Assembly: GCF_007990755.1 (NCBI RefSeq)
Contig: NZ_BJXA01000006.1
Location: 1-64,000, forward strand
Source of the DNA: Nocardia ninae NBRC 108245
Lineage (GTDB): Bacteria; Actinomycetota; Actinomycetes; Mycobacteriales; Mycobacteriaceae
DNA: 64,000 nt
Reading direction: 5' to 3'
The notes under the pieces are model-generated. The model did not search any database. It saw only the letters and a list, made by a program, of their open reading frames with translations, and was not told where the DNA came from. A program made the position numbers and the translations under genes. Shown here piece after piece: positions 1-64,000 of the stretch. The stretch's first letter is position 1; each line of letters starts with the position of its first letter.

Positions 1-125
1 GCAGGTGCTGCCGGTGCACCAGGCGCGGTCCCGTTTGGCTGGAAGGCATTGGCTCCGGCGATGCCGGCGAACAACAGTGTCGTGGTCAGGCCTGCGATGG
101 CCGCGGTTCCGATCGTGCGTTTCAT
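1..125 (-). CDS. small secreted protein, first of three tandem paralogues (3' part outside window)
   Basis: Only the N-terminal ~41 residues are in the window. They begin MKRTIGTAAIAGLTTT, continue through a hydrophobic stretch and reach an AGANAFQP cleavage-like site, so this is a Sec signal peptide. The layout (basic start, Ala/Gly/Thr-rich core, A-x-A, then a QP-type mature start) matches the proteins at 441-857 and 1300-1989, and a related GAAGGGGCT ribosome-binding block lies just upstream. The mature part begins Pro/Ala-rich (GAPGAPAAPA-like). Function unknown; cell-envelope or extracellular location is inferred. Confidence 0.7.
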   Translation of the reverse strand, partial: MKRTIGTAAIAGLTTTLLFAGIAGANAFQPNGTAPGAPAAP

Positions 126-280
126 GTAGAGCCCCTTCTTATCTCGAAGTGGTCCAGGTAGTTCGAATCTTCGACGCGCTGAGCGCGCATGACCGCGAGC
201 AAGCCCTTCGACACCGTACTGATCGGGGATCGGCCCCTGCTGGGGCTCACGTATTCCGCCGTCGGACTTGTGCCTGGTGG

Positions 281-315
281 TCGTCGTCGCCGAGCGCGAG
301 GCTCGGCGACGACGA
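281..315 (-). terminator. 15-bp perfect hairpin, likely terminator of the 441-857 gene
   Basis: Arms at 281-295 and 301-315 are perfect inverted copies around a 5-base loop, 125 bases downstream of the stop at 441. There is no clear U tract, which is usual for actinobacterial hairpins. It is the only structure I see in the gene-free stretch 126-440, apart from the short leader block of the first gene next to its start. Confidence 0.5.
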
Positions 316-440
316 CGAACAGTTCGGGTTTCGCTTCGGCATCGGACAAACCATTCGACCACCTAGCGGCGGTGTGTCGAGGAATGCGTCGGTGAACCGA
401 TCGGCTGTTCACCTCGGAAGGCACCAGGCCTTATCGAGGA

Positions 441-857
441 CTATCCGAATCCGGGGATCTGGGGCAACGGCGGTACGCCTGGGAACTGCGGCAGCGAGGG
501 CATGCCTGGAACCTGAGGCAATGGTGGCGTGCTGCCTTGCGTGCCGCCTTGAGCGCCACCTTGCGCCCCGCCCTGCGGGGTTTGGAGGCCGCCCTGTGCG
601 CCGCCTTCTGCGCCGCCCTGCGCGCCGCCCTGCGGAGCCGTGGCACCACCTTGTGCGCCACCCTGAGCCCCGCCTTGCGCGCCACCCTGCGGGGTCAGGA
701 CGCCGCCTTGCGTCCCGCCTTGTGCTCCGCCCTGAGCGCCACCTTGTGCGCCCCCCGCCGGCGGTTCGGGCTGGTAGGCACTGGCACCGGCGACGCCGGT
801 GAAGAGCAGTGTTGCGGTCGCTCCTGCGGCGGCCGCGGCTGCGATGATCCGATTCAT
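441..857 (-). CDS. secreted Gly/Gln/Ala-repeat protein (paralogue 2)
   Basis: A 138-residue protein. It has an N-terminal signal peptide (MNRIIAAAAAAGATAT..., cleavage near GASAYQP). About 75 residues then consist almost only of QGGA/QGGT units interrupted by TPQ or APQ, and the C-terminus is Pro-rich with PxLPQxPG periodicity. The ATG at 857 is preferred over upstream in-frame starts because it directly follows the GAAGGGGCT block and opens the signal peptide. The body is a simple repeat and no catalytic domain is visible. A structural, adhesive or envelope-matrix role is possible but unproven. It is the middle gene of three same-strand paralogues, each with its own upstream block. Confidence 0.75.
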   Translation of the reverse strand: MNRIIAAAAAAGATATLLFTGVAGASAYQPEPPAGGAQGGAQGGAQGGTQGGVLTPQGGAQGGAQGGAQGGATAPQGGAQGGAEGGAQGGLQTPQGGAQGGAQGGTQGSTPPLPQVPGMPSLPQFPGVPPLPQIPGFG

Positions 858-925
858 GTGTGTAGCCCCTTCTCGTGTTGAAGTGGTACATGCGTACATG
901 CTGATCAAACGTTCAACACAGTAGT
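858..925 (-). promoter_or_regulatory. conserved upstream block of secreted paralogue 2
   Basis: Read on the minus strand, this carries GTTGAACGTTTGATCAGCAT, then a doubled CATGTAC, then ACCACTTC and GAGAAGGGGCTACAC before the ATG. The same elements in the same order precede the 1300-1989 gene, and a weaker version precedes the gene at 1-125. Conservation outside the coding region indicates a shared promoter/5'UTR. No canonical -10/-35 pair is obvious. Beyond it, 926-1104 holds no gene that I can support. Confidence 0.55.
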
Positions 926-1104
926 GGCTCAGATCACAATCAGCAAAACTGGTCGGTATGAAATGGGATCGAAGTCGGGAATTCGGTCGGTTTCGGGGAG
1001 GCCCGCCGACGTCGTCTTGCGGCAGGAAAGTCGAATTGTCGGGCGGTTACGGCCCGGAATGCCGGTCGGCTCGACGCGTCGGACAGCGGAGCCGAAGCCC
1101 GTGC

Positions 1105-1138
1105 GCGTCGCCGCCGCGCCGAAGCGTGGCGGCGACGC
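1105..1138 (-). terminator. GC-rich hairpin downstream of the 1300-1989 gene
   Basis: An 11-bp stem (GCGTCGCCGCC against GGCGGCGACGC) with a 12-base loop lies about 160 bases past the stop of the 1300-1989 gene. It is a plausible terminator, although this sequence is so GC-rich that chance hairpins are common. Confidence 0.3.
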
Positions 1139-1299
1139 CGAACAGTGCGGTTTGCCGCGACGTCCGACCCCTACTGCGGAAAGGTTATTACGCGAATTGG
1201 GGTGAACGCCGCGGGCGAGCCGATCGACTGCTCAGTCGCAAGACTGCACCGCGGTGAGTCTGCACGGAGAATGCGAAATTGCCAGGTTCAGGGCTGTTC

Positions 1300-1989
1300 T
1301 CAGCCCACTGTGCCGGTGCCTGCGCCTGGGGTGGTGCCGGTGCCTGCGCCCGGGCTCGTGCCGGCGCCTGCTCCGGTGCCGGTCCCCGTGCCTGTCCCTT
1401 CGTCCGTGCCCGTGCCCGTGCCCGTGCCCGTGCCCGTGCCCGTGCCCGTGCCCGTGCCTTCGCCCGCGCCGGGGGCGCCGCCTGCACCTGGGCTGGTGTT
1501 GGTGCCTGCGCCTGGGGTGGTGCCGGTGCCTGCGCCCGGGCTGGTGCCGCCGTTGTCTGCGTCCTGATCAGCGCCGGTGCTCGGGCACTCTGCCGGCTCG
1601 GTCGACTCGGCAGGCGCTTCGTCGTCTTTGGCGGGCAGGCCGGCGCTGCCGGAGCTGGGCAAGCCGGCTGGCGCGCCATCCGGCTGGGTGCCGCTCTCGT
1701 CGCTGGTGCCGTTGTCGCTGTCGGCCCCGTTGTCGCCGCTGGTGCCGTTGTCACTGCCTGCACCGCTCGGGTCGCTCTCGCTGGTGCTGGGTTCGCTCGG
1801 CTTCTTTTTGTTCTTGGCCGGGTCTTCGGTACCGCTCTTGCTCTCTGGGCACTCCTTGGGTGCGGTCTGGCTCACCCTCGTGAATCCGCCGACCGAATCC
1901 TCGGTCTGGAATGTATTCGCCCCGGCGGCACCGGCTAGCAATAGTGTCGCGGTCAGCCCTGCGGCCGCGGCTCCGATCTTGCAAATCAT
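1300..1989 (-). CDS. secreted low-complexity protein with (Gly-Thr)n tract (paralogue 3)
   Basis: A 229-residue protein. Residues 1-25 form a signal peptide (MICKIGAAAAGLTATLLLAG, then AGANTFQTED). The middle is charged and rich in Ser/Asp/Asn/Gly (repeats such as GADSDNGTS). The C-terminal third is a run of Gly-Thr dipeptides and GAGTGTTPGAGT repeats ending at GTVG. The Gly-Thr run is encoded by an uninterrupted hexanucleotide repeat. It shares signal-peptide style and upstream block with the two neighbouring paralogues. There is no recognisable domain; an extracellular or envelope role is inferred. Confidence 0.75.
   Translation of the reverse strand: MICKIGAAAAGLTATLLLAGAAGANTFQTEDSVGGFTRVSQTAPKECPESKSGTEDPAKNKKKPSEPSTSESDPSGAGSDNGTSGDNGADSDNGTSDESGTQPDGAPAGLPSSGSAGLPAKDDEAPAESTEPAECPSTGADQDADNGGTSPGAGTGTTPGAGTNTSPGAGGAPGAGEGTGTGTGTGTGTGTGTGTDEGTGTGTGTGAGAGTSPGAGTGTTPGAGTGTVG
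1403..1458. repeat. hexanucleotide microsatellite (CCCGTG)n inside the secreted protein gene
   Basis: About nine consecutive CCCGTG units (first one TCCGTG) on the plus strand encode alternating Gly-Thr on the minus strand. Because the unit is six bases, gain or loss of units changes protein length without a frameshift. Confidence 0.9.
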
Positions 1990-2046
1990 ATGTGTAGCCC
2001 CTTCTCGTTTCGAAGTGGTACATGCTGATCAAACGTTCAACACGTT
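1990..2046 (-). promoter_or_regulatory. conserved upstream block of secreted paralogue 3
   Basis: On the minus strand GTTGAACGTTTGATCAGCAT is identical to the copy before the 441-857 gene. It is followed by GTACCACTTC and GAGAAGGGGCTACACAT, and it runs straight into the ATG at 1989. It very likely contains the promoter and ribosome-binding site of this gene. Confidence 0.55.
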
Positions 2047-2221
2047 AATGGTGATCCTTCGAAATGAGCAGGACGTCGGTACCGTAGGCAAGTCCCTTTC
2101 GCTTGCGCGCACCAGCCCACATACCGGTAATTCCAATTGGTATGGCGCCTACCAATACACCGGATACGCCTGTTCCCCCACGGCGGATAATTAAACCCCC
2201 GCAACCGAAATCATTGGCAAT

Positions 2222-2263
2222 GAACGGGACATGACCGAACAGATGCCCGGTCATGTCCCGTTC
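2222..2263 (-). terminator. 16-bp perfect hairpin ending the MHS-family transporter gene
   Basis: Arms 2222-2237 and 2248-2263 (GAACGGGACATGACCG and its complement) enclose a 10-base loop, starting 10 bases after the stop codon at 2273. Position and stem strength make it a convincing intrinsic terminator. Confidence 0.8.
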
Positions 2264-2272
2264 CGTGTCGAA

Positions 2273-3628
2273 CTACGGAGCTATGGCTGCCTTCGCGGGG
2301 ACCAGCGCGCCGAGCGCGATGTTGTCGCCCGCGTCGGGCACCTCGGTGCCGCGCAGGGAGGTGCCTGCGGTCTCCCGGAGGAAGCACCAGGCGACCAGGC
2401 CGACGAGGCTCGCGCCGACCATGTAGACGGCCGGGAACAGCGACCAGCCGGTCCCCTCGATGACGGCCTCGTTGACCAGTGGGGCGGTGCCACCGAAGGC
2501 GGCGGTGGAGAGGTTGTAGGCGAGCGCGAAGCCGGCGTAGCGGACGTGCGTCGGGAAGATCGCCGGGAAGGTGGAGCTGATGGTCGCCAGCTGCGGAACG
2601 TACAGCAGGCCGAGCACCACGAAGCCGGTGATGGCCCACACGGTGCCCTGCCCCATCAGCCAATACATCGGGACGGCCAGCGCGGCCAGGCCGACCAGCG
2701 AGAACAGCCACATCGGGCGGCGGCCGACCTTGTCGGACAGCCTGCCGAAGAACGGCAGCACCAGCATCATCACCGTCTGGCCGATCAGCATCATCGCGGT
2801 GGTGTCGGACTCGCCCATGCCGATGGTTTTCTGCAGGTAGGTCGGCTGGTAGGTGAGCAGGGTGTAGTTCACGACGTTGAGCGCGACGACCAGACCGGCC
2901 AGCGTGAGCAGCTCGCGCCGGTAGGTGGTGACCAGCTCGCGCAGGCCACGCAGGCCGCCGGGCGGCTGGTTCTCCTCCTCAGCGACTTCGGTAAACACCG
3001 GGCTCTCGTCGAGTTTCGACCGCAGATACCAACCGACCAGGCCGAGTGGCACGGCGAGCAGGAACGGGATGCGCCAACCCCAGTCGTGCATGGCAGCCGA
3101 GCCGAACGCGAGCTGGCAGGTGAGCACCGTCGCCGACCCGCCGACGAAGCCTGCGAGCGTGCCGAATTCGAGGAAACTGCCGAGGAAGCCGCGCTTCTTG
3201 TCACTGGCGCATTCGGCCAGATATGTTGCGGCACCACCGTATTCACCGCCGGTGGAGAAGCCCTGCACGACGCGCAGCGCGATCAGCAGGATCGGCGCGA
3301 GCACACCGACTTGGGAATGGGTCGGCAGCAGGCCGATGGCGCCGGTGGCCGCGGCCATCAACAGGATCGTGGTGGCCAGCACCGCTTTTCGGCCGATCCG
3401 ATCGCCGAGCGGACCCCACACCATGCCGCCGAGCGGGCGCAGCAGGAACGAGATGGCGAAGCCGAGCATGGTGCCGAGCGTGCCCAAGTCGCCTGGGAAG
3501 AAAGCGTCGGTCAGGTAGGTGGCCGTCGCGGCATACACGCCGTAGTCGAACCATTCGGTGGCATTGCCCATTGCGGAAGCGGCGACCGATCGCCGTAGTG
3601 GAAAACTCCCCGGGTCCCCATCACTCAC
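2273..3628 (-). CDS. MFS transporter, metabolite:H+ symporter (MHS/ProP-like) family
   Basis: A 451-residue, 12-helix integral membrane protein of the MHS branch, which imports organic acids, betaine or proline-type solutes with protons. Diagnostic features are the N-terminal MGNATEWFDYGVYA segment, the loop-2 motif GPLGDRIGRK, the helix-4/5 motif RVVQGFSTGGEYGGA, the DWGWRIPFL segment after helix 6 and a second RLSDKVGRRP motif. The GTG at 3628 was chosen because GGAGAGG lies 6-7 bases upstream; the longer frame to 3748 adds Arg/Ser-rich sequence unlike the family. It stands alone and is closed by the hairpin at 2222-2263. The substrate cannot be assigned from sequence. Confidence 0.85.
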   Translation of the reverse strand: MSDGDPGSFPLRRSVAASAMGNATEWFDYGVYAATATYLTDAFFPGDLGTLGTMLGFAISFLLRPLGGMVWGPLGDRIGRKAVLATTILLMAAATGAIGLLPTHSQVGVLAPILLIALRVVQGFSTGGEYGGAATYLAECASDKKRGFLGSFLEFGTLAGFVGGSATVLTCQLAFGSAAMHDWGWRIPFLLAVPLGLVGWYLRSKLDESPVFTEVAEEENQPPGGLRGLRELVTTYRRELLTLAGLVVALNVVNYTLLTYQPTYLQKTIGMGESDTTAMMLIGQTVMMLVLPFFGRLSDKVGRRPMWLFSLVGLAALAVPMYWLMGQGTVWAITGFVVLGLLYVPQLATISSTFPAIFPTHVRYAGFALAYNLSTAAFGGTAPLVNEAVIEGTGWSLFPAVYMVGASLVGLVAWCFLRETAGTSLRGTEVPDAGDNIALGALVPAKAAIAP

Positions 3629-3947
3629 GTGCGCGTCCTCTCCAGCCCGTTGAACGGACCTCGTTTCGGCCCGCCTCCGGGTCCTGACACCAGAGACTGG
3701 GCACGAAATAGACCGATACCCACGTTTCATCCGACGCAAACAGGGCATCCCGGTGTGCCCACCTCTTACGAGTGCTGCGACCTGCGGAGGAGGGGGTGGT
3801 TGTGAGGATGGTCACGAATTGATAACGGACCGAAAATCGCCAGCGTTGGCTCGGTGAACACCTCGCGCACGTTTCTGTCGCCGAACTCTGCGTGGTCGCC
3901 CTCTTCGCGCCGCCGGTGGCCGAGTTCGGTCTCGCGCATCCGGTGGG

Positions 3948-4508
3948 TCACCCGGTTGCCGCGGCGGCCCCCGGCTTGACCAAACCTGCTTCATAGGCGA
4001 ACACCACCGCCTGCACCCGATCGCGCAGACCGAGTTTCGACAGCACCGAGCTGACATGGGTCTTCACCGTGTGCTCGCTGACCGTCAGCGCCGCGGCGAC
4101 CTCGGCGTTCGAGAGGCCACGGGCCAGCTGGCGCAACGTGTCTCGCTCCCGCTCGGTCAGTTCGTCCAGACGGCAGGCCAATTCGGGCCGTGGACGTCCG
4201 CGCTCGGTGAGTTCGGCGATCAAGCGCCTGGTCACCGTCGGCGCCAGCAGAGCCTCGCCGGCGGCGACGACGCGCACCGCGTCGGCCAGCTCGTCGCGGC
4301 GAACATCGTCGCGCAGGAACCCGCCGGATCCGGCCCGCAGGGCATCGTAGACATATTCGTCGACATCGAACATGGTGCGCACCAACACTTTCGCTGAGGT
4401 CTCGGGTCCGACGCCGGCCACGGTGATCACCACGGTCAGTACGGCATCGACCGCGTGGGGCGGGAACCGTTCGATGACGCCCCGGGTCGCCGGGCTGGTA
4501 AGCCTCAC
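3948..4508 (-). pseudogene. deleted two-component remnant: kinase-like N-terminus joined to response-regulator C-terminal part
   Basis: The 186-codon frame ends with a complete NarL/LuxR DNA-binding domain (LTERERDTLRQLARG..., SEHTVKTHVSSVLSKLGLRDR). Before it are only the last two alpha/beta units of a receiver domain (VLVRTMFDVDEYVYDALRAG, residues ~41-60). The receiver start with the phosphoacceptor Asp is missing. Residues ~10-37 (VIERFPPHAVDAVLTVVIT) instead resemble the first membrane helix of the sensor kinases normally encoded just upstream of such regulators. An in-frame deletion joining kinase start to regulator end would explain this. It may still be expressed as a DNA-binding protein, but cannot be phosphorylated in the usual way. 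Confidence 0.6.
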
Positions 4509-4661
4509 AAGCGCTCAGTCTGGTCGGCCCGCGAGCTTCGTCGCCTCACTCTCCAGGCTGATACCGTCCTCATCCCTACGGGTGAGGTTGGGCCGCAGCC
4601 ACTTCGGTGCTCATCAGCCCACCTGCTCGGCCAGAAACTGTTCCCGCGTCCGTTGACCGGG

Positions 4662-5549
4662 TCACGGCTTCCAGTCGGTGGTGTGCAACCAGGTTTCGAG
4701 GGTCTGCAGGGCGGGGTGATTTTTGCGGAGGGCGGCGGTGTCGATGGGTTCGTCGGGGCCGTCGTTGAAGTAGGCGAACATCTGCGCCACCTGCTCGTCG
4801 AAGGCGCGGACCTGCTCGATCGGCACCTGGTTGCTGCGGGCGGGCAGGCCTGCGACGCGGCCGAAGGTCTCGGCGATCTGGGGTGGGGTGAGGCGGTCGC
4901 CCGCGAGGGGGACGGCGCGGCCGAGGTAGTCGGCGGGACGGTCGAATGCGAGGGCGGCCAAGACGCCGATGTCCTGTACCGAGACGAGCGAGAGCGGGAT
5001 ATCGGCGCGGACCGCGAGATTCAGCACCAGTTCACCGTTTTCGTCGACAATGGGTCGATTGAAAGCGTTGAAATTTTCCATGAAGAAGACCGGGCGCAAC
5101 ACAGTGGCAGGCAGGTCGAGCGAGGCGATGTGCGCCTCGATGGCCGTCTTCGCCGCGTAATATTCGACGCCCGAGTTCTCGTCCGCGCCTTTGAGCGAGC
5201 TGTACACCAGATGCTCGATACCGGACGCTTTCGCGAGGTCGGCCACCGCTTTGCCGCGTCGTTGCTCCGCCTCGATGCCCGCGCTGGTGATGTGCACGCC
5301 GGTCATCATCGTCAACATCATGAAGACGCCGTACGCGCCGTCCATGGCCGCTCGCACGGAATCGGCATCGTCCAGGTCGCCTTCGATCAGGTTGGCCCCG
5401 GAGGCACGCAGCGTGCGGGCCGCCGGTGCGTCGAGATCGCGAACGAAAGCGTGCACTTCCCAGCCACGTTCGAGCAGTTGCACGGTGGTCGCCCGACCCT
5501 GCTGTCCGGTGGCGCCGATGACCAGAACCGGTCCTTTGTTGCTGTTCAT
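4662..5549 (-). CDS. NmrA-like NAD(P)-binding oxidoreductase/sensor
   Basis: A 295-residue Rossmann protein of the atypical SDR / NmrA group. It has the Gly motif GATGQQGRATTVQLL near residue 10, VYSSLKGAD around the active-site region, YYAAKTAIEAHI with the YxxxK-like pair, and LRPVFFMENF. Members either reduce quinones or enones or sense NAD(P) redox state. The start at 5549 has AGGAG 5-6 bases upstream; the open frame further upstream is not needed. It is divergent from the XRE/MmyB regulator at 5647, a common regulator-target arrangement, so control by that neighbour is likely. Confidence 0.8.
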   Translation of the reverse strand: MNSNKGPVLVIGATGQQGRATTVQLLERGWEVHAFVRDLDAPAARTLRASGANLIEGDLDDADSVRAAMDGAYGVFMMLTMMTGVHITSAGIEAEQRRGKAVADLAKASGIEHLVYSSLKGADENSGVEYYAAKTAIEAHIASLDLPATVLRPVFFMENFNAFNRPIVDENGELVLNLAVRADIPLSLVSVQDIGVLAALAFDRPADYLGRAVPLAGDRLTPPQIAETFGRVAGLPARSNQVPIEQVRAFDEQVAQMFAYFNDGPDEPIDTAALRKNHPALQTLETWLHTTDWKP

Positions 5550-5646
5550 GTCAAACTCCTTCGGGTGTTCTCCTGTTGAGTAAGACGTTAGAGACGGGCG
5601 GCGGTCTGGTCCTGTTACCAATACTGCTACCCACAAAGGGAATTCG

Positions 5647-6474
5647 ATGACCGAAAACCACCGCGCCGAACTCGCGGCATTCCTGCGCGCACAGCGCTCC
5701 CGGGTGCAGCCCGCCGACGTCGGACTGCCACCCGATATGGAACCGGGCAGGCGGCGCACCCCCGGTCTGCGCCGCGAGGAAGTCGCCGAGCTCGCCGGCG
5801 TCAGCCTCACCTGGTACACCTGGCTCGAACAGGGCCGCAAGATCGCGGCCAGCCCGCAGGTGGTCGACGCGCTCGCCCGCGCACTGCGCCTCGATACCGG
5901 TCAGCACCGGCACCTGCGCAGGCTGGCAGGGCTGGCCGATCCGGTCGCCGCCCCGCAGCCGGGCGAGGAGCGGGCGCGGCTGCAACGGCTGGTCGATTCG
6001 ATGATGCCGAGCCCGGCCGGAATCCATGACGGCCGTTTCGATTTCGTTGTCTGGAACGACGCCTACGCACGCATCCGGATCGACCCGGCCGAGCTCGCGC
6101 CCGAACGCCGCAACATGGTGTGGATGATGTTCACCGACGAGACGAACCGAAAAGCCATGCGCCGTTGGGAGCCTGCCGCCCGCGCGGTGCTGAGCCAGTT
6201 CCGCGCCGTGGTCGGCCGTCGCCCCGACGACGAGCGGCTGGCCGCGCTGGTTGCGGTGCTGAACGAGGTGAGCGTCGAATTCCGCACCTGGTGGTCGGAG
6301 TACCCGGTCCAGGAATTCCGCGCCGCCACCATCGGCATCGACCATCCCACGGCGGGCGCTCTCGACCTCGAGCTCTTCCAGCTCAGGCTGGTCGAGAACC
6401 CGGACCTGCTCCTGGTCGTGCAGTTGCCGTCGACCGAGGACGACCGCAGGCGCATCACCGCCGCGCTGGCTTGA
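5647..6474 (+). CDS. XRE-family regulator with MmyB-like ligand-binding domain
   Basis: A 275-residue cytoplasmic DNA-binding protein. An N-terminal helix-turn-helix (residues ~35-85; RRTPGLRREEVAELAGVS, WYTWLEQGR) is followed by the MmyB-type C-terminal domain (VWNDAYARI, RNMVWMMFTD, WWSEYPVQEF), which in this family binds small ligands such as fatty acids. The window between it and the divergent NmrA gene (5550-5646) is the obvious place for its operator. The stop codon abuts the stop of the convergent gene at 6475. Start is an ATG; AAAGGGAATTCG precedes it. Confidence 0.85.
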   Translation: MTENHRAELAAFLRAQRSRVQPADVGLPPDMEPGRRRTPGLRREEVAELAGVSLTWYTWLEQGRKIAASPQVVDALARALRLDTGQHRHLRRLAGLADPVAAPQPGEERARLQRLVDSMMPSPAGIHDGRFDFVVWNDAYARIRIDPAELAPERRNMVWMMFTDETNRKAMRRWEPAARAVLSQFRAVVGRRPDDERLAALVAVLNEVSVEFRTWWSEYPVQEFRAATIGIDHPTAGALDLELFQLRLVENPDLLLVVQLPSTEDDRRRITAALA

Positions 6475-6834
6475 TCAGCCGCTCGCAGGCCAGTTTTCCT
6501 CGATGATCAGTCGGCCGGCGCGCACCGCGGCCGCGTGGTGCTCGGCGACCAGGTCGGCCGGGTACGTCGGCCAGAGGGTGATGGCGCCGCTGGCCTTGTC
6601 GATGGTGCTCACCGTGCCGCCGATGGGCAGCGGGCTTGGCGGAGTGCGGTTTTCGGTGGGCGGCGGTGGCGTGAAGATGGCGACGACGACGAAACAGCTG
6701 TCGAATTCGGTGATCCGATTGGTGATCCCGCGCCCGGCGTCGTCGTCGAAGGACAGGTAGCGCTCGGTGAGGCGTTCGGCCTCGGCGAGGGTCACCGGGG
6801 TGGTGCACTCGGTCGGGTAAGCATGGATGTCCAT
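6475..6834 (-). CDS. hypothetical protein, YrhB-like
   Basis: A 119-residue soluble protein. The segment FDSCFVVVAIFTPPP followed by GGTVSTIDKASGAITLWPTYP resembles the YrhB/Imm35-type fold (a 'private-note then typed strand' pattern of a conserved Gly, then VDKxTG), but the match is by eye only. The ATG at 6834 (MDIHAYPTE) was chosen because the longer GTG start at 6894 adds an unstructured Pro-rich lead. No strong ribosome-binding site is seen. It is convergent with the XRE gene, with directly adjoining stop codons. Function not assigned. Confidence 0.5.
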   Translation of the reverse strand: MDIHAYPTECTTPVTLAEAERLTERYLSFDDDAGRGITNRITEFDSCFVVVAIFTPPPPTENRTPPSPLPIGGTVSTIDKASGAITLWPTYPADLVAEHHAAAVRAGRLIIEENWPASG

Positions 6835-6938
6835 GGTGTCGACGGCGGCCACCGGCGGTGGCGCCAACTCCTTTCCGCAATCCTGGTGCCCCACTGTGCC
6901 GTACGCGCGCGGCGGCTGCTCGCGTTGTCCGGGATTTG

Positions 6939-7529
6939 CTATCGGACGGCAGAGTTTGCCGGACGGTCGAAGTGCACGGTGGCGAGCATACGGCGAGCCA
7001 GCAGTTCGGGGTCGGCCCCGTCGGCGAGGCTCGAATTATCCAGCGCCCCTTCGCGCCACAGCGCGGCGAAACCGTGCACCAGCGACCAGGCGGCCAGCTG
7101 GGTGGCCTGCTGCTGCTCGACGTCGCCGGGCAGGTTGGCGGACACGCCGGAGCGCAGCGCCGCAGCGGACTTCGTGCGCGCCTCGGCCAGGCGCGGATCG
7201 TCGGCCCGCAGCAGGCTGTGCCGGAACATCACGTCGAAATGCCCGGGGTGCTCGCGCGCGAAACGGATATAGGCGACGGCGACCTCGCGGAAGTCGGCAC
7301 CGGCCTGCGTCAGTTCGGCGGCGAGCAGTTCGAATCCGTCGATGGCCAGCGCGGTCAGCACCCCCGCGCGATCGCCGAAATGGTGCGCGGGCGCCGCGTG
7401 CGAGACCCCGGCCCGGCGGGCCAATTCGCGCAGGGACACCGCGTCGACCCCGTCGCTCGCGATCTGGTCGGCCGCCGCGGCCAGGATGGTGGCCCGCAGA
7501 TCGCCGTGGTGATAGCCGCTTTTCGCCAT
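6939..7529 (-). CDS. TetR/AcrR-family repressor
   Basis: A 196-residue regulator. The TetR_N helix-turn-helix is at residues ~8-55 (YHHGDLRATILAAAADQI, LRELARRAGVSHAAPAHHFGDR). The C-terminal domain carries YIRFAREHPGHFDVMFR, typical of the WHG / TetR_C_13-type subgroup. It is divergent from the DoxX gene at 7628, whose near-consensus promoter (7558-7586) lies just 29 bases beyond this start, so repression of doxX and autoregulation from the shared region is the simplest reading. Confidence 0.85.
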   Translation of the reverse strand: MAKSGYHHGDLRATILAAAADQIASDGVDAVSLRELARRAGVSHAAPAHHFGDRAGVLTALAIDGFELLAAELTQAGADFREVAVAYIRFAREHPGHFDVMFRHSLLRADDPRLAEARTKSAAALRSGVSANLPGDVEQQQATQLAAWSLVHGFAALWREGALDNSSLADGADPELLARRMLATVHFDRPANSAVR

Positions 7530-7557
7530 GCCTCGATGGTGCCCGAGAATCTAGTCA

Positions 7558-7586
7558 TTGACAAGTTGGCGGGTCGGACCTTATCT
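7558..7586 (+). promoter_or_regulatory. sigma-A type promoter of the DoxX gene
   Basis: TTGACA (7558-7563), a 17-base spacer, then TTATCT (7581-7586), about 40 bases before the ATG at 7628, which itself has GTAGGAGA. TTGACA is mirrored by TGTCAA at 7593-7598, so a repressor-binding inverted repeat could overlap the promoter. Confidence 0.65.
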
Positions 7587-7627
7587 TTCCAGTGTCAAGA
7601 TTGATCGCTAGAACGTAGGAGACCCTG

Positions 7628-8065
7628 ATGGCACCGCTGGTTGTACTCGCCGTCGTCACCGCACTGGCCCGCCTCATCGGCCGGCTGGCCGGACCGGACT
7701 GGCTCGACTCGTGGCCCCACGCCGTCGCGCTCGGTCTCGCAGCCATGTTCGCGCTGACCGCCAGCGCCCACTTCCTCTCGCCGCGCCGCGAAGCACTGGT
7801 GGCGATGGTGCCGCCGAACCTGCCCAACCCAGCCGCCCTGGTCGCCCTCACCGGCGTCCTCGAATTGGCCGGCGCGGCCGGACTGCTCATCCCCGCCACC
7901 GCGAAACTCGCCGCCGCAGCCCTGATCCTCCTGCTGATCTCCCTGTTCCCAGCCAACATTCGCGCCGCAAAAGCGGACCTCGGCATCAAGACCATGCCCC
8001 TACCGCTGCGCGCCTTGGTCCAGGTTCTCTTCATCGCGTCGCTGGGTGTGGTCCTATTCGCCTGA
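7628..8065 (+). CDS. DoxX-like membrane protein
   Basis: A 145-residue protein with four predicted membrane helices, and the DoxX landmarks SAHFLSPRREALVAMVPPNLP, LTGVLELAGAAGLLIP and the C-terminal RALVQVLFIASL. DoxX proteins are small inner-membrane proteins linked to oxidative or thiol stress, but their chemistry is mostly undefined. It is transcribed alone from 7558-7586 and ended by the hairpin at 8077-8113. The divergent TetR is the probable controller. Confidence 0.8.
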   Translation: MAPLVVLAVVTALARLIGRLAGPDWLDSWPHAVALGLAAMFALTASAHFLSPRREALVAMVPPNLPNPAALVALTGVLELAGAAGLLIPATAKLAAAALILLLISLFPANIRAAKADLGIKTMPLPLRALVQVLFIASLGVVLFA

Positions 8066-8076
8066 GCACCGGACAA

Positions 8077-8113
8077 GCCCGCCTGCGCAACGAAAGACGT
8101 TGCGCAGGCGGGC
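8077..8113 (+). terminator. 16-bp perfect hairpin after the DoxX gene
   Basis: GCCCGCCTGCGCAACG (8077-8092) pairs perfectly with 8098-8113 around a 5-base loop, 11 bases after the stop codon; a short CTTCTCC follows. Confidence 0.8.
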
Positions 8114-8221
8114 CTTCTCCGGTGCCGCCAGTCGGCATCAGCAGTTCCAGCCGGTTCGGTCATCCGTCAAGAAGCGGCTCGCAGACCTAGAATGCATCGC
8201 GCCTGGCCGGCGACAACAGGG

Positions 8222-8623
8222 TTACAGCACGGCTTGGGTTTGTGTCACCTTGGCGACGAGCTTGTTCGCGTCATCGCGAATCTCGGTCTCCACCACTATG
8301 AATGAACGCCCCGCGTGCAAGGGGGTGGACGAGGCGGTGGCATAGCCGGAGCGAACTGCCCTGACGAAGTTGGTTTTCGATTCGACGGTGGTGGTGCCTG
8401 CCCTGCCTTCCGGCAGATTCAGGTAGGCGCACACCGCGCCGGTTGCGTCCGCCAGTGACATCAGGACGCCGCCGTGCAGTACACCGCCCAGCGTGCACAG
8501 GGATTCGTTCCGGGCGATGCGACTGCGGACCAGGTCGGGGCCGTGCTGGAGCACCTCGATATCGAGCCGTTCGGTGAACGGCATGGTCTGGTGGAACAGT
8601 TCGGTGCCCGTCTCATCGATCAT
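8222..8623 (-). CDS. PaaI/YdiI-type hotdog thioesterase
   Basis: A 133-residue acyl-CoA thioesterase of the hotdog superfamily. The signature is CTLGGVLHGGVLMSLADATG (residues ~43-62), whose HGG plus downstream Asp contribute the active site, followed by VESKTNFVRAVRSG. Such enzymes hydrolyse aromatic or medium-chain acyl-CoA thioesters in the cytoplasm. It lies downstream of and on the same strand as the DHA1 transporter at 8660 (36-base gap), so co-transcription is possible. The substrate is not inferable. Confidence 0.8.
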   Translation of the reverse strand: MIDETGTELFHQTMPFTERLDIEVLQHGPDLVRSRIARNESLCTLGGVLHGGVLMSLADATGAVCAYLNLPEGRAGTTTVESKTNFVRAVRSGYATASSTPLHAGRSFIVVETEIRDDANKLVAKVTQTQAVL

Positions 8624-8659
8624 GTTCGCGATCCTGCCCGACCGGGTGCGCCCGGTCGA

Positions 8660-9877
8660 TTACCCGCGAGGTAATCCTTCTCGGTCCGATCGGCTGCGTC
8701 GTACGGCGTGGGTGCCCACTACGACTATCACCAGGGTCGCCGTGAGCCCGCCGTACAGCATGACGCTGGTGGGCGAGCCGCGGTCCACCACGAAGCCGCC
8801 GGCCAGCGCGCCGAGCGAGATCGTTGCCTGGAAGGAAGCGGTGAACAGCACCGAGGCCGCCTCTGGTGTATCAGGCGCGGCCTTGGCGAACCAGGCTTGC
8901 GACGACACCGGCACCGCGCCGTACCCGATACCCCAGACGATCAGGAGCACCAGCGCGCCGGCCTGCCACTGGCCGAGCAGGGGTAGCAGCAGGGTGGCAC
9001 CCGCCAAAAGTGCGGCGGCACCGCCGAAGGTGGCATGGGGATGCTGCTCGATCGCCGCGCCGCCCAAAAAATTGCCGAGAATGCCTGCGGCACCGTAGAT
9101 CAGGAGCAGCAGGGTGACCATGCCCGGCCCGAGATGAGTCACCTGTTCGAGAAACGGAGTGACGTAGGTGTAGGCGCCGAAATGCGCGAGCACTACGAGA
9201 AATGTTGTCAGCAAGGCGAATCGGACGTCTACGCCGCGAAGTAGCCCGCGTAATACGGCAACTCGGGTCGTCTGTTGAGCGGGTAGCGGCGGCAGAAACA
9301 TCACCAGCATGCCCAGCACTCCGGTCGCGAGCATCCCGACCACCACGAATGTCGTTCGCCAGCCCGCGATCTCGCCGAGAAACGTGCCTGCCGGCACGCC
9401 CAGCACGGATCCGAGCGGAACCGCGGCGAAGATCACCGCGTTGGCTCGGCTCACCGCAACCTCGGGCACCAGCCGGTGGGCCAGCCCGGCCGCGATGGAC
9501 CAGAACCCGCCGATGGAGATGCCGACCAGCACCCTGGACGCCAACACCACCCAGTACGCAGGTGCGAATGCCACCAGCGCGTTGCTGAGCACAAGCAGAA
9601 ACATGAACAGGCACAACATGATTCGCCGATCGATCCGTCCGGCGGTGACGATCGCGACCGGCGCGGCGACAGCGGCGACCAGTCCGGGCATCGTCATCAT
9701 CAGCCCGGCCATACCATCGGAGATGGTGAAGTCGGCACCGATCGAGGTGAGCAGGCCGATCGGCAGGATCTCGGCGGTGACGATCGAGAAGATCGCGAGC
9801 ATCACCGAGACGACGGCGAGCCAGCCGGTCAGCGTGCTGCGGGGGGATACCGAAGGAGGTGCGAAAACCGTGGACAC
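8660..9877 (-). CDS. MFS transporter, DHA1 family (AraJ/NepI-like efflux)
   Basis: A 405-residue, 12-helix drug:H+ antiporter type protein. AVVSVMLAIFSIVTAEILPIGLL is helix 1 with the family's TAE motif; also visible are LASRVLVGISIGGFWSIA (motif B/C region) and PLGSVLGVPAGTFLGEIAGWR, typical of AraJ-like exporters of sugars, purine ribosides or drugs. The start is GTG at 9877. The stop is 36 bases from the thioesterase gene, suggesting a two-gene unit. The 76-base gap to the rho paralogue holds no clear signal. Confidence 0.8.
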   Translation of the reverse strand: MSTVFAPPSVSPRSTLTGWLAVVSVMLAIFSIVTAEILPIGLLTSIGADFTISDGMAGLMMTMPGLVAAVAAPVAIVTAGRIDRRIMLCLFMFLLVLSNALVAFAPAYWVVLASRVLVGISIGGFWSIAAGLAHRLVPEVAVSRANAVIFAAVPLGSVLGVPAGTFLGEIAGWRTTFVVVGMLATGVLGMLVMFLPPLPAQQTTRVAVLRGLLRGVDVRFALLTTFLVVLAHFGAYTYVTPFLEQVTHLGPGMVTLLLLIYGAAGILGNFLGGAAIEQHPHATFGGAAALLAGATLLLPLLGQWQAGALVLLIVWGIGYGAVPVSSQAWFAKAAPDTPEAASVLFTASFQATISLGALAGGFVVDRGSPTSVMLYGGLTATLVIVVVGTHAVRRSRSDREGLPRG

Positions 9878-9953
9878 GGCGCCCAGTTCACCAGCGGGTC
9901 GACCGTTGATCCGGCGGGTTTACGCCACCACCGTATCCAGGGCGAAAACCCGC

Positions 9954-11120
9954 TCAGCCGCGCCCGGTGCGCATCGGGGCGAGGAATTCGGCGTTCGTCT
10001 CGGACTTGCGCAGCCCCTCCAGCAGCAGGTCGAGCGCCTGTGGGGCGTCCAGGGTGGCGAGGGTCTTGCGCAGGGTGTGGGTCGCGGCCAGCTCGTCGGG
10101 TGCGAGCAGCAGTTCGTCCTTGCGGGTGCTGGACTGACCGATGTCCACGGCGGGGAACACCCGGCGGTTCGCGGCGGCGCGGTCGAGCTTGAGCTCGGCA
10201 TTGCCGGTGCCCTTGTACTCCTCGAAGATCACCGTATCGGCCAGTGAGCCGGTCTCCACCAAGGCGGTGGCGATGATGGTGAGCGAGCCACCGTTCTCGA
10301 TATTGCGCGCGGCACCGAGGAACCGCTTGGGCGGGGCGAGCGCGGAGGCTTCCACGCCACCGGACAGCACCCGGCCGGAGCCGGGGCTCGCCAGGTTGTA
10401 GGCGCGGGCGAGGCGGGTCAGCGAATCGAGCAGGACGACGACGTCGCGGCCCATTTCGACCAGCCGTTTGGCGTGTTCGATGGCGAGCTCGGCGACCGCG
10501 ATGTGTTCGCGGGCGGGTTGGTCGAAGGTAGCGGCGGCCACGTCGGCGGGGACGGCCCTGGTCAGGTCGGTGACCTCCTCGGGGCGCTCGCCGACCAGGA
10601 CGAGCATGAGCTCGCACTCGGGGTGGTTCTTCGCGATGCCGTGCGATATCGCTTGCAGCACAGAAGTTTTGCCCGCTTTCGGCGGCGCGACGATCAGCGC
10701 GCGCTGGCCCTTGCCGATCGGCATGACCAGGTCGGTGACGCGGGTGGTCATGGCGTGCCGCTCGGTTTCCAGGCGGAGGCGTTGGTTGGGGTAGATCGGT
10801 ACCAGGTCGTTGAAGGCGGGTCGGTGGGCGATCTTGTCCGGGTGCTGCCCGTTGACCGTGTCGACGGTGCGCAGCGGTGCGGGTTTGCCGTTGCCACCGG
10901 CAGATTGTGTTGTGCCGGTGAGAAAGTCGCCGCGGCGCAGGTGGTGTTCGCGGATCAGTCGTTGCGGCACGGGAATGTCGCTCGGTCCGGGCAGATAGCC
11001 GTCGAGGCGCAGGGTGCCGCGGTTGTCGGTGAGGTCGAGGATGCCGGTGACGGTGCGGGCCGGGTCTTGTTCGGCCGCACCGGCTTCGGTGGGGTTGTCG
11101 TTGATTGTGTGGGGGTTCAT
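9954..11120 (-). CDS. short Rho transcription-termination factor paralogue
   Basis: A 388-residue RNA-dependent hexameric helicase/ATPase. An OB-type RNA-binding segment at residues ~24-100 (TGILDLTDNRGTLRLDG, LRRGDFLTG) is followed by the RecA motor: P-loop APPKAGKTS (~145-153), Walker B VVVLLDSLTRLARAYN (~227-242), Q-loop SGGVEASALAPPKRFLGAARN and R-loop EEYKGTGNAELKLDR. All catalytic elements are intact. Actinobacterial housekeeping Rho is usually much longer, with an N-terminal Rho-N part and a large Arg/Asp/Asn-rich insertion, and sits near thrB/rpmE/prfA. Both the extra domain and that neighbourhood are absent here, so this is probably a second, accessory Rho. The 11121-11447 stretch upstream holds no gene I can support and may be its leader. 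Confidence 0.88.
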   Translation of the reverse strand: MNPHTINDNPTEAGAAEQDPARTVTGILDLTDNRGTLRLDGYLPGPSDIPVPQRLIREHHLRRGDFLTGTTQSAGGNGKPAPLRTVDTVNGQHPDKIAHRPAFNDLVPIYPNQRLRLETERHAMTTRVTDLVMPIGKGQRALIVAPPKAGKTSVLQAISHGIAKNHPECELMLVLVGERPEEVTDLTRAVPADVAAATFDQPAREHIAVAELAIEHAKRLVEMGRDVVVLLDSLTRLARAYNLASPGSGRVLSGGVEASALAPPKRFLGAARNIENGGSLTIIATALVETGSLADTVIFEEYKGTGNAELKLDRAAANRRVFPAVDIGQSSTRKDELLLAPDELAATHTLRKTLATLDAPQALDLLLEGLRKSETNAEFLAPMRTGRG

Positions 11121-11447
11121 GGGTTTTCCTTACAGAGGAGTGAGTACGGCGAAACAGCCGTGAAGGCGACGACGAGCGTCGCGAGCAAGATCCTCGGGGT
11201 ATTCCGGAACGGCTCTGTCGACCGGGTCGGAAGGGGGGATCTCAGAATTCTTGCGGGAGAACTAGCTACATCCACAAGTAGAAGACGTGGCCGAGAGTAC
11301 AGGTTCGATCTTCGGCGCGCAATGGTGTCGTGCACCGGGCTCCGGACGGGCGGCTGCAGCCACACACCATCGTCTGCTACCAGCTCAACGACCCCTGGCG
11401 GATGAATATTCCCGTGACCCGGGCGAATGCGCTGCCCGGATACGACA

Positions 11448-11490
11448 AAGCCCGGCAGATGACGTGGGGGACACGTCGCCTGCCGGGCTT
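11448..11490 (-). terminator. hairpin terminator of the 11510-12202 gene
   Basis: AAGCCCGGCAG (11448-11458) and its complement CTGCCGGGCTT (11480-11490) form a stem around a 21-base internal region, starting 20 bases past the stop codon. Confidence 0.65.
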
Positions 11491-11509
11491 CTGCGGTGTG
11501 CGCTGCTGC

Positions 11510-12202
11510 TTATTCGTACACGGAGTTGTAGAACTGGATCGCGCTGGCGATGCCGACCGGAACGCCGAGCACGATCATGCCCGCCGCGGCGCCGAGCGCG
11601 ATGCCGACGCCCGCGCCCGCGATGCACAGGCCGATCGGACCGGCGAAGAAGGTCGGCACGACCAGCGGAGCGCCGATGATCGCACCCGCGACGCAGCCGA
11701 GCGCGCCGCCGACGATGGTGCCGACCAGGGTGCCGATGGCGGTGGCCAGGCCGAACTGGGTGGCGGCGGTGCTCAGCGCGGTGTTGAAGTCGGCGCCCGC
11801 GACATCCTTCGCGGCGACCGGCTGCAGCATCGACGCGGGGTGGGCGTCAGCCGCATCGGTGCTCGGGGTGAAAGTAGCGGTATTACCGTCGATTTGAGCC
11901 GCAATCGGCCATTCCATACCGTCTTTGAGATACGTCAGCGGCATGCCAGCAACCAGGCGGCCCTGATTGTCCAGCACCTGGAATTGTGTGCCCTGGGTCG
12001 TCAGTGACCCGGCGTCGGTCTTCAACACGACCGATTTGTCGACCACATTCGCGGTGTAGTGGATGCCGGGCAGAATGTCGGTTTGCACGGTCGACCCCGG
12101 GGCAGGGGCCGGCGCGGCAGGTTCCGCGTACGCGGTGCCGCTCGTGATCCCGATAGCCGCGATGACCAGGGTGGACGCGGCAGCAAACTTCTTGACCCTC
12201 AT
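11510..12202 (-). CDS. secreted protein with glycine-zipper hydrophobic C-terminus (nocardial DUF8020-like)
   Basis: A 230-residue exported protein. The signal peptide is at residues 1-27 (MRVKKFAAASTLVIAAIG, cleavage at AYAEPA). A beta-rich middle (VDKSVVLKTDAGSLT, FQVLDNQGRLVAGMPL) comes next, and the last ~85 residues are Gly/Ala/Ile-rich with G-x3-G spacing (GTLVGTIVGGALGCVAGAIIGAP), able to insert in or lie on a membrane. The architecture matches a protein family abundant in Nocardia secretomes whose function is unknown. Its own hairpin follows at 11448-11490. Upstream, 12203-12449 is notably AT-rich around 12340-12440 and has no gene. Confidence 0.7.
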   Translation of the reverse strand: MRVKKFAAASTLVIAAIGITSGTAYAEPAAPAPAPGSTVQTDILPGIHYTANVVDKSVVLKTDAGSLTTQGTQFQVLDNQGRLVAGMPLTYLKDGMEWPIAAQIDGNTATFTPSTDAADAHPASMLQPVAAKDVAGADFNTALSTAATQFGLATAIGTLVGTIVGGALGCVAGAIIGAPLVVPTFFAGPIGLCIAGAGVGIALGAAAGMIVLGVPVGIASAIQFYNSVYE

Positions 12203-12449
12203 ACTTTTCAGACACTTTCCTCAGCAGGAGCACCGTCGGCCCGCAGGGGGCTCGAGCCGGCGCGGCCCATCAATACGAACCTCTGAACAGGCTCGTCGCC
12301 CTTTGTTTCAAACAAGTAACAGGAGGCGCCAGGAAAGCGTCAAATAGAAGTGATCTGTGTTAAAGAAACATAAATTCAGACATTTAGCTAACTCTCAGCA
12401 TCTATTAATGTGGCGCGCGACACGTTATTGCACAAATGGATGCAGCGGC

Positions 12450-13199
12450 TCAGCTGATGCGGCCGACGACCGCACCGGGCAGCAGCGGCAGCGCCAGACC
12501 CAGCAGTCGCCACGGCCATGCCGGCACGAACGCCCGCCGCCGTTCCTTCTCGATCGCACCGACCATCGCGGCAACGCCCTTGTCCAGCGGCGCCACCAGG
12601 CGCGCATCGCCCGCTTTGGCGGCCATGTCGGTGGCGATGAACCCGGGCAGCAGCGTGGTGACCGCGATCGGCGACTTGGCCAGCTCGGTCGACAGCGCCT
12701 GTCCGAGCGCGTCCAGGCCCGCCTTGCTCGCCGAGTAGGCGGCCTTCTTACCCGGCAGCCCGCGCACCGCGCTCATCGACGACACCAGCACCAGGTGCCC
12801 GGCGTTCTGTGCGCGGAAGATCTCCAGCGCCGCCTCCGCCTGCGCGAGCGCGCTGACGAAATTCGTTGTCGCGGTGGCGATATTGGCGGCGGCCCGGCCG
12901 CTGCCGATGACCGCGCCCTTGCCGAGCCCCGCATTGACGATGACCCGGTCCAGTCCGCCGAGCTCGTCGCGCAGCTCGCCGAATACCCGCGGCACGGCCG
13001 CGTGCTCGTTCACGTCGAGCGCGCGGATCGCCACGGTGATCCCCGGATGGGCCGCGACGAGCTCGTCGCGCAGCGCCTCGAGCGCGGTCAGCCGTCGAGC
13101 GCACAGGGCGAGATCTCGGCCCTTGCTCGCGAAGTCGCGCGCCATGCCGGCGCCGAGACCCGCGCTCGCACCGGTGATCAGAATCTTCGTCCTCGTCAT
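12450..13199 (-). CDS. short-chain dehydrogenase/reductase
   Basis: A 249-residue classical SDR. It has the cofactor motif TGASAGLGAGMA (~9-20), an NAG motif in VIVNAGLGKG (~88-97), catalytic Ser in LVLVSSMSA and the YSASKAG motif supplying Tyr and Lys, followed by LLPGFIATDM. An Arg at CARR after beta-2 suggests NADP(H) preference. The C-terminal 40 residues are hydrophobic (WRLLGLALPLLPGAVVG), as in membrane-associated lipid-modifying SDRs of actinobacteria. Stand-alone gene; substrate unknown. Confidence 0.85.
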   Translation of the reverse strand: MTRTKILITGASAGLGAGMARDFASKGRDLALCARRLTALEALRDELVAAHPGITVAIRALDVNEHAAVPRVFGELRDELGGLDRVIVNAGLGKGAVIGSGRAAANIATATTNFVSALAQAEAALEIFRAQNAGHLVLVSSMSAVRGLPGKKAAYSASKAGLDALGQALSTELAKSPIAVTTLLPGFIATDMAAKAGDARLVAPLDKGVAAMVGAIEKERRRAFVPAWPWRLLGLALPLLPGAVVGRIS

Positions 13200-13283
13200 G
13201 GGCTGACCCTAGGCCCTGGGCCGAAGTCCCATCCAGCCCCGGATGCATCCGGCCGGACTTCGACACCTAGCGAGAAGACCGGG

Positions 13284-13655
13284 TCAGCCGCCTGCCGATC
13301 CGGTGCTCGGCTGCGGGGGCAGCAGGCGCCACGGGCCGCAATTCACGGTCTTGAAGGCCACGTCGGTCGCCTTGATCTCGGCGCGGATCGGACCGAGCCG
13401 GGTGAAGTTGTTGCCGATGATGTATTGCATATTCGTGTTGTCGCCCTCGACCTTCCAGAGCCTGCGCCAATCGCAGGCGTAGGCCGGGTCGGGCGTGCCC
13501 GGCGCCTCCCAGATGCCGGGGAAGATGTCGATCCCGACCAGGTAGAGGCCGTCCTCGGGCATCGTGTTCGCGGGCTCGGCCGCCGCCGTCGCGGCGCCGA
13601 GCAGGGTCATCGCGGACGTCATGGCGCCGGCGATCAGGAAGGCATGTGCACGCAT
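13284..13655 (-). CDS. small secreted protein of unknown function
   Basis: A 123-residue protein with a signal peptide (MRAHAFLIAGAMTSAM..., cleavage at AAAEPA). The mature part has one Cys pair (YACDW and VNCGPW) and aromatic conserved-looking segments (GLYLVGIDIFPGIWEAPG, WRRLWKVEGDN). The ATG at 13655 has GAGGAGAACG upstream and is preferred over the longer frame from 13745. An extracellular location is inferred. Confidence 0.65.
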   Translation of the reverse strand: MRAHAFLIAGAMTSAMTLLGAATAAAEPANTMPEDGLYLVGIDIFPGIWEAPGTPDPAYACDWRRLWKVEGDNTNMQYIIGNNFTRLGPIRAEIKATDVAFKTVNCGPWRLLPPQPSTGSAGG

Positions 13656-13843
13656 GGCGACGTTCTCCTCGAGTCGTGCTGCAACCGCCACGCAGCGGCT
13701 GACCTGGGGATCCCCGAATCTCCGGGGCCAAGATCTACCAGACACCTCGGAAGAATGTGGGCGTATTCACTTTTCTTGTGTCGGTGCATAGCCAAATCGC
13801 GCACGATGTTGTCATCGACCTGGGCCGCCGCGATATCCGAGGT

Positions 13844-14422
13844 ATGACATGTGCTCAGCTCGGGTCCGGCCGCAAGATTCGACGGCCGAGGTCCTGCGAC
13901 GCGCAGTGCGCGGGTTTGTGCACCGACTCGGGACTGGCCGCGTTGCTGGCGACGGACCGGGCCCTGCTGCACTGGCGAGCGATGCGTGCGCTGAACGACA
14001 GCGGGCTGGCCGAGCAAGCGGTGCAGGAGTCACTGCTGCGGGCCTGGCGTTCGTGCGCGTTCTTCGACGAGACCAAGGGCAGCGTCCGATCCTGGCTGCT
14101 GACGATTCTGCGCAACGTCCTCATCGACATGATCCGCGCGCGGGCCGCGCGGCCGGGCGACACCGGCTGGGACGAAGTGGGCGAGCTCAGCGACATCCGC
14201 TACGCCCACCCCGATTTCACGGAGGGCCTGGTGGACGGGCTGCTGGTCGCGGACCTGCTGTCCCGGCTGCCCGCACCGCAGCGCGACGCCGTGGTCGAGG
14301 TGATCCTGCGCGATCGCGCCTATCAAGAGGTCGCCGATGACTTCGGGGTCCCGGTCGGCACGGTGAAGACGCGGGTGCATTACGCCCTGCGGTCGCTGCG
14401 CAGCCTCCCGCGCGGCGCTTGA
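13844..14422 (+). CDS. ECF-subfamily RNA polymerase sigma factor
   Basis: About 192 residues with this start. Region 2 is recognisable as ALNDSGLAEQAVQESLLRAWRSC and SVRSWLLTILRNVLIDMIRAR; region 4 as LSRLPAPQRDAVVEVILRDRAYQEVADDFGVPVGTVKTRVHYALRSLR. The N-terminal part of region 2 is shorter and less typical than usual, and the true start (GTG 13757 or ATG 13844) is uncertain. No anti-sigma gene follows; the 3' end overlaps the convergent MFS gene by 43 bases. It may serve the P450/MFS neighbourhood, but that is only proximity. Confidence 0.75.
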   Translation: MTCAQLGSGRKIRRPRSCDAQCAGLCTDSGLAALLATDRALLHWRAMRALNDSGLAEQAVQESLLRAWRSCAFFDETKGSVRSWLLTILRNVLIDMIRARAARPGDTGWDEVGELSDIRYAHPDFTEGLVDGLLVADLLSRLPAPQRDAVVEVILRDRAYQEVADDFGVPVGTVKTRVHYALRSLRSLPRGA

Positions 14423-15681
14423 TCCCGAGGGTTGCCGACGGCGGTCGGACGCGACGGCTGCGTGTCTTCGGTTCGGGGACGCAGGCAGAGGGTGGCGAGC
14501 AGGCCGACTGCTCCGCTGACCGAGACAACCGCGCTGGCGGGCGCGAATTGCGCAAGAGCCCCCGCGGTCACGAATCCCAGCCCCTGCCAGAACATCAGGC
14601 CGGCGGTCTGCACCGCAAGGGCACGAGACCGTAAGTGTTCCGGGGCCACTTCGATCAACAGTCGGTCGAGCCCGAGGTGATAGGCGAAGCCCATCCCGGA
14701 CAACAGCAGGATCGGCGCGACGATCGCCAAGCTCGGCTGGAACCAGAAGCTCAGCACCGGTACGAAGACCAACGCCGCGAGATAGGGCACCAGTCCGCGC
14801 TGCCGGCTCGCGGTGAGCCGCCACATGGCCAGAAACTCCCCTAGGACGGTCCCCAAGGGGAGCATGGCCATCATGATGCCGAGCTCGACGCTGGTGAAAC
14901 CGTGCGCGTGGGCATAGGGATTGGCCAACGCTTCGGCGAAGACGGACAGGGCCGGGACCGCCCAGCCCAGAAACAAGATCCGCCGTAACGGCGCGATGGC
15001 CAGAATCCCACGGAGGCCGGTGATCGAGTCCCGCAGCAGGGAACTGTCGGTGCGGCCGCCGGCGGGACGCCTCGCAGTGCCCAGCCGTAGCAGCACCGCC
15101 GAGACGAGAAACATGGCCGACTGGATCCAGAGTGCGCTCGACGGCGACATGACAACGAGCAGTAGGCCGCCGCCGCCGAAACCGACGATCTGTGCTCCTT
15201 GGGCGACCAGGCGAAACAGGCTTCTGCCTGGTACATACGCGGCATCCGGGAGAATCTCCGCGAGCGTGGCTGCTCGGGTGCCTGCGAATATCGGACTTAT
15301 CGAGCCCATGACGAACACCAGGCACAGCAAAGCGAAGACCGGCATTCCCGGCATCGCCATCGCGGCCGCCAGCAGTGTGGTGGCCAGGTTGCAGGACACC
15401 AGCAGTCGTCGCGCCGGAACCCTGTCCACGAGCGAGGAGAACAATGCTCCGGCGAACAGGTGCGGCGTGAATGCCAGCGCGAAGACCAGCGCGGTAAGCA
15501 GCGGAGAGCCGGTGCGCCGATAAACCAGAACGCTCAGCGAAAACTCGGCTATCACCGTGCCCAGCATGGAAATGACGTGCGAAGCGAAAAGGACCCGGAA
15601 CTCGGGCACCGCAAACGCATCGCGATATCGTAACCGGGAATCGTCTGCGTGCCCGGTAGTCGCAGATTTACTCTTCACCAT
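14380..15681 (-). CDS. MFS exporter (EntS/MFS_3-like)
   Basis: A 433-residue, 12-helix transporter. FRVLFASHVISMLGTVIAEF is helix 1, followed by SVLVYRRTGSPLLTALVFAL, LVDRVPARRLLVSCN and MGSISPIFAGTRAATLAEIL, the pattern of the MFS_3 group that exports siderophores or natural products. The ATG at 15681 (VKSKS frame) was picked because upstream sequence is not protein-like. It is divergent from the P450 at 15999 across 317 bases, so an export role for the P450's product is a reasonable but unproven link. Its 3' end overlaps the ECF gene on the other strand. Confidence 0.8.
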   Translation of the reverse strand: MVKSKSATTGHADDSRLRYRDAFAVPEFRVLFASHVISMLGTVIAEFSLSVLVYRRTGSPLLTALVFALAFTPHLFAGALFSSLVDRVPARRLLVSCNLATTLLAAAMAMPGMPVFALLCLVFVMGSISPIFAGTRAATLAEILPDAAYVPGRSLFRLVAQGAQIVGFGGGGLLLVVMSPSSALWIQSAMFLVSAVLLRLGTARRPAGGRTDSSLLRDSITGLRGILAIAPLRRILFLGWAVPALSVFAEALANPYAHAHGFTSVELGIMMAMLPLGTVLGEFLAMWRLTASRQRGLVPYLAALVFVPVLSFWFQPSLAIVAPILLLSGMGFAYHLGLDRLLIEVAPEHLRSRALAVQTAGLMFWQGLGFVTAGALAQFAPASAVVSVSGAVGLLATLCLRPRTEDTQPSRPTAVGNPRDQAPRGRLRSDRRA

Positions 15682-15998
15682 ATCCGATATCCGTTGGTCT
15701 GGCGATTGCCGATGCGATTTTCGATCATACTGCGTCGCGCTCCGCTGTGGGAACATCGGACAATGGGACTAGACCACACTGGCAACTTTATGCCAGCATC
15801 CGCGATGCGGTTGATCCCCGCTCGGTAGCGCTGGCAGACTCGGTGAGGCAACAAATCGGGAACCAGCACCATTCGAGGGGGTGGCGGCATGCTGTACAGC
15901 GAGTGAGAATGAGCGCAGCCGGGCCCGATCACCTCGGGTCCGGCTTTATCGACGTCGCAATAGGTAAAAGATCATTACTCGCCACCTCAGGAGCTGGT
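15682..15998. other. 317-base divergent intergenic region (MFS exporter / P450)
   Basis: No gene is supported here, although the P450 frame stays open through it from 15747. It is less GC-rich than its surroundings and must hold both divergent promoters. AGGAG at 15989-15993 serves the P450 GTG start. Confidence 0.5.
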
Positions 15999-17168
15999 GT
16001 GACGAAAATACTCGCGTACGATCCACTGGATCCCGCTGTGCTGGATAATCCTTATCCCGTGTACGCGGAACTCCGGTCCGCCGGCCCGATATTCTGGCAT
16101 GAACGGATGCACTGCTGGGTCCTCACCCACTACAGTGATTGCCAGGCTGTTCTGCGCAACAACGGCGTTTTCGCCTCCGACTGGCGACGAATCGGAAAGG
16201 ACGTGCCGGACCCCCAACTCGGCCTGCAACTTCTCGATCCACCGGATCATGGCCCACTGCGAAGCCTGTTCACCAATGCGCTGCGGGCACAAGATCTCGC
16301 AGGCCTCACGCGTCGAGCGGAGAACACCGCGGAGTCCTTGCTGAACTCCGTGACAGCGGGCGAGGAGTTCGACATGATCCACCGCATTATCGCCCCCTTG
16401 GCGTTGCGCACGGTGTCCGACCTGGTCGGGACCCCGTGCCCGGCCCTGGACCTGTACGACGCCATCTCCGACGCCATTGTGCGCAGCATGGACGCCGGGC
16501 TGGATCCCTCGGTCAAGTCGGCCGGCGTTGCGGCGCGTGCCCGGCTGAACGAACTGGTCGATGCATGGTTCGCGGCCGATCCCAGACCTGGACTGCTGTC
16601 GGAAGTAACCAGAACAAAGGTTTTCACAGACCTGCCGGAGCCCTATATCAGGAATACGACGAGAATCGTTTTCCAATCCGGGTACAGCTCGATCGTAGCC
16701 GGCGCGGGCAACATGATGCTCGCCCTCTTGGAGCATCCCGGATCTATCGAACGTATGCGTGATCCCAAAATAATCTCCACCGGGTTCGAAGAGCTGATGA
16801 GATACGATTCCTCGGTACAGGGCACCAGTAGGGCAGCTACGGAAACGACATTGATTCACGATACCGTGGTAGAGGCTGGTCAGATCGTTCTCATGCTGTT
16901 CGGATCGGCGAATCGAGATCCAGCGGAGTTCCAGGATCCGGACACGCTACTCCTGGACAGGTCGCCGAACAAGCATCTTTCGTTCGGCCGCGGTCCGCAC
17001 TCATGTATCGGAAACCTGTTCACCAAAATAGTTCTTCAGGTGCTGATACGTACGTTGCTGCGTCATCCTGCGGAGTTGCAACTGGCCGGCATTCCGATCC
17101 GTAAGCGTACGGCTACCGTGCGAAGTCTCGCTGAATTGCCTGTGCGATTCATTCCTGCAGCCGGATGA
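15999..17168 (+). CDS. cytochrome P450 with non-canonical I-helix
   Basis: A 389-residue bacterial class I P450 needing separate ferredoxin/reductase (none nearby). The heme loop FGRGPHSCIGN is at ~329-339 with the Cys thiolate, ExxR lies in FEELMRYDS (~264), and the substrate-access region DPPDHGPLRSLFTNAL is the usual HxxxR helix C. The I-helix reads FQSGYSSIVAGAG where most P450s have AGxE/DT. The acid is replaced by Tyr and the Thr by Ser, which suggests altered O2 activation or a non-hydroxylating reaction. The start is GTG at 15999 with AGGAG five bases upstream, giving a normal P450 length; the open frame from 15747 would add an unlikely 84 residues. Confidence 0.88.
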   Translation: MTKILAYDPLDPAVLDNPYPVYAELRSAGPIFWHERMHCWVLTHYSDCQAVLRNNGVFASDWRRIGKDVPDPQLGLQLLDPPDHGPLRSLFTNALRAQDLAGLTRRAENTAESLLNSVTAGEEFDMIHRIIAPLALRTVSDLVGTPCPALDLYDAISDAIVRSMDAGLDPSVKSAGVAARARLNELVDAWFAADPRPGLLSEVTRTKVFTDLPEPYIRNTTRIVFQSGYSSIVAGAGNMMLALLEHPGSIERMRDPKIISTGFEELMRYDSSVQGTSRAATETTLIHDTVVEAGQIVLMLFGSANRDPAEFQDPDTLLLDRSPNKHLSFGRGPHSCIGNLFTKIVLQVLIRTLLRHPAELQLAGIPIRKRTATVRSLAELPVRFIPAAG

Positions 17169-17192
17169 TTGCATTACGACCCTCTGCAGTAG

Positions 17193-17510
17193 CTAGAACT
17201 CATGGAAGCGCAGGTCGAGGTGTGAATCTGTCAAAGTGAAGGAGCATTCGACTCCGTAGCCGGGCAACCACCCTGCTCGGGCGACCATGAATCCCGCCTG
17301 GAAGCGTGTGTGCGCTTGCAGATCGTCCATGATTTCGGCGAACCGCCGCCGCATCGTTCGGACGCTCACATTCATGGTCCGTGCGACGACTTCATCCCGG
17401 CTGCCGGTCGATAGCGCGCGCAGCATCTCGAATTCCTGGCGAGATAAACTGCCGGAAGCTTGGTAATGCATGTATATCTTCTTCCGCTGACCTGCGCCGA
17501 GGTGCGCCAC
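17193..17510 (-). CDS. small LuxR-type helix-turn-helix protein
   Basis: A 105-residue protein with a single DNA-binding domain (SRQEFEMLRALSTGSRDEVV, then MNVSVRTMRRRFAEIMDDL) and a C-terminal ARAGWLPGYG tail typical of LuxR-related regulators in secondary-metabolite clusters. There is no receiver or sensor domain. A GTG start at 17510 with GGAGG closely upstream is used; ATG at 17471 is an alternative. It is convergent with the P450 24 bases away, and could regulate the P450/MFS pair. It may also be the C-terminal remnant of a larger regulator. Confidence 0.65.
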   Translation of the reverse strand: MAHLGAGQRKKIYMHYQASGSLSRQEFEMLRALSTGSRDEVVARTMNVSVRTMRRRFAEIMDDLQAHTRFQAGFMVARAGWLPGYGVECSFTLTDSHLDLRFHEF

Positions 17511-17954
17511 TGCCCTCCGCTGGGTTGGTGACCAGGCTAGCTCGAAACGTTAGCAGCATTTGAAGAGCCTTTATAGACAACACTTTCCGGGGGTTGACCG
17601 ATAGTTCGATCCAGTTCGCGAACCTATTCCGTATCGGCCTGTGTATTGATGAGAAGTCGAAAAAGACATCTCGTATCGGTATCTTCGACTCGTTCGCGGG
17701 CCCGACGTTCGCCGGCAGTACCCGTCCGCGCTGATGCCGACGCCGCTGCGAAGACCGTGCCGAAGCGACTTGTTCGTCACTTGCCTGGGGAAGGCGCATG
17801 CGCATCTCTTCGAGGTCACGAGTCGCGGACTCGCCAGCCGGTAGACGCTATGCTCTCCTGTAACAACAGCACCAGCAGTAACACCGAGAGCGATTCCGCT
17901 TAGCTCGACGGGCTGGAACGGCTCACGGGACCATCACGGGACTAGGGAGCTGCT
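17511..17954. other. 444-base gene-free region
   Basis: Somewhat less GC-rich than its surroundings. Open frames here are short, lack ribosome-binding sites and show no recognisable protein. It should contain the promoters of the LuxR-type gene (a TATAAA-like element on the minus strand near 17575) and of the amidase gene. Nothing else is recognised. Confidence 0.4.
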
Positions 17955-19745
17955 TTGTCTATCTACCAGGCGTTCTTTGCGAAATCAGGCATCGTCCGGG
18001 CCGGCCTCGGGTCCGCCGTCACGGCCGCGGTCACGGTGACGCTGTCCGGTGTGGTTCCGGGCACCGCTACCGCCACTCCGGCGCAGTCGGAGGCGGCGAC
18101 CAAACTCGCGGGCAAGACCGTGTTCGTCGATCCCGGCCATCAAGGATCCGGACACGGCGAGAACGTCGTCAAGCAGGTCAGCGACGGACGCGGCGGCATG
18201 AAGGACTGCCAGACGACCGGCATGACCACGGTGCACGGCGTGCCCGAGCACACCATCAACTGGAATGTCGCGCAGCTGGTGAAGACCTCGCTGGAGCAAC
18301 TCGGCGCGCAGGTGGTGCTGAGCCGCCAGGACGACGTGGGCTGGGGCGGCTGCATCGACGACCGTGCCAGGGCCGCCAACGAATCCGGCGCCGCCGTCGC
18401 GGTGAGCATTCACGCCGACAGCGCGCCCGCCGACCAGCGCGGCTTCCATCTGATCGTGCCCGAGCTGCCCATTCCCGACCCGACGATCAACCACATCCAG
18501 TCCACTGCCGGGCTGGCCGCCTCGACCGCGATGCGCGACGCGTACGTGCAGGCCGGATTCGTGCCTGCGGCGTACGCGAGCCCGCACGGTTTGCAGTCGC
18601 GCCGGGATGTCGCCGGGCCCGCGCTCACCGCGGTACCCGATGTGTTCCTCGAGATGGGTAACGGGGCCAACGCCGAGGACGCCGCGCTGCTGGAGAGCCA
18701 GGAAGGACAGCTCAGGCACGCCGTCGCCATCACCACCGGGCTCGTGAGTTATCTGCTCGGCCCGCAAGCGGTGACGCCGAATGTGGCGGGCGAGCAGCCT
18801 GTCGCGGCACCCGTGCCGCAGCCGGCGGCGACCGAGCCTGCGGTTGGGATACCAGCACCACAGCCTGCCGCGGTCGAACCCGCACCGCAGACTGCGCCGG
18901 ACCTGCCGGCACAAGCTGTACCGCAGGCCGCGCTGGACCCGCAGGCTGAGGCGGCACCGCAGGCTGCGCTGGACCCGCAGGCTGAGGCCGCGCCGCAGGC
19001 TGCGCTGGACTCGCAGGCCCTGGCGGCGCCGCAGGTCGCGCTGGACCCGCAGGCCCAAGCTGTACCGCAGGCAGTACCGGACCCGCAGGCCCAGGCCGTA
19101 CCACCGATGCAGACGGCACCGCAGGAACTGGCGCTCCCACCGGCCGACTCACCGTCGCAGCCGTCTCCGCCAGCGATCGAACCGCAGTTGGCATCGAATC
19201 CGCCGCAGCTCCAGTCACATCCGGCGGCGACCGAGCCGCCCGCGCAATCGGCGCCGGTACCGCAGGCCGCTCCGCAACCGAACTCGCCGCAGCTCCAGCC
19301 GCATCCGGCATCGACCGAGCCGCCCGCGCAATCGGCGCCGGCACCGCAGGCCGCTCCGCAACCGAACTCGCCGCAGTGGCAACCGTCTCCGGCGTCGATT
19401 GATCCGCCCGGACAGTCCGCACCGGCACCGCAGGCGCAGACCGCACCGCAAGGTCAGTCCTCGCCGTTCACCCCGGGCCCGGGCACCCAGCAGTCGCCGA
19501 CCGCGCCGGGCACCCAGCAGTCGCCGACCACACCGGGCACCCAGCAGAACCCGAGCCTGCCGGGAACCAAACCACCAGTGGACGAGTCGACCGACATGTC
19601 CGCCGTCCGCGAGATCATGGACATGGTGCTGACCATGCTGATGCCGTTGGCGAAGGCGCTCGGCGTGGACAACAACATGGTCACCGCCGAGCTGATCAAC
19701 CTCGCCTACGCCTTGGCGGCGAAGTTCATCGCTCCCGCCAAGTAA
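17955..19745 (+). CDS. N-acetylmuramoyl-L-alanine amidase (Amidase_3) with long Pro/Gln/Ala-repeat tail
   Basis: A 596-residue exported peptidoglycan hydrolase. A TTG start with GGGAG upstream opens a signal peptide (cleavage near TATATPAQ). The zinc amidase domain spans ~50-275: VFVDPGHQGSG (first Zn His), GVPEHTINWNVAQ (Glu), VSIHADSAP (Zn His) and VFLEMGNGANAEDA (catalytic Glu). Homologous domains (mycobacterial Ami1/Rv3717 type) cleave the MurNAc-L-Ala bond at cell separation. From ~280 to ~535 the protein is almost purely Pro, Gln, Ala and Ser with tandem 14-15-residue units. The last ~50 residues return to a folded-looking helical segment (VREIMDMVLTMLMPLAKALG). The tail probably spans or binds the thick mycolate-arabinogalactan envelope. 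Confidence 0.85.
   Translation: MSIYQAFFAKSGIVRAGLGSAVTAAVTVTLSGVVPGTATATPAQSEAATKLAGKTVFVDPGHQGSGHGENVVKQVSDGRGGMKDCQTTGMTTVHGVPEHTINWNVAQLVKTSLEQLGAQVVLSRQDDVGWGGCIDDRARAANESGAAVAVSIHADSAPADQRGFHLIVPELPIPDPTINHIQSTAGLAASTAMRDAYVQAGFVPAAYASPHGLQSRRDVAGPALTAVPDVFLEMGNGANAEDAALLESQEGQLRHAVAITTGLVSYLLGPQAVTPNVAGEQPVAAPVPQPAATEPAVGIPAPQPAAVEPAPQTAPDLPAQAVPQAALDPQAEAAPQAALDPQAEAAPQAALDSQALAAPQVALDPQAQAVPQAVPDPQAQAVPPMQTAPQELALPPADSPSQPSPPAIEPQLASNPPQLQSHPAATEPPAQSAPVPQAAPQPNSPQLQPHPASTEPPAQSAPAPQAAPQPNSPQWQPSPASIDPPGQSAPAPQAQTAPQGQSSPFTPGPGTQQSPTAPGTQQSPTTPGTQQNPSLPGTKPPVDESTDMSAVREIMDMVLTMLMPLAKALGVDNNMVTAELINLAYALAAKFIAPAK
18920..19110 (+). repeat. tandem repeat encoding PQAALDPQAxA units in the amidase tail
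   Basis: About four to five imperfect 42-45-base units (each reading CCGCAGGC..GCGCTGGACC.. with small changes) lie head to tail. Related but looser Pro/Gln repeats (e.g. PQPNSPQ) continue to ~19450, and GTQQSPT units run at 19481-19550. Confidence 0.75.
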
Positions 19746-19757
19746 CCCCAGCAACGA

Positions 19758-19790
19758 CCGGACGTCACCCTCGCCGAGGGTGACGTTCGG
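19758..19790 (+). terminator. hairpin after the amidase gene
   Basis: CCGGACGTCACCCTC pairs with GAGGGTGACGTTCGG (one G-T) around a tiny loop, 13 bases after the stop, followed by CTTTCC. Confidence 0.7.
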
Positions 19791-19830
19791 CTTTCCCGAG
19801 GCCGTCGCGCCGCGCAGTAGGGTGGTCGGC

Positions 19831-20862
19831 GTGGCTGACCGGATTCCTGTTGTCATCGTCGCTGGGTTTCTCGGTTCCGGGAAAACAACGCTGCTCAACC
19901 ACCTGCTGCGCAACAGCCGCGGCACCCGAATCGGCGTGGTCGTGAACGACTTCGGCGCGATCAATATCGACTCGATGCTGGTCGCCGGTCAGGTCGACGC
20001 GATGGTCTCGCTCGGCAACGGCTGTGTCTGCTGTGCGGTCGACGTCGGCGAGTTGGACGACCTGTTCACTCGGCTCGCGCAGCCGCGCGCCAAGATCGAC
20101 GTGATCGTGGTGGAGGCCAGCGGGCTGGCCGAGCCGCGCAATCTCATCCGGATGGTGGTGGGCAGCGAGAATCCGCGCATCCGATACGGCGGGCTGGTGG
20201 AGGTGGTCGATGCCGAGCAGTTCCCGGAGAGCAGTGCGCGCCATCCGGAGCTGACCACGCATCTGCGGCTCGCGGACCTGGTGATGGTCAACAAGGCCGA
20301 CCGGGTGCCCGCCGCGCAGGTGAACACCTTGCGGCAGGACATCGCGGAGCTGATCGGGCAGGTGCCGGTGTACGCGACCACGCACGGTCGCATCGAGCCC
20401 GGCCTGCTGTTCGACGAGCCGATGCGCGAAACCGCACGGGTCGCCGAGCAATTGAGCTTCGACGAGCTGCTCGACGACCACGATCACGACCACATCGAGC
20501 ATCACCATCTGCACGACGACTACGTCACCGTCTCCTTCACCAGCGAACGCCCGCTGGACCCGCGCGGCCTGATCGGTTTCCTGGAGGATCCGCCGCCCGG
20601 CCTGTTCCGCGCCAAGGGCTTCGTCGCCTTCCCCATCGCCGATGAGCGCCGGAAGTTCGTGTTCCACCTGGTCGGCAGGCACCTGGTGTTCGAGCCGGAG
20701 AACTGGGCGCGCGGCGAATCCCGCACGACCCAGTTGGTGCTGATCGGGGCCGGCCTGGACATCGACCTTGCGCTGAAGCGGTTGCAGGACGCCGTGTACC
20801 TCGACGACGACCCGCTCGATCCGCAGACCTTGCTGGGTGTGTGGCGCTATACGCCGCATTGA
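19831..20862 (+). CDS. CobW/COG0523 family GTPase (metallochaperone)
   Basis: A 343-residue G3E-class P-loop GTPase. It has Walker A GFLGSGKTTLLNHLL (~12-26), the metal-binding GNGCVCCAV motif (CxCC, ~65-73), VVEASGLAEP (switch/Walker B region) and guanine-specificity NKAD in VMVNKADRV. A His/Asp-rich stretch (DDHDHDHIEHHHLHDD, ~215-230) is a further metal-binding feature, and the C-terminal CobW_C domain is present. Family members deliver zinc, cobalt or iron to client enzymes. The GTG at 19831 was chosen over the 17-residue longer frame. No Zur-box-like palindrome was seen upstream. Confidence 0.85.
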   Translation: MADRIPVVIVAGFLGSGKTTLLNHLLRNSRGTRIGVVVNDFGAINIDSMLVAGQVDAMVSLGNGCVCCAVDVGELDDLFTRLAQPRAKIDVIVVEASGLAEPRNLIRMVVGSENPRIRYGGLVEVVDAEQFPESSARHPELTTHLRLADLVMVNKADRVPAAQVNTLRQDIAELIGQVPVYATTHGRIEPGLLFDEPMRETARVAEQLSFDELLDDHDHDHIEHHHLHDDYVTVSFTSERPLDPRGLIGFLEDPPPGLFRAKGFVAFPIADERRKFVFHLVGRHLVFEPENWARGESRTTQLVLIGAGLDIDLALKRLQDAVYLDDDPLDPQTLLGVWRYTPH

Positions 20863-21055
20863 CCGACGAGGTTGGCGCGTTCGGTCCGAAACTGGCGCGT
20901 TCGGTGCTGGCGGCGGCGCCGGGCGGACACGAGACTGTCCTGGTGCCCGCCGCGTCGGCACGTGCGCAATGGTGCGAACTTGCCGTGCGTGGTGTCGGGT
21001 CGGCGCACCGAATCATGATCGAGACGTTTCGTTCTGCGACCGATGGGAGTTTTCC

Positions 21056-21247
21056 GTGTCAGATTCGTTGGAGAGCGCCACCGCGTACGTGATCGAAGTG
21101 CTGGAGGCCAAAGGCACTGCCACGCGCGACGACTTCGACGTTCCGGGGATCGTGGCCGAGTCACATGCCGTCGCCAACAGCTGGAATTTCCGCGCGATCG
21201 AGAACGCCACGTTCTGGGGGATCGTGGCGCGCTTCCTGAAGTCGTGA
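21056..21247 (+). CDS. small conserved-looking protein, unknown function
   Basis: A 63-residue soluble protein beginning VSDSLESATAYVIEVLEAKG and ending FWGIVARFLKS, with GTG at 21056 preceded by GGGAG. Helical content looks high; there are no Cys and no motif I recognise. Codon use is normal for the window. It sits alone after the CobW gene, with a ~190-base promoter-sized gap. Confidence 0.6.
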   Translation: MSDSLESATAYVIEVLEAKGTATRDDFDVPGIVAESHAVANSWNFRAIENATFWGIVARFLKS

Positions 21248-21332
21248 GAGCACAAGGCGCTGCGCCGACTCCCAGCCGGGTTGTGTCGAATTGCCGGTCG
21301 GCCCTATGTCGAATCCGGGCCTGGATCGCCGC

Positions 21333-22340
21333 CTAGTCGAAGGCGGCAGCCTGCCGCACGCGCGGCGTCAGGGACCACCGTCGCGCCGCGCGCCGCATCG
21401 ACCCCGCATCGGAGTAGCCGAGCAACTCGGCCTGACGTGATCGGCTGAGCGGTCCGCCGGACGTCGCTTCGCTGAGCCGGGCCGTACGCGCCCGATCCAG
21501 TTCCCGCCGCCACGTCGTGCCCGCCTCCATCAGCCTGCGTTGCAGCGTGCGCGGGCTGGTGGCCAGCCTGCGCGCCACCTGATCGAGCGAGACGTCACCG
21601 GTTTCCAGCGCGTCGGCCAGCGCCGCCGCGACCCGCTCCGGCCAGGCGGTGGCCAGCGGCGGCGGTGGCGGCAAGGCCTCGGCCAGCGGCTGCAGAATCG
21701 CGGCGAGCACCGGATCGCTGGTGGTCAGCGGCAGCTCCATGTCCGCTGCGCGGAAGACGATCGCGTCCACCGGAGCGTCGAAATCGATAGCGGTGGTGCC
21801 GAACACCTCCACGAACGTGTCCACTCTGGCGGGTGCGGACTGGCGCAGCGAAACCCGCAGCGGGACAACCGGCTCGCGGACCACCCGTCGAGCACGGCTG
21901 AGCACGGCGGCCAAGCCCCACAGCTGGGTGAGGTCGCGGCCGCGGCCCTCACCTCGGATCATGTCGAGATAGAGCGTCACTTCGCCGTCGTTCTCGGCGA
22001 TCAGGTCGAAGCGATGGTTGGTGGTGACCGCGGTGACGTACGGCCCGCAGGTCGCCAGGCCCGCGCCGAGGGTGGGGGCGGTGGAGAACAGGTAGTCGTA
22101 CAGGCCGAGGGTCGGCAGTTGATAGCGCCGGGCCACGTTCAGCGCGACGTCCGGATCGCCGAGGCCGTGCTCGCCGAGTTCCCACAGCCGGGAGAAGGTA
22201 TGGCTCGGCAGGTGCACGTCGGCCCCGGCCATCGTCCACTCGGGCAGCCCGGTCTCGCGGATCAGCCGATCTCGATCGAGACCGGCCGCGCTGAGCTGAG
22301 AGATGACGAACCGGTGCAGCAAAACCTGATCGGTGCCCAT
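21333..22340 (-). CDS. AraC-family transcriptional regulator (OruR/ArgR-like type)
   Basis: A 335-residue protein. The N-terminal Arabinose_bd-type domain (residues ~15-200; LPEWTMAGADVHLPSHTFSRL, GLYDYLFSTAPTLGAGLATC) is followed by an AraC helix-turn-helix pair at ~245-330 (SLDQVARRLATSPRTLQRRL, LLGYSDAGSMRRAARRW). The second motif deviates from the usual GFSxPSxFSRAFRRW. It has a stand-alone position 90 bases downstream of moaE's stop on the same strand, with no obvious target. Confidence 0.8.
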   Translation of the reverse strand: MGTDQVLLHRFVISQLSAAGLDRDRLIRETGLPEWTMAGADVHLPSHTFSRLWELGEHGLGDPDVALNVARRYQLPTLGLYDYLFSTAPTLGAGLATCGPYVTAVTTNHRFDLIAENDGEVTLYLDMIRGEGRGRDLTQLWGLAAVLSRARRVVREPVVPLRVSLRQSAPARVDTFVEVFGTTAIDFDAPVDAIVFRAADMELPLTTSDPVLAAILQPLAEALPPPPPLATAWPERVAAALADALETGDVSLDQVARRLATSPRTLQRRLMEAGTTWRRELDRARTARLSEATSGGPLSRSRQAELLGYSDAGSMRRAARRWSLTPRVRQAAAFD

Positions 22341-22429
22341 CGCGTCCTCCCGCGCCGCCGCCGAACTGTGTGTGCGGCAACGCTATCGCCAGCGTGTTGA
22401 TTCGTCATGGGGTTCATGTCACGGCTTGG

Positions 22430-22864
22430 TTAACCGCACGCGTTGACCCATTCGGATAGCCCGTCGGCGAACAACTGCCTTTTCCAGATCGGCACATCGT
22501 GCTTGATCCGGTCCACCAGCTCGGCGCAGGCGGTGAAGGCCTCGGCGCGGTGTGCGGCGGCGACCGCGACGACGATCGCCGCGTCACCGATGGTCAGCGC
22601 GCCGACCCGGTGCACGGCGGCCACCGGTACACCCGAGGACTCGGCCAGCTCGGCGCAGATCTTGTGCAGGAAGCGCTCGGCATCGGGATGCGCGGAGTAC
22701 TCCAGCGCGGAGACGGCTTGTCCGCCATCGTGGTCGCGCACCTTGCCGGTGAACACCACGACGGCGCCGTAGTGCGGGCCGGTCACCGCCGCCTCGACCG
22801 CAGCGGGGTCCAGCGGCTGGTCGCTGATCCGGGCCAGCCGGACGGTGGGCTCAGTTGTTGTCAT
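22430..22864 (-). CDS. moaE: molybdopterin synthase catalytic subunit
   Basis: A 144-residue large subunit of molybdopterin synthase, which with MoaD converts precursor Z (cPMP) to molybdopterin. Characteristic segments are GAVVVFTGKVRDHDGG, LEYSAHPDAE, VAAVHRVGALTIGDAAIVV and the active-site HDVPIWKRQ with its catalytic Lys. Its start overlaps the stop of moaCB by 14 bases, so the two are translationally coupled. The small subunit is encoded by moaD at 26449 on the other strand. Confidence 0.92.
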   Translation of the reverse strand: MTTTEPTVRLARISDQPLDPAAVEAAVTGPHYGAVVVFTGKVRDHDGGQAVSALEYSAHPDAERFLHKICAELAESSGVPVAAVHRVGALTIGDAAIVVAVAAAHRAEAFTACAELVDRIKHDVPIWKRQLFADGLSEWVNACG

Positions 22865-23999
22865 GGTTTCCGCCTCCGGCGACTTGCGCGAGCAGATGAT
22901 CGAGCAGCGGTTCGAGCACCGCGATGCCGTCTTTGACGCCGCCGGGGGAGCCCGGCAGGTTGACGACCACAGATCGACCGGCCAGTCCGGCCACGCCGCG
23001 GCTGAGCGCGGCCAGCGGGAACTTCGCGGTGCCGCGCTGGCGAATGGCCTCGGCGACGCCGGGCAGTTCGCGGGTCAGCACGGCGAGGGTGGCCTCGGGG
23101 GTGGCATCGGTGGGGGAGGCGCCGGTGCCGCCGGTGCTGATCACCAGCGCCGGTTCGAGGCGCAGCGCGTCGGCCAAACCGACGGCGATGTCGGCGTCCG
23201 CGTAGACCAGCGGTCCGCGCACCGAGAAGCCGAGTCCGGCAAGCCATTCCGCGAGCACGGGGCCGGTGGTGTCGATGCGGGTGCCCGCGGCGGCGCCGGT
23301 CGAGGCGACGAGGACGACGGCAGAGGGCGAGTTGGCTTCGATAAAGCTTTGCGCAGGTTGGGTTTTCGCATCGCTCGCTTCGACTTCGGTTTCGGCCAGA
23401 TGTGCTGGGCTGGAAGCACTCTGGGCGGACTCCGAGGTCGGGGGAGCTGAATGATGGCCGCCTGCTGCGGAACTGGACTCGCGGGCCTTGCCGACATGCC
23501 CGATGGAGTCGGCATCATCGGCATCGGAATCCGGCCGCACCCAGTGCCCGTGCTTGCCACCCTCTTTGGTGAGCAGCCGCACTCCGTTCAGCGTCGCCGC
23601 CGGATCGACCGCCTTCACCATGTCGTGCAGCGTCAGCCCGGCCACCGCAACGGCGGTCAACGCCTCCATCTCGACGCCGGTGGGCCCCTTGGTCTTCGCG
23701 GTCGCCTCGATGGTGATCGAGCTGTCGGTGAAACCGAACTCGACCTTCACCGAGGACAGCGCCAGCTGGTGACACAGCGGGATCAGTTCCGAGGTCTTCT
23801 TCGCACCGGCGATGCCCGCGATCCGTGCGGTGGACAGCACGTCGGCCTTGGGCATGTCGTCGGCGCGCACCAGCGCGATCACCTCGGCGGTGGTCAGCAG
23901 CTCTCCGGCGGCCACCGCGATCCGGGTGGTGTCGGACTTGGCGCTCACGTCGACCATGCGGGCCCGGCCTTCGCCGTCCACATGGGACAACTCACTCAT
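22851..23999 (-). CDS. moaCB: MoaC-MoaB fusion: cPMP synthase and molybdopterin adenylyltransferase-like protein
   Basis: A 382-residue two-domain protein. Residues ~1-155 are MoaC (SELIPLCHQLALSSVKVEF, KGPTGVEMEALTAVAVAG), which completes cyclic pyranopterin monophosphate formation. Residues ~155-225 are a low-complexity Ser/Ala/Glu linker, and ~228-375 are a MoaB/MogA fold (STGGTGASPTDATPEA, GSPGGVKDGI), which adenylylates molybdopterin. The ATG at 23999 has AGGAG upstream and fits MoaC better than GTG at 24017. The fusion joins an early and a late step of the pathway in one chain; it is known in related actinobacteria. It is flanked by moeA (25-base gap) and moaE (overlap). Confidence 0.9.
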   Translation of the reverse strand: MSELSHVDGEGRARMVDVSAKSDTTRIAVAAGELLTTAEVIALVRADDMPKADVLSTARIAGIAGAKKTSELIPLCHQLALSSVKVEFGFTDSSITIEATAKTKGPTGVEMEALTAVAVAGLTLHDMVKAVDPAATLNGVRLLTKEGGKHGHWVRPDSDADDADSIGHVGKARESSSAAGGHHSAPPTSESAQSASSPAHLAETEVEASDAKTQPAQSFIEANSPSAVVLVASTGAAAGTRIDTTGPVLAEWLAGLGFSVRGPLVYADADIAVGLADALRLEPALVISTGGTGASPTDATPEATLAVLTRELPGVAEAIRQRGTAKFPLAALSRGVAGLAGRSVVVNLPGSPGGVKDGIAVLEPLLDHLLAQVAGGGNHDNN

Positions 24000-24023
24000 C
24001 GAATACTCCTGGGACACGGCGGA

Positions 24024-25259
24024 TCACAGCGACCACACTCGCACAGCGCTGCCCGCGGGCAGCGCGGTGACCTCGGCCGGAACGTCGATGAGCACGTCCG
24101 CCCAGGCCATCCCCGCGACGAGATGCGATCCGGGCCCGGACACCAACTCCACCGCGTCCGGCGTGCAGAGGTGGTCGGACTTCGCGCGAATCAGCTTGCC
24201 GCGCAGGAACTGTCGCTTGCCCTCCGGCGAGCGGGCCACCTCGTTGCGCAGCGGCAGCTCGTAGCTGTCGACCGGCGCCAGCCCCGCGAGGCGACGCAGT
24301 ATCGGCCGGGCGAACACCTCGAACGACACCATGGTGCTCACCGGATTACCGGGAAAACTCAGCACCGGAACACCATCGACGACGGTCAGCCCCTGCGGCC
24401 CGCCGGGCTGCATGGCGACCGAGCCGAACAGTCCGCCGAGCGGCGCGAGGACATCCTTGACCACCTCGAAGTCGCCCTTGGACACGCCGCCGGAGGTGAA
24501 CACCACATCGGCGGAGTCGGTCGCGGCGCCCAGCAGCTTGCGGAACTGGTCGGGATCGTCGGTGCTGTGCTCGACCGAGACGACGTCGACCCCGTTCGCG
24601 GTGAGCGCGGCGGCCAGCGCGATGCCGTTGGAGTTGTAGATCTGCCCGGGGCGCAGCGCACTTCCCGCCGGGACCAGTTCGTCGCCGGTGGTGATGACCG
24701 CCGCGCGCACCGCGCTGAACACCGACACGGTGGGCAAGCCGACCGCCGCGAGCGCCGCGATGTGCCGCGGCTCGAGCCTGGTGCCCGCGTCGATGAGCAG
24801 GTCACCGGCTCGCACATCGGTGCCCGCCTCGCGCACGAATTCGCCGGTGCCGCGCCCACGTTCGATGGTGACGGTGCCGTCGTCGGCGTGGGTGTCTTCG
24901 ACCGGGACCACACAGTCCGCGCCGGGTGGGATCGGCGCGCCCGTCATCACCTTGATCGCGGCGCCGGGCGGCAGCGGTGTCTGTCCGGCATTGCCCGCCG
25001 CGACGATCCCGGCCAGCCGCAGCGTTACCGGTGCGGCCGCCACGGACTCGGCGCGCACCGCGTAGCCGTCCATCGCCGAATTACGGAACACCGGCAGGTC
25101 GACCGGCGAACGGACATCGTCGGCGAGCTGCCTGCCCAGTGCGGCGGGTACCGAGGCGGCTTCGACCGAGCGCGCGGCCAGTGGCCGCAGCAGCTGTTCG
25201 ATGCTGTCCCGGTACTCGTCGACGGGCCGGGCCGAGACGCTGGCAGGCCGAGGGTTCAT
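24024..25259 (-). CDS. moeA: molybdopterin molybdenumtransferase
   Basis: A 411-residue enzyme inserting molybdate into adenylylated molybdopterin. Family signatures are PVFRNSAMDGYAVRA (~50-65), KVMTGAPIPPGADCVV, ITTGDELVPAG, YNSNGIALAAAL, TSGGVSKGDFEVVKDVL and SFPGNPVSTMVSFEVF. The start is ATG at 25259; the frame continuing to 25292 is not needed. It is the first gene of the leftward moeA-moaCB-moaE unit, divergent from moaA-moaD across 138 bases. Confidence 0.92.
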   Translation of the reverse strand: MNPRPASVSARPVDEYRDSIEQLLRPLAARSVEAASVPAALGRQLADDVRSPVDLPVFRNSAMDGYAVRAESVAAAPVTLRLAGIVAAGNAGQTPLPPGAAIKVMTGAPIPPGADCVVPVEDTHADDGTVTIERGRGTGEFVREAGTDVRAGDLLIDAGTRLEPRHIAALAAVGLPTVSVFSAVRAAVITTGDELVPAGSALRPGQIYNSNGIALAAALTANGVDVVSVEHSTDDPDQFRKLLGAATDSADVVFTSGGVSKGDFEVVKDVLAPLGGLFGSVAMQPGGPQGLTVVDGVPVLSFPGNPVSTMVSFEVFARPILRRLAGLAPVDSYELPLRNEVARSPEGKRQFLRGKLIRAKSDHLCTPDAVELVSGPGSHLVAGMAWADVLIDVPAEVTALPAGSAVRVWSL

Positions 25260-25363
25260 TCGGCAAGCGTAACGTCCGTGCAACGGCGTCAATAGGCTGT
25301 CCGGCTTGTGCGAACCTCACAATCGCAAGGTGCGTGCAGTGCGCGATTCCGTACCTTCCGCGA

Positions 25364-25391
25364 CTGACCAACGGCGAGCAAAGGTCATAAT
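25364..25391 (+). promoter_or_regulatory. promoter of moaA, predicting a leaderless mRNA
   Basis: CTGACC (25364-25369), a 16-base spacer and CATAAT (25386-25391). The seventh base after the -10 is G25398, the first base of the GTG start codon of moaA, and no ribosome-binding site precedes that codon. This fits a leaderless transcript, a common arrangement in actinobacteria. Confidence 0.5.
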
Positions 25392-25397
25392 GGACAG

Positions 25398-26456
25398 GTG
25401 ACTCTGGTCGAGATGGGGATACCTGCCGTGCGTTCCGGGCGTCCCTCGCTCGATGGGCGCCCCGATACGCCCTTCCTGCTGGACCGATTCGGCCGGGTGG
25501 CCCGCGATCTGCGCGTGTCCATCACCGAGAAGTGCTCGCTGCGCTGTACGTACTGCATGCCTGAGGAAGGGCTGCCCGCGATACCGAAGGACGAGCTGCT
25601 GACCGTCGCGGAGATCGTGCGCCTGGTGACCCTGGCGGTCCGCGAGCTCGGGGTGCAGGAGGTCCGGTTCACCGGCGGCGAGCCGTTGATGCGGCGCGAC
25701 CTCGAACAGATCATCGCGGGCTGTCACGAACAGGTGCCGGACACGCCGCTGGCGATGACCACGAACGGCGTCGGGCTCGAGCATCGCGCCCGCGCGCTCG
25801 CCGCCGCCGGGCTGCACCGGGTGAACGTCTCGCTGGACACGGTCGACCGGGCCGGGTTCGCCAAGCTGACCCGCCGCGACCGGCTCGGCTCCGCGCTGGC
25901 AGGCATTCGGGCCGCCCGCGATGCCGGGCTGGCCCCGGTCAAGGTGAACGCCGTGCTCATGCGCGAAACGCTGTCCGGCGCGGCGGATCTGCTGCAATGG
26001 TGCCTGGACGAGCAGTGCGCGCTGCGGTTCATCGAGGAGATGCCGCTCGACGCCGACCATGAATGGGCGCGCGCCAACATGGTCACCGCCGCCGAACTGC
26101 TCGACGTGCTCGGCGCTCGTTTCGAGCTCACCGCGGCAGGCCGCGCCGACCCGTCCGCTCCCGCCGAGACGTGGCTGGTCGACGGCGGCCCCGGCACCGT
26201 CGGGATCATCGCCTCGGTCACCCGCAAGTTCTGCGATACCTGCGACCGCACCCGCCTCACCGCCGACGGCATGCTGCGCTCCTGCCTGTTCAGCGACCAG
26301 GAATACGACCTGCGCCAGGCCCTGCGCGCCGGCGCCGACGATGCCGAACTCGCCACGCTGTGGCGCGGCGCGATGTGGAACAAGTGGGCGGGTCACGGCA
26401 TCGACGCCGAGGGCTTCGTCCCGCCGGAACGCACGATGGGAGCTATCGGTGGTTGA
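25398..26456 (+). CDS. moaA: GTP 3',8-cyclase (radical SAM)
   Basis: A 352-residue radical-SAM enzyme starting molybdenum cofactor synthesis. The N-terminal [4Fe-4S] motif is in [18 protein letters not shown] (CxxxCxxC, ~46-53), [13 protein letters not shown] follows, and the C-terminal second cluster is in [20 protein letters not shown]. The C-terminal end has GAIGG instead of exactly the usual GG tail, still compatible. Its last 8 bases overlap moaD, giving a moaA-moaD pair. Confidence 0.93.
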
Positions 26457-26691
26457 GATCCGCTATTTCGCCGCCATCGCCGACGCCGTCGGCAAGGACC
26501 GCGAGACGCTCGAGTTCCCGGTCGGCGCCACCGTCGCCGACCTGCGCTCGATGCTGTCCGCCTCGTATGGGCCGGATCTGGACAAGATGCTGTCCGCCTG
26601 CGCCTATCTGGTCGGTGACGAGCTGACCCGCGATCCGAAGATGGCGTTGACGCCGCAGGTGGATGTGCTGCCACCGTTCGCAGGCGGGTGA
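26449..26691 (+). CDS. moaD: molybdopterin synthase sulfur carrier subunit
   Basis: An 80-residue ubiquitin-fold protein ending in PPFAGG; the C-terminal Gly-Gly is the site of thiocarboxylation. The start is GTG ([15 protein letters not shown]) at 26449 with GGGAG upstream, inside the end of moaA. It works with moaE at 22430. Confidence 0.9.
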
Positions 26692-26703
26692 CCGGGTACC
26701 GCA

Positions 26704-26733
26704 TGTAGAGAAACCACTGTCGCGTTCGTCGTC
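26704..26733 (+). promoter_or_regulatory. ECF-like promoter of DGPF gene 1
   Basis: TGTAGA (26704-26709), 17 bases, CGTCGTC (26727-26733). The same element order and spacing recur at 27562-27591 before the second DGPF gene, and the downstream GGGTATCGGAC is also conserved. A TGTCGA-like -35 with CGTC -10 fits what is known for ECF42 sigma factors, whose gene lies two genes downstream. Confidence 0.65.
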
Positions 26734-26783
26734 CAGGTAGCGAGGGGTATCGGACTCCTCGGATTCCGGGAAGGATGACGATC

Positions 26784-27494
26784 ATGCACTACCTGGCGAC
26801 ATTGGTAGGACGCGGCGACGAGCCGGAGGTGGAGCCCGGCTCGCCGGAGTTCGTGGCCGAGGTCGAGAAGTACGAGGTGTTCGAGGCGAACGCGGGTGCG
26901 GCGATCGCCGGCGGCGCTCCGCTGTATCCGGTGGAGACCGCGGTCAACATCCGGCACGCCGGCGGCCGCACGCTCATCACCGACGGTCCGTTCACCGAGC
27001 AGGCCGAGGTGGTCGGCGGCTTCATCGTGTTCGACTGCAAGGATCTCGACGACGCCATCCAGCTCGCACGCCAGGCACCCGCGGCCGAACAGGGTGCGGT
27101 CGAACTGCGACCGATGATCCAGTGGCAGTCGCAAGGCCTGCCGGGCGCGGACTGGTGGCTCGCGCTGCTCTGGGAGCGGCCGGAGAACGTCATCGCGCCG
27201 GGCACACCCGAATGGGATCCGGCGGTGGCCCTGCATCAGGAGTTCGGTACGGCCGCTGCGGCGGCGTTGCGCGGCAGCGGCGCGGTGCAGCCGCCGACAA
27301 CCGCGACCACGGTGCGGGTCCGGGACGGCCGATTGCTGCTCACCGACGGACCCTTCGCCGAGGCCGAGGTGATCGACGGACTGTATATGTTCGTGGCGAA
27401 AGACCAGGCCGAGGCGACCGAGATCGCCGCCCGGATTCCGTGTGGCGCGACCGGACGGGTGGAACTGCGTCACCTCGTCGACCTCGAAGAGTGA
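26784..27494 (+). CDS. DGPF (YCII-related) protein, two fused domains
   Basis: A 236-residue cytoplasmic protein made of two YCII-like ferredoxin-fold repeats, each carrying the DGPF motif (LITDGPFTEQAEVVGGF at ~70-86 and LLTDGPFAEAEVIDG at ~190-205). Function is not established; such genes are typical neighbours and targets of ECF42 sigma factors. The ATG at 26784 (MHYLAT) is chosen over 26775 because it aligns with the paralogue's start and has AAGGA upstream. It is a tandem duplicate of 27642-28349. Confidence 0.85.
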   Translation: MHYLATLVGRGDEPEVEPGSPEFVAEVEKYEVFEANAGAAIAGGAPLYPVETAVNIRHAGGRTLITDGPFTEQAEVVGGFIVFDCKDLDDAIQLARQAPAAEQGAVELRPMIQWQSQGLPGADWWLALLWERPENVIAPGTPEWDPAVALHQEFGTAAAAALRGSGAVQPPTTATTVRVRDGRLLLTDGPFAEAEVIDGLYMFVAKDQAEATEIAARIPCGATGRVELRHLVDLEE

Positions 27495-27561
27495 CAGTGC
27501 CGATTTTTTTCGACGGTTCCGGCCGCGCGTCTCGATCGGTCTACCTGCGCGGCGTAGGGCA

Positions 27562-27591
27562 AGTAGAAAAATGCACGCACCGTTCGTCGTC
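27562..27591 (+). promoter_or_regulatory. ECF-like promoter of DGPF gene 2
   Basis: AGTAGA (27562-27567), 17 bases, CGTCGTC (27585-27591). This is the second copy of the element before DGPF gene 1, so promoter and gene were duplicated together. Confidence 0.65.
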
Positions 27592-27641
27592 TGGGTAGGG
27601 ACGGGTATCGGACCCCTCTATTCGAGGAAGGTTGGGCGACC

Positions 27642-28349
27642 ATGCACTACTTTGCGACGATCGTGAGCAGCGAGTCAGACCCCGCCAACAAGCCGGGCAC
27701 ACCCGAGTTCGCCGCAGGTGTCGAGAAGTACGCGGCATTCCAGGAGCAGGCCGCGGCGGCGATCGCGGGCGGCGCGCCGCTGTTCCCGGTGGACACGGCG
27801 ATCAATGTCCGGCGCGACGGGGACCAACTCTTGGTCACCGACGGGCCGTTCACCGAGCAATCGGAGGTGGTCGGCGGCTTCTATGTCTTCGACTGCCCGG
27901 ATCTGGACACGGCCGTCGAACTCGCCGGTCGGATTCCGACGGCCGCGCGGGGTTCGGTCGAGGTGCGTCCGATGGCGATGTGGACGCCGCACGAGCAGCC
28001 GGGCGCCGACTGGTGGACCGCGCTGCTGTGGGAGAGCGACGTGATCGAACCGGACACCCCCGAATGGGCCGCTGCGGTCGCCGAACACGAGCGGTTCGGC
28101 GAACAGGTCGGTGACGTGATCCGTGGCGGCGGCGCATTGCGGCCACCGGCGACCGCGGTCACCGTGCGGATGCGCGACGGGCAACTGTTGCGTACCGACG
28201 GGCCGTACACCGAGGGCGCGGAAATAGTCGACGGCGTCTACGTCTTCACCGCGACCGGCCCCGCACAGGCCGTGGAGATCGCGGCCGAGATTCCGCGCGG
28301 GGCGAAGGGGCGTACCGAAGTTCGCCGCATCGTCGACGTCGGCTTCTGA
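27642..28349 (+). CDS. DGPF (YCII-related) protein, two fused domains, paralogue 2
   Basis: A 235-residue close paralogue of the previous gene, again with two YCII-type domains (LVTDGPFTEQSEVVGG and the variant LLRTDGPYTEGAEIVDG, where DGPF has become DGPY). AGGAAGG precedes the ATG. Its stop is two bases before the GTG of the sigma factor gene, implying translational coupling, so the sigma factor is transcribed from the promoter it probably recognises. Confidence 0.85.
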   Translation: MHYFATIVSSESDPANKPGTPEFAAGVEKYAAFQEQAAAAIAGGAPLFPVDTAINVRRDGDQLLVTDGPFTEQSEVVGGFYVFDCPDLDTAVELAGRIPTAARGSVEVRPMAMWTPHEQPGADWWTALLWESDVIEPDTPEWAAAVAEHERFGEQVGDVIRGGGALRPPATAVTVRMRDGQLLRTDGPYTEGAEIVDGVYVFTATGPAQAVEIAAEIPRGAKGRTEVRRIVDVGF

Positions 28350-28351
28350 CC

Positions 28352-29623
28352 GTGCCTGGCTCGGCCGCATCGATCGACGGCGTCTACCGCGCCGAATTCG
28401 GCCGGGCCGTGGCCACGCTCGCCCGGCTGGTCGGCGATATCGGGCTGGCCGAGGACGCGGTGCACGAGGCGTTCGCCGACGCACTGCGCAGCTGGCCGAG
28501 CCAGGGCGTGCCGTCGAATCCGGGCGCCTGGATCACCACCGCGGCGCGCAATCGCGCGCTGGACCGGCTGCGGCGTGAATCGCTCCGGGGTGGCAAAGAG
28601 CAGGACGCCGTGCTGCTGACCGCGCCGAGTCCGCTCGGCGCGCCGAACGAGGAGATGGACGTGTCGCCGGTGGCCGACGATCAGCTGCGCATGATCTTCA
28701 CCTGTTGCCATCCGGCGCTGTCGCCCGAGTCGCAGGTCGCGCTGACGCTGCGGCTGGTGTGCGGGCTGCGGACGGCGGAGATCGCCCGAGGTTTCCTGCA
28801 GCCGGAACATACTGTGGCCCAACGTCTCACCCGCGCGAAGGCGAAGATCAGGTCGGCCGGTATTCCGCTGCGGGTGCCGCCCGCGCACCTGCTGGCGGAA
28901 CGCACGCCCGTGGTGCTGGCATGCGTCTATCTGGTCTTCACCGAAGGCTACTTCGCCACCTCGGGACCGGCCGCTGTCCGAGATGAACTGTGTGACGAGG
29001 CGATTCGGCTCGGCAAACTGTTGTGCGGGCTGCTGCCGGACGAGCCGGAGGCGCGGGCACTGCTCGCGCTGATGCTGCTCAATGACAGCCGCAGAGACCA
29101 ACGCCGCAGTGCCGGAGGAGAATTGGTGCCGATCGAGGACCAGGACCGGTCCGCGTGGAATCGGGCCCAGATCGCCGCGGGGTTGCGCTGTCTGGTCTCC
29201 GCCGCCGCGGACGGTACCGGTCCCTACCTTGCCCAAGCGAGGATTGCTGCCGCACATGCCACCGCGCCGACGTGGAAGCAAACTGATTGGGCCGCAATAG
29301 TATCCGGCTACGACGAGCTGCTCGGATACTCGGACTCGCCGATGGTCGCGGTGAATCGGGCGATCGCCGTCGGCTTCCTGCGCGGGTTCGACAGCGGTCT
29401 CGCCGCACTCGACGAGATCGCGGACCATCCGCGCCTGGTCGCCTCGCATCTCGTCGCCGCGACCCGCGCCGACCTGCTTCGCCGCGCGGGGCGCCATGCG
29501 GAGTCCGTGACGCACTATCGCGTCGCACTGGAGCGCACGGCCAACGAGCAAGTCCGCCGCTTCCTGTCTCGGCGCCTCGCCCAAGTAGAAACAGCTGCGG
29601 GACAAGATCTTACAAAGCCATAG
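28352..29623 (+). CDS. ECF42-type sigma factor with C-terminal TPR-like extension
   Basis: A 423-residue protein. Sigma-70 region 2 (~10-75; LAEDAVHEAFADALRSWP, GAWITTAARNRALDRLRRE) and region 4 (~115-165; LSPESQVALTLRLVCGLRTAEIARGFLQPEHTVAQRLTRAK) are followed by a ~240-residue helical extension with TPR-like pairs (EDQDRSAWNRAQIAAG, YDELLGYSDSPMVAVNRAIAV). This layout and the adjacent DGPF genes are diagnostic of group ECF42, which lacks an anti-sigma factor and is thought to be controlled by its own extension. The start is GTG, two bases after the upstream stop. Confidence 0.88.
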   Translation: MPGSAASIDGVYRAEFGRAVATLARLVGDIGLAEDAVHEAFADALRSWPSQGVPSNPGAWITTAARNRALDRLRRESLRGGKEQDAVLLTAPSPLGAPNEEMDVSPVADDQLRMIFTCCHPALSPESQVALTLRLVCGLRTAEIARGFLQPEHTVAQRLTRAKAKIRSAGIPLRVPPAHLLAERTPVVLACVYLVFTEGYFATSGPAAVRDELCDEAIRLGKLLCGLLPDEPEARALLALMLLNDSRRDQRRSAGGELVPIEDQDRSAWNRAQIAAGLRCLVSAAADGTGPYLAQARIAAAHATAPTWKQTDWAAIVSGYDELLGYSDSPMVAVNRAIAVGFLRGFDSGLAALDEIADHPRLVASHLVAATRADLLRRAGRHAESVTHYRVALERTANEQVRRFLSRRLAQVETAAGQDLTKP

Positions 29624-29677
29624 ACACATGCGCATTCATCTATATATCCTGGTGGCGACACAAGGAGGGAGAGTGCG

Positions 29678-30280
29678 ATGGCAGTAGGCGCACTGATTTT
29701 GTATGTGGTCTTCGCCGCGGCGGCGTTCGGCTGGCGGAGCTGGTGGCAGTGGCGCCGCACGGGGTCGACCGGGTTCCGTGGCATCGGCGGTCGCCCGGGT
29801 TCGCTGGAATGGCTGGCCGGCGTGGGGGTCGTCGTGGCCTTCGCCGTCGGGCTGGCCGCACCGATACTTCAGCTGACGGACGTGCTGGACCCGATTCCGT
29901 TGCTGGACAAGAAGTTCGTGTCCTGGGTCGGGGTCGTTGTCGCAGTAGCCGGCATCGTGGGCACGCTGTACGCGCAGCGAGACATGGGGGAGTCCTGGCG
30001 AATCGGCGTCGACGCCACGGAGCGCACGACCCTGGTGCGATCCGGCGTCTTCGGCCTGGTCCGCAACCCGATCTTTACCGGAATGTTCACCTTCGCGGTA
30101 GGCGTCACGCTGATGGTGCCCAATCCTGTTGCGGTGGTGGGCTTCCTGCTACTCGTCGGCGCGATCGAACTACAGGTACGAGTGGTGGAGGAGCCGTACC
30201 TGCACAAGGTCCACGGCGACCACTACCGCTCCTACGTCGCTGAGGTCGGCCGCTTCGTACCCGCCGTCGGCAGGCGATAG
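29678..30280 (+). CDS. isoprenylcysteine carboxyl methyltransferase (ICMT/PEMT)-like membrane protein
   Basis: A 200-residue membrane protein with about five helices. The C-terminal SAM-binding signature is GVFGLVRNPIFTGM ... EEPYLHKVHGDHYRSYVAEVGRFVP (His, Glu/Glu and RNP motifs of the ICMT/PEMT fold). AAGGAGGGAGAG precedes the ATG. Bacterial members probably methylate lipids or small isoprenoids; the substrate is unknown. It has its own gap after the sigma gene (54 bases) and shares the bidirectional hairpin at 30300-30345 with nadE. Confidence 0.8.
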   Translation: MAVGALILYVVFAAAAFGWRSWWQWRRTGSTGFRGIGGRPGSLEWLAGVGVVVAFAVGLAAPILQLTDVLDPIPLLDKKFVSWVGVVVAVAGIVGTLYAQRDMGESWRIGVDATERTTLVRSGVFGLVRNPIFTGMFTFAVGVTLMVPNPVAVVGFLLLVGAIELQVRVVEEPYLHKVHGDHYRSYVAEVGRFVPAVGRR

Positions 30281-30299
30281 GACCAGCCGCACACCTTTC

Positions 30300-30345
30300 G
30301 ATGTCCCGCACCGACAATCGCATGCGATTCCCGGTGCGGGACATC
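30300..30345. terminator. bidirectional hairpin between ICMT-like gene and nadE
   Basis: GATGTCCCGCACCG (30300-30313) pairs with 30332-30345; it is placed between two convergent genes, 20 bases from each stop. Confidence 0.75.
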
Positions 30346-30365
30346 AGAAGTGGTGCGGTTGTCGG

Positions 30366-31193
30366 CTAGTCGCGCCACCAGGTGTCGAGCGGGGTGACCG
30401 GGACGGTCCGCTTGTGCCGGGTGTTGAGGTAGATGGACTCGATCCGCTCGGCGACCTCGGCGGTGACGTCCTTGCCCTCCAGGTAGTCGTCGATCTCGCG
30501 GTAGGTGAGGCCGAGGGCCTCCTCGTCGGGCAGCGAGGGCTTGTCGTCCTCCAGGTCGGCGGTGGGCACCTTCGACCAGATGCTCTCCGGAGCGCCGAGC
30601 TCCTGCAGCAGCGCCGCACCCTGGTGCTTGGTGAGCCCGGTCAGCGGGGTGAGGTCGACGCCGCCGTCGCCGTACTTGGTGAAGAAACCGGTGACCGCCT
30701 CCGCGGCGTGGTCGGTACCGACCACGAGCAGATTCTGCTGCCCGGCGATCGCGTACTGGATCACCATGCGCTCGCGCGCCTTGATGTTGCCGCGCACGAA
30801 ATCGCGCAGCTTGTCGATCTTGAGGGCGGAGGCCACCTCGCCCGCGGTCGCGTTCGCACTCGGCCGCACGTTCACCGATACCGTCTTGTCCGGCTGGATG
30901 AAGCGCAGCGCGGCGCGCGCATCGGCCTCATCGGACTGCACGCCATAAGGCAGGCGCACGGCGACGAACGTCGCGTCCGCGCCGTCGGCCCGCAGTTCCT
31001 CGACCGCGAGCTGGCACAACCGGCCCGCCAGCGAGCTGTCCTGCCCGCCGCTGATGCCGAGCACGAAACCCTTTGCGGGAGTGGCGTTCAGATAGTCCTT
31101 GAGGAAATCGACCCGGCGCCGTACCTCGTCCTTCGGCTCGATGCTCGGTTGAACGCCCAACTCGGTGATGATCTGTTCGCGCAGGTTCCGCAT
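30366..31193 (-). CDS. nadE: NH3-dependent NAD+ synthetase
   Basis: A 275-residue enzyme making NAD+ from deamido-NAD+, ATP and ammonia, the last step of NAD synthesis. It has the ATP-pyrophosphatase P-loop [14 protein letters not shown] (~45-58), the [21 protein letters not shown] motif and [16 protein letters not shown]. There is no glutaminase domain, which distinguishes it from the long glutamine-dependent form of mycobacteria. The ATG at 31193 gives the standard ~275-residue length, while the frame from 31316 adds unrelated sequence overlapping the TetR gene. The 22-base gap to the TetR stop suggests possible read-through. Confidence 0.92.
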
Positions 31194-31215
31194 GGCAGCC
31201 CACTTTACTGTCGAT

Positions 31216-31875
31216 TCACCGTGAGACAACGCGACGAACGATTGCTTCCCAGTTGTCGCCGATCTGATCGCGGCTATACCCCTGCGCGCGCATCTGATGC
31301 ATGACGAGCGCGGCACTGAGTGTGCTGAGTAGGCTGTCGGCGACCAGCGCGAGCTCGCCGGGCACTTTCGCCTCGCGCAGCAGCACCGTCACGTGCGCCT
31401 TGAGCAGCATGTAGGGCGCGCCGGAGTAGCGGTCGCCCGCCTCGCCGATCTCCGCGGCTCGGTACAGCTCGCCCTCCACATCGATGTCGAGCAGGCGGGC
31501 GCGGCCGAACGCGACGAGCCGCTCCACCGGCTCCGCACCGGGTCCCAGCGGCGGCGGCCCGAACATGAACGCCTGCTGGGCTTTGCGTTCGGAGTGATCC
31601 AGCAGCGCCATCAGCAGTCCGGACCGGCTACCGAACCGGCGGAAGACGGTGCCCTTGCCGACCCCGGCCCGCTTGGCCAGCGCGTCCATCGTGAGCCCGT
31701 CGACCCCCTGCTCGCGCACCAGTTGTTGCGCGGCGTCGAGCAGTAACTGCCGGTTGCGTGCCGCGTCGGCGCGTTCGGTGGGTTCGGACGTGCCGGGAAG
31801 GGGCGCGCCGATGCCGAGCAGCGGACGCTCCCCTGGGGCGGGGAGATCCGATATGGGGTAGCTCACAGCACTCAC
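31216..31875 (-). CDS. TetR-family regulator
   Basis: A 219-residue repressor. Helix-turn-helix at ~38-85 ([43 protein letters not shown]) and a C-terminal ligand domain ([20 protein letters not shown]). It is divergent from the FMN reductase gene; the palindrome at 31893-31914, between the two starts, is its likely operator. The GTG start is in [10 protein letters not shown]; an ATG is not available nearby. Confidence 0.85.
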
Positions 31876-31892
31876 GCAATCTCCGCGGGAAG

Positions 31893-31914
31893 TAATCGGA
31901 CCGTGGTCCGGTTA
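31893..31914. promoter_or_regulatory. 22-bp operator palindrome for the TetR at 31216
   Basis: TAA-T-CGGACC-GT-GGTCCG-G-TTA: both arms are complementary except one pair, centred between divergent genes 18 bases from the TetR start and 51 bases from the reductase start. Size and symmetry fit TetR binding. Confidence 0.7.
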
Positions 31915-31964
31915 TCTGTCAGTGAAAGTTCGGACACTACCCACTCAGTACACCAGGAGTCGTC

Positions 31965-32534
31965 ATGAGTCAGACCCGCATCCTCGCTCTCGTCGGAAGC
32001 CTGCGTGCCGCTTCTATCAACCGTCAGCTCGCCGAGACCGCTGTGCAAACCTCGCCGGAGGGCGTTGAGATCACCCTCTTCGAAGGTCTCGCCGATATTC
32101 CTTTCTACAACGAGGACATCGATGCCGAGGGTTCCGTGCCCGCCGCGGCCCAGGCGCTGCGTGACGCTGTCGCCGCAGCGGACGGTCTGCTCGTCGTGAC
32201 TCCCGAATACAACGGCAGCCTGCCGGGCGCGCTGAAGAACGCCATCGACTGGGTCTCCCGTCCGTACGGCGTCGGCGCGATCAAGGACAAGCCTGCCGCC
32301 GTGGTGAGCGCGTCGATCAGCCCGAACGCCGCGCAGTGGGCGCACGGCGACACGGTCAAGGTGCTCGGCGTCGCGGGTGCCCGCGTGGTGGAGTCCGCGC
32401 ACCTGCACTTCGCCACGATCGGCGAGCGATTCGGCACGACACACCCGCGTGAGGATGCCGAAGCGCTCACGGAATTGGCCGCCACCGTGCACGAGCTGGT
32501 CCAGGCCACTCGCGGTGAATTGGCCGCCGTGTAA
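31965..32534 (+). CDS. NADPH-dependent FMN reductase (chromate/quinone reductase-like)
   Basis: A 189-residue flavodoxin-fold protein. It has the FMN phosphate loop ALVGSLRAASINRQLAE (~8-24), TPEYNGSLPGALKNAIDW (~78-95) and a final segment GERFGTTHPREDAE. Enzymes of this family reduce quinones, azo dyes or chromate with NAD(P)H. Divergent from TetR across the operator palindrome, hence probably inducible by its substrate. The ATG follows ACCAGGAGTCGTC. Confidence 0.88.
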   Translation: MSQTRILALVGSLRAASINRQLAETAVQTSPEGVEITLFEGLADIPFYNEDIDAEGSVPAAAQALRDAVAAADGLLVVTPEYNGSLPGALKNAIDWVSRPYGVGAIKDKPAAVVSASISPNAAQWAHGDTVKVLGVAGARVVESAHLHFATIGERFGTTHPREDAEALTELAATVHELVQATRGELAAV

Positions 32535-32554
32535 GCTTCCGCTCCGGTCTTCTC

Positions 32555-32587
32555 GAGGGTCATCTCCACGCGGTGGAGGTGGCCCTC
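32555..32587 (+). terminator. hairpin after the FMN reductase gene
   Basis: GAGGGTCATCTCCAC (32555-32569) pairs with 32573-32587 with two G-U pairs, ending in CTTCGTC; 20 bases after the stop. Confidence 0.7.
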
Positions 32588-32712
32588 TTCGTCTGCGCAG
32601 GGAGTTTGCTGGAAATCAGCTACGGTACGAAATTGTGATCTGCACCACGGTCGTGTCGGGTTGCGAATCGAGCATCCAGGTACTTACCGCGTTCGAATTT
32701 CACCAATGTGAC

Positions 32713-32760
32713 TCGCAACATGTCGTGTCGGATGAATCTGTCGGCCACTAGGTGTAGTGT
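32713..32760 (+). promoter_or_regulatory. paired NrdR boxes upstream of nrdHIE
   Basis: Box 1 TCGCAACATGTCGTGT (32713-32728) and box 2 CCACTAGGTGTAGTGT (32745-32760). Against the NrdR-box consensus ACACTATATATAGTGT they match at about 11 and 12 of 16 positions, and their starts are 32 bp apart, the spacing known for NrdR tandem sites. Box 2 is almost the complement of a box at nrdF. Other than these boxes, 32588-32923 shows no gene. Confidence 0.8.
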
Positions 32761-32923
32761 CTTCGGTACTGGAAGACGGCATGACACCCCGCTCTGCGAG
32801 CCTCGGCCCGAAAGGGCTGAGCAGGGGATTCGCGGCCAGATCCAGGAGTTTGCGCAGCAAGGTCGGATCGTGCACATACGGATCACAGGCTGTGGATCAG
32901 GCACAAGGAGAAGAGGGAGACCA

Positions 32924-33157
32924 ATGACCGTCACCGTGTACACCAAGCCCGCTTGCGTCCAGTGCAATGCCACCTACAAGGCGCTCGACAAGGCCGGGGT
33001 GGACTACGAGGTGATCGACATCTCCGAGAACGACGAGGCACGTGACTACGTCATGGCCCTCGGCTACCTGCAGGCCCCGGTCGTCGTGGCCGGTGAGGAT
33101 CACTGGTCCGGTTTCCGGCCCGATCGCATCAAGTCGCTCGCCACCGTGGCGGCCTGA
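32924..33157 (+). CDS. nrdH: glutaredoxin-like NrdH redoxin
   Basis: A 77-residue electron donor for class Ib ribonucleotide reductase. It has the redox motif CVQC at ~11-14 and the NrdH-specific WSGFRPDRI near the C-terminus. AAGGAGAAGAGGGAG precedes the ATG. First gene of nrdH-nrdI-nrdE. Confidence 0.93.
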
Positions 33158-33195
33158 CCGCTCGCGCACTCCGTCCTCCGAGAGGAGAGGTGACC

Positions 33196-33678
33196 GTGTC
33201 CGACGACAATGCTTACGGTCCCGCCGCTCCGGCACTGGTCTACTTCTCCAGCGCCTCGGAGAACACGCATCGCTTCGTCGAGAAGCTGGGTCTCCCGGCA
33301 ACTCGCATTCCACTGCACACCGCCGATTCGCTGCGCGTCGACGAACCCTTCGTGCTGATCGTCCCCACCTACGGGGGCGGTCGGCACGTTCTGGGTGGGA
33401 ACAGATCCGACAAGGATTTCGTGCCGCGGCAGGTCGCCAAGTTCCTCAACGACCCGCACAACCGCGCCCTGCTGCGCGGCGTGGTCGCGGCGGGAAACAC
33501 GAACTTCGGCGATACCTACTGCTACGCGGGAGACGTGATCTCCCGCAAATGCGGCGTGCCGTACCTGTATCGCTTCGAACTCATGGGAACCGCCGAGGAC
33601 GTCGAGCGCGTCCGAGAAGGATTGGGATTGTTTTGGCAACAACAACGACAGCACCGGCCGGAAAAACGGCTCGCTTAG
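33196..33678 (+). CDS. nrdI: NrdI flavodoxin-like protein
   Basis: About 160 residues. Flavodoxin of the class Ib system that supplies oxidant for the dimanganese cofactor of NrdF. Motifs are [18 protein letters not shown] (FMN loop), VPTYGGG and [18 protein letters not shown] at 33196 is favoured because GGAGAGG lies 5-6 bases before it; GTG at 33190 would overlap that site. The 3' end overlaps the predicted nrdE start by 46 bases. Confidence 0.92.
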
Positions 33679-35822
33679 AGCAGTCTGCCGCCCGCAGTGC
33701 GGACACCGCCGAGGTCATGGACTACCACGCCCTCAACGCCATGCTGAACCTGTACGGCCCGAACGGCGAGATCCAGTTCGACAAGGACCGCGAGGCCGCG
33801 CATCAGTACTTCCTGCAGCACGTCAACCAGAACACCGTCTTCTTCCACAACCTGGAGGAGAAGCTGGACTACCTGCTGAAGGAGAACTACTACGAGCCGG
33901 AGGTACTGGACCAGTACAGCCGTCCGTTCGTCAAGCAGCTGTTCAAGCAGGCGTACGCCAAGAAATTCCGGTTCCCCACCTTCCTCGGCGCGTTCAAGTA
34001 CTACACCTCGTACACGCTGAAGACGTTCGACGGCAAGCGCTACCTGGAGCGGTTCGAGGACCGCGTCTGCATGGTCGCGCTCACCCTCGCCGCCGGTGAC
34101 GAGGTGCTCGCGGGCAAGCTGGTCGACGAGATCATCGACGGCCGCTTCCAGCCCGCCACCCCGACCTTCCTCAACTCGGGCAAGAAGCAGCGCGGCGAGC
34201 CGGTGTCCTGCTTCCTGCTGCGCATCGAGGACAACATGGAGTCCATCGGGCGCTCCATCAACTCCGCGCTGCAGCTGTCCAAGCGCGGCGGCGGTGTCGC
34301 GCTGCTGCTCAGCAACATTCGCGAGCACGGCGCGCCGATCAAGAAGATCGAGAACCAGAGCTCGGGCGTCATCCCGATCATGAAGCTGCTGGAGGACTCG
34401 TTCTCCTACGCCAACCAACTCGGCGCGCGCCAAGGCGCCGGCGCGGTGTATCTGCACGCGCACCACCCCGACATCTACCGGTTCCTGGACACCAAGCGGG
34501 AGAACGCGGACGAGAAGATCCGCATCAAGACCCTCTCGCTCGGCGTGGTGATCCCCGACATCACCTTCGAGCTGGCGAAGAAGAACGAGGACATGTACCT
34601 GTTCTCGCCGTACGACGTGGAACGCATCTACGGCAAGCCGTTCGCCGACATCGACGTCACCGAGAAGTACTACGAGATGGTCGACGACAAGCGGATCCGC
34701 AAGTCGAAGATCAAGGCGCGCGAGTTCTTCCAGACCATCGCCGAGTTGCAGTTCGAATCCGGTTACCCGTACATCATGTTCGAGGACACGGTGAACCGGG
34801 CCAACCCGATCGCGGGCAAGATCACCCACTCGAACCTGTGCTCGGAGATCCTGCAGGTGTCGACGCCGTCGGTGTTCAACGACGACCTGTCCTACGCCAA
34901 GGTGGGCAAGGACATCTCGTGCAACCTCGGGTCGCTCAACATCGCCAAGACGATGGACTCACCCGACTTCGCGCAGACCATCGAGACCTCGATCCGGGCG
35001 CTCACCGCGGTGTCGGACCAGACGCACATCTACTCGGTGCCCTCGATCGAGCAGGGCAACAACGAGTCGCACGCCATCGGCCTCGGCCAGATGAACCTGC
35101 ACGGGTACCTGGCTCGCGAGCGGGTGCACTACGGGTCCGAAGAAGGCATCGACTTCACCAACATCTACTTCTACACCGTGGTCTACCACGCGATTCGGGC
35201 GTCGAACCTGATCGCGAAGGAGCGCGGCACCTACTTCGGTGGCTTCCCCGAGTCCAAGTACGCCAGCGGTGAGTACTTCGACAAGTACACCGATCAGGTG
35301 TGGGAGCCGAAAACCGAGCGGGTGGCCCAGCTCTTCGCCCACGCCGGGGTGCAGATCCCGACGCAGGCCGACTGGCTCGAGCTCAAGGCCTCGGTCATGG
35401 AGCACGGCATCTACAACCAGAACCTGCAGGCCGTCCCGCCGACCGGGTCGATCTCCTACATCAACCACTCCACCAGCTCCATCCACCCGGTGGCGTCGAA
35501 GATCGAGATCCGCAAGGAAGGCAAGATCGGCCGCGTCTACTACCCGGCGCCCTACCTCGACAACGACAACCTCGAGTACTACGACGACGCCTACGAAATC
35601 GGCTACGAGAAGATCATCGACACCTACGCCGCCGCCACCCAGCACGTGGACCAGGGCCTGTCGCTGACCCTCTTCTTCAAGGACACCGCCACCACCCGCG
35701 ACCTCAACCGCGCGCAGATCTACGCGTGGCGCAAGGGAATCAAGACCCTCTACTACATCCGCCTGCGCCAAATGGCCTTGGAGGGAACCGAAGTCGAGGG
35801 TTGCGTGTCCTGCATGCTGTAG
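33633..35822 (+). CDS. nrdE: class Ib ribonucleoside-diphosphate reductase, alpha subunit
   Basis: A 729-residue NrdE that reduces NDPs to dNDPs. Visible are the ATP-cone-less N-terminus with [14 protein letters not shown], the active-site Cys segment [15 protein letters not shown], the finger-loop segment [34 protein letters not shown] and the C-terminal redox pair CVSCML. TTG at 33633 gives a ~28-residue lead before DYHALN similar to mycobacterial NrdE; ATG at 33717 is the alternative. The beta subunit nrdF is not downstream but at 49627 on the other strand. Confidence 0.95.
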
Positions 35823-35844
35823 GAGACACACCCGATCCGTAACT

Positions 35845-35885
35845 CGCGAAAGCCTCAGTGCCATTGCCGCACTGAGGCTTTCGCG
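35845..35885 (+). terminator. 16-bp perfect hairpin ending nrdHIE
   Basis: CGCGAAAGCCTCAGTG (35845-35860) and its exact complement (35870-35885), 9-base loop, 22 bases after the nrdE stop. It may also serve the convergent gene at 35896. Confidence 0.85.
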
Positions 35886-35895
35886 GTCGAACGGT

Positions 35896-36375
35896 CTATG
35901 CGGTGCACGTCCAGACGTGGTACGGAGCGTCCGCTGCGTCGCCCCACGCCCGCCCGGTCAGTCGCTGCATCATCTCGAAGACGTAGTCCTCACCGAGCGG
36001 GGCGGGCGCCGCGACCTCCTCGGAGAGGCTGTCGCCGAACTCGTCGACCGGCACGCCTTCGGCATACATGATTCGGCGCACGGGTTTCCCGTCGACGTAC
36101 CACGCGAAGCCGTGCAATGTCGCGACACTGTTCGTCACCCAGGCCAGCGTGCGGCCGGTGGATGTAAGTGCCAGTGCTGCTTCATCATTGAAGGCCGCGC
36201 GAAGGGCAGGATCGGCGATGAAGGTCCAGCCGTCGAGCTCGGTGATGCCATAGTCGCAGGGTCGCCGATGCACGGTGTCCAGGTCGACGGTTTCACCGGT
36301 GTCCTGTGGTTGTCCGGGTAGCCGAGCCGGATCCAACGATCCCTCGACGATCAAGCCGTTCACTTTCCAGCCCAC
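35896..36375 (-). CDS. hypothetical protein, DUF6461-like
   Basis: A 159-residue soluble protein with YGITELDGWTFIAD, LTSTGRTLAWVTNSVATLHGFAWYVDGKPVRRIMY and a C-terminal GEDYVFEMMQRLTGRAW. This arrangement recalls the actinobacterial DUF6461 family of unknown role. GTG at 36375 is used because GAGGAAAGG lies about six bases upstream; TTG at 36381 is possible. Confidence 0.6.
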   Translation of the reverse strand: MGWKVNGLIVEGSLDPARLPGQPQDTGETVDLDTVHRRPCDYGITELDGWTFIADPALRAAFNDEAALALTSTGRTLAWVTNSVATLHGFAWYVDGKPVRRIMYAEGVPVDEFGDSLSEEVAAPAPLGEDYVFEMMQRLTGRAWGDAADAPYHVWTCTA

Positions 36376-36446
36376 GTTCAACCTTTCCTCATGCCTGCCT
36401 TAGCCCGCCGTCGTGGACATCCTGCCAGTCGATTTCGGCACGGGCG

Positions 36447-37058
36447 CTAGGTAGAGCTGGGTGGTAAGGCACCTGAAGTCAAGGCAGCGGTGGCGGACTG
36501 TGCGACCGCGTTGGCGAGAACTGTTGTGCGGGTGGGGTCTTCGTCCAGCATGATCTGCCAGGCGAAGAGCGGGCCCAAGAGCAGGGCGTGCACGAGGGCG
36601 GGGTCGGGGCGGTGCGGTAGTTCGCCGCGCGCTACCGCACGGTCGAGCAGTGTGGTGATGACCGAACGTTCCACGGCGAGATAGGAATCGGTGAAGCGGA
36701 CCGCCAGCGCCGAATCGGCGTGGATGTCGGCGAGCAGCCCGGCCATCACACCGGCGGCGGACTGGGCGAGCTGGTCGCTGATTCGGGTGACCAACTCGGT
36801 GATGTCGCCGCGTAGTGAGCCGGTATCGGCCGGTGGGGCCTCGTCCAGGTCGTGCAGCAGGACAGCGAAGATCATCTCCTGTTTGGTCGCATACCTGCGG
36901 TAGATCGCCGCCTTGCTGATCTCGGCGCGCGCGGCCACGGCATCGACGGTGAGCGTCGCGTAACTCTGCTCGGCCAGCAGCGATCGGACCGCAGCGGCGA
37001 TGGCGTGATCTACCCGACTATCCCGAGGACGCCCTCCCGCTTGTTTCGGTTTCGACAT
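36447..37058 (-). CDS. TetR-family regulator with adjacent 38-bp palindromic operator
   Basis: A 203-residue repressor. Helix-turn-helix at ~10-57 (SRVDHAIAAAVRSLLAEQSY, AVAARAEISKAAIYRRYATK), C-terminal domain of the TetR_C_11 type (SYLAVERSVITTLLDRAVARGEL). The ATG at 37058 fits the family; the frame further upstream runs through the operator and is not coding. Divergent from the membrane protein gene at 37146. Confidence 0.88.
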   Translation of the reverse strand: MSKPKQAGGRPRDSRVDHAIAAAVRSLLAEQSYATLTVDAVAARAEISKAAIYRRYATKQEMIFAVLLHDLDEAPPADTGSLRGDITELVTRISDQLAQSAAGVMAGLLADIHADSALAVRFTDSYLAVERSVITTLLDRAVARGELPHRPDPALVHALLLGPLFAWQIMLDEDPTRTTVLANAVAQSATAALTSGALPPSST

Positions 37059-37067
37059 GCTGGCATC

Positions 37068-37105
37068 ATACGAGACTGTCAGTATCGATACTGACAGTCT
37101 CGTAT
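37068..37105. promoter_or_regulatory. perfect 38-bp palindromic operator
   Basis: ATACGAGACTGTCAGTATC followed by its exact reverse complement, centred on ATCGAT between 37086 and 37087, in the 87-base gap between the divergent TetR and membrane-protein genes. It is long enough for two TetR dimers or one dimer with extended contacts. Confidence 0.88.
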
Positions 37106-37145
37106 CTGATCGCGGCGTTTGCCTGGTCAGACAGATGGAGGACAC

Positions 37146-37637
37146 ATGGAACTCACCGAACAGCGCATCTCCGCCGGCTGGAGAGGCATGCGATCGACCA
37201 AGGTCGCCGGCTGGATAGCCACCGCCTTCGGCGCCGTGCACATCGTTCTCTCCCCGGTGGGCGTCCGCGACACGTGGTCGCAGGCCGTGTCGGACGGCTG
37301 GTGGAACACCTTCACCCTCGATGAGTCGACCACCCTCGCCCAATACGAACGCTCCGAAGCACTCTGGATCTCCCTCGCCAGCTTCGGCGTCCCCATCTTC
37401 GTCCTCGGCTGCTACATCCTCTGGTCAGCCCGCCAAAACCACCGCGTACCAGGATGGATCGGCTGGCTAATCCTCATCTGGGCCCTACTCCTGACCACCG
37501 CAGTCCCCGCGTCCCCCGCCTGGGCCCTCCTGCTATGCGGTGCTTTCCTTATCCTCGGTGACAGCAAGAAAACCACCCCCACCTTCCCTCTCGGCACTGA
37601 CGCAGAAGGTTCCGCACTGAGCAGCATGTCGCGCTGA
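37146..37637 (+). CDS. four-helix membrane protein, DUF6463-like
   Basis: A 163-residue integral membrane protein with helices around WIATAFGAVHIVLSPVG, LWISLASFGVPIFVLGCYI, VPGWIGWLILIWALLLTTA and AWALLLCGAFLIL. GGAGGACAC precedes the ATG. It is the only candidate target of the divergent TetR. Efflux or stress-envelope functions are conceivable; nothing specific is visible. Confidence 0.7.
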   Translation: MELTEQRISAGWRGMRSTKVAGWIATAFGAVHIVLSPVGVRDTWSQAVSDGWWNTFTLDESTTLAQYERSEALWISLASFGVPIFVLGCYILWSARQNHRVPGWIGWLILIWALLLTTAVPASPAWALLLCGAFLILGDSKKTTPTFPLGTDAEGSALSSMSR

Positions 37638-37698
37638 GGAATTCAGCGGAAACACGGCTGGGCAGCACACCGAACCCATGAGCCGTCGGTCGACCGAT

Positions 37699-37740
37699 CA
37701 CGGAGACCTGGTGGTGGCACGGCGCCGCCACCAGGCCGTG
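37699..37740 (+). terminator. hairpin downstream of the membrane protein gene
   Basis: CCTGGTGGTGGC pairs with GCCGCCACCAGG, with CACGG/CCGTG extending the stem after a short bulge; 60 bases after the stop. Confidence 0.55.
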
Positions 37741-37844
37741 ATCCCCTGTCCAACAGGGTCTCTCGAATACCGCCAGTCAAAAACTACGATCGTCATGGCC
37801 GCGCCTGGCCGCCACTCAGCAGTGCCAATGCATGGTGATTTCCC

Positions 37845-38729
37845 GTGATCTCCATGCCTCGGTTACCGGGGTCTGGACACATCAATACGGTTGCCTGGAA
37901 AGACGATCACCTGCATGGTGACAATGTGCGAGCGGTAGGGGTGGACGATGCGGGATTCATTGTGCGAGAAGGGTCGCTGAGCGCGGTGCAGCCTGAGTTC
38001 GTCCCGGTCGTGGATCGGGCACGTTCGCTGATTGCCGAGAGCTTCAGCGTTCGCCGGATGCACAGCGCCTACCTGTACGGCAGCGTCCCCCGCGGCACCG
38101 CCATACCGGCACTCTCGGACCTCGATCTGCTGATCGCGCTACGTGACGAACCCACTGACGGTGACCGCTCGGCCGCCGACGATCTCGCCGTAGCCCTCGA
38201 TGCCTTCTCTCAGATCAATGGCGTCGGAATAGAGCTCGCCAGCACGTCGAAGTTGTTGAGTGAGCTGGAACGGTACAACCTTGGTTGGTTCGTCGCGTGC
38301 TTGTGCACTCCGCTACTCGGCGAGGATCTTGCCCGGCAACTTCCTCGATATCGGCCGACCACGATGCTGGCCCGGGAGACCAACGGGGATCTCCCCGACG
38401 CGATCGCGTCCTGGCGCGACCAGCGCGTCGCAGGACTTACCACCGCCCAGTCCTTGCGTCTCAGCCGATCCGCCGCCCGCCGAATCGTGCGCACCGGCTT
38501 GACCCTGGTGATGCCGCAATGGGGCGGCTGGACAAGTGATCTCGAACTATCGGCCGAGATCTTCGCCCATTACTACCCGGAACGCGGAACGCAGATGCGG
38601 CTTGCTGCTACCACCGCACGCACTCCGACCGCCGACTGCGCCGTTCTGGATCTCCTCATCGACGACCTCGCCGACTGGTTGGCGATCGAGTACCTCCGTG
38701 TCCACGGAGCGAAGACCCCGCGACCCTGA
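37845..38729 (+). CDS. nucleotidyltransferase-fold protein
   Basis: A 294-residue protein with a Pol-beta-type nucleotidyltransferase domain at ~75-150 (YLYGSVPRGTAIPALSDLDL, i.e. GSxxRG followed by the metal-binding DLDLL). A helical C-terminal domain with SLRLSRSAARRIVRTGL follows, similar in layout to aminoglycoside adenylyltransferases. There is no adjacent HEPN gene, so it is not a clear MNT-HEPN toxin pair. The start is GTG at 37845 or ATG at 37854. Confidence 0.7.
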   Translation: MISMPRLPGSGHINTVAWKDDHLHGDNVRAVGVDDAGFIVREGSLSAVQPEFVPVVDRARSLIAESFSVRRMHSAYLYGSVPRGTAIPALSDLDLLIALRDEPTDGDRSAADDLAVALDAFSQINGVGIELASTSKLLSELERYNLGWFVACLCTPLLGEDLARQLPRYRPTTMLARETNGDLPDAIASWRDQRVAGLTTAQSLRLSRSAARRIVRTGLTLVMPQWGGWTSDLELSAEIFAHYYPERGTQMRLAATTARTPTADCAVLDLLIDDLADWLAIEYLRVHGAKTPRP

Positions 38730-38843
38730 GCGTTCCCGCGCACGAGTGGAGAAACCTACCTGGGCGGAGAAATTGTGCGGCCCGGCCGTGAGCCAACGGC
38801 CGGGGCACGCCTGTTTCCCCCGCTAGCGGTTGCGGTCAGGAAC

Positions 38844-39110
38844 TCAGGCAGGAGGGGGCGGGCAGGGCTTGCCGTCGAGGTCGGACGGGGGCGGCAGCGG
38901 GCGGCCGTCGGGGCCGAGGGGTGGGGGCAGGGGCTTGCCGTCGGCGCCCAGCGGTGGGGGCACGCATCCGTTGTTCGACGGGGCGGCCTGCTGGTCCAGT
39001 TGTACGTGCAGACCTGGTGCGGCGGGGGTGGCGGCGGCCGATCCGGCGGCGATCAGGCCGGAGCCCATGATCGCGGCGGACGCGACGACGATGGCCGTGC
39101 GGAGTCTCAT
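38844..39110 (-). CDS. small secreted proline-rich protein
   Basis: 88 residues: signal peptide (MRLRTAIVVASAAIMGSG..., cleavage near AAATPA) and a short mature part of Pro-rich repeats with the unit PPPLGxDGKPL three times and two Cys. It resembles the secreted proteins at 441-1989 in style but not in upstream sequence. Role unknown; envelope location inferred. Confidence 0.65.
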   Translation of the reverse strand: MRLRTAIVVASAAIMGSGLIAAGSAAATPAAPGLHVQLDQQAAPSNNGCVPPPLGADGKPLPPPLGPDGRPLPPPSDLDGKPCPPPPA

Positions 39111-39241
39111 AGAAATTCCTGTCTCGAATGCTGTTGTCTTTCATGGCTTTAGACGTGCAGCATCCGAGACGGTTCCATGGCGATGGAGAATGTGTCCGGC
39201 GTCACATTCCTGACGGTCTGCTCTTGCCTCGTCGCGCGAAC

Positions 39242-39278
39242 GCGTTAGGCGGTCACCTCCGGGGCGACCGCCTAACGC
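39242..39278 (-). terminator. 13-bp perfect hairpin after the LLM oxidoreductase
   Basis: GCGTTAGGCGGTC (39242-39254) and its complement (39266-39278), 7 bases past the stop of 39285-40277. Confidence 0.75.
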
Positions 39279-39284
39279 ACACAC

Positions 39285-40277
39285 TCAGCGCAGAGCGGGC
39301 GCGACCTCGCGCTCGAACAGCTCGATACCCGAGGTGTCGTAGGCCGACTCGGGGAAGTTGAAGATGGCGTAGCCGAGGCCGAGATCCCGTATGGCGGACA
39401 GCTTTTCGATGACCTGCTCCGGGGTGCCGGTGGCGGCGGAGGTGCGGAACATGCCGTCGACGTAACCCTTGGCCTGATCGTCGCCGATCGCCGGGACCAA
39501 CTTTGCCTGGATCGCCGAAAGACGTTCTTCGACCTCGGCTTCCGTGGCAGCGAGCACCGCGTTGAAGTTCGAGGAGCGCACGATGGCGTCGAAATCGGTG
39601 CCGACGTCGGCGCAGTGGGCGCGCAGGATCTCGGACTTCTGCGTGAACTCTTCCGGCACATTGCTGAAGTTGGTGTACTGGGCGTACTTCGCCGCGATCC
39701 GCAGCGTCTTCTTCTCACCGCCGCCCGCGATCCACAGCGGAATCCCGCCTTCCTGCAACGGAAGTGGCCGCACGATGGCACCGTCGACCTGGTAGTGGAC
39801 GCCGTTCAACGTGGCCTTGCCCTCGGTCCAGGCCTGCCGGAAGATCTGCACGCCCTCGTCGAGCCGGGCGAGCCGTTCGCCTGCCGTCGGGAACCCGTAA
39901 CCGTAAGCGCGCCATTCGTGTTCGTACCAGCCGCCACCGATGCCCATCTCGACCCGGCCGCCGGAGATCAGGTCGACGGTCGCGGCGACCTTCGCCAGAT
40001 ACGCCGGATTGCGGTAGCTCATCGCGGTGCACATCTGCCCGAGCCGGATCCGCGAGGTGGACGCCGCGAACGCCGACATGAGCGTCCACGCCTCGTGCGT
40101 CGCCTCCTCGGTCGGCACCGGAACCGTGTGGAAGTGGTCGTACACCCACAGCGACTCCCAGATGTCACCGGCGTCCGCGCGTTGCGCGAGGTCCCGCATC
40201 ACCCGCCACTGCTCCGCCGGTTCGATACCAACCAGGTCGTGCCGCCAGCCCTGCGGGATGAAGATGCCGAAGCGCAC
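39285..40277 (-). CDS. LLM-class F420-dependent oxidoreductase
   Basis: A 330-residue TIM-barrel luciferase-like enzyme. MRFGIFIPQGW start, SLWVYDHFHTVPVP, RIRLGQMCTAMSYRNPAYLAKVAATVDLISGGRVEMGIGGGWYEHEW (the family's core), IPLWIAGGGEKKTLRIAA. Actinobacterial members of this branch use coenzyme F420. It stands alone; substrate unknown. Confidence 0.88.
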   Translation of the reverse strand: MRFGIFIPQGWRHDLVGIEPAEQWRVMRDLAQRADAGDIWESLWVYDHFHTVPVPTEEATHEAWTLMSAFAASTSRIRLGQMCTAMSYRNPAYLAKVAATVDLISGGRVEMGIGGGWYEHEWRAYGYGFPTAGERLARLDEGVQIFRQAWTEGKATLNGVHYQVDGAIVRPLPLQEGGIPLWIAGGGEKKTLRIAAKYAQYTNFSNVPEEFTQKSEILRAHCADVGTDFDAIVRSSNFNAVLAATEAEVEERLSAIQAKLVPAIGDDQAKGYVDGMFRTSAATGTPEQVIEKLSAIRDLGLGYAIFNFPESAYDTSGIELFEREVAPALR

Positions 40278-40401
40278 AGATTTCTCCTTCGTGTATGTAC
40301 CCCAAACCTAACCAATCATCCCGTGATGGGCCGACCGAGGCGCGGTGACAGGCGCAACGCTGGTCGCGCGGGACGGGGTGGGGGAGCGGTCGGCCGGTTG
40401 A

Positions 40402-41133
40402 TCAAGCTGCTGGTTTCTCCCAGACGGAGACGTGCTTGCGGCTTTCGTGGGTGAAGGGGGTGCGGGTCCAGTCTGTCCAGCGGTGGCGTAGGCGGAGGCC
40501 GGCGAGTTGGGCCATCAGGTCCAGTTCGGCGGGCCATACGTAGCGGAACGGGATGGATCGGAATTCGCCGCGGCCGTCGATCACTTCGATGTAGTTGGAG
40601 CTCATCTGCTGGGTGGCGACGTCGTAGTGGTCGAAGGCCCAGCGGGTGGGGCTGCGCTGGAACGGGACCATGGTCTGGCCGGGTGGCAGACTGCGCAGGT
40701 CGGGAACGCCGACCTCGATGACGAAGCAGCCGCCGGGTGCGAGATGGGTTGCGGCGTTGGCGAAGCAGGCGACCTGATCGGCTTGGGTGGTCAGGTTCAT
40801 GATGGTGTTGAACACGAGGTAGGCGACGGAGAATGGGCCGTCCACGCGGGTGGTCGCGAAGTCGCCGATCGTGACATCGAGCGCGTCGCCGCCGGGCTTG
40901 GCGCGCAGCCGGGCGACCATCGCCTGCGACAGGTCGATGCCGTGCACCGGGACGCCGCGGCGCGCGAGCGGTAGCGCGATGCGGCCTGTGCCGATGCCGA
41001 ACTCCAAGGCTCGGCCGCCGTCGGCGAGCTCCGCGAGGAGGTCGACAGCCGGTCCGACGACGTCCGGTTCGAACATCGCTGCAGACGACTCGTCGTACCG
41101 TGCCGCTACCTGCTCGCCGAAGTGATCGTCCAT
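40402..41133 (-). CDS. SAM-dependent methyltransferase
   Basis: A 243-residue class I methyltransferase with SAM motif ALEFGIGTGRIALPLARRG (~42-60), the acidic residue in VHGIDLSQAMV and motif III APGGCFVIEVGVP. It starts at ATG 41133 (MDDHFGEQ). It lies 238 bases from the glycosyltransferase on the same strand; a shared tailoring role is possible but not shown. Confidence 0.85.
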   Translation of the reverse strand: MDDHFGEQVAARYDESSAAMFEPDVVGPAVDLLAELADGGRALEFGIGTGRIALPLARRGVPVHGIDLSQAMVARLRAKPGGDALDVTIGDFATTRVDGPFSVAYLVFNTIMNLTTQADQVACFANAATHLAPGGCFVIEVGVPDLRSLPPGQTMVPFQRSPTRWAFDHYDVATQQMSSNYIEVIDGRGEFRSIPFRYVWPAELDLMAQLAGLRLRHRWTDWTRTPFTHESRKHVSVWEKPAA

Positions 41134-41371
41134 AGCCGGAACGTACCGCGCCGAATGCGCACGGCGCACGTGCTTTTCACGCGGTCGTGTCGAGGGTGCC
41201 CGGCTCGCGGGTATCCACTCGCCCCGCGACGTCGGTGTGCCGACCGCTATGTCGTCGGTGTGGCGAGCCGACTGCGTGCAGCGGCCGCCGAACGGGCAGT
41301 AGGTTCATACGGTTACATCGCAGCGCGCCGAACGGTCAGCGGTGTGCGACTATGCGTTCGATCCCGACCGA

Positions 41372-42769
41372 TCAACGATCACGACGCTGCCAAGTCGTCC
41401 AGTACTGATCATCGGTAGGCGGAGAATCCTTGGGCGGCAGGACAATCGGGTCCGGCTCGGGCGTGATCTCCGGCGCCACCTCGTTCGTCGGATAAACGTG
41501 CGAACTGTGCGTCGGCGTAGTTCCGGTCCACGCGGTGTGTTCGATCGCGTGCCCGGCGAAGTGCAGTTCCAGCAGCTCGGCACCGCGCAATGTGCCGCCC
41601 GCAGCGGCAAATCCGGCGGCCACCCGGGCCGCACCGTCCCGGCAGGTCATCGCCTTTTCGATCCCGGCGCGCAGGTGCGCGACAGTGAGCCGCTTGGCGG
41701 ACAGCCAGGTGCCCGCCGCATTGGTGACCACCCGCCGCGCGACCTCGGACTGGCTCCGCCCGAACGGCACCACACACACCGGAACCCCTGCGGCCAAAGC
41801 CTTTTGGGTAATGCCCATACCGCCGTGTGTGACCACGACAGCAGCCCGATCCAGCAACAGATGGTGTGGCACGAACTGTTCGACCCGCGCGTTCGGCGGA
41901 ACAGTCAACGTCGCGGCGTCGACGGCGCCCGCGGTGACGACGGTGTACAGCCCACTGTCGGCCAGCGCGTCCATCGCGACCTGCGCGAGTCTGCCGTCGT
42001 CCTGGAACTCGGTCGAACAGGTGACCACTGCCAGCGGCCGGTCGATCTCGTCGAGCCAGCTCGGTGGCTCGGCGTCCGGCGCCCATAGGCCCGGCCCGAT
42101 CTGGTGCACCGTCGGCGGCCAGTCGCTGTGCACGTCGTCGAACGGCGGCGCGGTGAAGTTGAGCGTCAGCGTGGGCTGGCGCAGGTAGTCCTCGGTGTTG
42201 TCCAGCGGATCCAGTCCGTAGTACTGGCGCATGTGATTGAGCTGCGGCAGCACTTCGTTCCATCGCCGGGTGAGAAACCAGCGCAAGCTGCGGTCGCGGA
42301 CCCGGCCGAGCAGGTCCGTCTGCGGTCTCAACCCAGGTCCGAACGGTGGCGAGTCGCGCGAGGGGATCGGCAGCAGCATCGCGGCCCACGATGCCCACGG
42401 CAGCCCACTGGCCGAGGCCAGGATCTGCGCGCCGGGTGCGGTGACGTCGATCAGCAGCGCGTCCGGCCGCTCGGCGATGATCGCGCTGCGCAGGGCCTGG
42501 ATCTCGTCCGGGATGCGGGCGACCAGCGCGCGGACGGCTGCGCGCAGGGCCGGGATCCGCGACGTGGTCGCCCAGTCGTCGAGCGTGTTCGCCGCCAGCG
42601 TGGGCGGCAGTTCGCGCACGGTGATGCCGAACGGATCCAAGGCCTCTCGGCTGCCGGGCAGTGTCAGCACGGTCACCTCGTGGCCGCGCGATACCAGCTC
42701 AGCCAGAACCGGTGCGACCGGATACAGGTGTCCTTTGGCCGGTGACGTGAACGCCAGTATTTTGGTCAT
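41372..42769 (-). CDS. UGT/MGT-type glycosyltransferase (GT-B, family 1)
   Basis: A 465-residue glycosyltransferase. The N-terminal acceptor domain starts KILAFTSPAKGHLYPVAPVL with the catalytic-type His in GHLYP; the C-terminal donor domain has VVVTHGGMGITQKALAAGVP (the HGG motif) and VPFGRSQSEVARRV. A ~50-residue Pro/Thr-rich C-terminal extension (TPEPDPIVLPPKDSPP) is unusual. ATG at 42769 chosen; the frame to 43015 lies in the leader of the divergent zinc-ribbon gene. Homologues glycosylate macrolides, flavonoids or sterols. Confidence 0.87.
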   Translation of the reverse strand: MTKILAFTSPAKGHLYPVAPVLAELVSRGHEVTVLTLPGSREALDPFGITVRELPPTLAANTLDDWATTSRIPALRAAVRALVARIPDEIQALRSAIIAERPDALLIDVTAPGAQILASASGLPWASWAAMLLPIPSRDSPPFGPGLRPQTDLLGRVRDRSLRWFLTRRWNEVLPQLNHMRQYYGLDPLDNTEDYLRQPTLTLNFTAPPFDDVHSDWPPTVHQIGPGLWAPDAEPPSWLDEIDRPLAVVTCSTEFQDDGRLAQVAMDALADSGLYTVVTAGAVDAATLTVPPNARVEQFVPHHLLLDRAAVVVTHGGMGITQKALAAGVPVCVVPFGRSQSEVARRVVTNAAGTWLSAKRLTVAHLRAGIEKAMTCRDGAARVAAGFAAAGGTLRGAELLELHFAGHAIEHTAWTGTTPTHSSHVYPTNEVAPEITPEPDPIVLPPKDSPPTDDQYWTTWQRRDR

Positions 42770-42937
42770 ACGACAGGCTAACTTGTAGCTAATAGCTTCG
42801 TCACCCGTCTGGCCATGCGTTATCGGCCATAGAGCCGGATCGTTGCATGTGGTTTGATGAGGACTTTGCGCTTGATGAGACCGGTTTTCGACCGTTTGAC
42901 CAGTAGTCGGTCTGTTGGCTGTCGGCGGAGGAGGCGC

Positions 42938-43108
42938 ATGGTCCGCAAAGTCCTCGAACGCATGACTCGTCCTCAGCAAATCACTGGCTGCCCGTGCTGG
43001 GCATGTCGGTTTCACGGACCGCTGCTGTCGATGAACCGCTGCCGTCGCTGCGGCCCGAAATTCATTGGCGTCGGCCGGGTAGTCCGAGTCATGCTCGAAC
43101 GCACATGA
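42938..43108 (+). CDS. 56-residue zinc-ribbon protein coupled to the HAD-like gene
   Basis: The small ORF starts at ATG 42938 after a strong GGAGGAGGCGC site and ends in TGA that overlaps the next gene's ATG (ATGA). It has two CxxC knuckles (CWAC and CRRC) 13 residues apart, as in zinc ribbons, and basic flanks (RKVLERMTRPQQ, FIGVGRVVRV). A 13-bp inverted repeat (42858-42870 and 42944-42956) brackets its start and could hide or expose the ribosome-binding site. Function unknown; a nucleic-acid or regulatory role would fit. Confidence 0.55.
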   Translation: MVRKVLERMTRPQQITGCPCWACRFHGPLLSMNRCRRCGPKFIGVGRVVRVMLERT

Positions 43109-43647
43109 AAACAGCGAAACAACCTCGACTCGGCGTCGATTTCGGCCGAGTCATCCAGGGGGCAGCCCTGCGACCGGGGGATGACGACACGGTATTCCTC
43201 TCCGGCGGCCTCGGCGAGGCACTGCGCACACCGCCCAGCCCCGACGCCTTCGACGTGTTGCCCCGGCTGGTCCGGCGCTTCGGAGGTCGAGCGTGGGTGA
43301 TCTCCAAGTGCGGGGTGCGGATCGAACAGCGCACCCGGCAATGGCTCGACCACCACGACTTCTATGACCACACCGGAATCCCGCGCGACAACCTGCGCTT
43401 CTGCCGCAAGCGCGCCGACAAGGCGGGGCACTGCGCGGACCTCGGCATCACACACATGATCGATGACCGCATCGAGGTACACAACCATCTGCGTGACCAC
43501 GTGCCACACCTCTTCCTCTTCGGCGCGCAGGCAGGTCCGGTGCCCGACTGGGTGCATCACGTGCCCACTTGGCTAGCCACGGAGACCGCCGTCACCGCCA
43601 CGCTCACGCCGGAGTGGTCAACTGACCAGCACGATCGTTCGTGGTGA
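43105..43647 (+). CDS. HAD-like fold protein of unknown specificity
   Basis: A 180-residue protein with a VDFGRVIQG segment at the place of HAD motif I, WVISKCGVRIEQRT at motif II, a Lys-bearing CRKRADKAGHC at motif III and HMIDDRIEVHNHL at motif IV. In motif I the second Asp (D-x-D) is replaced by Gly (D-F-G), so classical phosphatase chemistry is doubtful. It overlaps the zinc-ribbon gene by four bases, so the two should be made together. Confidence 0.65.
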   Translation: MKTAKQPRLGVDFGRVIQGAALRPGDDDTVFLSGGLGEALRTPPSPDAFDVLPRLVRRFGGRAWVISKCGVRIEQRTRQWLDHHDFYDHTGIPRDNLRFCRKRADKAGHCADLGITHMIDDRIEVHNHLRDHVPHLFLFGAQAGPVPDWVHHVPTWLATETAVTATLTPEWSTDQHDRSW

Positions 43648-43764
43648 GCACTTCAACCGATTGGCTGTATCCTGCACAGGGATGCTTTCGCATCCGATCA
43701 ACGTTTCAGTGATGGTGCGGACACGTCAGGTCTGCGGCAGCGACGAGAAGGAGGTGGGGTTGCC

Positions 43765-43821
43765 ATGCGCAGCGAACCTCCCAGTCGAAGGCCGCGCGGC
43801 GTCGCCCCTTCGCATTCCTGA
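43765..43821 (+). CDS. Pro/Arg-rich 18-residue leader peptide before mgtE
   Basis: An ORF of 18 codons (MRSEPPSRRPRGVAPSHS) with an excellent ribosome-binding site (AAGGAGGTGGGG) and ATG, in the 259-base leader between 43648 and mgtE. Five Pro and five Arg, including Pro-Pro. GC-rich complementary segments follow it. The design recalls the proline-codon leader of enterobacterial mgtA (MgtL), which couples translation to magnesium-transporter expression. Whether it regulates mgtE is inference. No M-box riboswitch core was recognised. Confidence 0.55.
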   Translation: MRSEPPSRRPRGVAPSHS

Positions 43822-43906
43822 GTAGTCAGCGACGGTGGGGGCCGACGCCCGCGCGGTGTGAATTTTCGCGCTCCCATTCACTCACGCTTATTGCTGAGGA
43901 CACCCC

Positions 43907-45271
43907 ATGTCGCAGACCGATGTCATCGAAGTACGTCCGTCGCTGTCCGAATCGCTGCAGGACATCGCCGACACCCACCGCGTCGACGCCGCGCTGGCCT
44001 GGCTCGACACCCATCCGCCGCACGTCATCGCCGACCAGCTGGCCCGGATGGACGCCGTCCAGGCGGGCATGGCGTTCCGGCTGCTCGACAAGGACCTGGC
44101 GCTGGCCGTCTTCGAAGAACTCGAACCGGTCGACCAGCAGCAGATCCTGCAGGGCCTGCGCGACCAGAGCTTCCGCGACCTGATCGAGGGCATGGCGCCC
44201 GACGACCGGGCCCGCATGCTGCGCGAGGCCCCCGCCAAGGTCGCCAAGAAGGTACTCGCCGGGTTGAGCCCGCGCGAGCGCCGGATGACCGCCGCGCTGC
44301 TCGGCTACCCGGAGGGTTCGGCGGGCCAGTACATGACCCCCGAGGTGGTCGCGCTGCCGCAGAACCTGACCGTCGCCGAGGCGCTGAGCATGGTGCGCGC
44401 CAAGGGTGCCAACGCCGAAACCGTCTATACGCTGCCCGTGGTGGACGCGGGCAGGCGGCTCACCGGCATCGTCGAACTGCGTGAGCTGGTGCTCAGCAAG
44501 CCGGACACGATGATCGCCGAGCTGGTCGTCACCGAACCCGTCTGCGCCCGCGCCACCGACTCCGCGGAGAAGGCGGCCCGGCTGATGCGCGAGACCAACG
44601 ACATCAACATGCCCGTCGTCGACAGCGAGAACCGGCTCGTCGGCCTGCTCACCATCGACGACGCCGTCGAGGTCATCGAGGCTGCGGACAGCGAGGACGT
44701 GGCCAGGCAGGCCGGCTCGGCGCCGTGGGAGGGCCATTACATGGCGGCGGGGGTGTTCCAGCTGGCCCGCTACCGTGCGATGTGGTTGCTGCTGTTGCTG
44801 TTCGCCGCCACCCTCACGGTCAGCGTCACCGACATGTTCGAGGGCACGCTGCAGCAGGCCGCCCATCTCGCGCTGTTCATTCCGCTGCTCATCGGCGCGG
44901 GTGGCAACGCGGGCGCCCAGGCCGCCACCGCTTGTGTGCGGGCGCTCGCGGTCGGCGAGGTGCGGGTCACCGACCTGTTGAAGGTGATCTGGCGCGAGTG
45001 CCGGGTCGGGTTGGTGCTCGGATCCATGCTCGCCGCGGCGGGATTGGTGATCGGCGGGCTGTTCGTCGACCTGCGCGTCGCGTTGGTCGTCGGCATCACG
45101 CTGGTGCTGATCTGCGGGTGGGCCGCCACCATCGGCGGCACCATGCCGCTGCTCGCCAAGAAGCTGCGGATCGACCCTGCAGTGGTGTCCGCACCCATGG
45201 TCACCACCCTGGTCGACGCCACCGGGCTCATCATCTACTTCACCACCGCCAAGCTGGTCCTCGGTATCTGA
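43907..45271 (+). CDS. mgtE: magnesium transporter MgtE
   Basis: A 454-residue Mg2+ channel/transporter. The cytoplasmic N domain (~20-130; DQLARMDAVQAGMAFRLLD, MAPDDRARMLREAP) and two CBS domains (~135-260; YMTPEVVALPQNLTVAEAL, DINMPVVDSENRLVGLLT) sense Mg2+. Five membrane helices follow (from ~285), with the pore motif IPLLIGAGGNAGAQAATACVRALA. It is preceded by a leader ORF at 43765 and closed by a hairpin at 45319. Confidence 0.93.
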   Translation: MSQTDVIEVRPSLSESLQDIADTHRVDAALAWLDTHPPHVIADQLARMDAVQAGMAFRLLDKDLALAVFEELEPVDQQQILQGLRDQSFRDLIEGMAPDDRARMLREAPAKVAKKVLAGLSPRERRMTAALLGYPEGSAGQYMTPEVVALPQNLTVAEALSMVRAKGANAETVYTLPVVDAGRRLTGIVELRELVLSKPDTMIAELVVTEPVCARATDSAEKAARLMRETNDINMPVVDSENRLVGLLTIDDAVEVIEAADSEDVARQAGSAPWEGHYMAAGVFQLARYRAMWLLLLLFAATLTVSVTDMFEGTLQQAAHLALFIPLLIGAGGNAGAQAATACVRALAVGEVRVTDLLKVIWRECRVGLVLGSMLAAAGLVIGGLFVDLRVALVVGITLVLICGWAATIGGTMPLLAKKLRIDPAVVSAPMVTTLVDATGLIIYFTTAKLVLGI

Positions 45272-45318
45272 GCGCTGGTCGGCGCATGTTCGACTCGCGC
45301 TGACCGGATCTCCCAGGC

Positions 45319-45354
45319 AAGCCGCGGCCACCCGTACCAAGGTGGCCGCGGCTT
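45319..45354 (+). terminator. hairpin after mgtE
   Basis: AAGCCGCGGCCACC (45319-45332) pairs exactly with 45341-45354 around an 8-base loop, 48 bases past the stop. Confidence 0.75.
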
Positions 45355-45552
45355 CGGCATGTAGCGGAACTTCACGTGACAGCACATATCTCGCACGCTT
45401 GCTAACGTCGTGCATTCGCGAGGGCGATCTTGGACGCTCGGCGCTGTGCGGTGCGATCCGCAGCAGTGGCCGGGCGGCTGGGCAGTGAAAGCGAGTCCGC
45501 GCGTTGATGTTTCAATGAACGAAGAGTTCGATGACGGCCGCATGAGGGGCGA

Positions 45553-46629
45553 ATGAGACAGATCTTGTTCTCGGCGATGATCGCGCTGGCGGTTTCCATC
45601 ACCTTGACACCATTGCTGATCATGCTGTTTGCCAGGCGAAATGTCGGGCAGGAGATCCGGGCCGACGGACCGGTCAGCCACCAGGCCAAGCGCGGCACGC
45701 CCACGATGGGTGGCATCGCGATCCTGGTCGGCATGTGGGCGGGATACCTGGGGGCGCATCTGATCGGGATCCGGCACGACGGGGAGGGGGTATCCGCCTC
45801 CGGGTTGCTCGTGCTCGGTTTGGCCACCGCGCTGGGCGTGGTCGGCTTCCTGGACGACCTCATCAAGCTGCGCAGGCAACGCAATCTCGGCCTGACCGCG
45901 ACCGGCAAGTACATCGGCCAGCTCACCGCCGCAGTGGTTTTCGGTGTGCTCGCGCTGCGCTACCCCGCGAGTTCGGGTCTGACGCCGGGCAGCAGGCACA
46001 TGTCCTACGTCCGGGACGTGGCCACCGTGTCGTTCGGCGTGATCGGGTTTCTGCTGGTGGTCAGTTTCTTGGTGGTGGCCTGGTCCAACGCGGTGAACAT
46101 CACCGACGGCCTGGACGGACTGGCCGCCGGATCGATGAGCTTCGCGCTCGGCGCCTACGTGATCATCACCTTCTGGCAGTACACCAATGCCTGCGCGGTC
46201 ACGCCCGGCGCCGGCTGCTACAACGTGCGCGATCCGCTCGATCTGGCGGTGGTCTGTGCCGCCGGTGTCGGCGCCTGCACCGGATTCCTGTGGTGGAACG
46301 CCGCTCCGGCCAAGATCTTCATGGGCGACACCGGTTCGCTGGCGCTGGGCGGCCTGCTGGCCGGTCTGTCCATCACCACCCGTACCGAGTTGCTGATGGC
46401 GGTGGTCGGCGCCCTGTTCTTCGCCGAGATCCTGTCGGTGCTCCTCCAGATCGTGGTGTTCCGCACCACCCGCAACCGACTGTTCAAGATGGCACCGTTC
46501 CACCACCACTTCGAACTCAGCAAGTGGGCCGAGACCACCGTGATCATCCGCTTCTGGTTGCTGGCCGGCGTCGCCGCCGCCGTCGGGCTGATGCTGTTCT
46601 ACGGTGAATACCTCGCCGCCATCGGCTGA
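45553..46629 (+). CDS. mraY: phospho-MurNAc-pentapeptide translocase, stand-alone paralogue
   Basis: A 358-residue, 10-helix membrane enzyme that makes lipid I from UDP-MurNAc-pentapeptide and undecaprenyl phosphate. All MraY landmarks are present: [32 protein letters not shown] (DDxxK), [36 protein letters not shown] and the cytoplasmic [12 protein letters not shown]. The usual NFTDGLDG reads NITDGLDG here. mraY normally sits in the murE-murF-mraY-murD-ftsW-murG cluster; here the neighbours are mgtE and a PaiB gene, so this is probably a second copy, perhaps specialised or inhibitor-resistant. The start has GAGGGGCG upstream. Confidence 0.92.
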
Positions 46630-46702
46630 TTCACCGATTCGTCAGTCCACTGTGGTCGAAGCGGCACTGGCGTAGGGGAGCTCGGCGGATGAGGCTGGAA
46701 AA

Positions 46703-47323
46703 ATGTACGTACCCGCACATTTCGCCGCCGACGAACAGGCCGTCGACGCCCTGCTGACCCAGCAGGGTGCCGCGGATCTGATCACCGTGACACCTGACGG
46801 CATGGTCGCCACCATGCTGCCGTTCGTCTACGACGGCGCAGCAGGGAAACTTCGTGGTCACCTCGCCCGTAACAACGATCAGTGGCGGCGACCTGTGATC
46901 GGCGAGGCGCTGGCCATAGTGCGCGGCCCGGATGCGTACGTTTCTCCGGCCTGGTACCCGAGCAAGGCCGAGCACGGGCGCGTGGTGCCCACCTGGAACT
47001 ACGTCACGGCACACGTTTACGGGGAGCTCACCGTGCACGACGACCCTGGCTGGGTAGAGCGGCTTGTCCGTGACCTTACCGATCGCCACGAGGCCGGGCG
47101 GCCACAACCATGGTCGGTCGACGACGCCCCGGAGCGGTTCATCGCGGGTCAGTTGCACGCCATTGTCGGAATCGAATTGTCGATCACCCGCATGGAGGCC
47201 AAGTTCAAGCTCAGCCAGAACCGTGCTGCCGCAGACATCGGTGGGGTCATCTCAGGGATGGGTGCCGACGGTCAGGAAGCCGCCGCCGATGCGATGCGGG
47301 AAGCGAACGATCTGAGCATCTGA
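46703..47323 (+). CDS. PaiB-like FMN-binding protein
   Basis: A 206-residue protein of the PaiB / FMN-binding negative regulator family: MYVPAHFAADEQAVDALL, HLARNNDQWRR, VRGPDAYVSPAWYPSKAEHGRVVPTWNY and FIAGQLHAIVGIELSITRMEAKFKLSQNR. The fold is a split-barrel flavin-binding type; the described Bacillus homologue represses sporulation and protease genes, but the biochemical role of most members is unclear. Confidence 0.88.
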   Translation: MYVPAHFAADEQAVDALLTQQGAADLITVTPDGMVATMLPFVYDGAAGKLRGHLARNNDQWRRPVIGEALAIVRGPDAYVSPAWYPSKAEHGRVVPTWNYVTAHVYGELTVHDDPGWVERLVRDLTDRHEAGRPQPWSVDDAPERFIAGQLHAIVGIELSITRMEAKFKLSQNRAAADIGGVISGMGADGQEAAADAMREANDLSI

Positions 47324-47455
47324 CCTCGGCGACAGCAGGGTTCGGATGTCGGCGGCTCGCTCTTCAGTGGGCGGTCTGTGGTGGCGGACCGAGACGTGAT
47401 CGCCGAGATGTGTCGGTACTTGGGATGCGAGCACGCCTGTGTACAGCGCACAGCG

Positions 47456-47484
47456 CGAGACCCCCACGGGTAGTGGGGGTCTCG
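47456..47484 (-). terminator. 12-bp hairpin after the DUF397 gene
   Basis: CGAGACCCCCAC (47456-47467) and its complement (47473-47484) with a 5-base loop, 14 bases downstream of the stop at 47498. Confidence 0.75.
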
Positions 47485-47497
47485 TGGAACGGTGGAT

Positions 47498-47701
47498 TTA
47501 CGGATTGTCGAGATCACCTTGCGCGAGGCTGGAGGTGAAGGTGTCCCATGCGGCGGGGCTGAAGACGAGGGCAGGGCCGGTGGGGTTCTTGGAGTCGCGA
47601 ACGCCGACCGATCCGCCGTCGAGATGTGCTACCTCGACACAATCTTTCACAGCGCTGCTGTGGGTGCTCTTGAACCAGTGTGCGTCAGTCATATCGTACA
47701 T
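47498..47701 (-). CDS. DUF397 protein, partner of the XRE regulator
   Basis: A 67-residue protein with the DUF397 signature (WFKSTHSSAVKDCVEVAHLDG, VGVRDSKNPTGPALVFSPAAW). Paired DUF397/XRE-DUF5753 genes are widespread in actinobacteria (WhiJ-type systems) and are thought to work as antagonistic couples. Its start overlaps the XRE gene's stop by 13 bases (or directly abuts if ATG 47692 is used). Confidence 0.88.
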   Translation of the reverse strand: MYDMTDAHWFKSTHSSAVKDCVEVAHLDGGSVGVRDSKNPTGPALVFSPAAWDTFTSSLAQGDLDNP

Positions 47702-48576
47702 GCGGAGAACTCCTCTGCTATTTCTCGAATGAGAGTGCGACTTTCGGTCTCACCCAACGCCAGACGCTTGAGGTCTGTGTACACAACACGATACGCCGCA
47801 ATCTCCTCCGGGCGTTCTAAATACAAATCTCCGGTGAAACCTTGGACGTAAACCACCGGTGGCTCAGTCAAATACGCGGTCGGGTGCGGCGGGAACTCCA
47901 GCAATACGAATGTTCCAACTGTCAAACCCTGATACGTTCCAGTCGATGCCGGCATCACGCGCACCGAAACATTCGGCAGCTGTGCGACATCGGCGAGATG
48001 CCGCAATTGACCGGCCATAACCGCAGTGCCGCCGGTAGGACGACGCAGCGCCGACTCATCGATCAGCACATCCAGGGTCACGGGATTGGTATCACTGTGC
48101 AGCCGGTCCCGGCGCAGTGCGGCAATCCTTATTGTCGTCTCCACCTCTGGCGACGGCATATTGGGAAATTCCACCCAAATCATTGCGCGCCGGTACTCAT
48201 CGGTCTGCAACATTCCAGGTATAAACGTTGTCTGATACGAAATGATGTGGTGCGCCGCGTCTTCCAAGCCGACGAACAGCCCGAAGTCCCTGGGTATCGA
48301 CTCGTCGAAGGTGTGCCACCACCCTTTGGTCTTCGTCTCCTCGGTCAGCGCCAGTAGCACCTGGGTCAGCCCCGGTGATACCTCGTAGAGCTCGCATAAC
48401 CGTTTGACGAACAACGGATTCAACCTGATCGGAATCCCGCTCTCCATTCGCCAGAACGTTTGCTTGCTGACGCCGATGGCGTTCCGCGCGGTTTCCGAGC
48501 TGACCTCCGCCGCTGCGCGAGCTCGGCGGAGCTCGCGGGCCAATAGCCTACGGGGAAGGGTCGAGCCAGTCGTCAT
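47689..48576 (-). CDS. XRE-DUF5753 regulator (WhiJ-like)
   Basis: A 295-residue protein: helix-turn-helix at ~10-65 (RRLLARELRRARAAAEVSSETA, ASKQTFWRMESG-like turn) and DUF5753 at ~85-285 (HHIISYQTTFIPGMLQTDEYRRAM, LRHLADVAQLPNVSVRVMPAS, YVQGFTGDLYLERPEE). Its partner DUF397 follows. The gene is divergent from the small 48886 ORF across 309 bases that hold no further gene. Confidence 0.88.
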   Translation of the reverse strand: MTTGSTLPRRLLARELRRARAAAEVSSETARNAIGVSKQTFWRMESGIPIRLNPLFVKRLCELYEVSPGLTQVLLALTEETKTKGWWHTFDESIPRDFGLFVGLEDAAHHIISYQTTFIPGMLQTDEYRRAMIWVEFPNMPSPEVETTIRIAALRRDRLHSDTNPVTLDVLIDESALRRPTGGTAVMAGQLRHLADVAQLPNVSVRVMPASTGTYQGLTVGTFVLLEFPPHPTAYLTEPPVVYVQGFTGDLYLERPEEIAAYRVVYTDLKRLALGETESRTLIREIAEEFSACTI

Positions 48577-48885
48577 AGCTGTATCTCCGAGGGGTCGCTG
48601 AAGAATGGCGGTCTATTTTGGAACCCAAGTGCGGCAGCGACTGTGGAACCTCACCGAAATACCGACAGAGCTCAGTCTCGGAAGGGTGCCGACGGTGTGG
48701 CTGCGGTGTTGCACTGCATGTGTTCGGAAAGCCGACCAGCCCCTACGCCCGGCGAATCGGTTTCCGCGCTCATCCAACCAGCAGACTGTAATGGAGGTTT
48801 ACGGATTCGCCGAATTGCTCAGTGCGACAACACAACAGGAACAATCCAGAATATAAATTCCTTCCAGGAAAGGCGCTGTATAACG

Positions 48886-49128
48886 ATGGACGCGGACCTG
48901 AAATGGCAACTGGAAGCCATGGAAAATCGCGAGGCCCACATGGAGTTCGGACTGTCGACACTGGCCGACCGAGCACGAAGAATGGATGAGCAACTGCGCT
49001 CGCTGACCGTCGCGGTCGGTGCTATCCGGTTCGCCGTCGACGGCCTCGCCGCGGACAGCGCGGACGTGCTGCACATTCTCCGGAGTGTCTACGGCGAGGG
49101 GTGGTTCGAGGAACGCGACTCGGCATAG
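48886..49128 (+). CDS. 80-residue helical protein, divergent from the XRE/DUF397 pair
   Basis: Starts ATG 48886 (MDADLKWQLEAMEN), with AGGAAAGG 14 bases upstream. Almost entirely helical with heptad-like spacing (LSTLADRARRMDEQLRSLTVAVGAIRFAV), ending in LHILRSVYGEGWFEERDSA. No known domain. As a divergent neighbour, it may be a target or third component of the XRE/DUF397 system. The upstream sequence (48790-48885) is distinctly AT-richer. Confidence 0.5.
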   Translation: MDADLKWQLEAMENREAHMEFGLSTLADRARRMDEQLRSLTVAVGAIRFAVDGLAADSADVLHILRSVYGEGWFEERDSA

Positions 49129-49209
49129 GCGCGGCAGGGGCGAAACCGTCGCGGTGCACACCAACTCCCGGCCGCCCTGGTGCAGGACGGCGGCCGGGAG
49201 GTCGGCGGG

Positions 49210-49599
49210 TCAGCCGCCGAGCTCGAATCGTTCGGCGAAGCGCGACAGCTCGTCGAACGGGTTGTCGGGATCGGTGCTGCCGACGACGATCCGGGTCACC
49301 CCTTCCGTGGCGAGACCGTCGACGCGTTCGGCAGGCATGTCGATCGAACCCCAACGGGTGTACTCGAGTGCTCCCGGATCACGGCCCGCGGCAACGGCTT
49401 CCGTCCGGGCAAGGTCGAGTTGCCGCGCCCGTTCGTGCGGCCCGAGCATGCCGCCGGGAAAGTATCCGTCGCCGCGGCGGCCTGCCCGGCGCGCGGCGGC
49501 GCGACTCGAGCCGCCGATGTGGATCGGCAGCTGGGGTACGCCAAGGGGTTTGCGTCGTCGCACGCCATCCCCGAAACGCGGAACGGCGGCGGAAAGCAT
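49210..49599 (-). pseudogene. 3' remnant of an LLM-class oxidoreductase gene
   Basis: 129 codons match only the C-terminal part of LLM enzymes (VPQLPIHIGGSSRAAARRAGRRGDGYFPG, VDGLATEGVTRIVVGSTDP, FDELSRFAERF). The ~150-residue N-terminal half with the flavin/F420 site is missing, and the sequence stops 27 bases before the nrdF stop codon. An intact paralogue is at 39285. Confidence 0.6.
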
Positions 49600-49626
49600 C
49601 CGCCGCCGTGCCGAGTGGGGTATCGC

Positions 49627-50706
<1,080 letters not shown>

Positions 50707-51008
50707 TCACCGAGGCGAGAAACGCCGGGAGCCATCGCGTGCGGCCCCCTATTCTGCGGCACGATCGCGCGAACAGCCACATCGGTGCTGGCGCGCCGCG
50801 TGAGATCGCCAATTGTTTGCCAATCGTCCGCCCGTGGCTCGGCGCGTGCGGGGCACCACGACCTGATCGGGGCGCGGCACGTTTGCCCGGCCCGGCCCGG
50901 TAGTTAGCGCTCGCCGATGACCCACCCGCCCACCTGCTCAGGTTTTGCCTGATCAGGGGCTACGTTGGGCGGATAGAAGTACCACGCGTTTCGGAAGGAG
51001 TGTGTGTT

Positions 51009-51407
51009 ATGACTAGTCCCGGCCCCGTCCGGACCGGCCCGGTGCTCAACGACATGACCATCTTCGCCGGTGTGCTGATCCTCATCACCGGCGTGCTGCA
51101 CCTGCTGACCGCCGTCGCCGCCATCGCAGGCCGCGACATCTTCGTGGTCACCGAGGATCAGGTGTTCCTGGTCGATGTCTCGGCCTGGGGATGGATCCAC
51201 CTGGTGATCGCCGTGCTCGTGCTGATCGCCGGCTTCGGCATCGTCACCGGCAAAACCTGGGGCTACCTCGCCGGCATCGTCATGGCGTCGGTCAGCATCC
51301 TGGACAACTTCCTCTTCGCCCCCATCTACCCCTTCTGGGCGCTGGTCATCATCGCCATCGATGTCCTGGTCATCTGGGCACTGGCCCGCCAACTCGCCGC
51401 CCGGTAA
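51009..51407 (+). CDS. four-helix membrane protein, DUF7144-like
   Basis: A 132-residue integral membrane protein: helices at MTIFAGVLILITGVLHLLTAVAAI, WGWIHLVIAVLVLIAGFGI, LAGIVMASVSILDNFLF and YPFWALVIIAIDVLVIWAL, with a short cytosolic lead. AAGGAG lies 7 bases before the ATG. Such proteins are common and uncharacterised in actinobacteria; no linkage to neighbours. Confidence 0.75.
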   Translation: MTSPGPVRTGPVLNDMTIFAGVLILITGVLHLLTAVAAIAGRDIFVVTEDQVFLVDVSAWGWIHLVIAVLVLIAGFGIVTGKTWGYLAGIVMASVSILDNFLFAPIYPFWALVIIAIDVLVIWALARQLAAR

Positions 51408-51551
51408 CTCTCGAATCCCGCGGCCCCGGCACCCCTTTCGGCGTGCCGGGGCCGATTCACGTCCTCGCCTGCTCGTCGAGTGGCACACCACGGAGAGGTC
51501 TTCTCGGTGAACCAAACAGCCACGTGCCACTCGCCGAGCGACTGCGGCCTA

Positions 51552-52010
51552 CTATTCGCTGGAATAGAGCGATAGGCAGATCATGTCCGGTTCGAATCCG
51601 AGACCGACCCAGAAGCGGTGGTCATCATGGGCCTCAGCGCAGGATAGATAGCGAATCGGGGCGGCGCCCCGGTCGCGCAACCAGGCGACAGCGGCCTCCG
51701 CCAGCGCCCGGCTGATTCCCGAACCGCGGTGCCCGGCAACCACATACAGCGAGTCGATCTCGCCGCACATCCCGGGCAGCAGCCCGTCACCTGTGTCGAC
51801 CCGCCCGTTGACGAACCCGACAATCGTCGAATCCACCACCGCGACAAGGCAGAACGCGTCCCGATGCCACGCACTCATATCGAGCATTCGTGACAGTTCG
51901 ACCAATCCCCGCTCGGTCAGCGGGCCGCCGTCCACCAACTCCCGGCACATGCGATCCCACAGCTTGCCGACCGCAGCACCCTCACCTCGTGCAATCCGCC
52001 TGATTTCCAT
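51552..52010 (-). CDS. GNAT-family N-acetyltransferase
   Basis: A 152-residue acetyltransferase. The acetyl-CoA motif is in GEIDSLYVVAGHRGSGISRALAEAAVAWL (R/QxxGxG/A: GHRGSGIS), with the C-terminal FWVGLGFEPD. ATG at 52010 (MEIRRIARG) has GAAGGGA upstream; 52034 is an alternative. Substrate unknown. Confidence 0.85.
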   Translation of the reverse strand: MEIRRIARGEGAAVGKLWDRMCRELVDGGPLTERGLVELSRMLDMSAWHRDAFCLVAVVDSTIVGFVNGRVDTGDGLLPGMCGEIDSLYVVAGHRGSGISRALAEAAVAWLRDRGAAPIRYLSCAEAHDDHRFWVGLGFEPDMICLSLYSSE

Positions 52011-52271
52011 AGCAATCCCTTCGTCTCGTTCCATCGGTCAGCGACTGAACGGACGAAAAGGCGGAGCCCGGGGCCCCCGGACGAATCGAAATCTCTAGCG
52101 TCAACCTGGCATGCCGCAACGGTATCGAGGCGGGGCGACGCGAGCAACGGATTTCAGCACAGCGGGGGACAACGTGTGGTTCTATCCGGGAGTTGGTGGT
52201 CGATCGCCGACGGGTCCGGAGCCTGGACCTGGTTGTCCGGCAGAGCAGTTGCCGGACTGGGTATCTGTCGG

Positions 52272-53114
52272 CTATTCCGCTACACCAACGGTCAGGGCGA
52301 CCGTCATGCCGGTTGCGGGATTTCCTGAGACTGTGGCTAGTTCGGCGTCCCATCCGTCGCCGAAGACGTTGTCGGAGGCGAGGGTGATGTGGGACAGGTT
52401 GCTGATGCTTTGTTGGTAGCCTGGGTCGTAGGCGAAGACCTGGGTGCAGGCGTCTTGCGGGATGGCGATTTGTGAAGTGAGGCGGGCGTTTTCGCCTGCA
52501 ACCGCGGTTTGCAGGGAGTCGTAGACCTCGAAGTGGATGTGGGGCCAGCGGCCGGCGTAGCAGGCCGGGAATATCGAGGTGAAGGCGACCTTGCCTGCGG
52601 CATCCGCTACTTGGACGCCGCGCAGGTAGTTCTGGTCGGTGACACCTTCGCTGTAGAGCGAGTAGGTTCCCGCTCGATCGCAGTGCCACACATAGACGGC
52701 CATGCCGGCACCGGCTGCGCCATCCTTCGCCAGATCGTGCAGTGTCATGTGCAAGTTCATCGGAACGCCTTGGGCGGTACCGGAGTACGAGCCGAAGCTG
52801 GTTGTGATGTCGCTGCGCACCACGCCGGACTCGATGAGGACATTCGGTCCGTTCGATCCATCACCCGGATACGGTCCCGCGGTCTCCTGTGGCGCGGCCG
52901 CGGTGCCGTTCGTCGCGCCGGAGGCGGTCGCAGTGGTCGAGCCGACCTCCGTGGTCGTCGCCGGCGCGCACCCTGCCGCGACGGTCGCGGCACCGGCGGC
53001 ACCGAGGAAGAACATTGCTCGCCGCCGCGACACCATGACGCCCAGATCGTGGGTGAGCCCGCGCTCGTGCTCGGGTACCTCGTTGTCGCCGCGAGGTGCG
53101 AAATGTCTGCTCAC
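52272..53114 (-). CDS. exported intradiol ring-cleavage dioxygenase-like lipoprotein
   Basis: 280 residues. A twin-arginine signal (VSRRRAMFFLGAAGAATVAAG, with twin Arg) ends in the lipobox TVAAGC, so a Tat-exported lipoprotein is likely. The catalytic domain has ETAGPYPG, VWHCDRAGTYSLYS (first Tyr ligand) and CYAGRWPHIHFEVY (second Tyr and the His-x-His pair), giving a full Fe(III) site as in protocatechuate/catechol dioxygenases. Acting outside the membrane on catechol-like compounds is inferred. Confidence 0.82.
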   Translation of the reverse strand: MSRHFAPRGDNEVPEHERGLTHDLGVMVSRRRAMFFLGAAGAATVAAGCAPATTTEVGSTTATASGATNGTAAAPQETAGPYPGDGSNGPNVLIESGVVRSDITTSFGSYSGTAQGVPMNLHMTLHDLAKDGAAGAGMAVYVWHCDRAGTYSLYSEGVTDQNYLRGVQVADAAGKVAFTSIFPACYAGRWPHIHFEVYDSLQTAVAGENARLTSQIAIPQDACTQVFAYDPGYQQSISNLSHITLASDNVFGDGWDAELATVSGNPATGMTVALTVGVAE

Positions 53115-53221
53115 TGGGTTGTCCTTCGGATCATTCCACCGACGATAGGAACGCCACCTCGGGTCTGCCTGCGTGCCCGCTGGGACTCTGCTGTGTAGCC
53201 GGTCGAGTTATCGCGGCAGTG

Positions 53222-54040
53222 TCAGCGCCTACTGGCCCGGCGGTAGCCGATGGTGGCGGGGATGGCGAAGAGGAGGATGGCGCCGAGGGACCAGAGCAGG
53301 GTGAGGGTGAGGGGGCGGGCGAGGGGGCCTTCGAGGGCTAGGGCTTTCATGGCGTCTACGGCGACGGACATGGGTTGGTTGCGGACTATGGGTTGGATCC
53401 ATTGGGGGTAGGCGGCGAGGGGGACGAAGCCGGTGCTGAAGAACATCATCAGGGAGGTGAGGATGGTGATGGCTTCCACCAGGGTGGCTTTGGCGGTGAA
53501 GACGGCCACGGCAGTGACGACGGTGGCGAAGGCCAGCCCGAAAAGTACTGGGATGAGCAGGAATACGAGCGTCGCGAGGATGCCCTGGTGGAAGCGGAAG
53601 CCGAGCAGGTAGCCGACGAGGATGATGGCGAGGGTCCCTGCGAAGATGCGGCATCCCTCGGCGAGGATGCGGGAGGCGAGGCCGGATGCGCGGTGTACCG
53701 GCAGTACCCAGAACCGGGCGAGCAGACCTGCGTCCCGCTCGCGGCCGAGCAGGACACCACCGGCGACCGCGCCGGACAGCGCACCGACGAGGGTGACCAT
53801 CGGTACCGAACCGAAGAGTGCGCTCTCCCCGGTGAACTTACGGATCTGGCCGCCGATGACGGTCTCCAGCATGATCAGCAGCAGGCACGGGATGATCAGG
53901 GTTTCCAGCAGGGTGATCGGATTGCGCGTCCAGCGCAGCAGTAACCGCTGGGTCTGAATCATGGTGTGCTGCACCAAGGACGCGACCGACACCTCCGAAC
54001 CGGTGCGGGTATCTGTGGTGGGTTGAGCCAGCAGCGTCAT
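53222..54040 (-). CDS. ABC-2 type permease (DrrB/DrrC-like), second
   Basis: A 272-residue six-helix permease: LETLIIPCLLLIMLETVIGG, ALSGAVAGGVLLGRERDAGLLARFWVLPVHRASG (cytoplasmic coupling region), LGFRFHQGILATLVFLLIPVLFG and FFSTGFVPLAAYPQWIQPI. Start ATG 54040 after AGGAGGGC. Its start overlaps the stop of the first permease (TGATG). With the other permease and the ATPase it should form an exporter for the product of the NRPS. Confidence 0.85.
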   Translation of the reverse strand: MTLLAQPTTDTRTGSEVSVASLVQHTMIQTQRLLLRWTRNPITLLETLIIPCLLLIMLETVIGGQIRKFTGESALFGSVPMVTLVGALSGAVAGGVLLGRERDAGLLARFWVLPVHRASGLASRILAEGCRIFAGTLAIILVGYLLGFRFHQGILATLVFLLIPVLFGLAFATVVTAVAVFTAKATLVEAITILTSLMMFFSTGFVPLAAYPQWIQPIVRNQPMSVAVDAMKALALEGPLARPLTLTLLWSLGAILLFAIPATIGYRRASRR

Positions 54041-54858
54041 CACGCCCTCCTCGAACTCAGTCGGATGGTCAGCGGAATGCACAGGGCGAGAATGGCGATC
54101 GCCCACGCCAGCGGCGGCCCCATCAACGACCAGGTCACCTGGCCGGCGTTGCCCACCGTGTCACCGGCCAGCGCGCGCAACCCGATCGCGAATTGGGACA
54201 CCGGCTGGTTGCGCACGAAGGGCTGCACCCAGGCCGGAAACTGATGGGCCGGAGCCAATCCCGTCGACAGCATGCCGAAGATCAACGGCGGCAACACCAA
54301 CGCCTGGGTCGTCGCCTCCGGACTGCGCGACACCGTGCCGATCACGTCGGCGCCGAGCATCAGCGCGAGCCCGACGAGCATTGCGAACAGCAGGAAGCCG
54401 ATGGTGTGCACGGTGTCGAGACGGAACCGGAAGCCGATCACATGACCGCAGATAACCGCGGTGACCAGCGCGATCGCCAGCCGGAACAGATTGCCGGACA
54501 TGCGCGCGGCAACGGGCACCAGCGGCCCGACCGGCATGGACCCGAAGCGTCGATTGAGCCCCGCAACCGAGTCGGTCGCCGCCCGGAACGCGGCCGAGAT
54601 GGCCGTGAACGCGGCGGCCTGCAACACCACGATGGGCATCATGAACTGGGCATAGCTGCTGAATCCGGTGCCCGCGAAGGTCATCACCGTCTTCAGTGGA
54701 ATGTAGAAGCTGGCCGTGAAGGCCGCGGGTGCCAGGATCGAGGCGAGCACCTCACCGGTTTTCACCGACGGCACGATCAGTCGCGTCGTCAGCACCCACC
54801 ACTGCTGTGCCCGCGCCGGCGTGGCCCGGGTCTGCGTCAGCCAGGTGCCTGCGGTCAT
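54040..54858 (-). CDS. ABC-2 type permease (DrrB-like), first
   Basis: A 272-residue six-helix permease with an N-terminal amphipathic lead (RAQQWWVLTTRLIVPSVKTGEVLA) and the pair of segments ALVLPPLIFGMLSTGLAPA and FPAWVQPFVRNQPVSQFAIGLRAL. Overlaps the ATPase gene by 4 bases (ATGA) and the next permease by one base. Confidence 0.85.
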   Translation of the reverse strand: MTAGTWLTQTRATPARAQQWWVLTTRLIVPSVKTGEVLASILAPAAFTASFYIPLKTVMTFAGTGFSSYAQFMMPIVVLQAAAFTAISAAFRAATDSVAGLNRRFGSMPVGPLVPVAARMSGNLFRLAIALVTAVICGHVIGFRFRLDTVHTIGFLLFAMLVGLALMLGADVIGTVSRSPEATTQALVLPPLIFGMLSTGLAPAHQFPAWVQPFVRNQPVSQFAIGLRALAGDTVGNAGQVTWSLMGPPLAWAIAILALCIPLTIRLSSRRA

Positions 54859-55859
54859 GAGACCCGCTCCGCATCAACAGCTTTCATGTCGGCGTCGGCT
54901 CCATCAGTGGAGGCCAGATGACCGGTCAGCTGGAGGAACACATCATCGAGCGACGGCCTGCGCAGCGCGATATCGACCAGTTCGACGTCCGCGCCGTCGA
55001 GGCGGCGCAACGCTTCCGCGAGGGTCTTCGCACCGTCCGGCGCCGGGATCGCGATCCGGTCCGAGTCCGGCGTCATCGCGGCCCGAATGTCCTCCGGCAG
55101 TAGCGAACCGAGTGCATCGGCGATGACCGGCAGATCTTTGAGATCCAGCGGCACCACCTCGCAGTAACTTCCACCGGTCCTGGACTTCAGCTCGTCGGCG
55201 GTGCCCTGCGCGATCACCACACCGTGGTCGATCACGATGATCCGGTCGCTGAGCGCGTCCGCTTCCTCCAGGTACTGTGTGGTGAGCAGGGTGGTGATGC
55301 CCGCCTTCTTGAAGCTGGTCACCAGATCCCAAACCCCTTGTCTGCTACGTGGATCCAGGCCGGTGGTCGGCTCGTCCAGGAACACCACATCCGGGCGAAC
55401 AACGAGCCCGCACGCGATGTCGATGCGCCGCCGCATGCCGCCCGAGTACGTGCCGACCCGGCGGCCCGCCGCGCCCACGAGATCGAACTCGGCGAGCAGT
55501 TCGTCCGCCCTGGCCCGGGCGGCGCGCTTGCGCAAACCCATCAGCCTGCCGAACATCACCAGATTCTCGTAACCGCTGAGCATGTCGTCGAGGGCGGCGT
55601 ACTGCCCGGTCAGCATGATGGACCGGCGCACCGCCGCCGGGTCGGCGACCACGTCGTGCCCGGCGACCACCGCGCGTCCCCGATCCGGGGTGATGAGCGT
55701 CGACAGGACGTTCACCATGGTCGTCTTCCCGGCGCCGTTCGGGCCGAGGATACCGAGCACCTCGCCCGGATCGGCGACGAAATCGACGCCACGCAAAGCT
55801 TTTACGGCGCCGAAGGACTTCTCGATTCCTTCGACGACGACTCCTTGTTCGGGGTTCAT
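54855..55859 (-). CDS. DrrA-type ABC transporter ATPase
   Basis: A 334-residue ATPase: Walker [15 protein letters not shown] (~38-51), Q-loop [14 protein letters not shown], signature [15 protein letters not shown], Walker [14 protein letters not shown], and the DrrA-type C-terminal extension (~225-325; [15 protein letters not shown]). Typically exports glycolipids, peptides or antibiotics. Its start overlaps the NRPS stop by 4 bases, so it is translated with the NRPS. Confidence 0.93.
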
Positions 55860-58800
55860 CCTCGGCCTCCCAGATGTTCGTCGAGCACGCGCGCGATGAT
55901 CGCCAGCACGTGCGGTGCGGTCAGTTCGTCGTGGGTGACCTCGACGTCGTGGTTGCTGATCTCACCGGTCACGTACGGCCGCCAGCCGTCCGGACCGAAG
56001 ATGTCGGAGGTATCGACGGTCGCGCTGAAATACACGATGTCGCCGTCGTATACCGGTCGTCGATAGCCGGTGCGGGTCCGCGCCGACGCGTTGTAGGAGG
56101 CGGCCATCCGCTCGATGGTGTCCGCGTCGATGAGCGAAACACCGCCCAGCCGTTCCCGAATCAGGTCGGCGGCCTCCTGTGCGGTCGCCTCGGCGGGAAC
56201 GTCGTCGATGCCGAAGACCGAGCCGAAGGAGTTGACGAACGCGCCGGCGCTGAGCCGTTCGATGCTGTCGCCGTCGATATCGGCGGTGTCGGCGTCCAGC
56301 AGGGCGACAACGCCGACGGTCTCGCCCGCCTGTTGCAGCTCGGCCGCGATGGCGTGCGCGATGAGTCCGCCGAACGACCAGCCGAGCAGGTGGTACGGGC
56401 CGCTCGGTTGGATGGCGCGGATCTCGCGCACGTACCGGTCGGCGAACTCCTCGATCGAGCGGGCCGGTGGTTCGTGGCCGCCGAGATCGGGCGCTTGCAG
56501 ACCGTAGATCGGCCTGCCCGGCCGCAGCGCGTCCGCCAATCCCAAATAGGTCCAAGACATCCCGGAGGACGGGTGGATGCAGAACAATGCGGGTTCGGCG
56601 CCGTCGGGGCGGATCGGCAGCACCACGTCCAGACCGAGCCCGGTGGGTGCCGCCGTGGTGATCTGTGCCGCGGCTTGCGCGGCGATGGCGGCGGTCTCGT
56701 CGTCCGCCGCGGTGCGTGCGGCGGGGGATTGCGCGAATTCGGCGGCGGCACGCAGCGTCTCGACCCACAAATCGGCCAACTCGGCGACCTCGTCCTGCGA
56801 CAAGAGCTCTGCGGGGAAGCCGAAGCTCGCCTGCAACCGGTCACCGACCACCACGGCGTTCACGTCGATCGCCGATTGCAGTGGCACAGTGGGGTGTTCG
56901 GTGGCGTGTAGGTCGCCGAGTTCGTCGGTGGGCAGCCAGCCGAGTCCTTCGAGCCCGGCGGGGATGTCACCGGTCGAGTACCGGCCGAGGTAGTTGAAGC
57001 TGACCTGGCCCGGCAGTCCAGCCGGAAGTTGTTCGGCCGTAGCCGGATTAAGGTAGCGCAACAGTCCGAAGCCGATGCCCTTGTCCGGCACCGCCAGCAG
57101 CTGATGCTTCACTGCGCGGATAGCCGTGCCCATCGCCGCACCACCGGCGAGCACGTCGTCGAGGTCGATGCCATCCAGGCTCAGCCGGACGGGATAGATG
57201 CTGGTGAACCAGCCGATCGTGCGGGACAGATCGGCACCGGGGATCACTTCCTCTTGCCTGCCATGTCCTTCGAGCCGAATCAGTGCCTCGGCGGTTCCGG
57301 CGGCACGAGACCGCCAGCGCACCAGCGCAATCGCCAACGTGGCGAGCAGCCCGTCGTTCACCCCGCCCTGGAACAACCCGGGCAATGTGGTGAGCAGCGC
57401 GTTGGTGACCTGCGGGGGGACCTCGCGGTCGAGCATGCGCAACGTGTGCGCCTGGTCGACGGCGGGGTCCAGCGGGCGGGAACCGATCAGCGGATCGGCG
57501 CCGGTGATGACGTCCTGCCAGTAGCCGAGCTCGGAAACCCGCTTGTCCGTGTGCGCCTCGTCGACCAGGGCATGCGCCCACCGCCGCATCGACGTACCGG
57601 TCTCGGCGAGCACCGGGGTGTTGCCGACCGACACCTGCGCCCACGCGGCGGCCAAGTCCGGCACCAGGATGCGCCAGGAGACACCGTCGATGACGAGATG
57701 GTGTGCCACGACGATCAAACGTCCGGCGCGCGTGCGGGTTCCGCCATCGCCCACCGGGTCGAGCCAAATGAACTGGAGCACAACACCGTCGGCCGTATCG
57801 AGCCGGTTCATCGCGGCATCCAGCTCGGTCACCGCGTATTCGCGCAGCTCGACCGAGTCGGCGGCGGCGTCGAACTCGATGCGGTGCACGAGCGCGTCCA
57901 CCTCGACCGATCCGACTTCGCCGACCCGCAGGCACGGCGCACCGTGCTCGTCCGGGGAAAGCCGGGCACGCAGCATGTCGTGCCGGTCGACCACCGCCGC
58001 CAGCGTGGCGACGATCTGCGCTCGATCGATGCCGACGGGCAGCTCCAGCACCGCCGTCTGTGCGAAGCGGCGGTAGTCGCCGCCCCGTTCGAGCATGTAG
58101 CGCACGATCGGCGTCAACGGCAGCTCGCCCACACCGCCACCGGGCAGCTCGTCCAGTATGACTACCGCGCCCGCGGCGTCGGCCGCCGCGGCCAGTGCGG
58201 CCACAGTCCGGTGCTCGAACACCTGCAGCGGTGTGCAGTGCACGCCGTGTTGCTTTGCGCGGGAGACGAGTTGGATGGCGAGGATGCTGTCGCCGCCGAG
58301 CGCGAAGAACGAGTCGTCGGCGCCGACCTTGTCGAGCCCGAGCAGCTCGGCGAAGATCCCGGACAAGGTCTCCTCGGTCGGCGTGGACGGCGCACGGTAC
58401 TCGGTGCGATCGGCCGTGAACTCCGGTGCGGGCAGCGCCTTTCGGTCGAGCTTGCCGACCGCGGTAAGCGGGATCGCATCCAGCACAACAAAGGCGGACG
58501 GAACCATGTAGGCGGGCAGCGTGTCGGCGGCGACGGCCCGGACCTGCGCGAGATCGAGCTCGACGCCCGGCGTATGCACCAGATACGCAGCCAGCGCGGT
58601 CGCACCGGTCGGGCCGGGGACACCGAGCGTCACCGCGAAATCGACACCGTCGACCCGGCCGAGCACCGCGTCGATCTCGCCGAGTTCGATGCGTTGACCA
58701 CGCACCTTGACCTGGAAGTCGGTGCGGCCGAGGTACTCCAACATCAAGCCCGAGGTGGTCCGCGTCCAGCGGACCAGGTCGCCGGTACGGTACATCCGCT

Positions 58801-61800
58801 CGCCCGCTTCGCCGAACGGATCGGCGATGAAGCGGCCCGCCGTCAAACCGGGTCGAGCGTGGTAACCGCGGGCCAAGGCGGGTCCGGCCAGGTACAGCTC
58901 ACCCGCGACGCCGACCGGCACCGGACGCAGCCGATCGTCGAGGACCAGGGTGGCGGCCCCGCGCACCGGCGTGCCGATGGACACCGGCTCGCCGACTACC
59001 AGTGGCGCGGAACCCGTTGCCCAGATGGTGAATTCGGTCGGCCCGTACAGGTTGACCATGGTGCGATCGGCGGCCCAACGCTCGACCAGTTCGGTGCCGA
59101 CCGCCTCACCCGCCACCGCGAGCACCCGCACACTCGATACCTCGCCGGGATCGAGGGTGGCCAGCGCCGACGGTGTGATCACCATGTGGGTGACCTGCTC
59201 TGCCGCAATCAGTTCGGCGAGCGCGCTGCCACCGAATACTTCTGGTGGCGCGACCACCGAGGCGCCGCCGGAGCCGAAGGCCATGAGCGCCTCGAAGACC
59301 GACGCGTCGAAACTCGGTGAAGCCACCTGCAATACCCGGGAGTGCTCATCGAGTCCGAGCGACTCACGTTGCGCGACCATCAAGTCGGTGAGGCCGCGAT
59401 GCGACACCGAGACGCCCTTCGGTGTCCCCGTCGAACCGGAGGTGTAGATCATCCACGCCGGGTTGTCCGGCCGGATCGGGCTCGGCAGATCTCCGTCGTC
59501 CAGCGGACTCGCACTCGCCTGGCACCAGCGGCCGACCAGGTCCACATCGTCCAGCACCAGCCAGTGCGTGCTGTCCGGCAGCAGCGGCCGGTAGGCGGCC
59601 ACCGTGAGACCCACGCGGGCCTGGGAATCGGTGAGCATGTGGTCGATGCGCTCCACCGGATGCTTCGGGTCGACCGGCAGGAAGGCCGCGCCGACCTTCG
59701 CCGCCGCCCACATGCCGGTCAGCAGTTCGGCCGAACGGGGAAGGCCGAGGGCGACTACGGATTCCGCGCCCACGTCGGCTTCCAGCAGCAGGCGGGCCAG
59801 TCGGTTGGTGTGTGCGTCGAGTTCCCGATAGGTCGTGGTGTGTCCGGCGGCGACCACGGCGGGCCGGTCCAGGTGCCGGTCCATTGTCCGTGCGAGTAGC
59901 TCGGGAAGCGTTGCCGTCCCGGCACTCTCGGGTCCGCGCACCGGCACCAGGGTGGCGCGTTCGGTATCGTCGAGGATGTCGATATCGGCGAGCCTTGTGT
60001 CCGGCTCGGCCAGCACGGTCGCGAGTACGCGCCGCCATCGAGTGGCGAACGCCGCTACCGTTGCCGCGTCGAACAGGTCCGTTGCGTAGGTCAGCACCCC
60101 GGACAGTCCGGCCGGACCCGTCTCGCCGAAGCGCTCGCGCAGATCGAGGGTCAGATCGAATTGTGAAGTGCGCCGGTCGAAGTCCTCCACCTCGAACCGC
60201 AGTCCTGGCAGCTCCAGCACCGGCTCGACGAAGTTCTGCAACGTCAGCGACACCTGGAACAAGGGATGATGCGCCGTCGAGCGGGTCGGATTCAACACCT
60301 GCACAAGGCGCTCGAACGGCACGTCGGCATTCGCGAACGCATCCAGATCCACGGCGCGCACCGCGGTCAGGAAGTCGCCGAAGCCGGCGCCCGGGTCGAC
60401 CGGTGTGCGCAGCGCCAGGGTATTGACGAACATCCCGACCAACTCGTCCAGCGCTTGCTCCCCGCGCCCGGCGACCGGCGTGCCGATCACCACATCGTCG
60501 GTACCGCCGAGCCGCGCCAGCAGCACCGCGAGCGCCGCGTGCACGACCATGAACAGGCTGACATTGTGCGCCGCCGCGAATTCGACCAGGGTGCGGTGCA
60601 ATTCGTCGTCGATGGTGAACTCGACGTCGGCACTACGCATGGTCTGCACCGCAGGTCGCGGCCGATCGCTGGGCAACTCCAGCACATCCGGCGCCCCGGT
60701 AAGCGTGTCGTTCCAGAACCGCAGCTGCCGCGCCGCCATCGAGTCCGGATCCGACTCACTACCGAGCAGTTCGCGATGCCACAGCGCGAAATCGGCGTAC
60801 TGCACGCCCATCGGAACCCTGGTCGTCTCCGCGCCACTGACCCGCTCCGAATACGCGGCGACCAGATCGGCCGCCAGCGGTGCCATGGACGCGCCATCCG
60901 CGCTGATGTGGTGCACCACCAGGACGACGATGTGCACGGCAGGAGTATTGGTACCGGGGGAGTGGTCGGTTGCCACCGGAGCTGTGGCCATCGAGTGGCC
61001 CGACGATACCGGTGGGGTGCCCGACGATGGGCTGGAGGTCACCGGTGGAACGCCCGCTGATGGGCTGGAAGTGACTGGTGCGCCGCCTGCGGAGGGGCTG
61101 GACGCCACGGCTGGGCCGCCTGCCGATGGGCTGGGCGTGATGGGTGGAACGCCTGCGGATGGGCCGGACGGCACGGGTGAGCCGCCCGCCGACGGGCTGG
61201 ACGTCACCGGTGCGGCGCCTGCCGAGGGACCGGGCGTGACCGGAGTGCCGTCTGCGGAAGGACTTGACGCCATCGGTGCGGAACCCGCGAACGTGCTGGC
61301 CGAGGCCGGGGCGGAATTTGCGCTGTCTGCGTCCGCCGTGACGATCCGGAACAACCCGACGCGCAGTGGCGGCTCCTTGGCGATGTCGAATCCATTGCCT
61401 GCCAATGCGTTGATTCGCGCGCGCAGCGGCGCGCCGTCTTCGCTATCGACCAATGTCATTGCAGGAGCGGCCATCTCGGTGCTCATCACTACTTGTCGGG
61501 GGCCATCCGAGTCGGCCGGGTAGATCGTGCGCAGGCTTTCGTGCCGGTCGACGACGTCGGCGAGGGCCGACCGCATGGCGTCCACGTCGAGCATGCCGGT
61601 CAGCCGCAGCGCGACCGCGATGTTGTACGCCGACGAGGTGGGGTCGAGCCGGTTGAGCACCCACATCCGCTGCTGCGCGGGGGACAATGGGATGCGGTCC
61701 GGCCGGATCCGCGGTGCGAGCGCGAAGCGGCCGGGCTTGCCGTCGGTCGCCGGGACCACGCGCCCGGACAGTTGGGCGACGGTGGGCGCGTCGAACAGGT

Positions 61801-64000
61801 CACGCAGTGCGATCGTCGAACCCAGCGCCGAATTGACCCGGGCGACAACTTTGGTCGCGCTGAGCGAGTTGCCGCCGAGCTCGAAGAACGATTGGTCGAC
61901 ACCGACCCGCTCGCGGCCGAGCACGTCACCGAACACCTCGGCCACCGCCTGCTCGACCGGTGTGCGCGGCGCGAGGTAGGGCCGGTTGGTGTCCGAGAAG
62001 TCGGGCACGGGAAGGGCTTTGCGGTCCAGCTTGCCGACCGGCGTCAACGGAATCGAGTCCAGCACGACGAGATAGCCGGGCACCATATACCCGGGCAGCT
62101 CGGCGGCCACCTGGACGCGCAATCGCTCGGTATCCAGTTCGACCCCCTCGGCGGGCAGCACATACGACACCAGCACGGTCGCGCCCGCCGGCCCGGTCCG
62201 CCCGATCGTCACCGCATACTCGACCTGCTCGTCACGCGAGAGCACCGCGTCGATCTCACCGAGCTCGATGCGCAGACCGCGAATCTTGACCTGGAAGTCG
62301 CTGCGCCCCAGGTACTCCAGCTCGTAACCGCCATCGCGGCCGACCACCCAGCTCACCATGTCGCCGGTCCGGTACATCCGCTCGCCCGGCTCGCCGAACG
62401 GATCGGCGACGAAGCGACTCGCGGTCATCTCGAACCGGTTGAAGTAACCGCGGGCAAGGGCAGGTCCGGCCAAGTAGAGCTCGCCGGCGACCCCCACGGG
62501 CACCGGCCGCAGCCAGGTGTCCAGCACCATGTTCGCCGCGCCGCGGATCGGACCGCCGATGGTGATCGGCTCGCCCGCAACGAGTTCCGCGGGACCGGTG
62601 GCCCAGATGCTGAACTCCGTCGGACCGTAAAGGTTCACCATCCGCCGCCCGGCGGACCAGCGCTCGATCAGCTCGGGCGTGGCCGCCTCTCCGGCGACCG
62701 AGAGCACCCGCAGGTGGTCGAGATCGGTCGGGTCCATGGTGGCCAGCGCGGACGGCGTGATCACCGCGTGGGTGACCCGCTCGATACGCAGCAGTTGTTC
62801 GAGTTCGCTACCGCCGTAGACATCCGGCGGGGATACGACCAACCTGGCACCCGAGCCATGCGCGGTCAGCAGTTCGAACACCGAAGCATCGAAGCTCGGC
62901 GACGCCACCTGCAACGCACTCGCCGTCGGATCCAACGCGAGCGAGTCCCGTTGGGTGGCGACCAGATTCGCGATACCCCGATGGCTGAGCAGCACGGCTT
63001 TGGGCTTGCCGGTGGAACCGGAGGTATAGATCAGGTAGGCGGTCTGATCGACATCGATCGGGCCGCCGCGCTCCTCGTCGGTGATCGGATCGGCAGACAC
63101 CGTCATCACCCGGCGGATGGTGTTGAGGTCGTCGAGCAGCAGCCAGTCGATGCTGCCCGGCAGCGTCTCACCGGTCGCGGTGACCGTCACGCCGATGGGC
63201 GCCTTCGAGTCGGTGAGCATGTGCTCGATCCGCTCGACCGGATAGTGCGGGTCCAGTGGCGCGAACGCCGCGCCCGACTTGGCCAGCGCCCACACCGCGA
63301 CCACCGACTCCAGCGAGCGGGTGAGCGCGAGCACGACGAACACCTCCCGCCCGACGCCCCGGCTCAGCAGCAGCCGCGCGAACCGGTTCGACCAGGCGTC
63401 GAGCTCGCCATAGGACATGGTGAGCTCGCCCGCGCTGACCGCGATGGCATCGCCGTCGATGGCCGCACCGGCGGCGAGGATGTCGGGCAGCGTGCGCACG
63501 GGCAGCGACTCCGGCCCCCGCACCGGCAGCAGCGCGGCACGTTCGGCGTCGTCGCAGTACTGCACCTGCGAGACCAAGGCGCGCGGATTGTCGGCGAGTT
63601 GGGTGAGCAACCGGACGAAGCGATCCAGCAGCGGTCGCGCGTCCGCGGCATCGAGCTGATCGGCCATGAATTTCAGGCTGACGCGCAAGGTGTCGCGACC
63701 GTCCGGGCCGCGCAGCGGAATGACCATGAGGTTCAACGGGTATGGCGTCGCGTCGGTGCCTTCGACGTCGAGCACCCGCATGCCCGCGATGTCCAGCGCC
63801 TGCGACAGCGCCTCCCGGTCGATCGGGTAGGACTCGAAAACGGTGAGGGTGTCGAACAATTCGGCGAGGCCGACGGCCTGATGGATGGCGGCCAGTCCGA
63901 CATGCTGATGATCCATCAGCCGCGCCTGCTCGGCTTGCAGGCGGGCGAGCAGGTCGACCACCTTCTCCGCCGGATCCAGGCGCACCCGCACCGGCAAAGT
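55856..64000 (-). CDS. nonribosomal peptide synthetase, C-terminal modules (5' part outside window)
   Basis: At least 2713 residues, open to the window edge. Order: end of a condensation domain (~1-140); A1 (~160-660; [33 protein letters not shown]); carrier protein 1 ([13 protein letters not shown], ~710); condensation domain 2 (~760-1330, HHISADG at ~1025); A2 (~1350-1850; [24 protein letters not shown]); carrier protein 2 ([13 protein letters not shown], ~1905); epimerisation domain (~1970-2400; [13 protein letters not shown]); thioesterase (~2450-2713; [13 protein letters not shown]). So it finishes and releases a peptide whose last residue is likely D-configured. The pocket residues read nearly identically for A1 and A2. 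Condensation domain 2 carries a large Pro/Ser/Ala insert just before its active-site motif. Confidence 0.95.
60940..61310 (-). repeat. 33-bp tandem repeats inside NRPS condensation domain 2
   Basis: About 10 imperfect 33-base units encoding 11-residue PSAGxxPVTSS-type units, lying between [11 protein letters not shown] and [15 protein letters not shown] of the condensation domain. Unit edges vary by substitution but keep frame. Outside it the domain sequence is ordinary. Confidence 0.85.

Follow-up and report, generated by a model that had tools for sequence, protein, structure and literature searches.

Minisatellites in coding DNA and disordered, low-complexity insertions in the surface loops of proteins form a known general class. 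The insert described here, in condensation (C) domain 3 of a non-ribosomal peptide synthetase (NRPS) of Nocardia ninae, resembles coding minisatellites in its in-frame tandem units, in the loss of such units and in its bias towards Ser, Pro and Ala, and differs from them in recurring, genus-wide, at a single turn within a catalytic domain that belongs to one family of enzymes. A search of the open literature, mostly at title level, returned no title on inserts of this sort in C domains of NRPSs. OaaC is described as a stand-alone C domain with a 17-residue insertion relative to a canonical C domain (PMC13142362); compared with the insert in C domain 3, that of OaaC is short, holds a helix (Gln214-His224) and lies over the surface that would be turned towards the adenylation domain.

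As to the synthetase itself, Komaki et al. (2014) report a three-module and a four-module NRPS common to their seven strains, with products that were not predicted. Mannle et al. (2020; PMC7413640) describe the Nocardia gene cluster family GCF 5, present in 75 of 101 genomes, as encoding a trimodular NRPS that carries epimerisation (E) domains in modules 1 and 3 and the peptide of which was not predictable. The N. ninae enzyme is likewise trimodular with E domains in its first and terminal modules, and at least 99 of 150 genomes contain an orthologue; the match with GCF 5 is one of architecture and frequency, and inserts are not mentioned in the section consulted.

The window, i.e., the 64-kb stretch of N. 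ninae DNA that was analysed, contains the C-terminal part of this NRPS (Table 1). Pfam matches and motif positions gave the domain order C-A-T-E-C-A-T-C-A-T-E-TE for the whole enzyme; the C domain with the repeats, which a preliminary description had numbered 2, is indeed the second in the window but the third of the NRPS. The EGHGR motif of the terminal epimerisation domain is taken by us as the mark of an E domain. The genes of a DrrABC-type exporter come after the NRPS gene, and upstream of it, outside the window, are found a gene for a Peripla_BP_2 periplasmic-binding protein (presumably FecB-like), a glyoxalase-like gene, COX1 and a gene for a HAD phosphatase with ACT domains, which we take to be SerB-like.

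Table 1. Features of the NRPS gene and the genes after it, in positions of the window.
Feature	Position	Strand	Remark
NRPS, last 2714 residues of an open frame of 4562 residues	55856..64000	-	gene runs past window end
C domain 3, N-terminal half	61343..61696	-	PF00668 positions 4-126
Strand VGLFRIV, directly before insert	61340..61360	-	
Ser/Pro/Ala/Gly/Thr-rich insert, 135 residues	60935..61339	-	
33-bp repeat core, 8.2 copies	61008..61278	-	
Catalytic motif HHISADG	60893..60913	-	
C domain 3, C-terminal half	59948..60934	-	PF00668 positions 131-455
Module 3 adenylation domain	58859..59893	-	
Terminal epimerisation domain	56714..58126	-	PF00668 match; EGHGR motif
Thioesterase domain	55895..56590	-	
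DrrA-type ABC exporter ATPase	54855..55859	-	TIGR01188, above cut-off
DrrB-family permease	54040..54858	-	TIGR00025, just below cut-off
DrrB/DrrC-family permease	53222..54106	-	TIGR00025 above cut-off; drrC model just below

The repeats had been placed beside the HHxxxDG motif between two strands, and this is where they lie: the insert follows the GLFRIV strand, precedes the HHISADG strand, ends seven residues before the first catalytic His and splits the Pfam Condensation match to C domain 3 in two. The 33-bp array within the domain is real, but at 135 in-frame residues the insert is longer than the roughly 120 first given. Tandem Repeats Finder reported 72% matches between the copies, the exact number of which is provisional, being that of a draft assembly of 204 contigs. 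Compared with itself at a lag of 33, the insert has an identity of 0.64, which none of 2000 codon shuffles attains, the average at lags other than multiples of 33 being 0.31; no other part of the window has as strong a 33-base periodicity in windows of 400 bases. The core of the array consists of 8-9 units of 11 residues, and the ends of the insert are non-repetitive. As in a coding minisatellite, the head-to-tail copies go beyond chance, the period is a multiple of three, and copy number differs by one unit between sister genomes.

Other tandem repeats occur in the window. Two coding arrays (18880-19102 with 36/72-bp units and 19201-19435 with 84-bp units) lie in a plus-strand protein at 17955-19745 with an Amidase_3 (N-acetylmuramoyl-L-alanine amidase) domain, GC-rich repeats are found at 534-756 (57/12-bp units) and 1310-1549 (24/6-bp units), where three overlapping frames were scanned without a Pfam match, and a further repeat with a 33-bp period is present in 3.4 copies at 38852-38962.

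The 135 residues include 31 Ser, 27 Pro, 25 Ala, 16 Gly, 13 Thr and 11 Val, and lack Lys, Arg, Glu, Gln, Leu, Cys, Trp and Tyr altogether, a composition of the disorder type. Pfam recognised no domain or intein in the insert, the six families that it matched in the protein all being NRPS or hydrolase families. C domain 3 is otherwise like an elongation-type NRPS C domain (PF00668), with matches to both halves, an intact HHISADG motif, a carrier domain before it and an adenylation domain after it; it differs in having 135 residues at a turn that is 3 residues long in most measured relatives (47 of the 69 C/E domains measured in the N. ninae genome, which has 88 PF00668 matches, some of them pieces). 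Alignments to two solved C domains put the site between two aligned stretches, with 2 residues left unaligned in 5u89 and 8 in 7kvw. Judged from these alignments, the surface loop that had been proposed is probable; the insert is presumably intrinsically disordered and solvent-exposed at the tip of a beta-hairpin.

The loop was then followed through the genus. Among 80 loci, 33 were taken as orthologues, with 68-97% identity in the C-terminal half, and the C3 loop, measurable in all of them, had 20 or more residues in 23; of the other C/E domains on the same loci, 1 of 216 reached that length. This sole non-target case is a different C domain, in Rhodococcus sp. RD6.2 (L107), whose loop at this turn has 26 residues. 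Sixteen of 30 seed loci were kept (11 were dropped for stops in the assumed frame and 3 were misframed). A control C domain of a large NRPS (own C99), measurable at 13 of 30 loci, had loops of 9-24 residues. A search of 150 Nocardia genomes gave 104 orthologues from 99 genomes, at 59% identity and up, with rows at 58% or below counted as paralogues; their C3 loops range from 2 to 164 residues and have at least 20 in 50 of the 104. Left out of this set was a contig-cut orthologue (G051, 74% identity); L037, a locus of equal frame length, has a loop of 4. Two paralogues (L249 and L250, 52% identity) were excluded from all counts. The longest turn lies outside the 104, in N. inohanensis (L061), where the loop has 219 residues.

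The draft state of the N. ninae genome could suggest that the array is an artefact of assembly or sequencing, but inserts are found at the same place in many independent assemblies, several of them single-contig, which makes such an error extremely improbable. By eye, the inserts are in many cases mutually unlike (e.g., L145, L184, L201, L232 and L234). A residue period was detected at p < 0.05, uncorrected, in 22 of the 44 inserts tested, and the best period was 11 in 15 of these 22, the sequences being related and not independent.

On a FastTree tree calculated with the loop left out, the label of long or short loop changes 17 times, 15 of these changes being forced by well-supported (starred) branches; from such counts gains and losses cannot be told apart, and FastTree supports are optimistic. 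Closer comparisons bore out the suggestion that the repeat number could vary. A sister genome with a 97% identical C-half (L146) lacks one exact 11-residue unit and 3 further residues. A genome of the N. brasiliensis group (L177) lacks 147 bases (49 codons) that are found in L176 and L180, and 144 of which are found in L178; the ends of this deletion are GCGGCG on the left and, on the right, GCGGCG in L176 or GCAGCG in L178 and L180. The change in loop length is most simply explained by slippage or by deletion at microhomologies, and slippage would then be its driver.

An insert at so unusual a place, between two core strands and next to the catalytic motif, might be expected to damage the domain, which would then be decaying or less active, and a lowered activity had been among the consequences first considered. 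The orthologues speak against this. No stops occur inside any of the listed matches, and both His of the motif, reported intact in N. ninae, are kept in 103 of the 104. In independent sister pairs, the median pN/pS of the C-half was 0.156 for 15 pairs with long loops and 0.157 for 8 pairs with short loops (p = 0.87), one mixed pair (0.12) being excluded from the comparison. The equality of selection with and without a long loop makes lowered activity improbable as far as coding sequences can tell, and damage to the domain is a very unlikely account of the insert. The single orthologue of the 104 without both His (L204, one of two copies in genome G118) has Gln for the first of them (QHISADG) and a loop of 3 residues.

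Selection was also followed in the inserts themselves. In 16 chosen pairs their pN/pS ranged from 0.06 to 0.83, compared with 0.05 to 0.27 in the C-half, 14 of the pairs lying below 0.6 and none reaching 1; between repeat units it was 0.42 in frame versus 0.95 and 3.2 in the shifted frames. Ser, Ala, Thr, Pro and Gly together make up 51-87% (median 70%) of each of the 50 long inserts, whose Arg content has a median of 0.8% and reaches 10-12% in four (L184, L185, L190 and L234). The coding frame of 18 chosen inserts has 5% Arg, 1% Leu and no stops, whereas Arg amounts to 24 and 26% in the other forward frames and to 24, 5 and 26% in the antisense frames, with 4-5% Leu and stops in all five non-coding frames. 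Because of this frame composition and of the in-frame pN/pS of inserts and repeat units, it seems to be the encoded protein, rather than the DNA, that is constrained.

This constraint, strongest in the coding frame, bears on the idea that the array acts at the level of DNA or RNA, as a regulatory repeat, a structured RNA, an antisense gene or a dispersed repeat, for which the array of direct 33-bp repeats and the long antisense open frames could be taken to speak. The searches were negative: no inverted repeats were found, there was no Rfam match at the gathering score in 60000-62500, RNA folding was no better than that of shuffles (z 0.15), three antisense frames had no Pfam match, and the insert DNA occurred at a single place in its own genome in a search at E 0.001. 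An element of this kind is accordingly hardly to be expected.

Inserts were also sought in the rest of the enzyme, in a whole-gene alignment counted over 46 distinct orthologue sequences, with inserts defined as 15 residues or more. The C3 turn has an insert in 29 of the 46, and the homologous turn of E1 (own residue 1211) in 6; inserts also occur in E1 near residue 1152 (5), in C2 near 1744 (5) and in E2 near 4081 (3), with single cases at the E2 equivalents (3866 and 3931) and at one equivalent loop in each A domain (948, 2467 and 3659), and a few others. The events are fewer than these counts, since 4 of the E1 and 4 of the C2 cases come from one close group (L282-L285). The recurrence at equivalent turns argues for a tolerance of the fold. 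Very long low-complexity inserts are found in N. amikacinitolerans (L060, which is also L282, from G012): 311 residues in E1, at the turn that corresponds to that of C3, and 252 residues of PGVAAAE-type repeats in C2. By itself, tolerance does not account for the proneness of this enzyme to inserts, as a control four-module NRPS of similar length from the same genus has far fewer of them. With 21 sequences of each enzyme compared, the control has 8 inserts (243 residues), spread over 7 sequences, and the target NRPS 37 (2643 residues), spread over 19; the ratio is probably too high because the choice of the 20 target genomes partly favoured long frames.

The concentration of inserts in one NRPS family rather than in the control speaks for the hypothesis that the loop is a functional disordered element, such as a spacer, a binding site or an element of solubility or condensates, kept by selection though its sequence may drift. 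The pN/pS below 1 in all chosen pairs would fit this, as would a loop that stays at 45-52 residues throughout a clade of 17 (L149-L153, L155-L159, L163, L164 and L166-L170). Against it stand the 54 of 104 orthologues with fewer than 20 residues at the turn, the clean natural deletion in L177, the unlike sequences of different clades (by eye) and the equal selection on domains with and without a long loop, and a function of this sort is therefore judged unlikely, while still deserving consideration.

The turn has repeatedly grown and shrunk across the genus without visible damage to the domain, which points to an insertion-tolerant site rather than a defect. The insert is thus probably a surface loop tolerant of insertions, which lengthens and shortens through in-frame slippage or microhomology, within limits of composition set at the protein level. 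The array would have arisen where a turn in C domain 3 of an NRPS widespread in Nocardia, probably exposed to solvent, expanded in frame: the GC-rich coding DNA at the turn would grow by tandem duplication and the loop would shrink by loss of units or by microhomology deletion, with selection purging frameshifts and hydrophobic, aromatic or very Arg-rich sequences. The outcome would be a bland, presumably disordered bristle with no essential function that leaves catalysis undisturbed. Three kinds of observation do not sit easily with this explanation: the low pN/pS of the inserts and the constant loop length of the clade of 17 hint at some positive constraint, the control NRPS has far fewer inserts, and, as to composition, one antisense frame is also low in Arg and a few inserts are rich in it.

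The phenomenon is a striking variant of the known low-complexity expansion in a tolerant surface loop. A bolder and rather doubtful proposal is that of a "bristled" megasynthase, in which selection favours long disordered loops at the equivalent turns of C3, E1, E2 and the A domains; if true, the loops would serve the assembly line as spacers or as surfaces for interaction, and one sequence could stand in for another as long as the kind of loop was kept. For annotation, the insert is a warning that profile searches cut such a C domain in two, and for work on assembly lines the turn is a candidate for a tolerant site at which to place tags or tethers. For the biology of the family, it means that a turn in a catalytic domain of an NRPS has many times come to hold between 2 and more than 200 residues, under unchanged selection on the domain, and Nocardia thereby offers a set of natural variants in which to study under what conditions low-complexity loops of enzymes are neutral or put to use.
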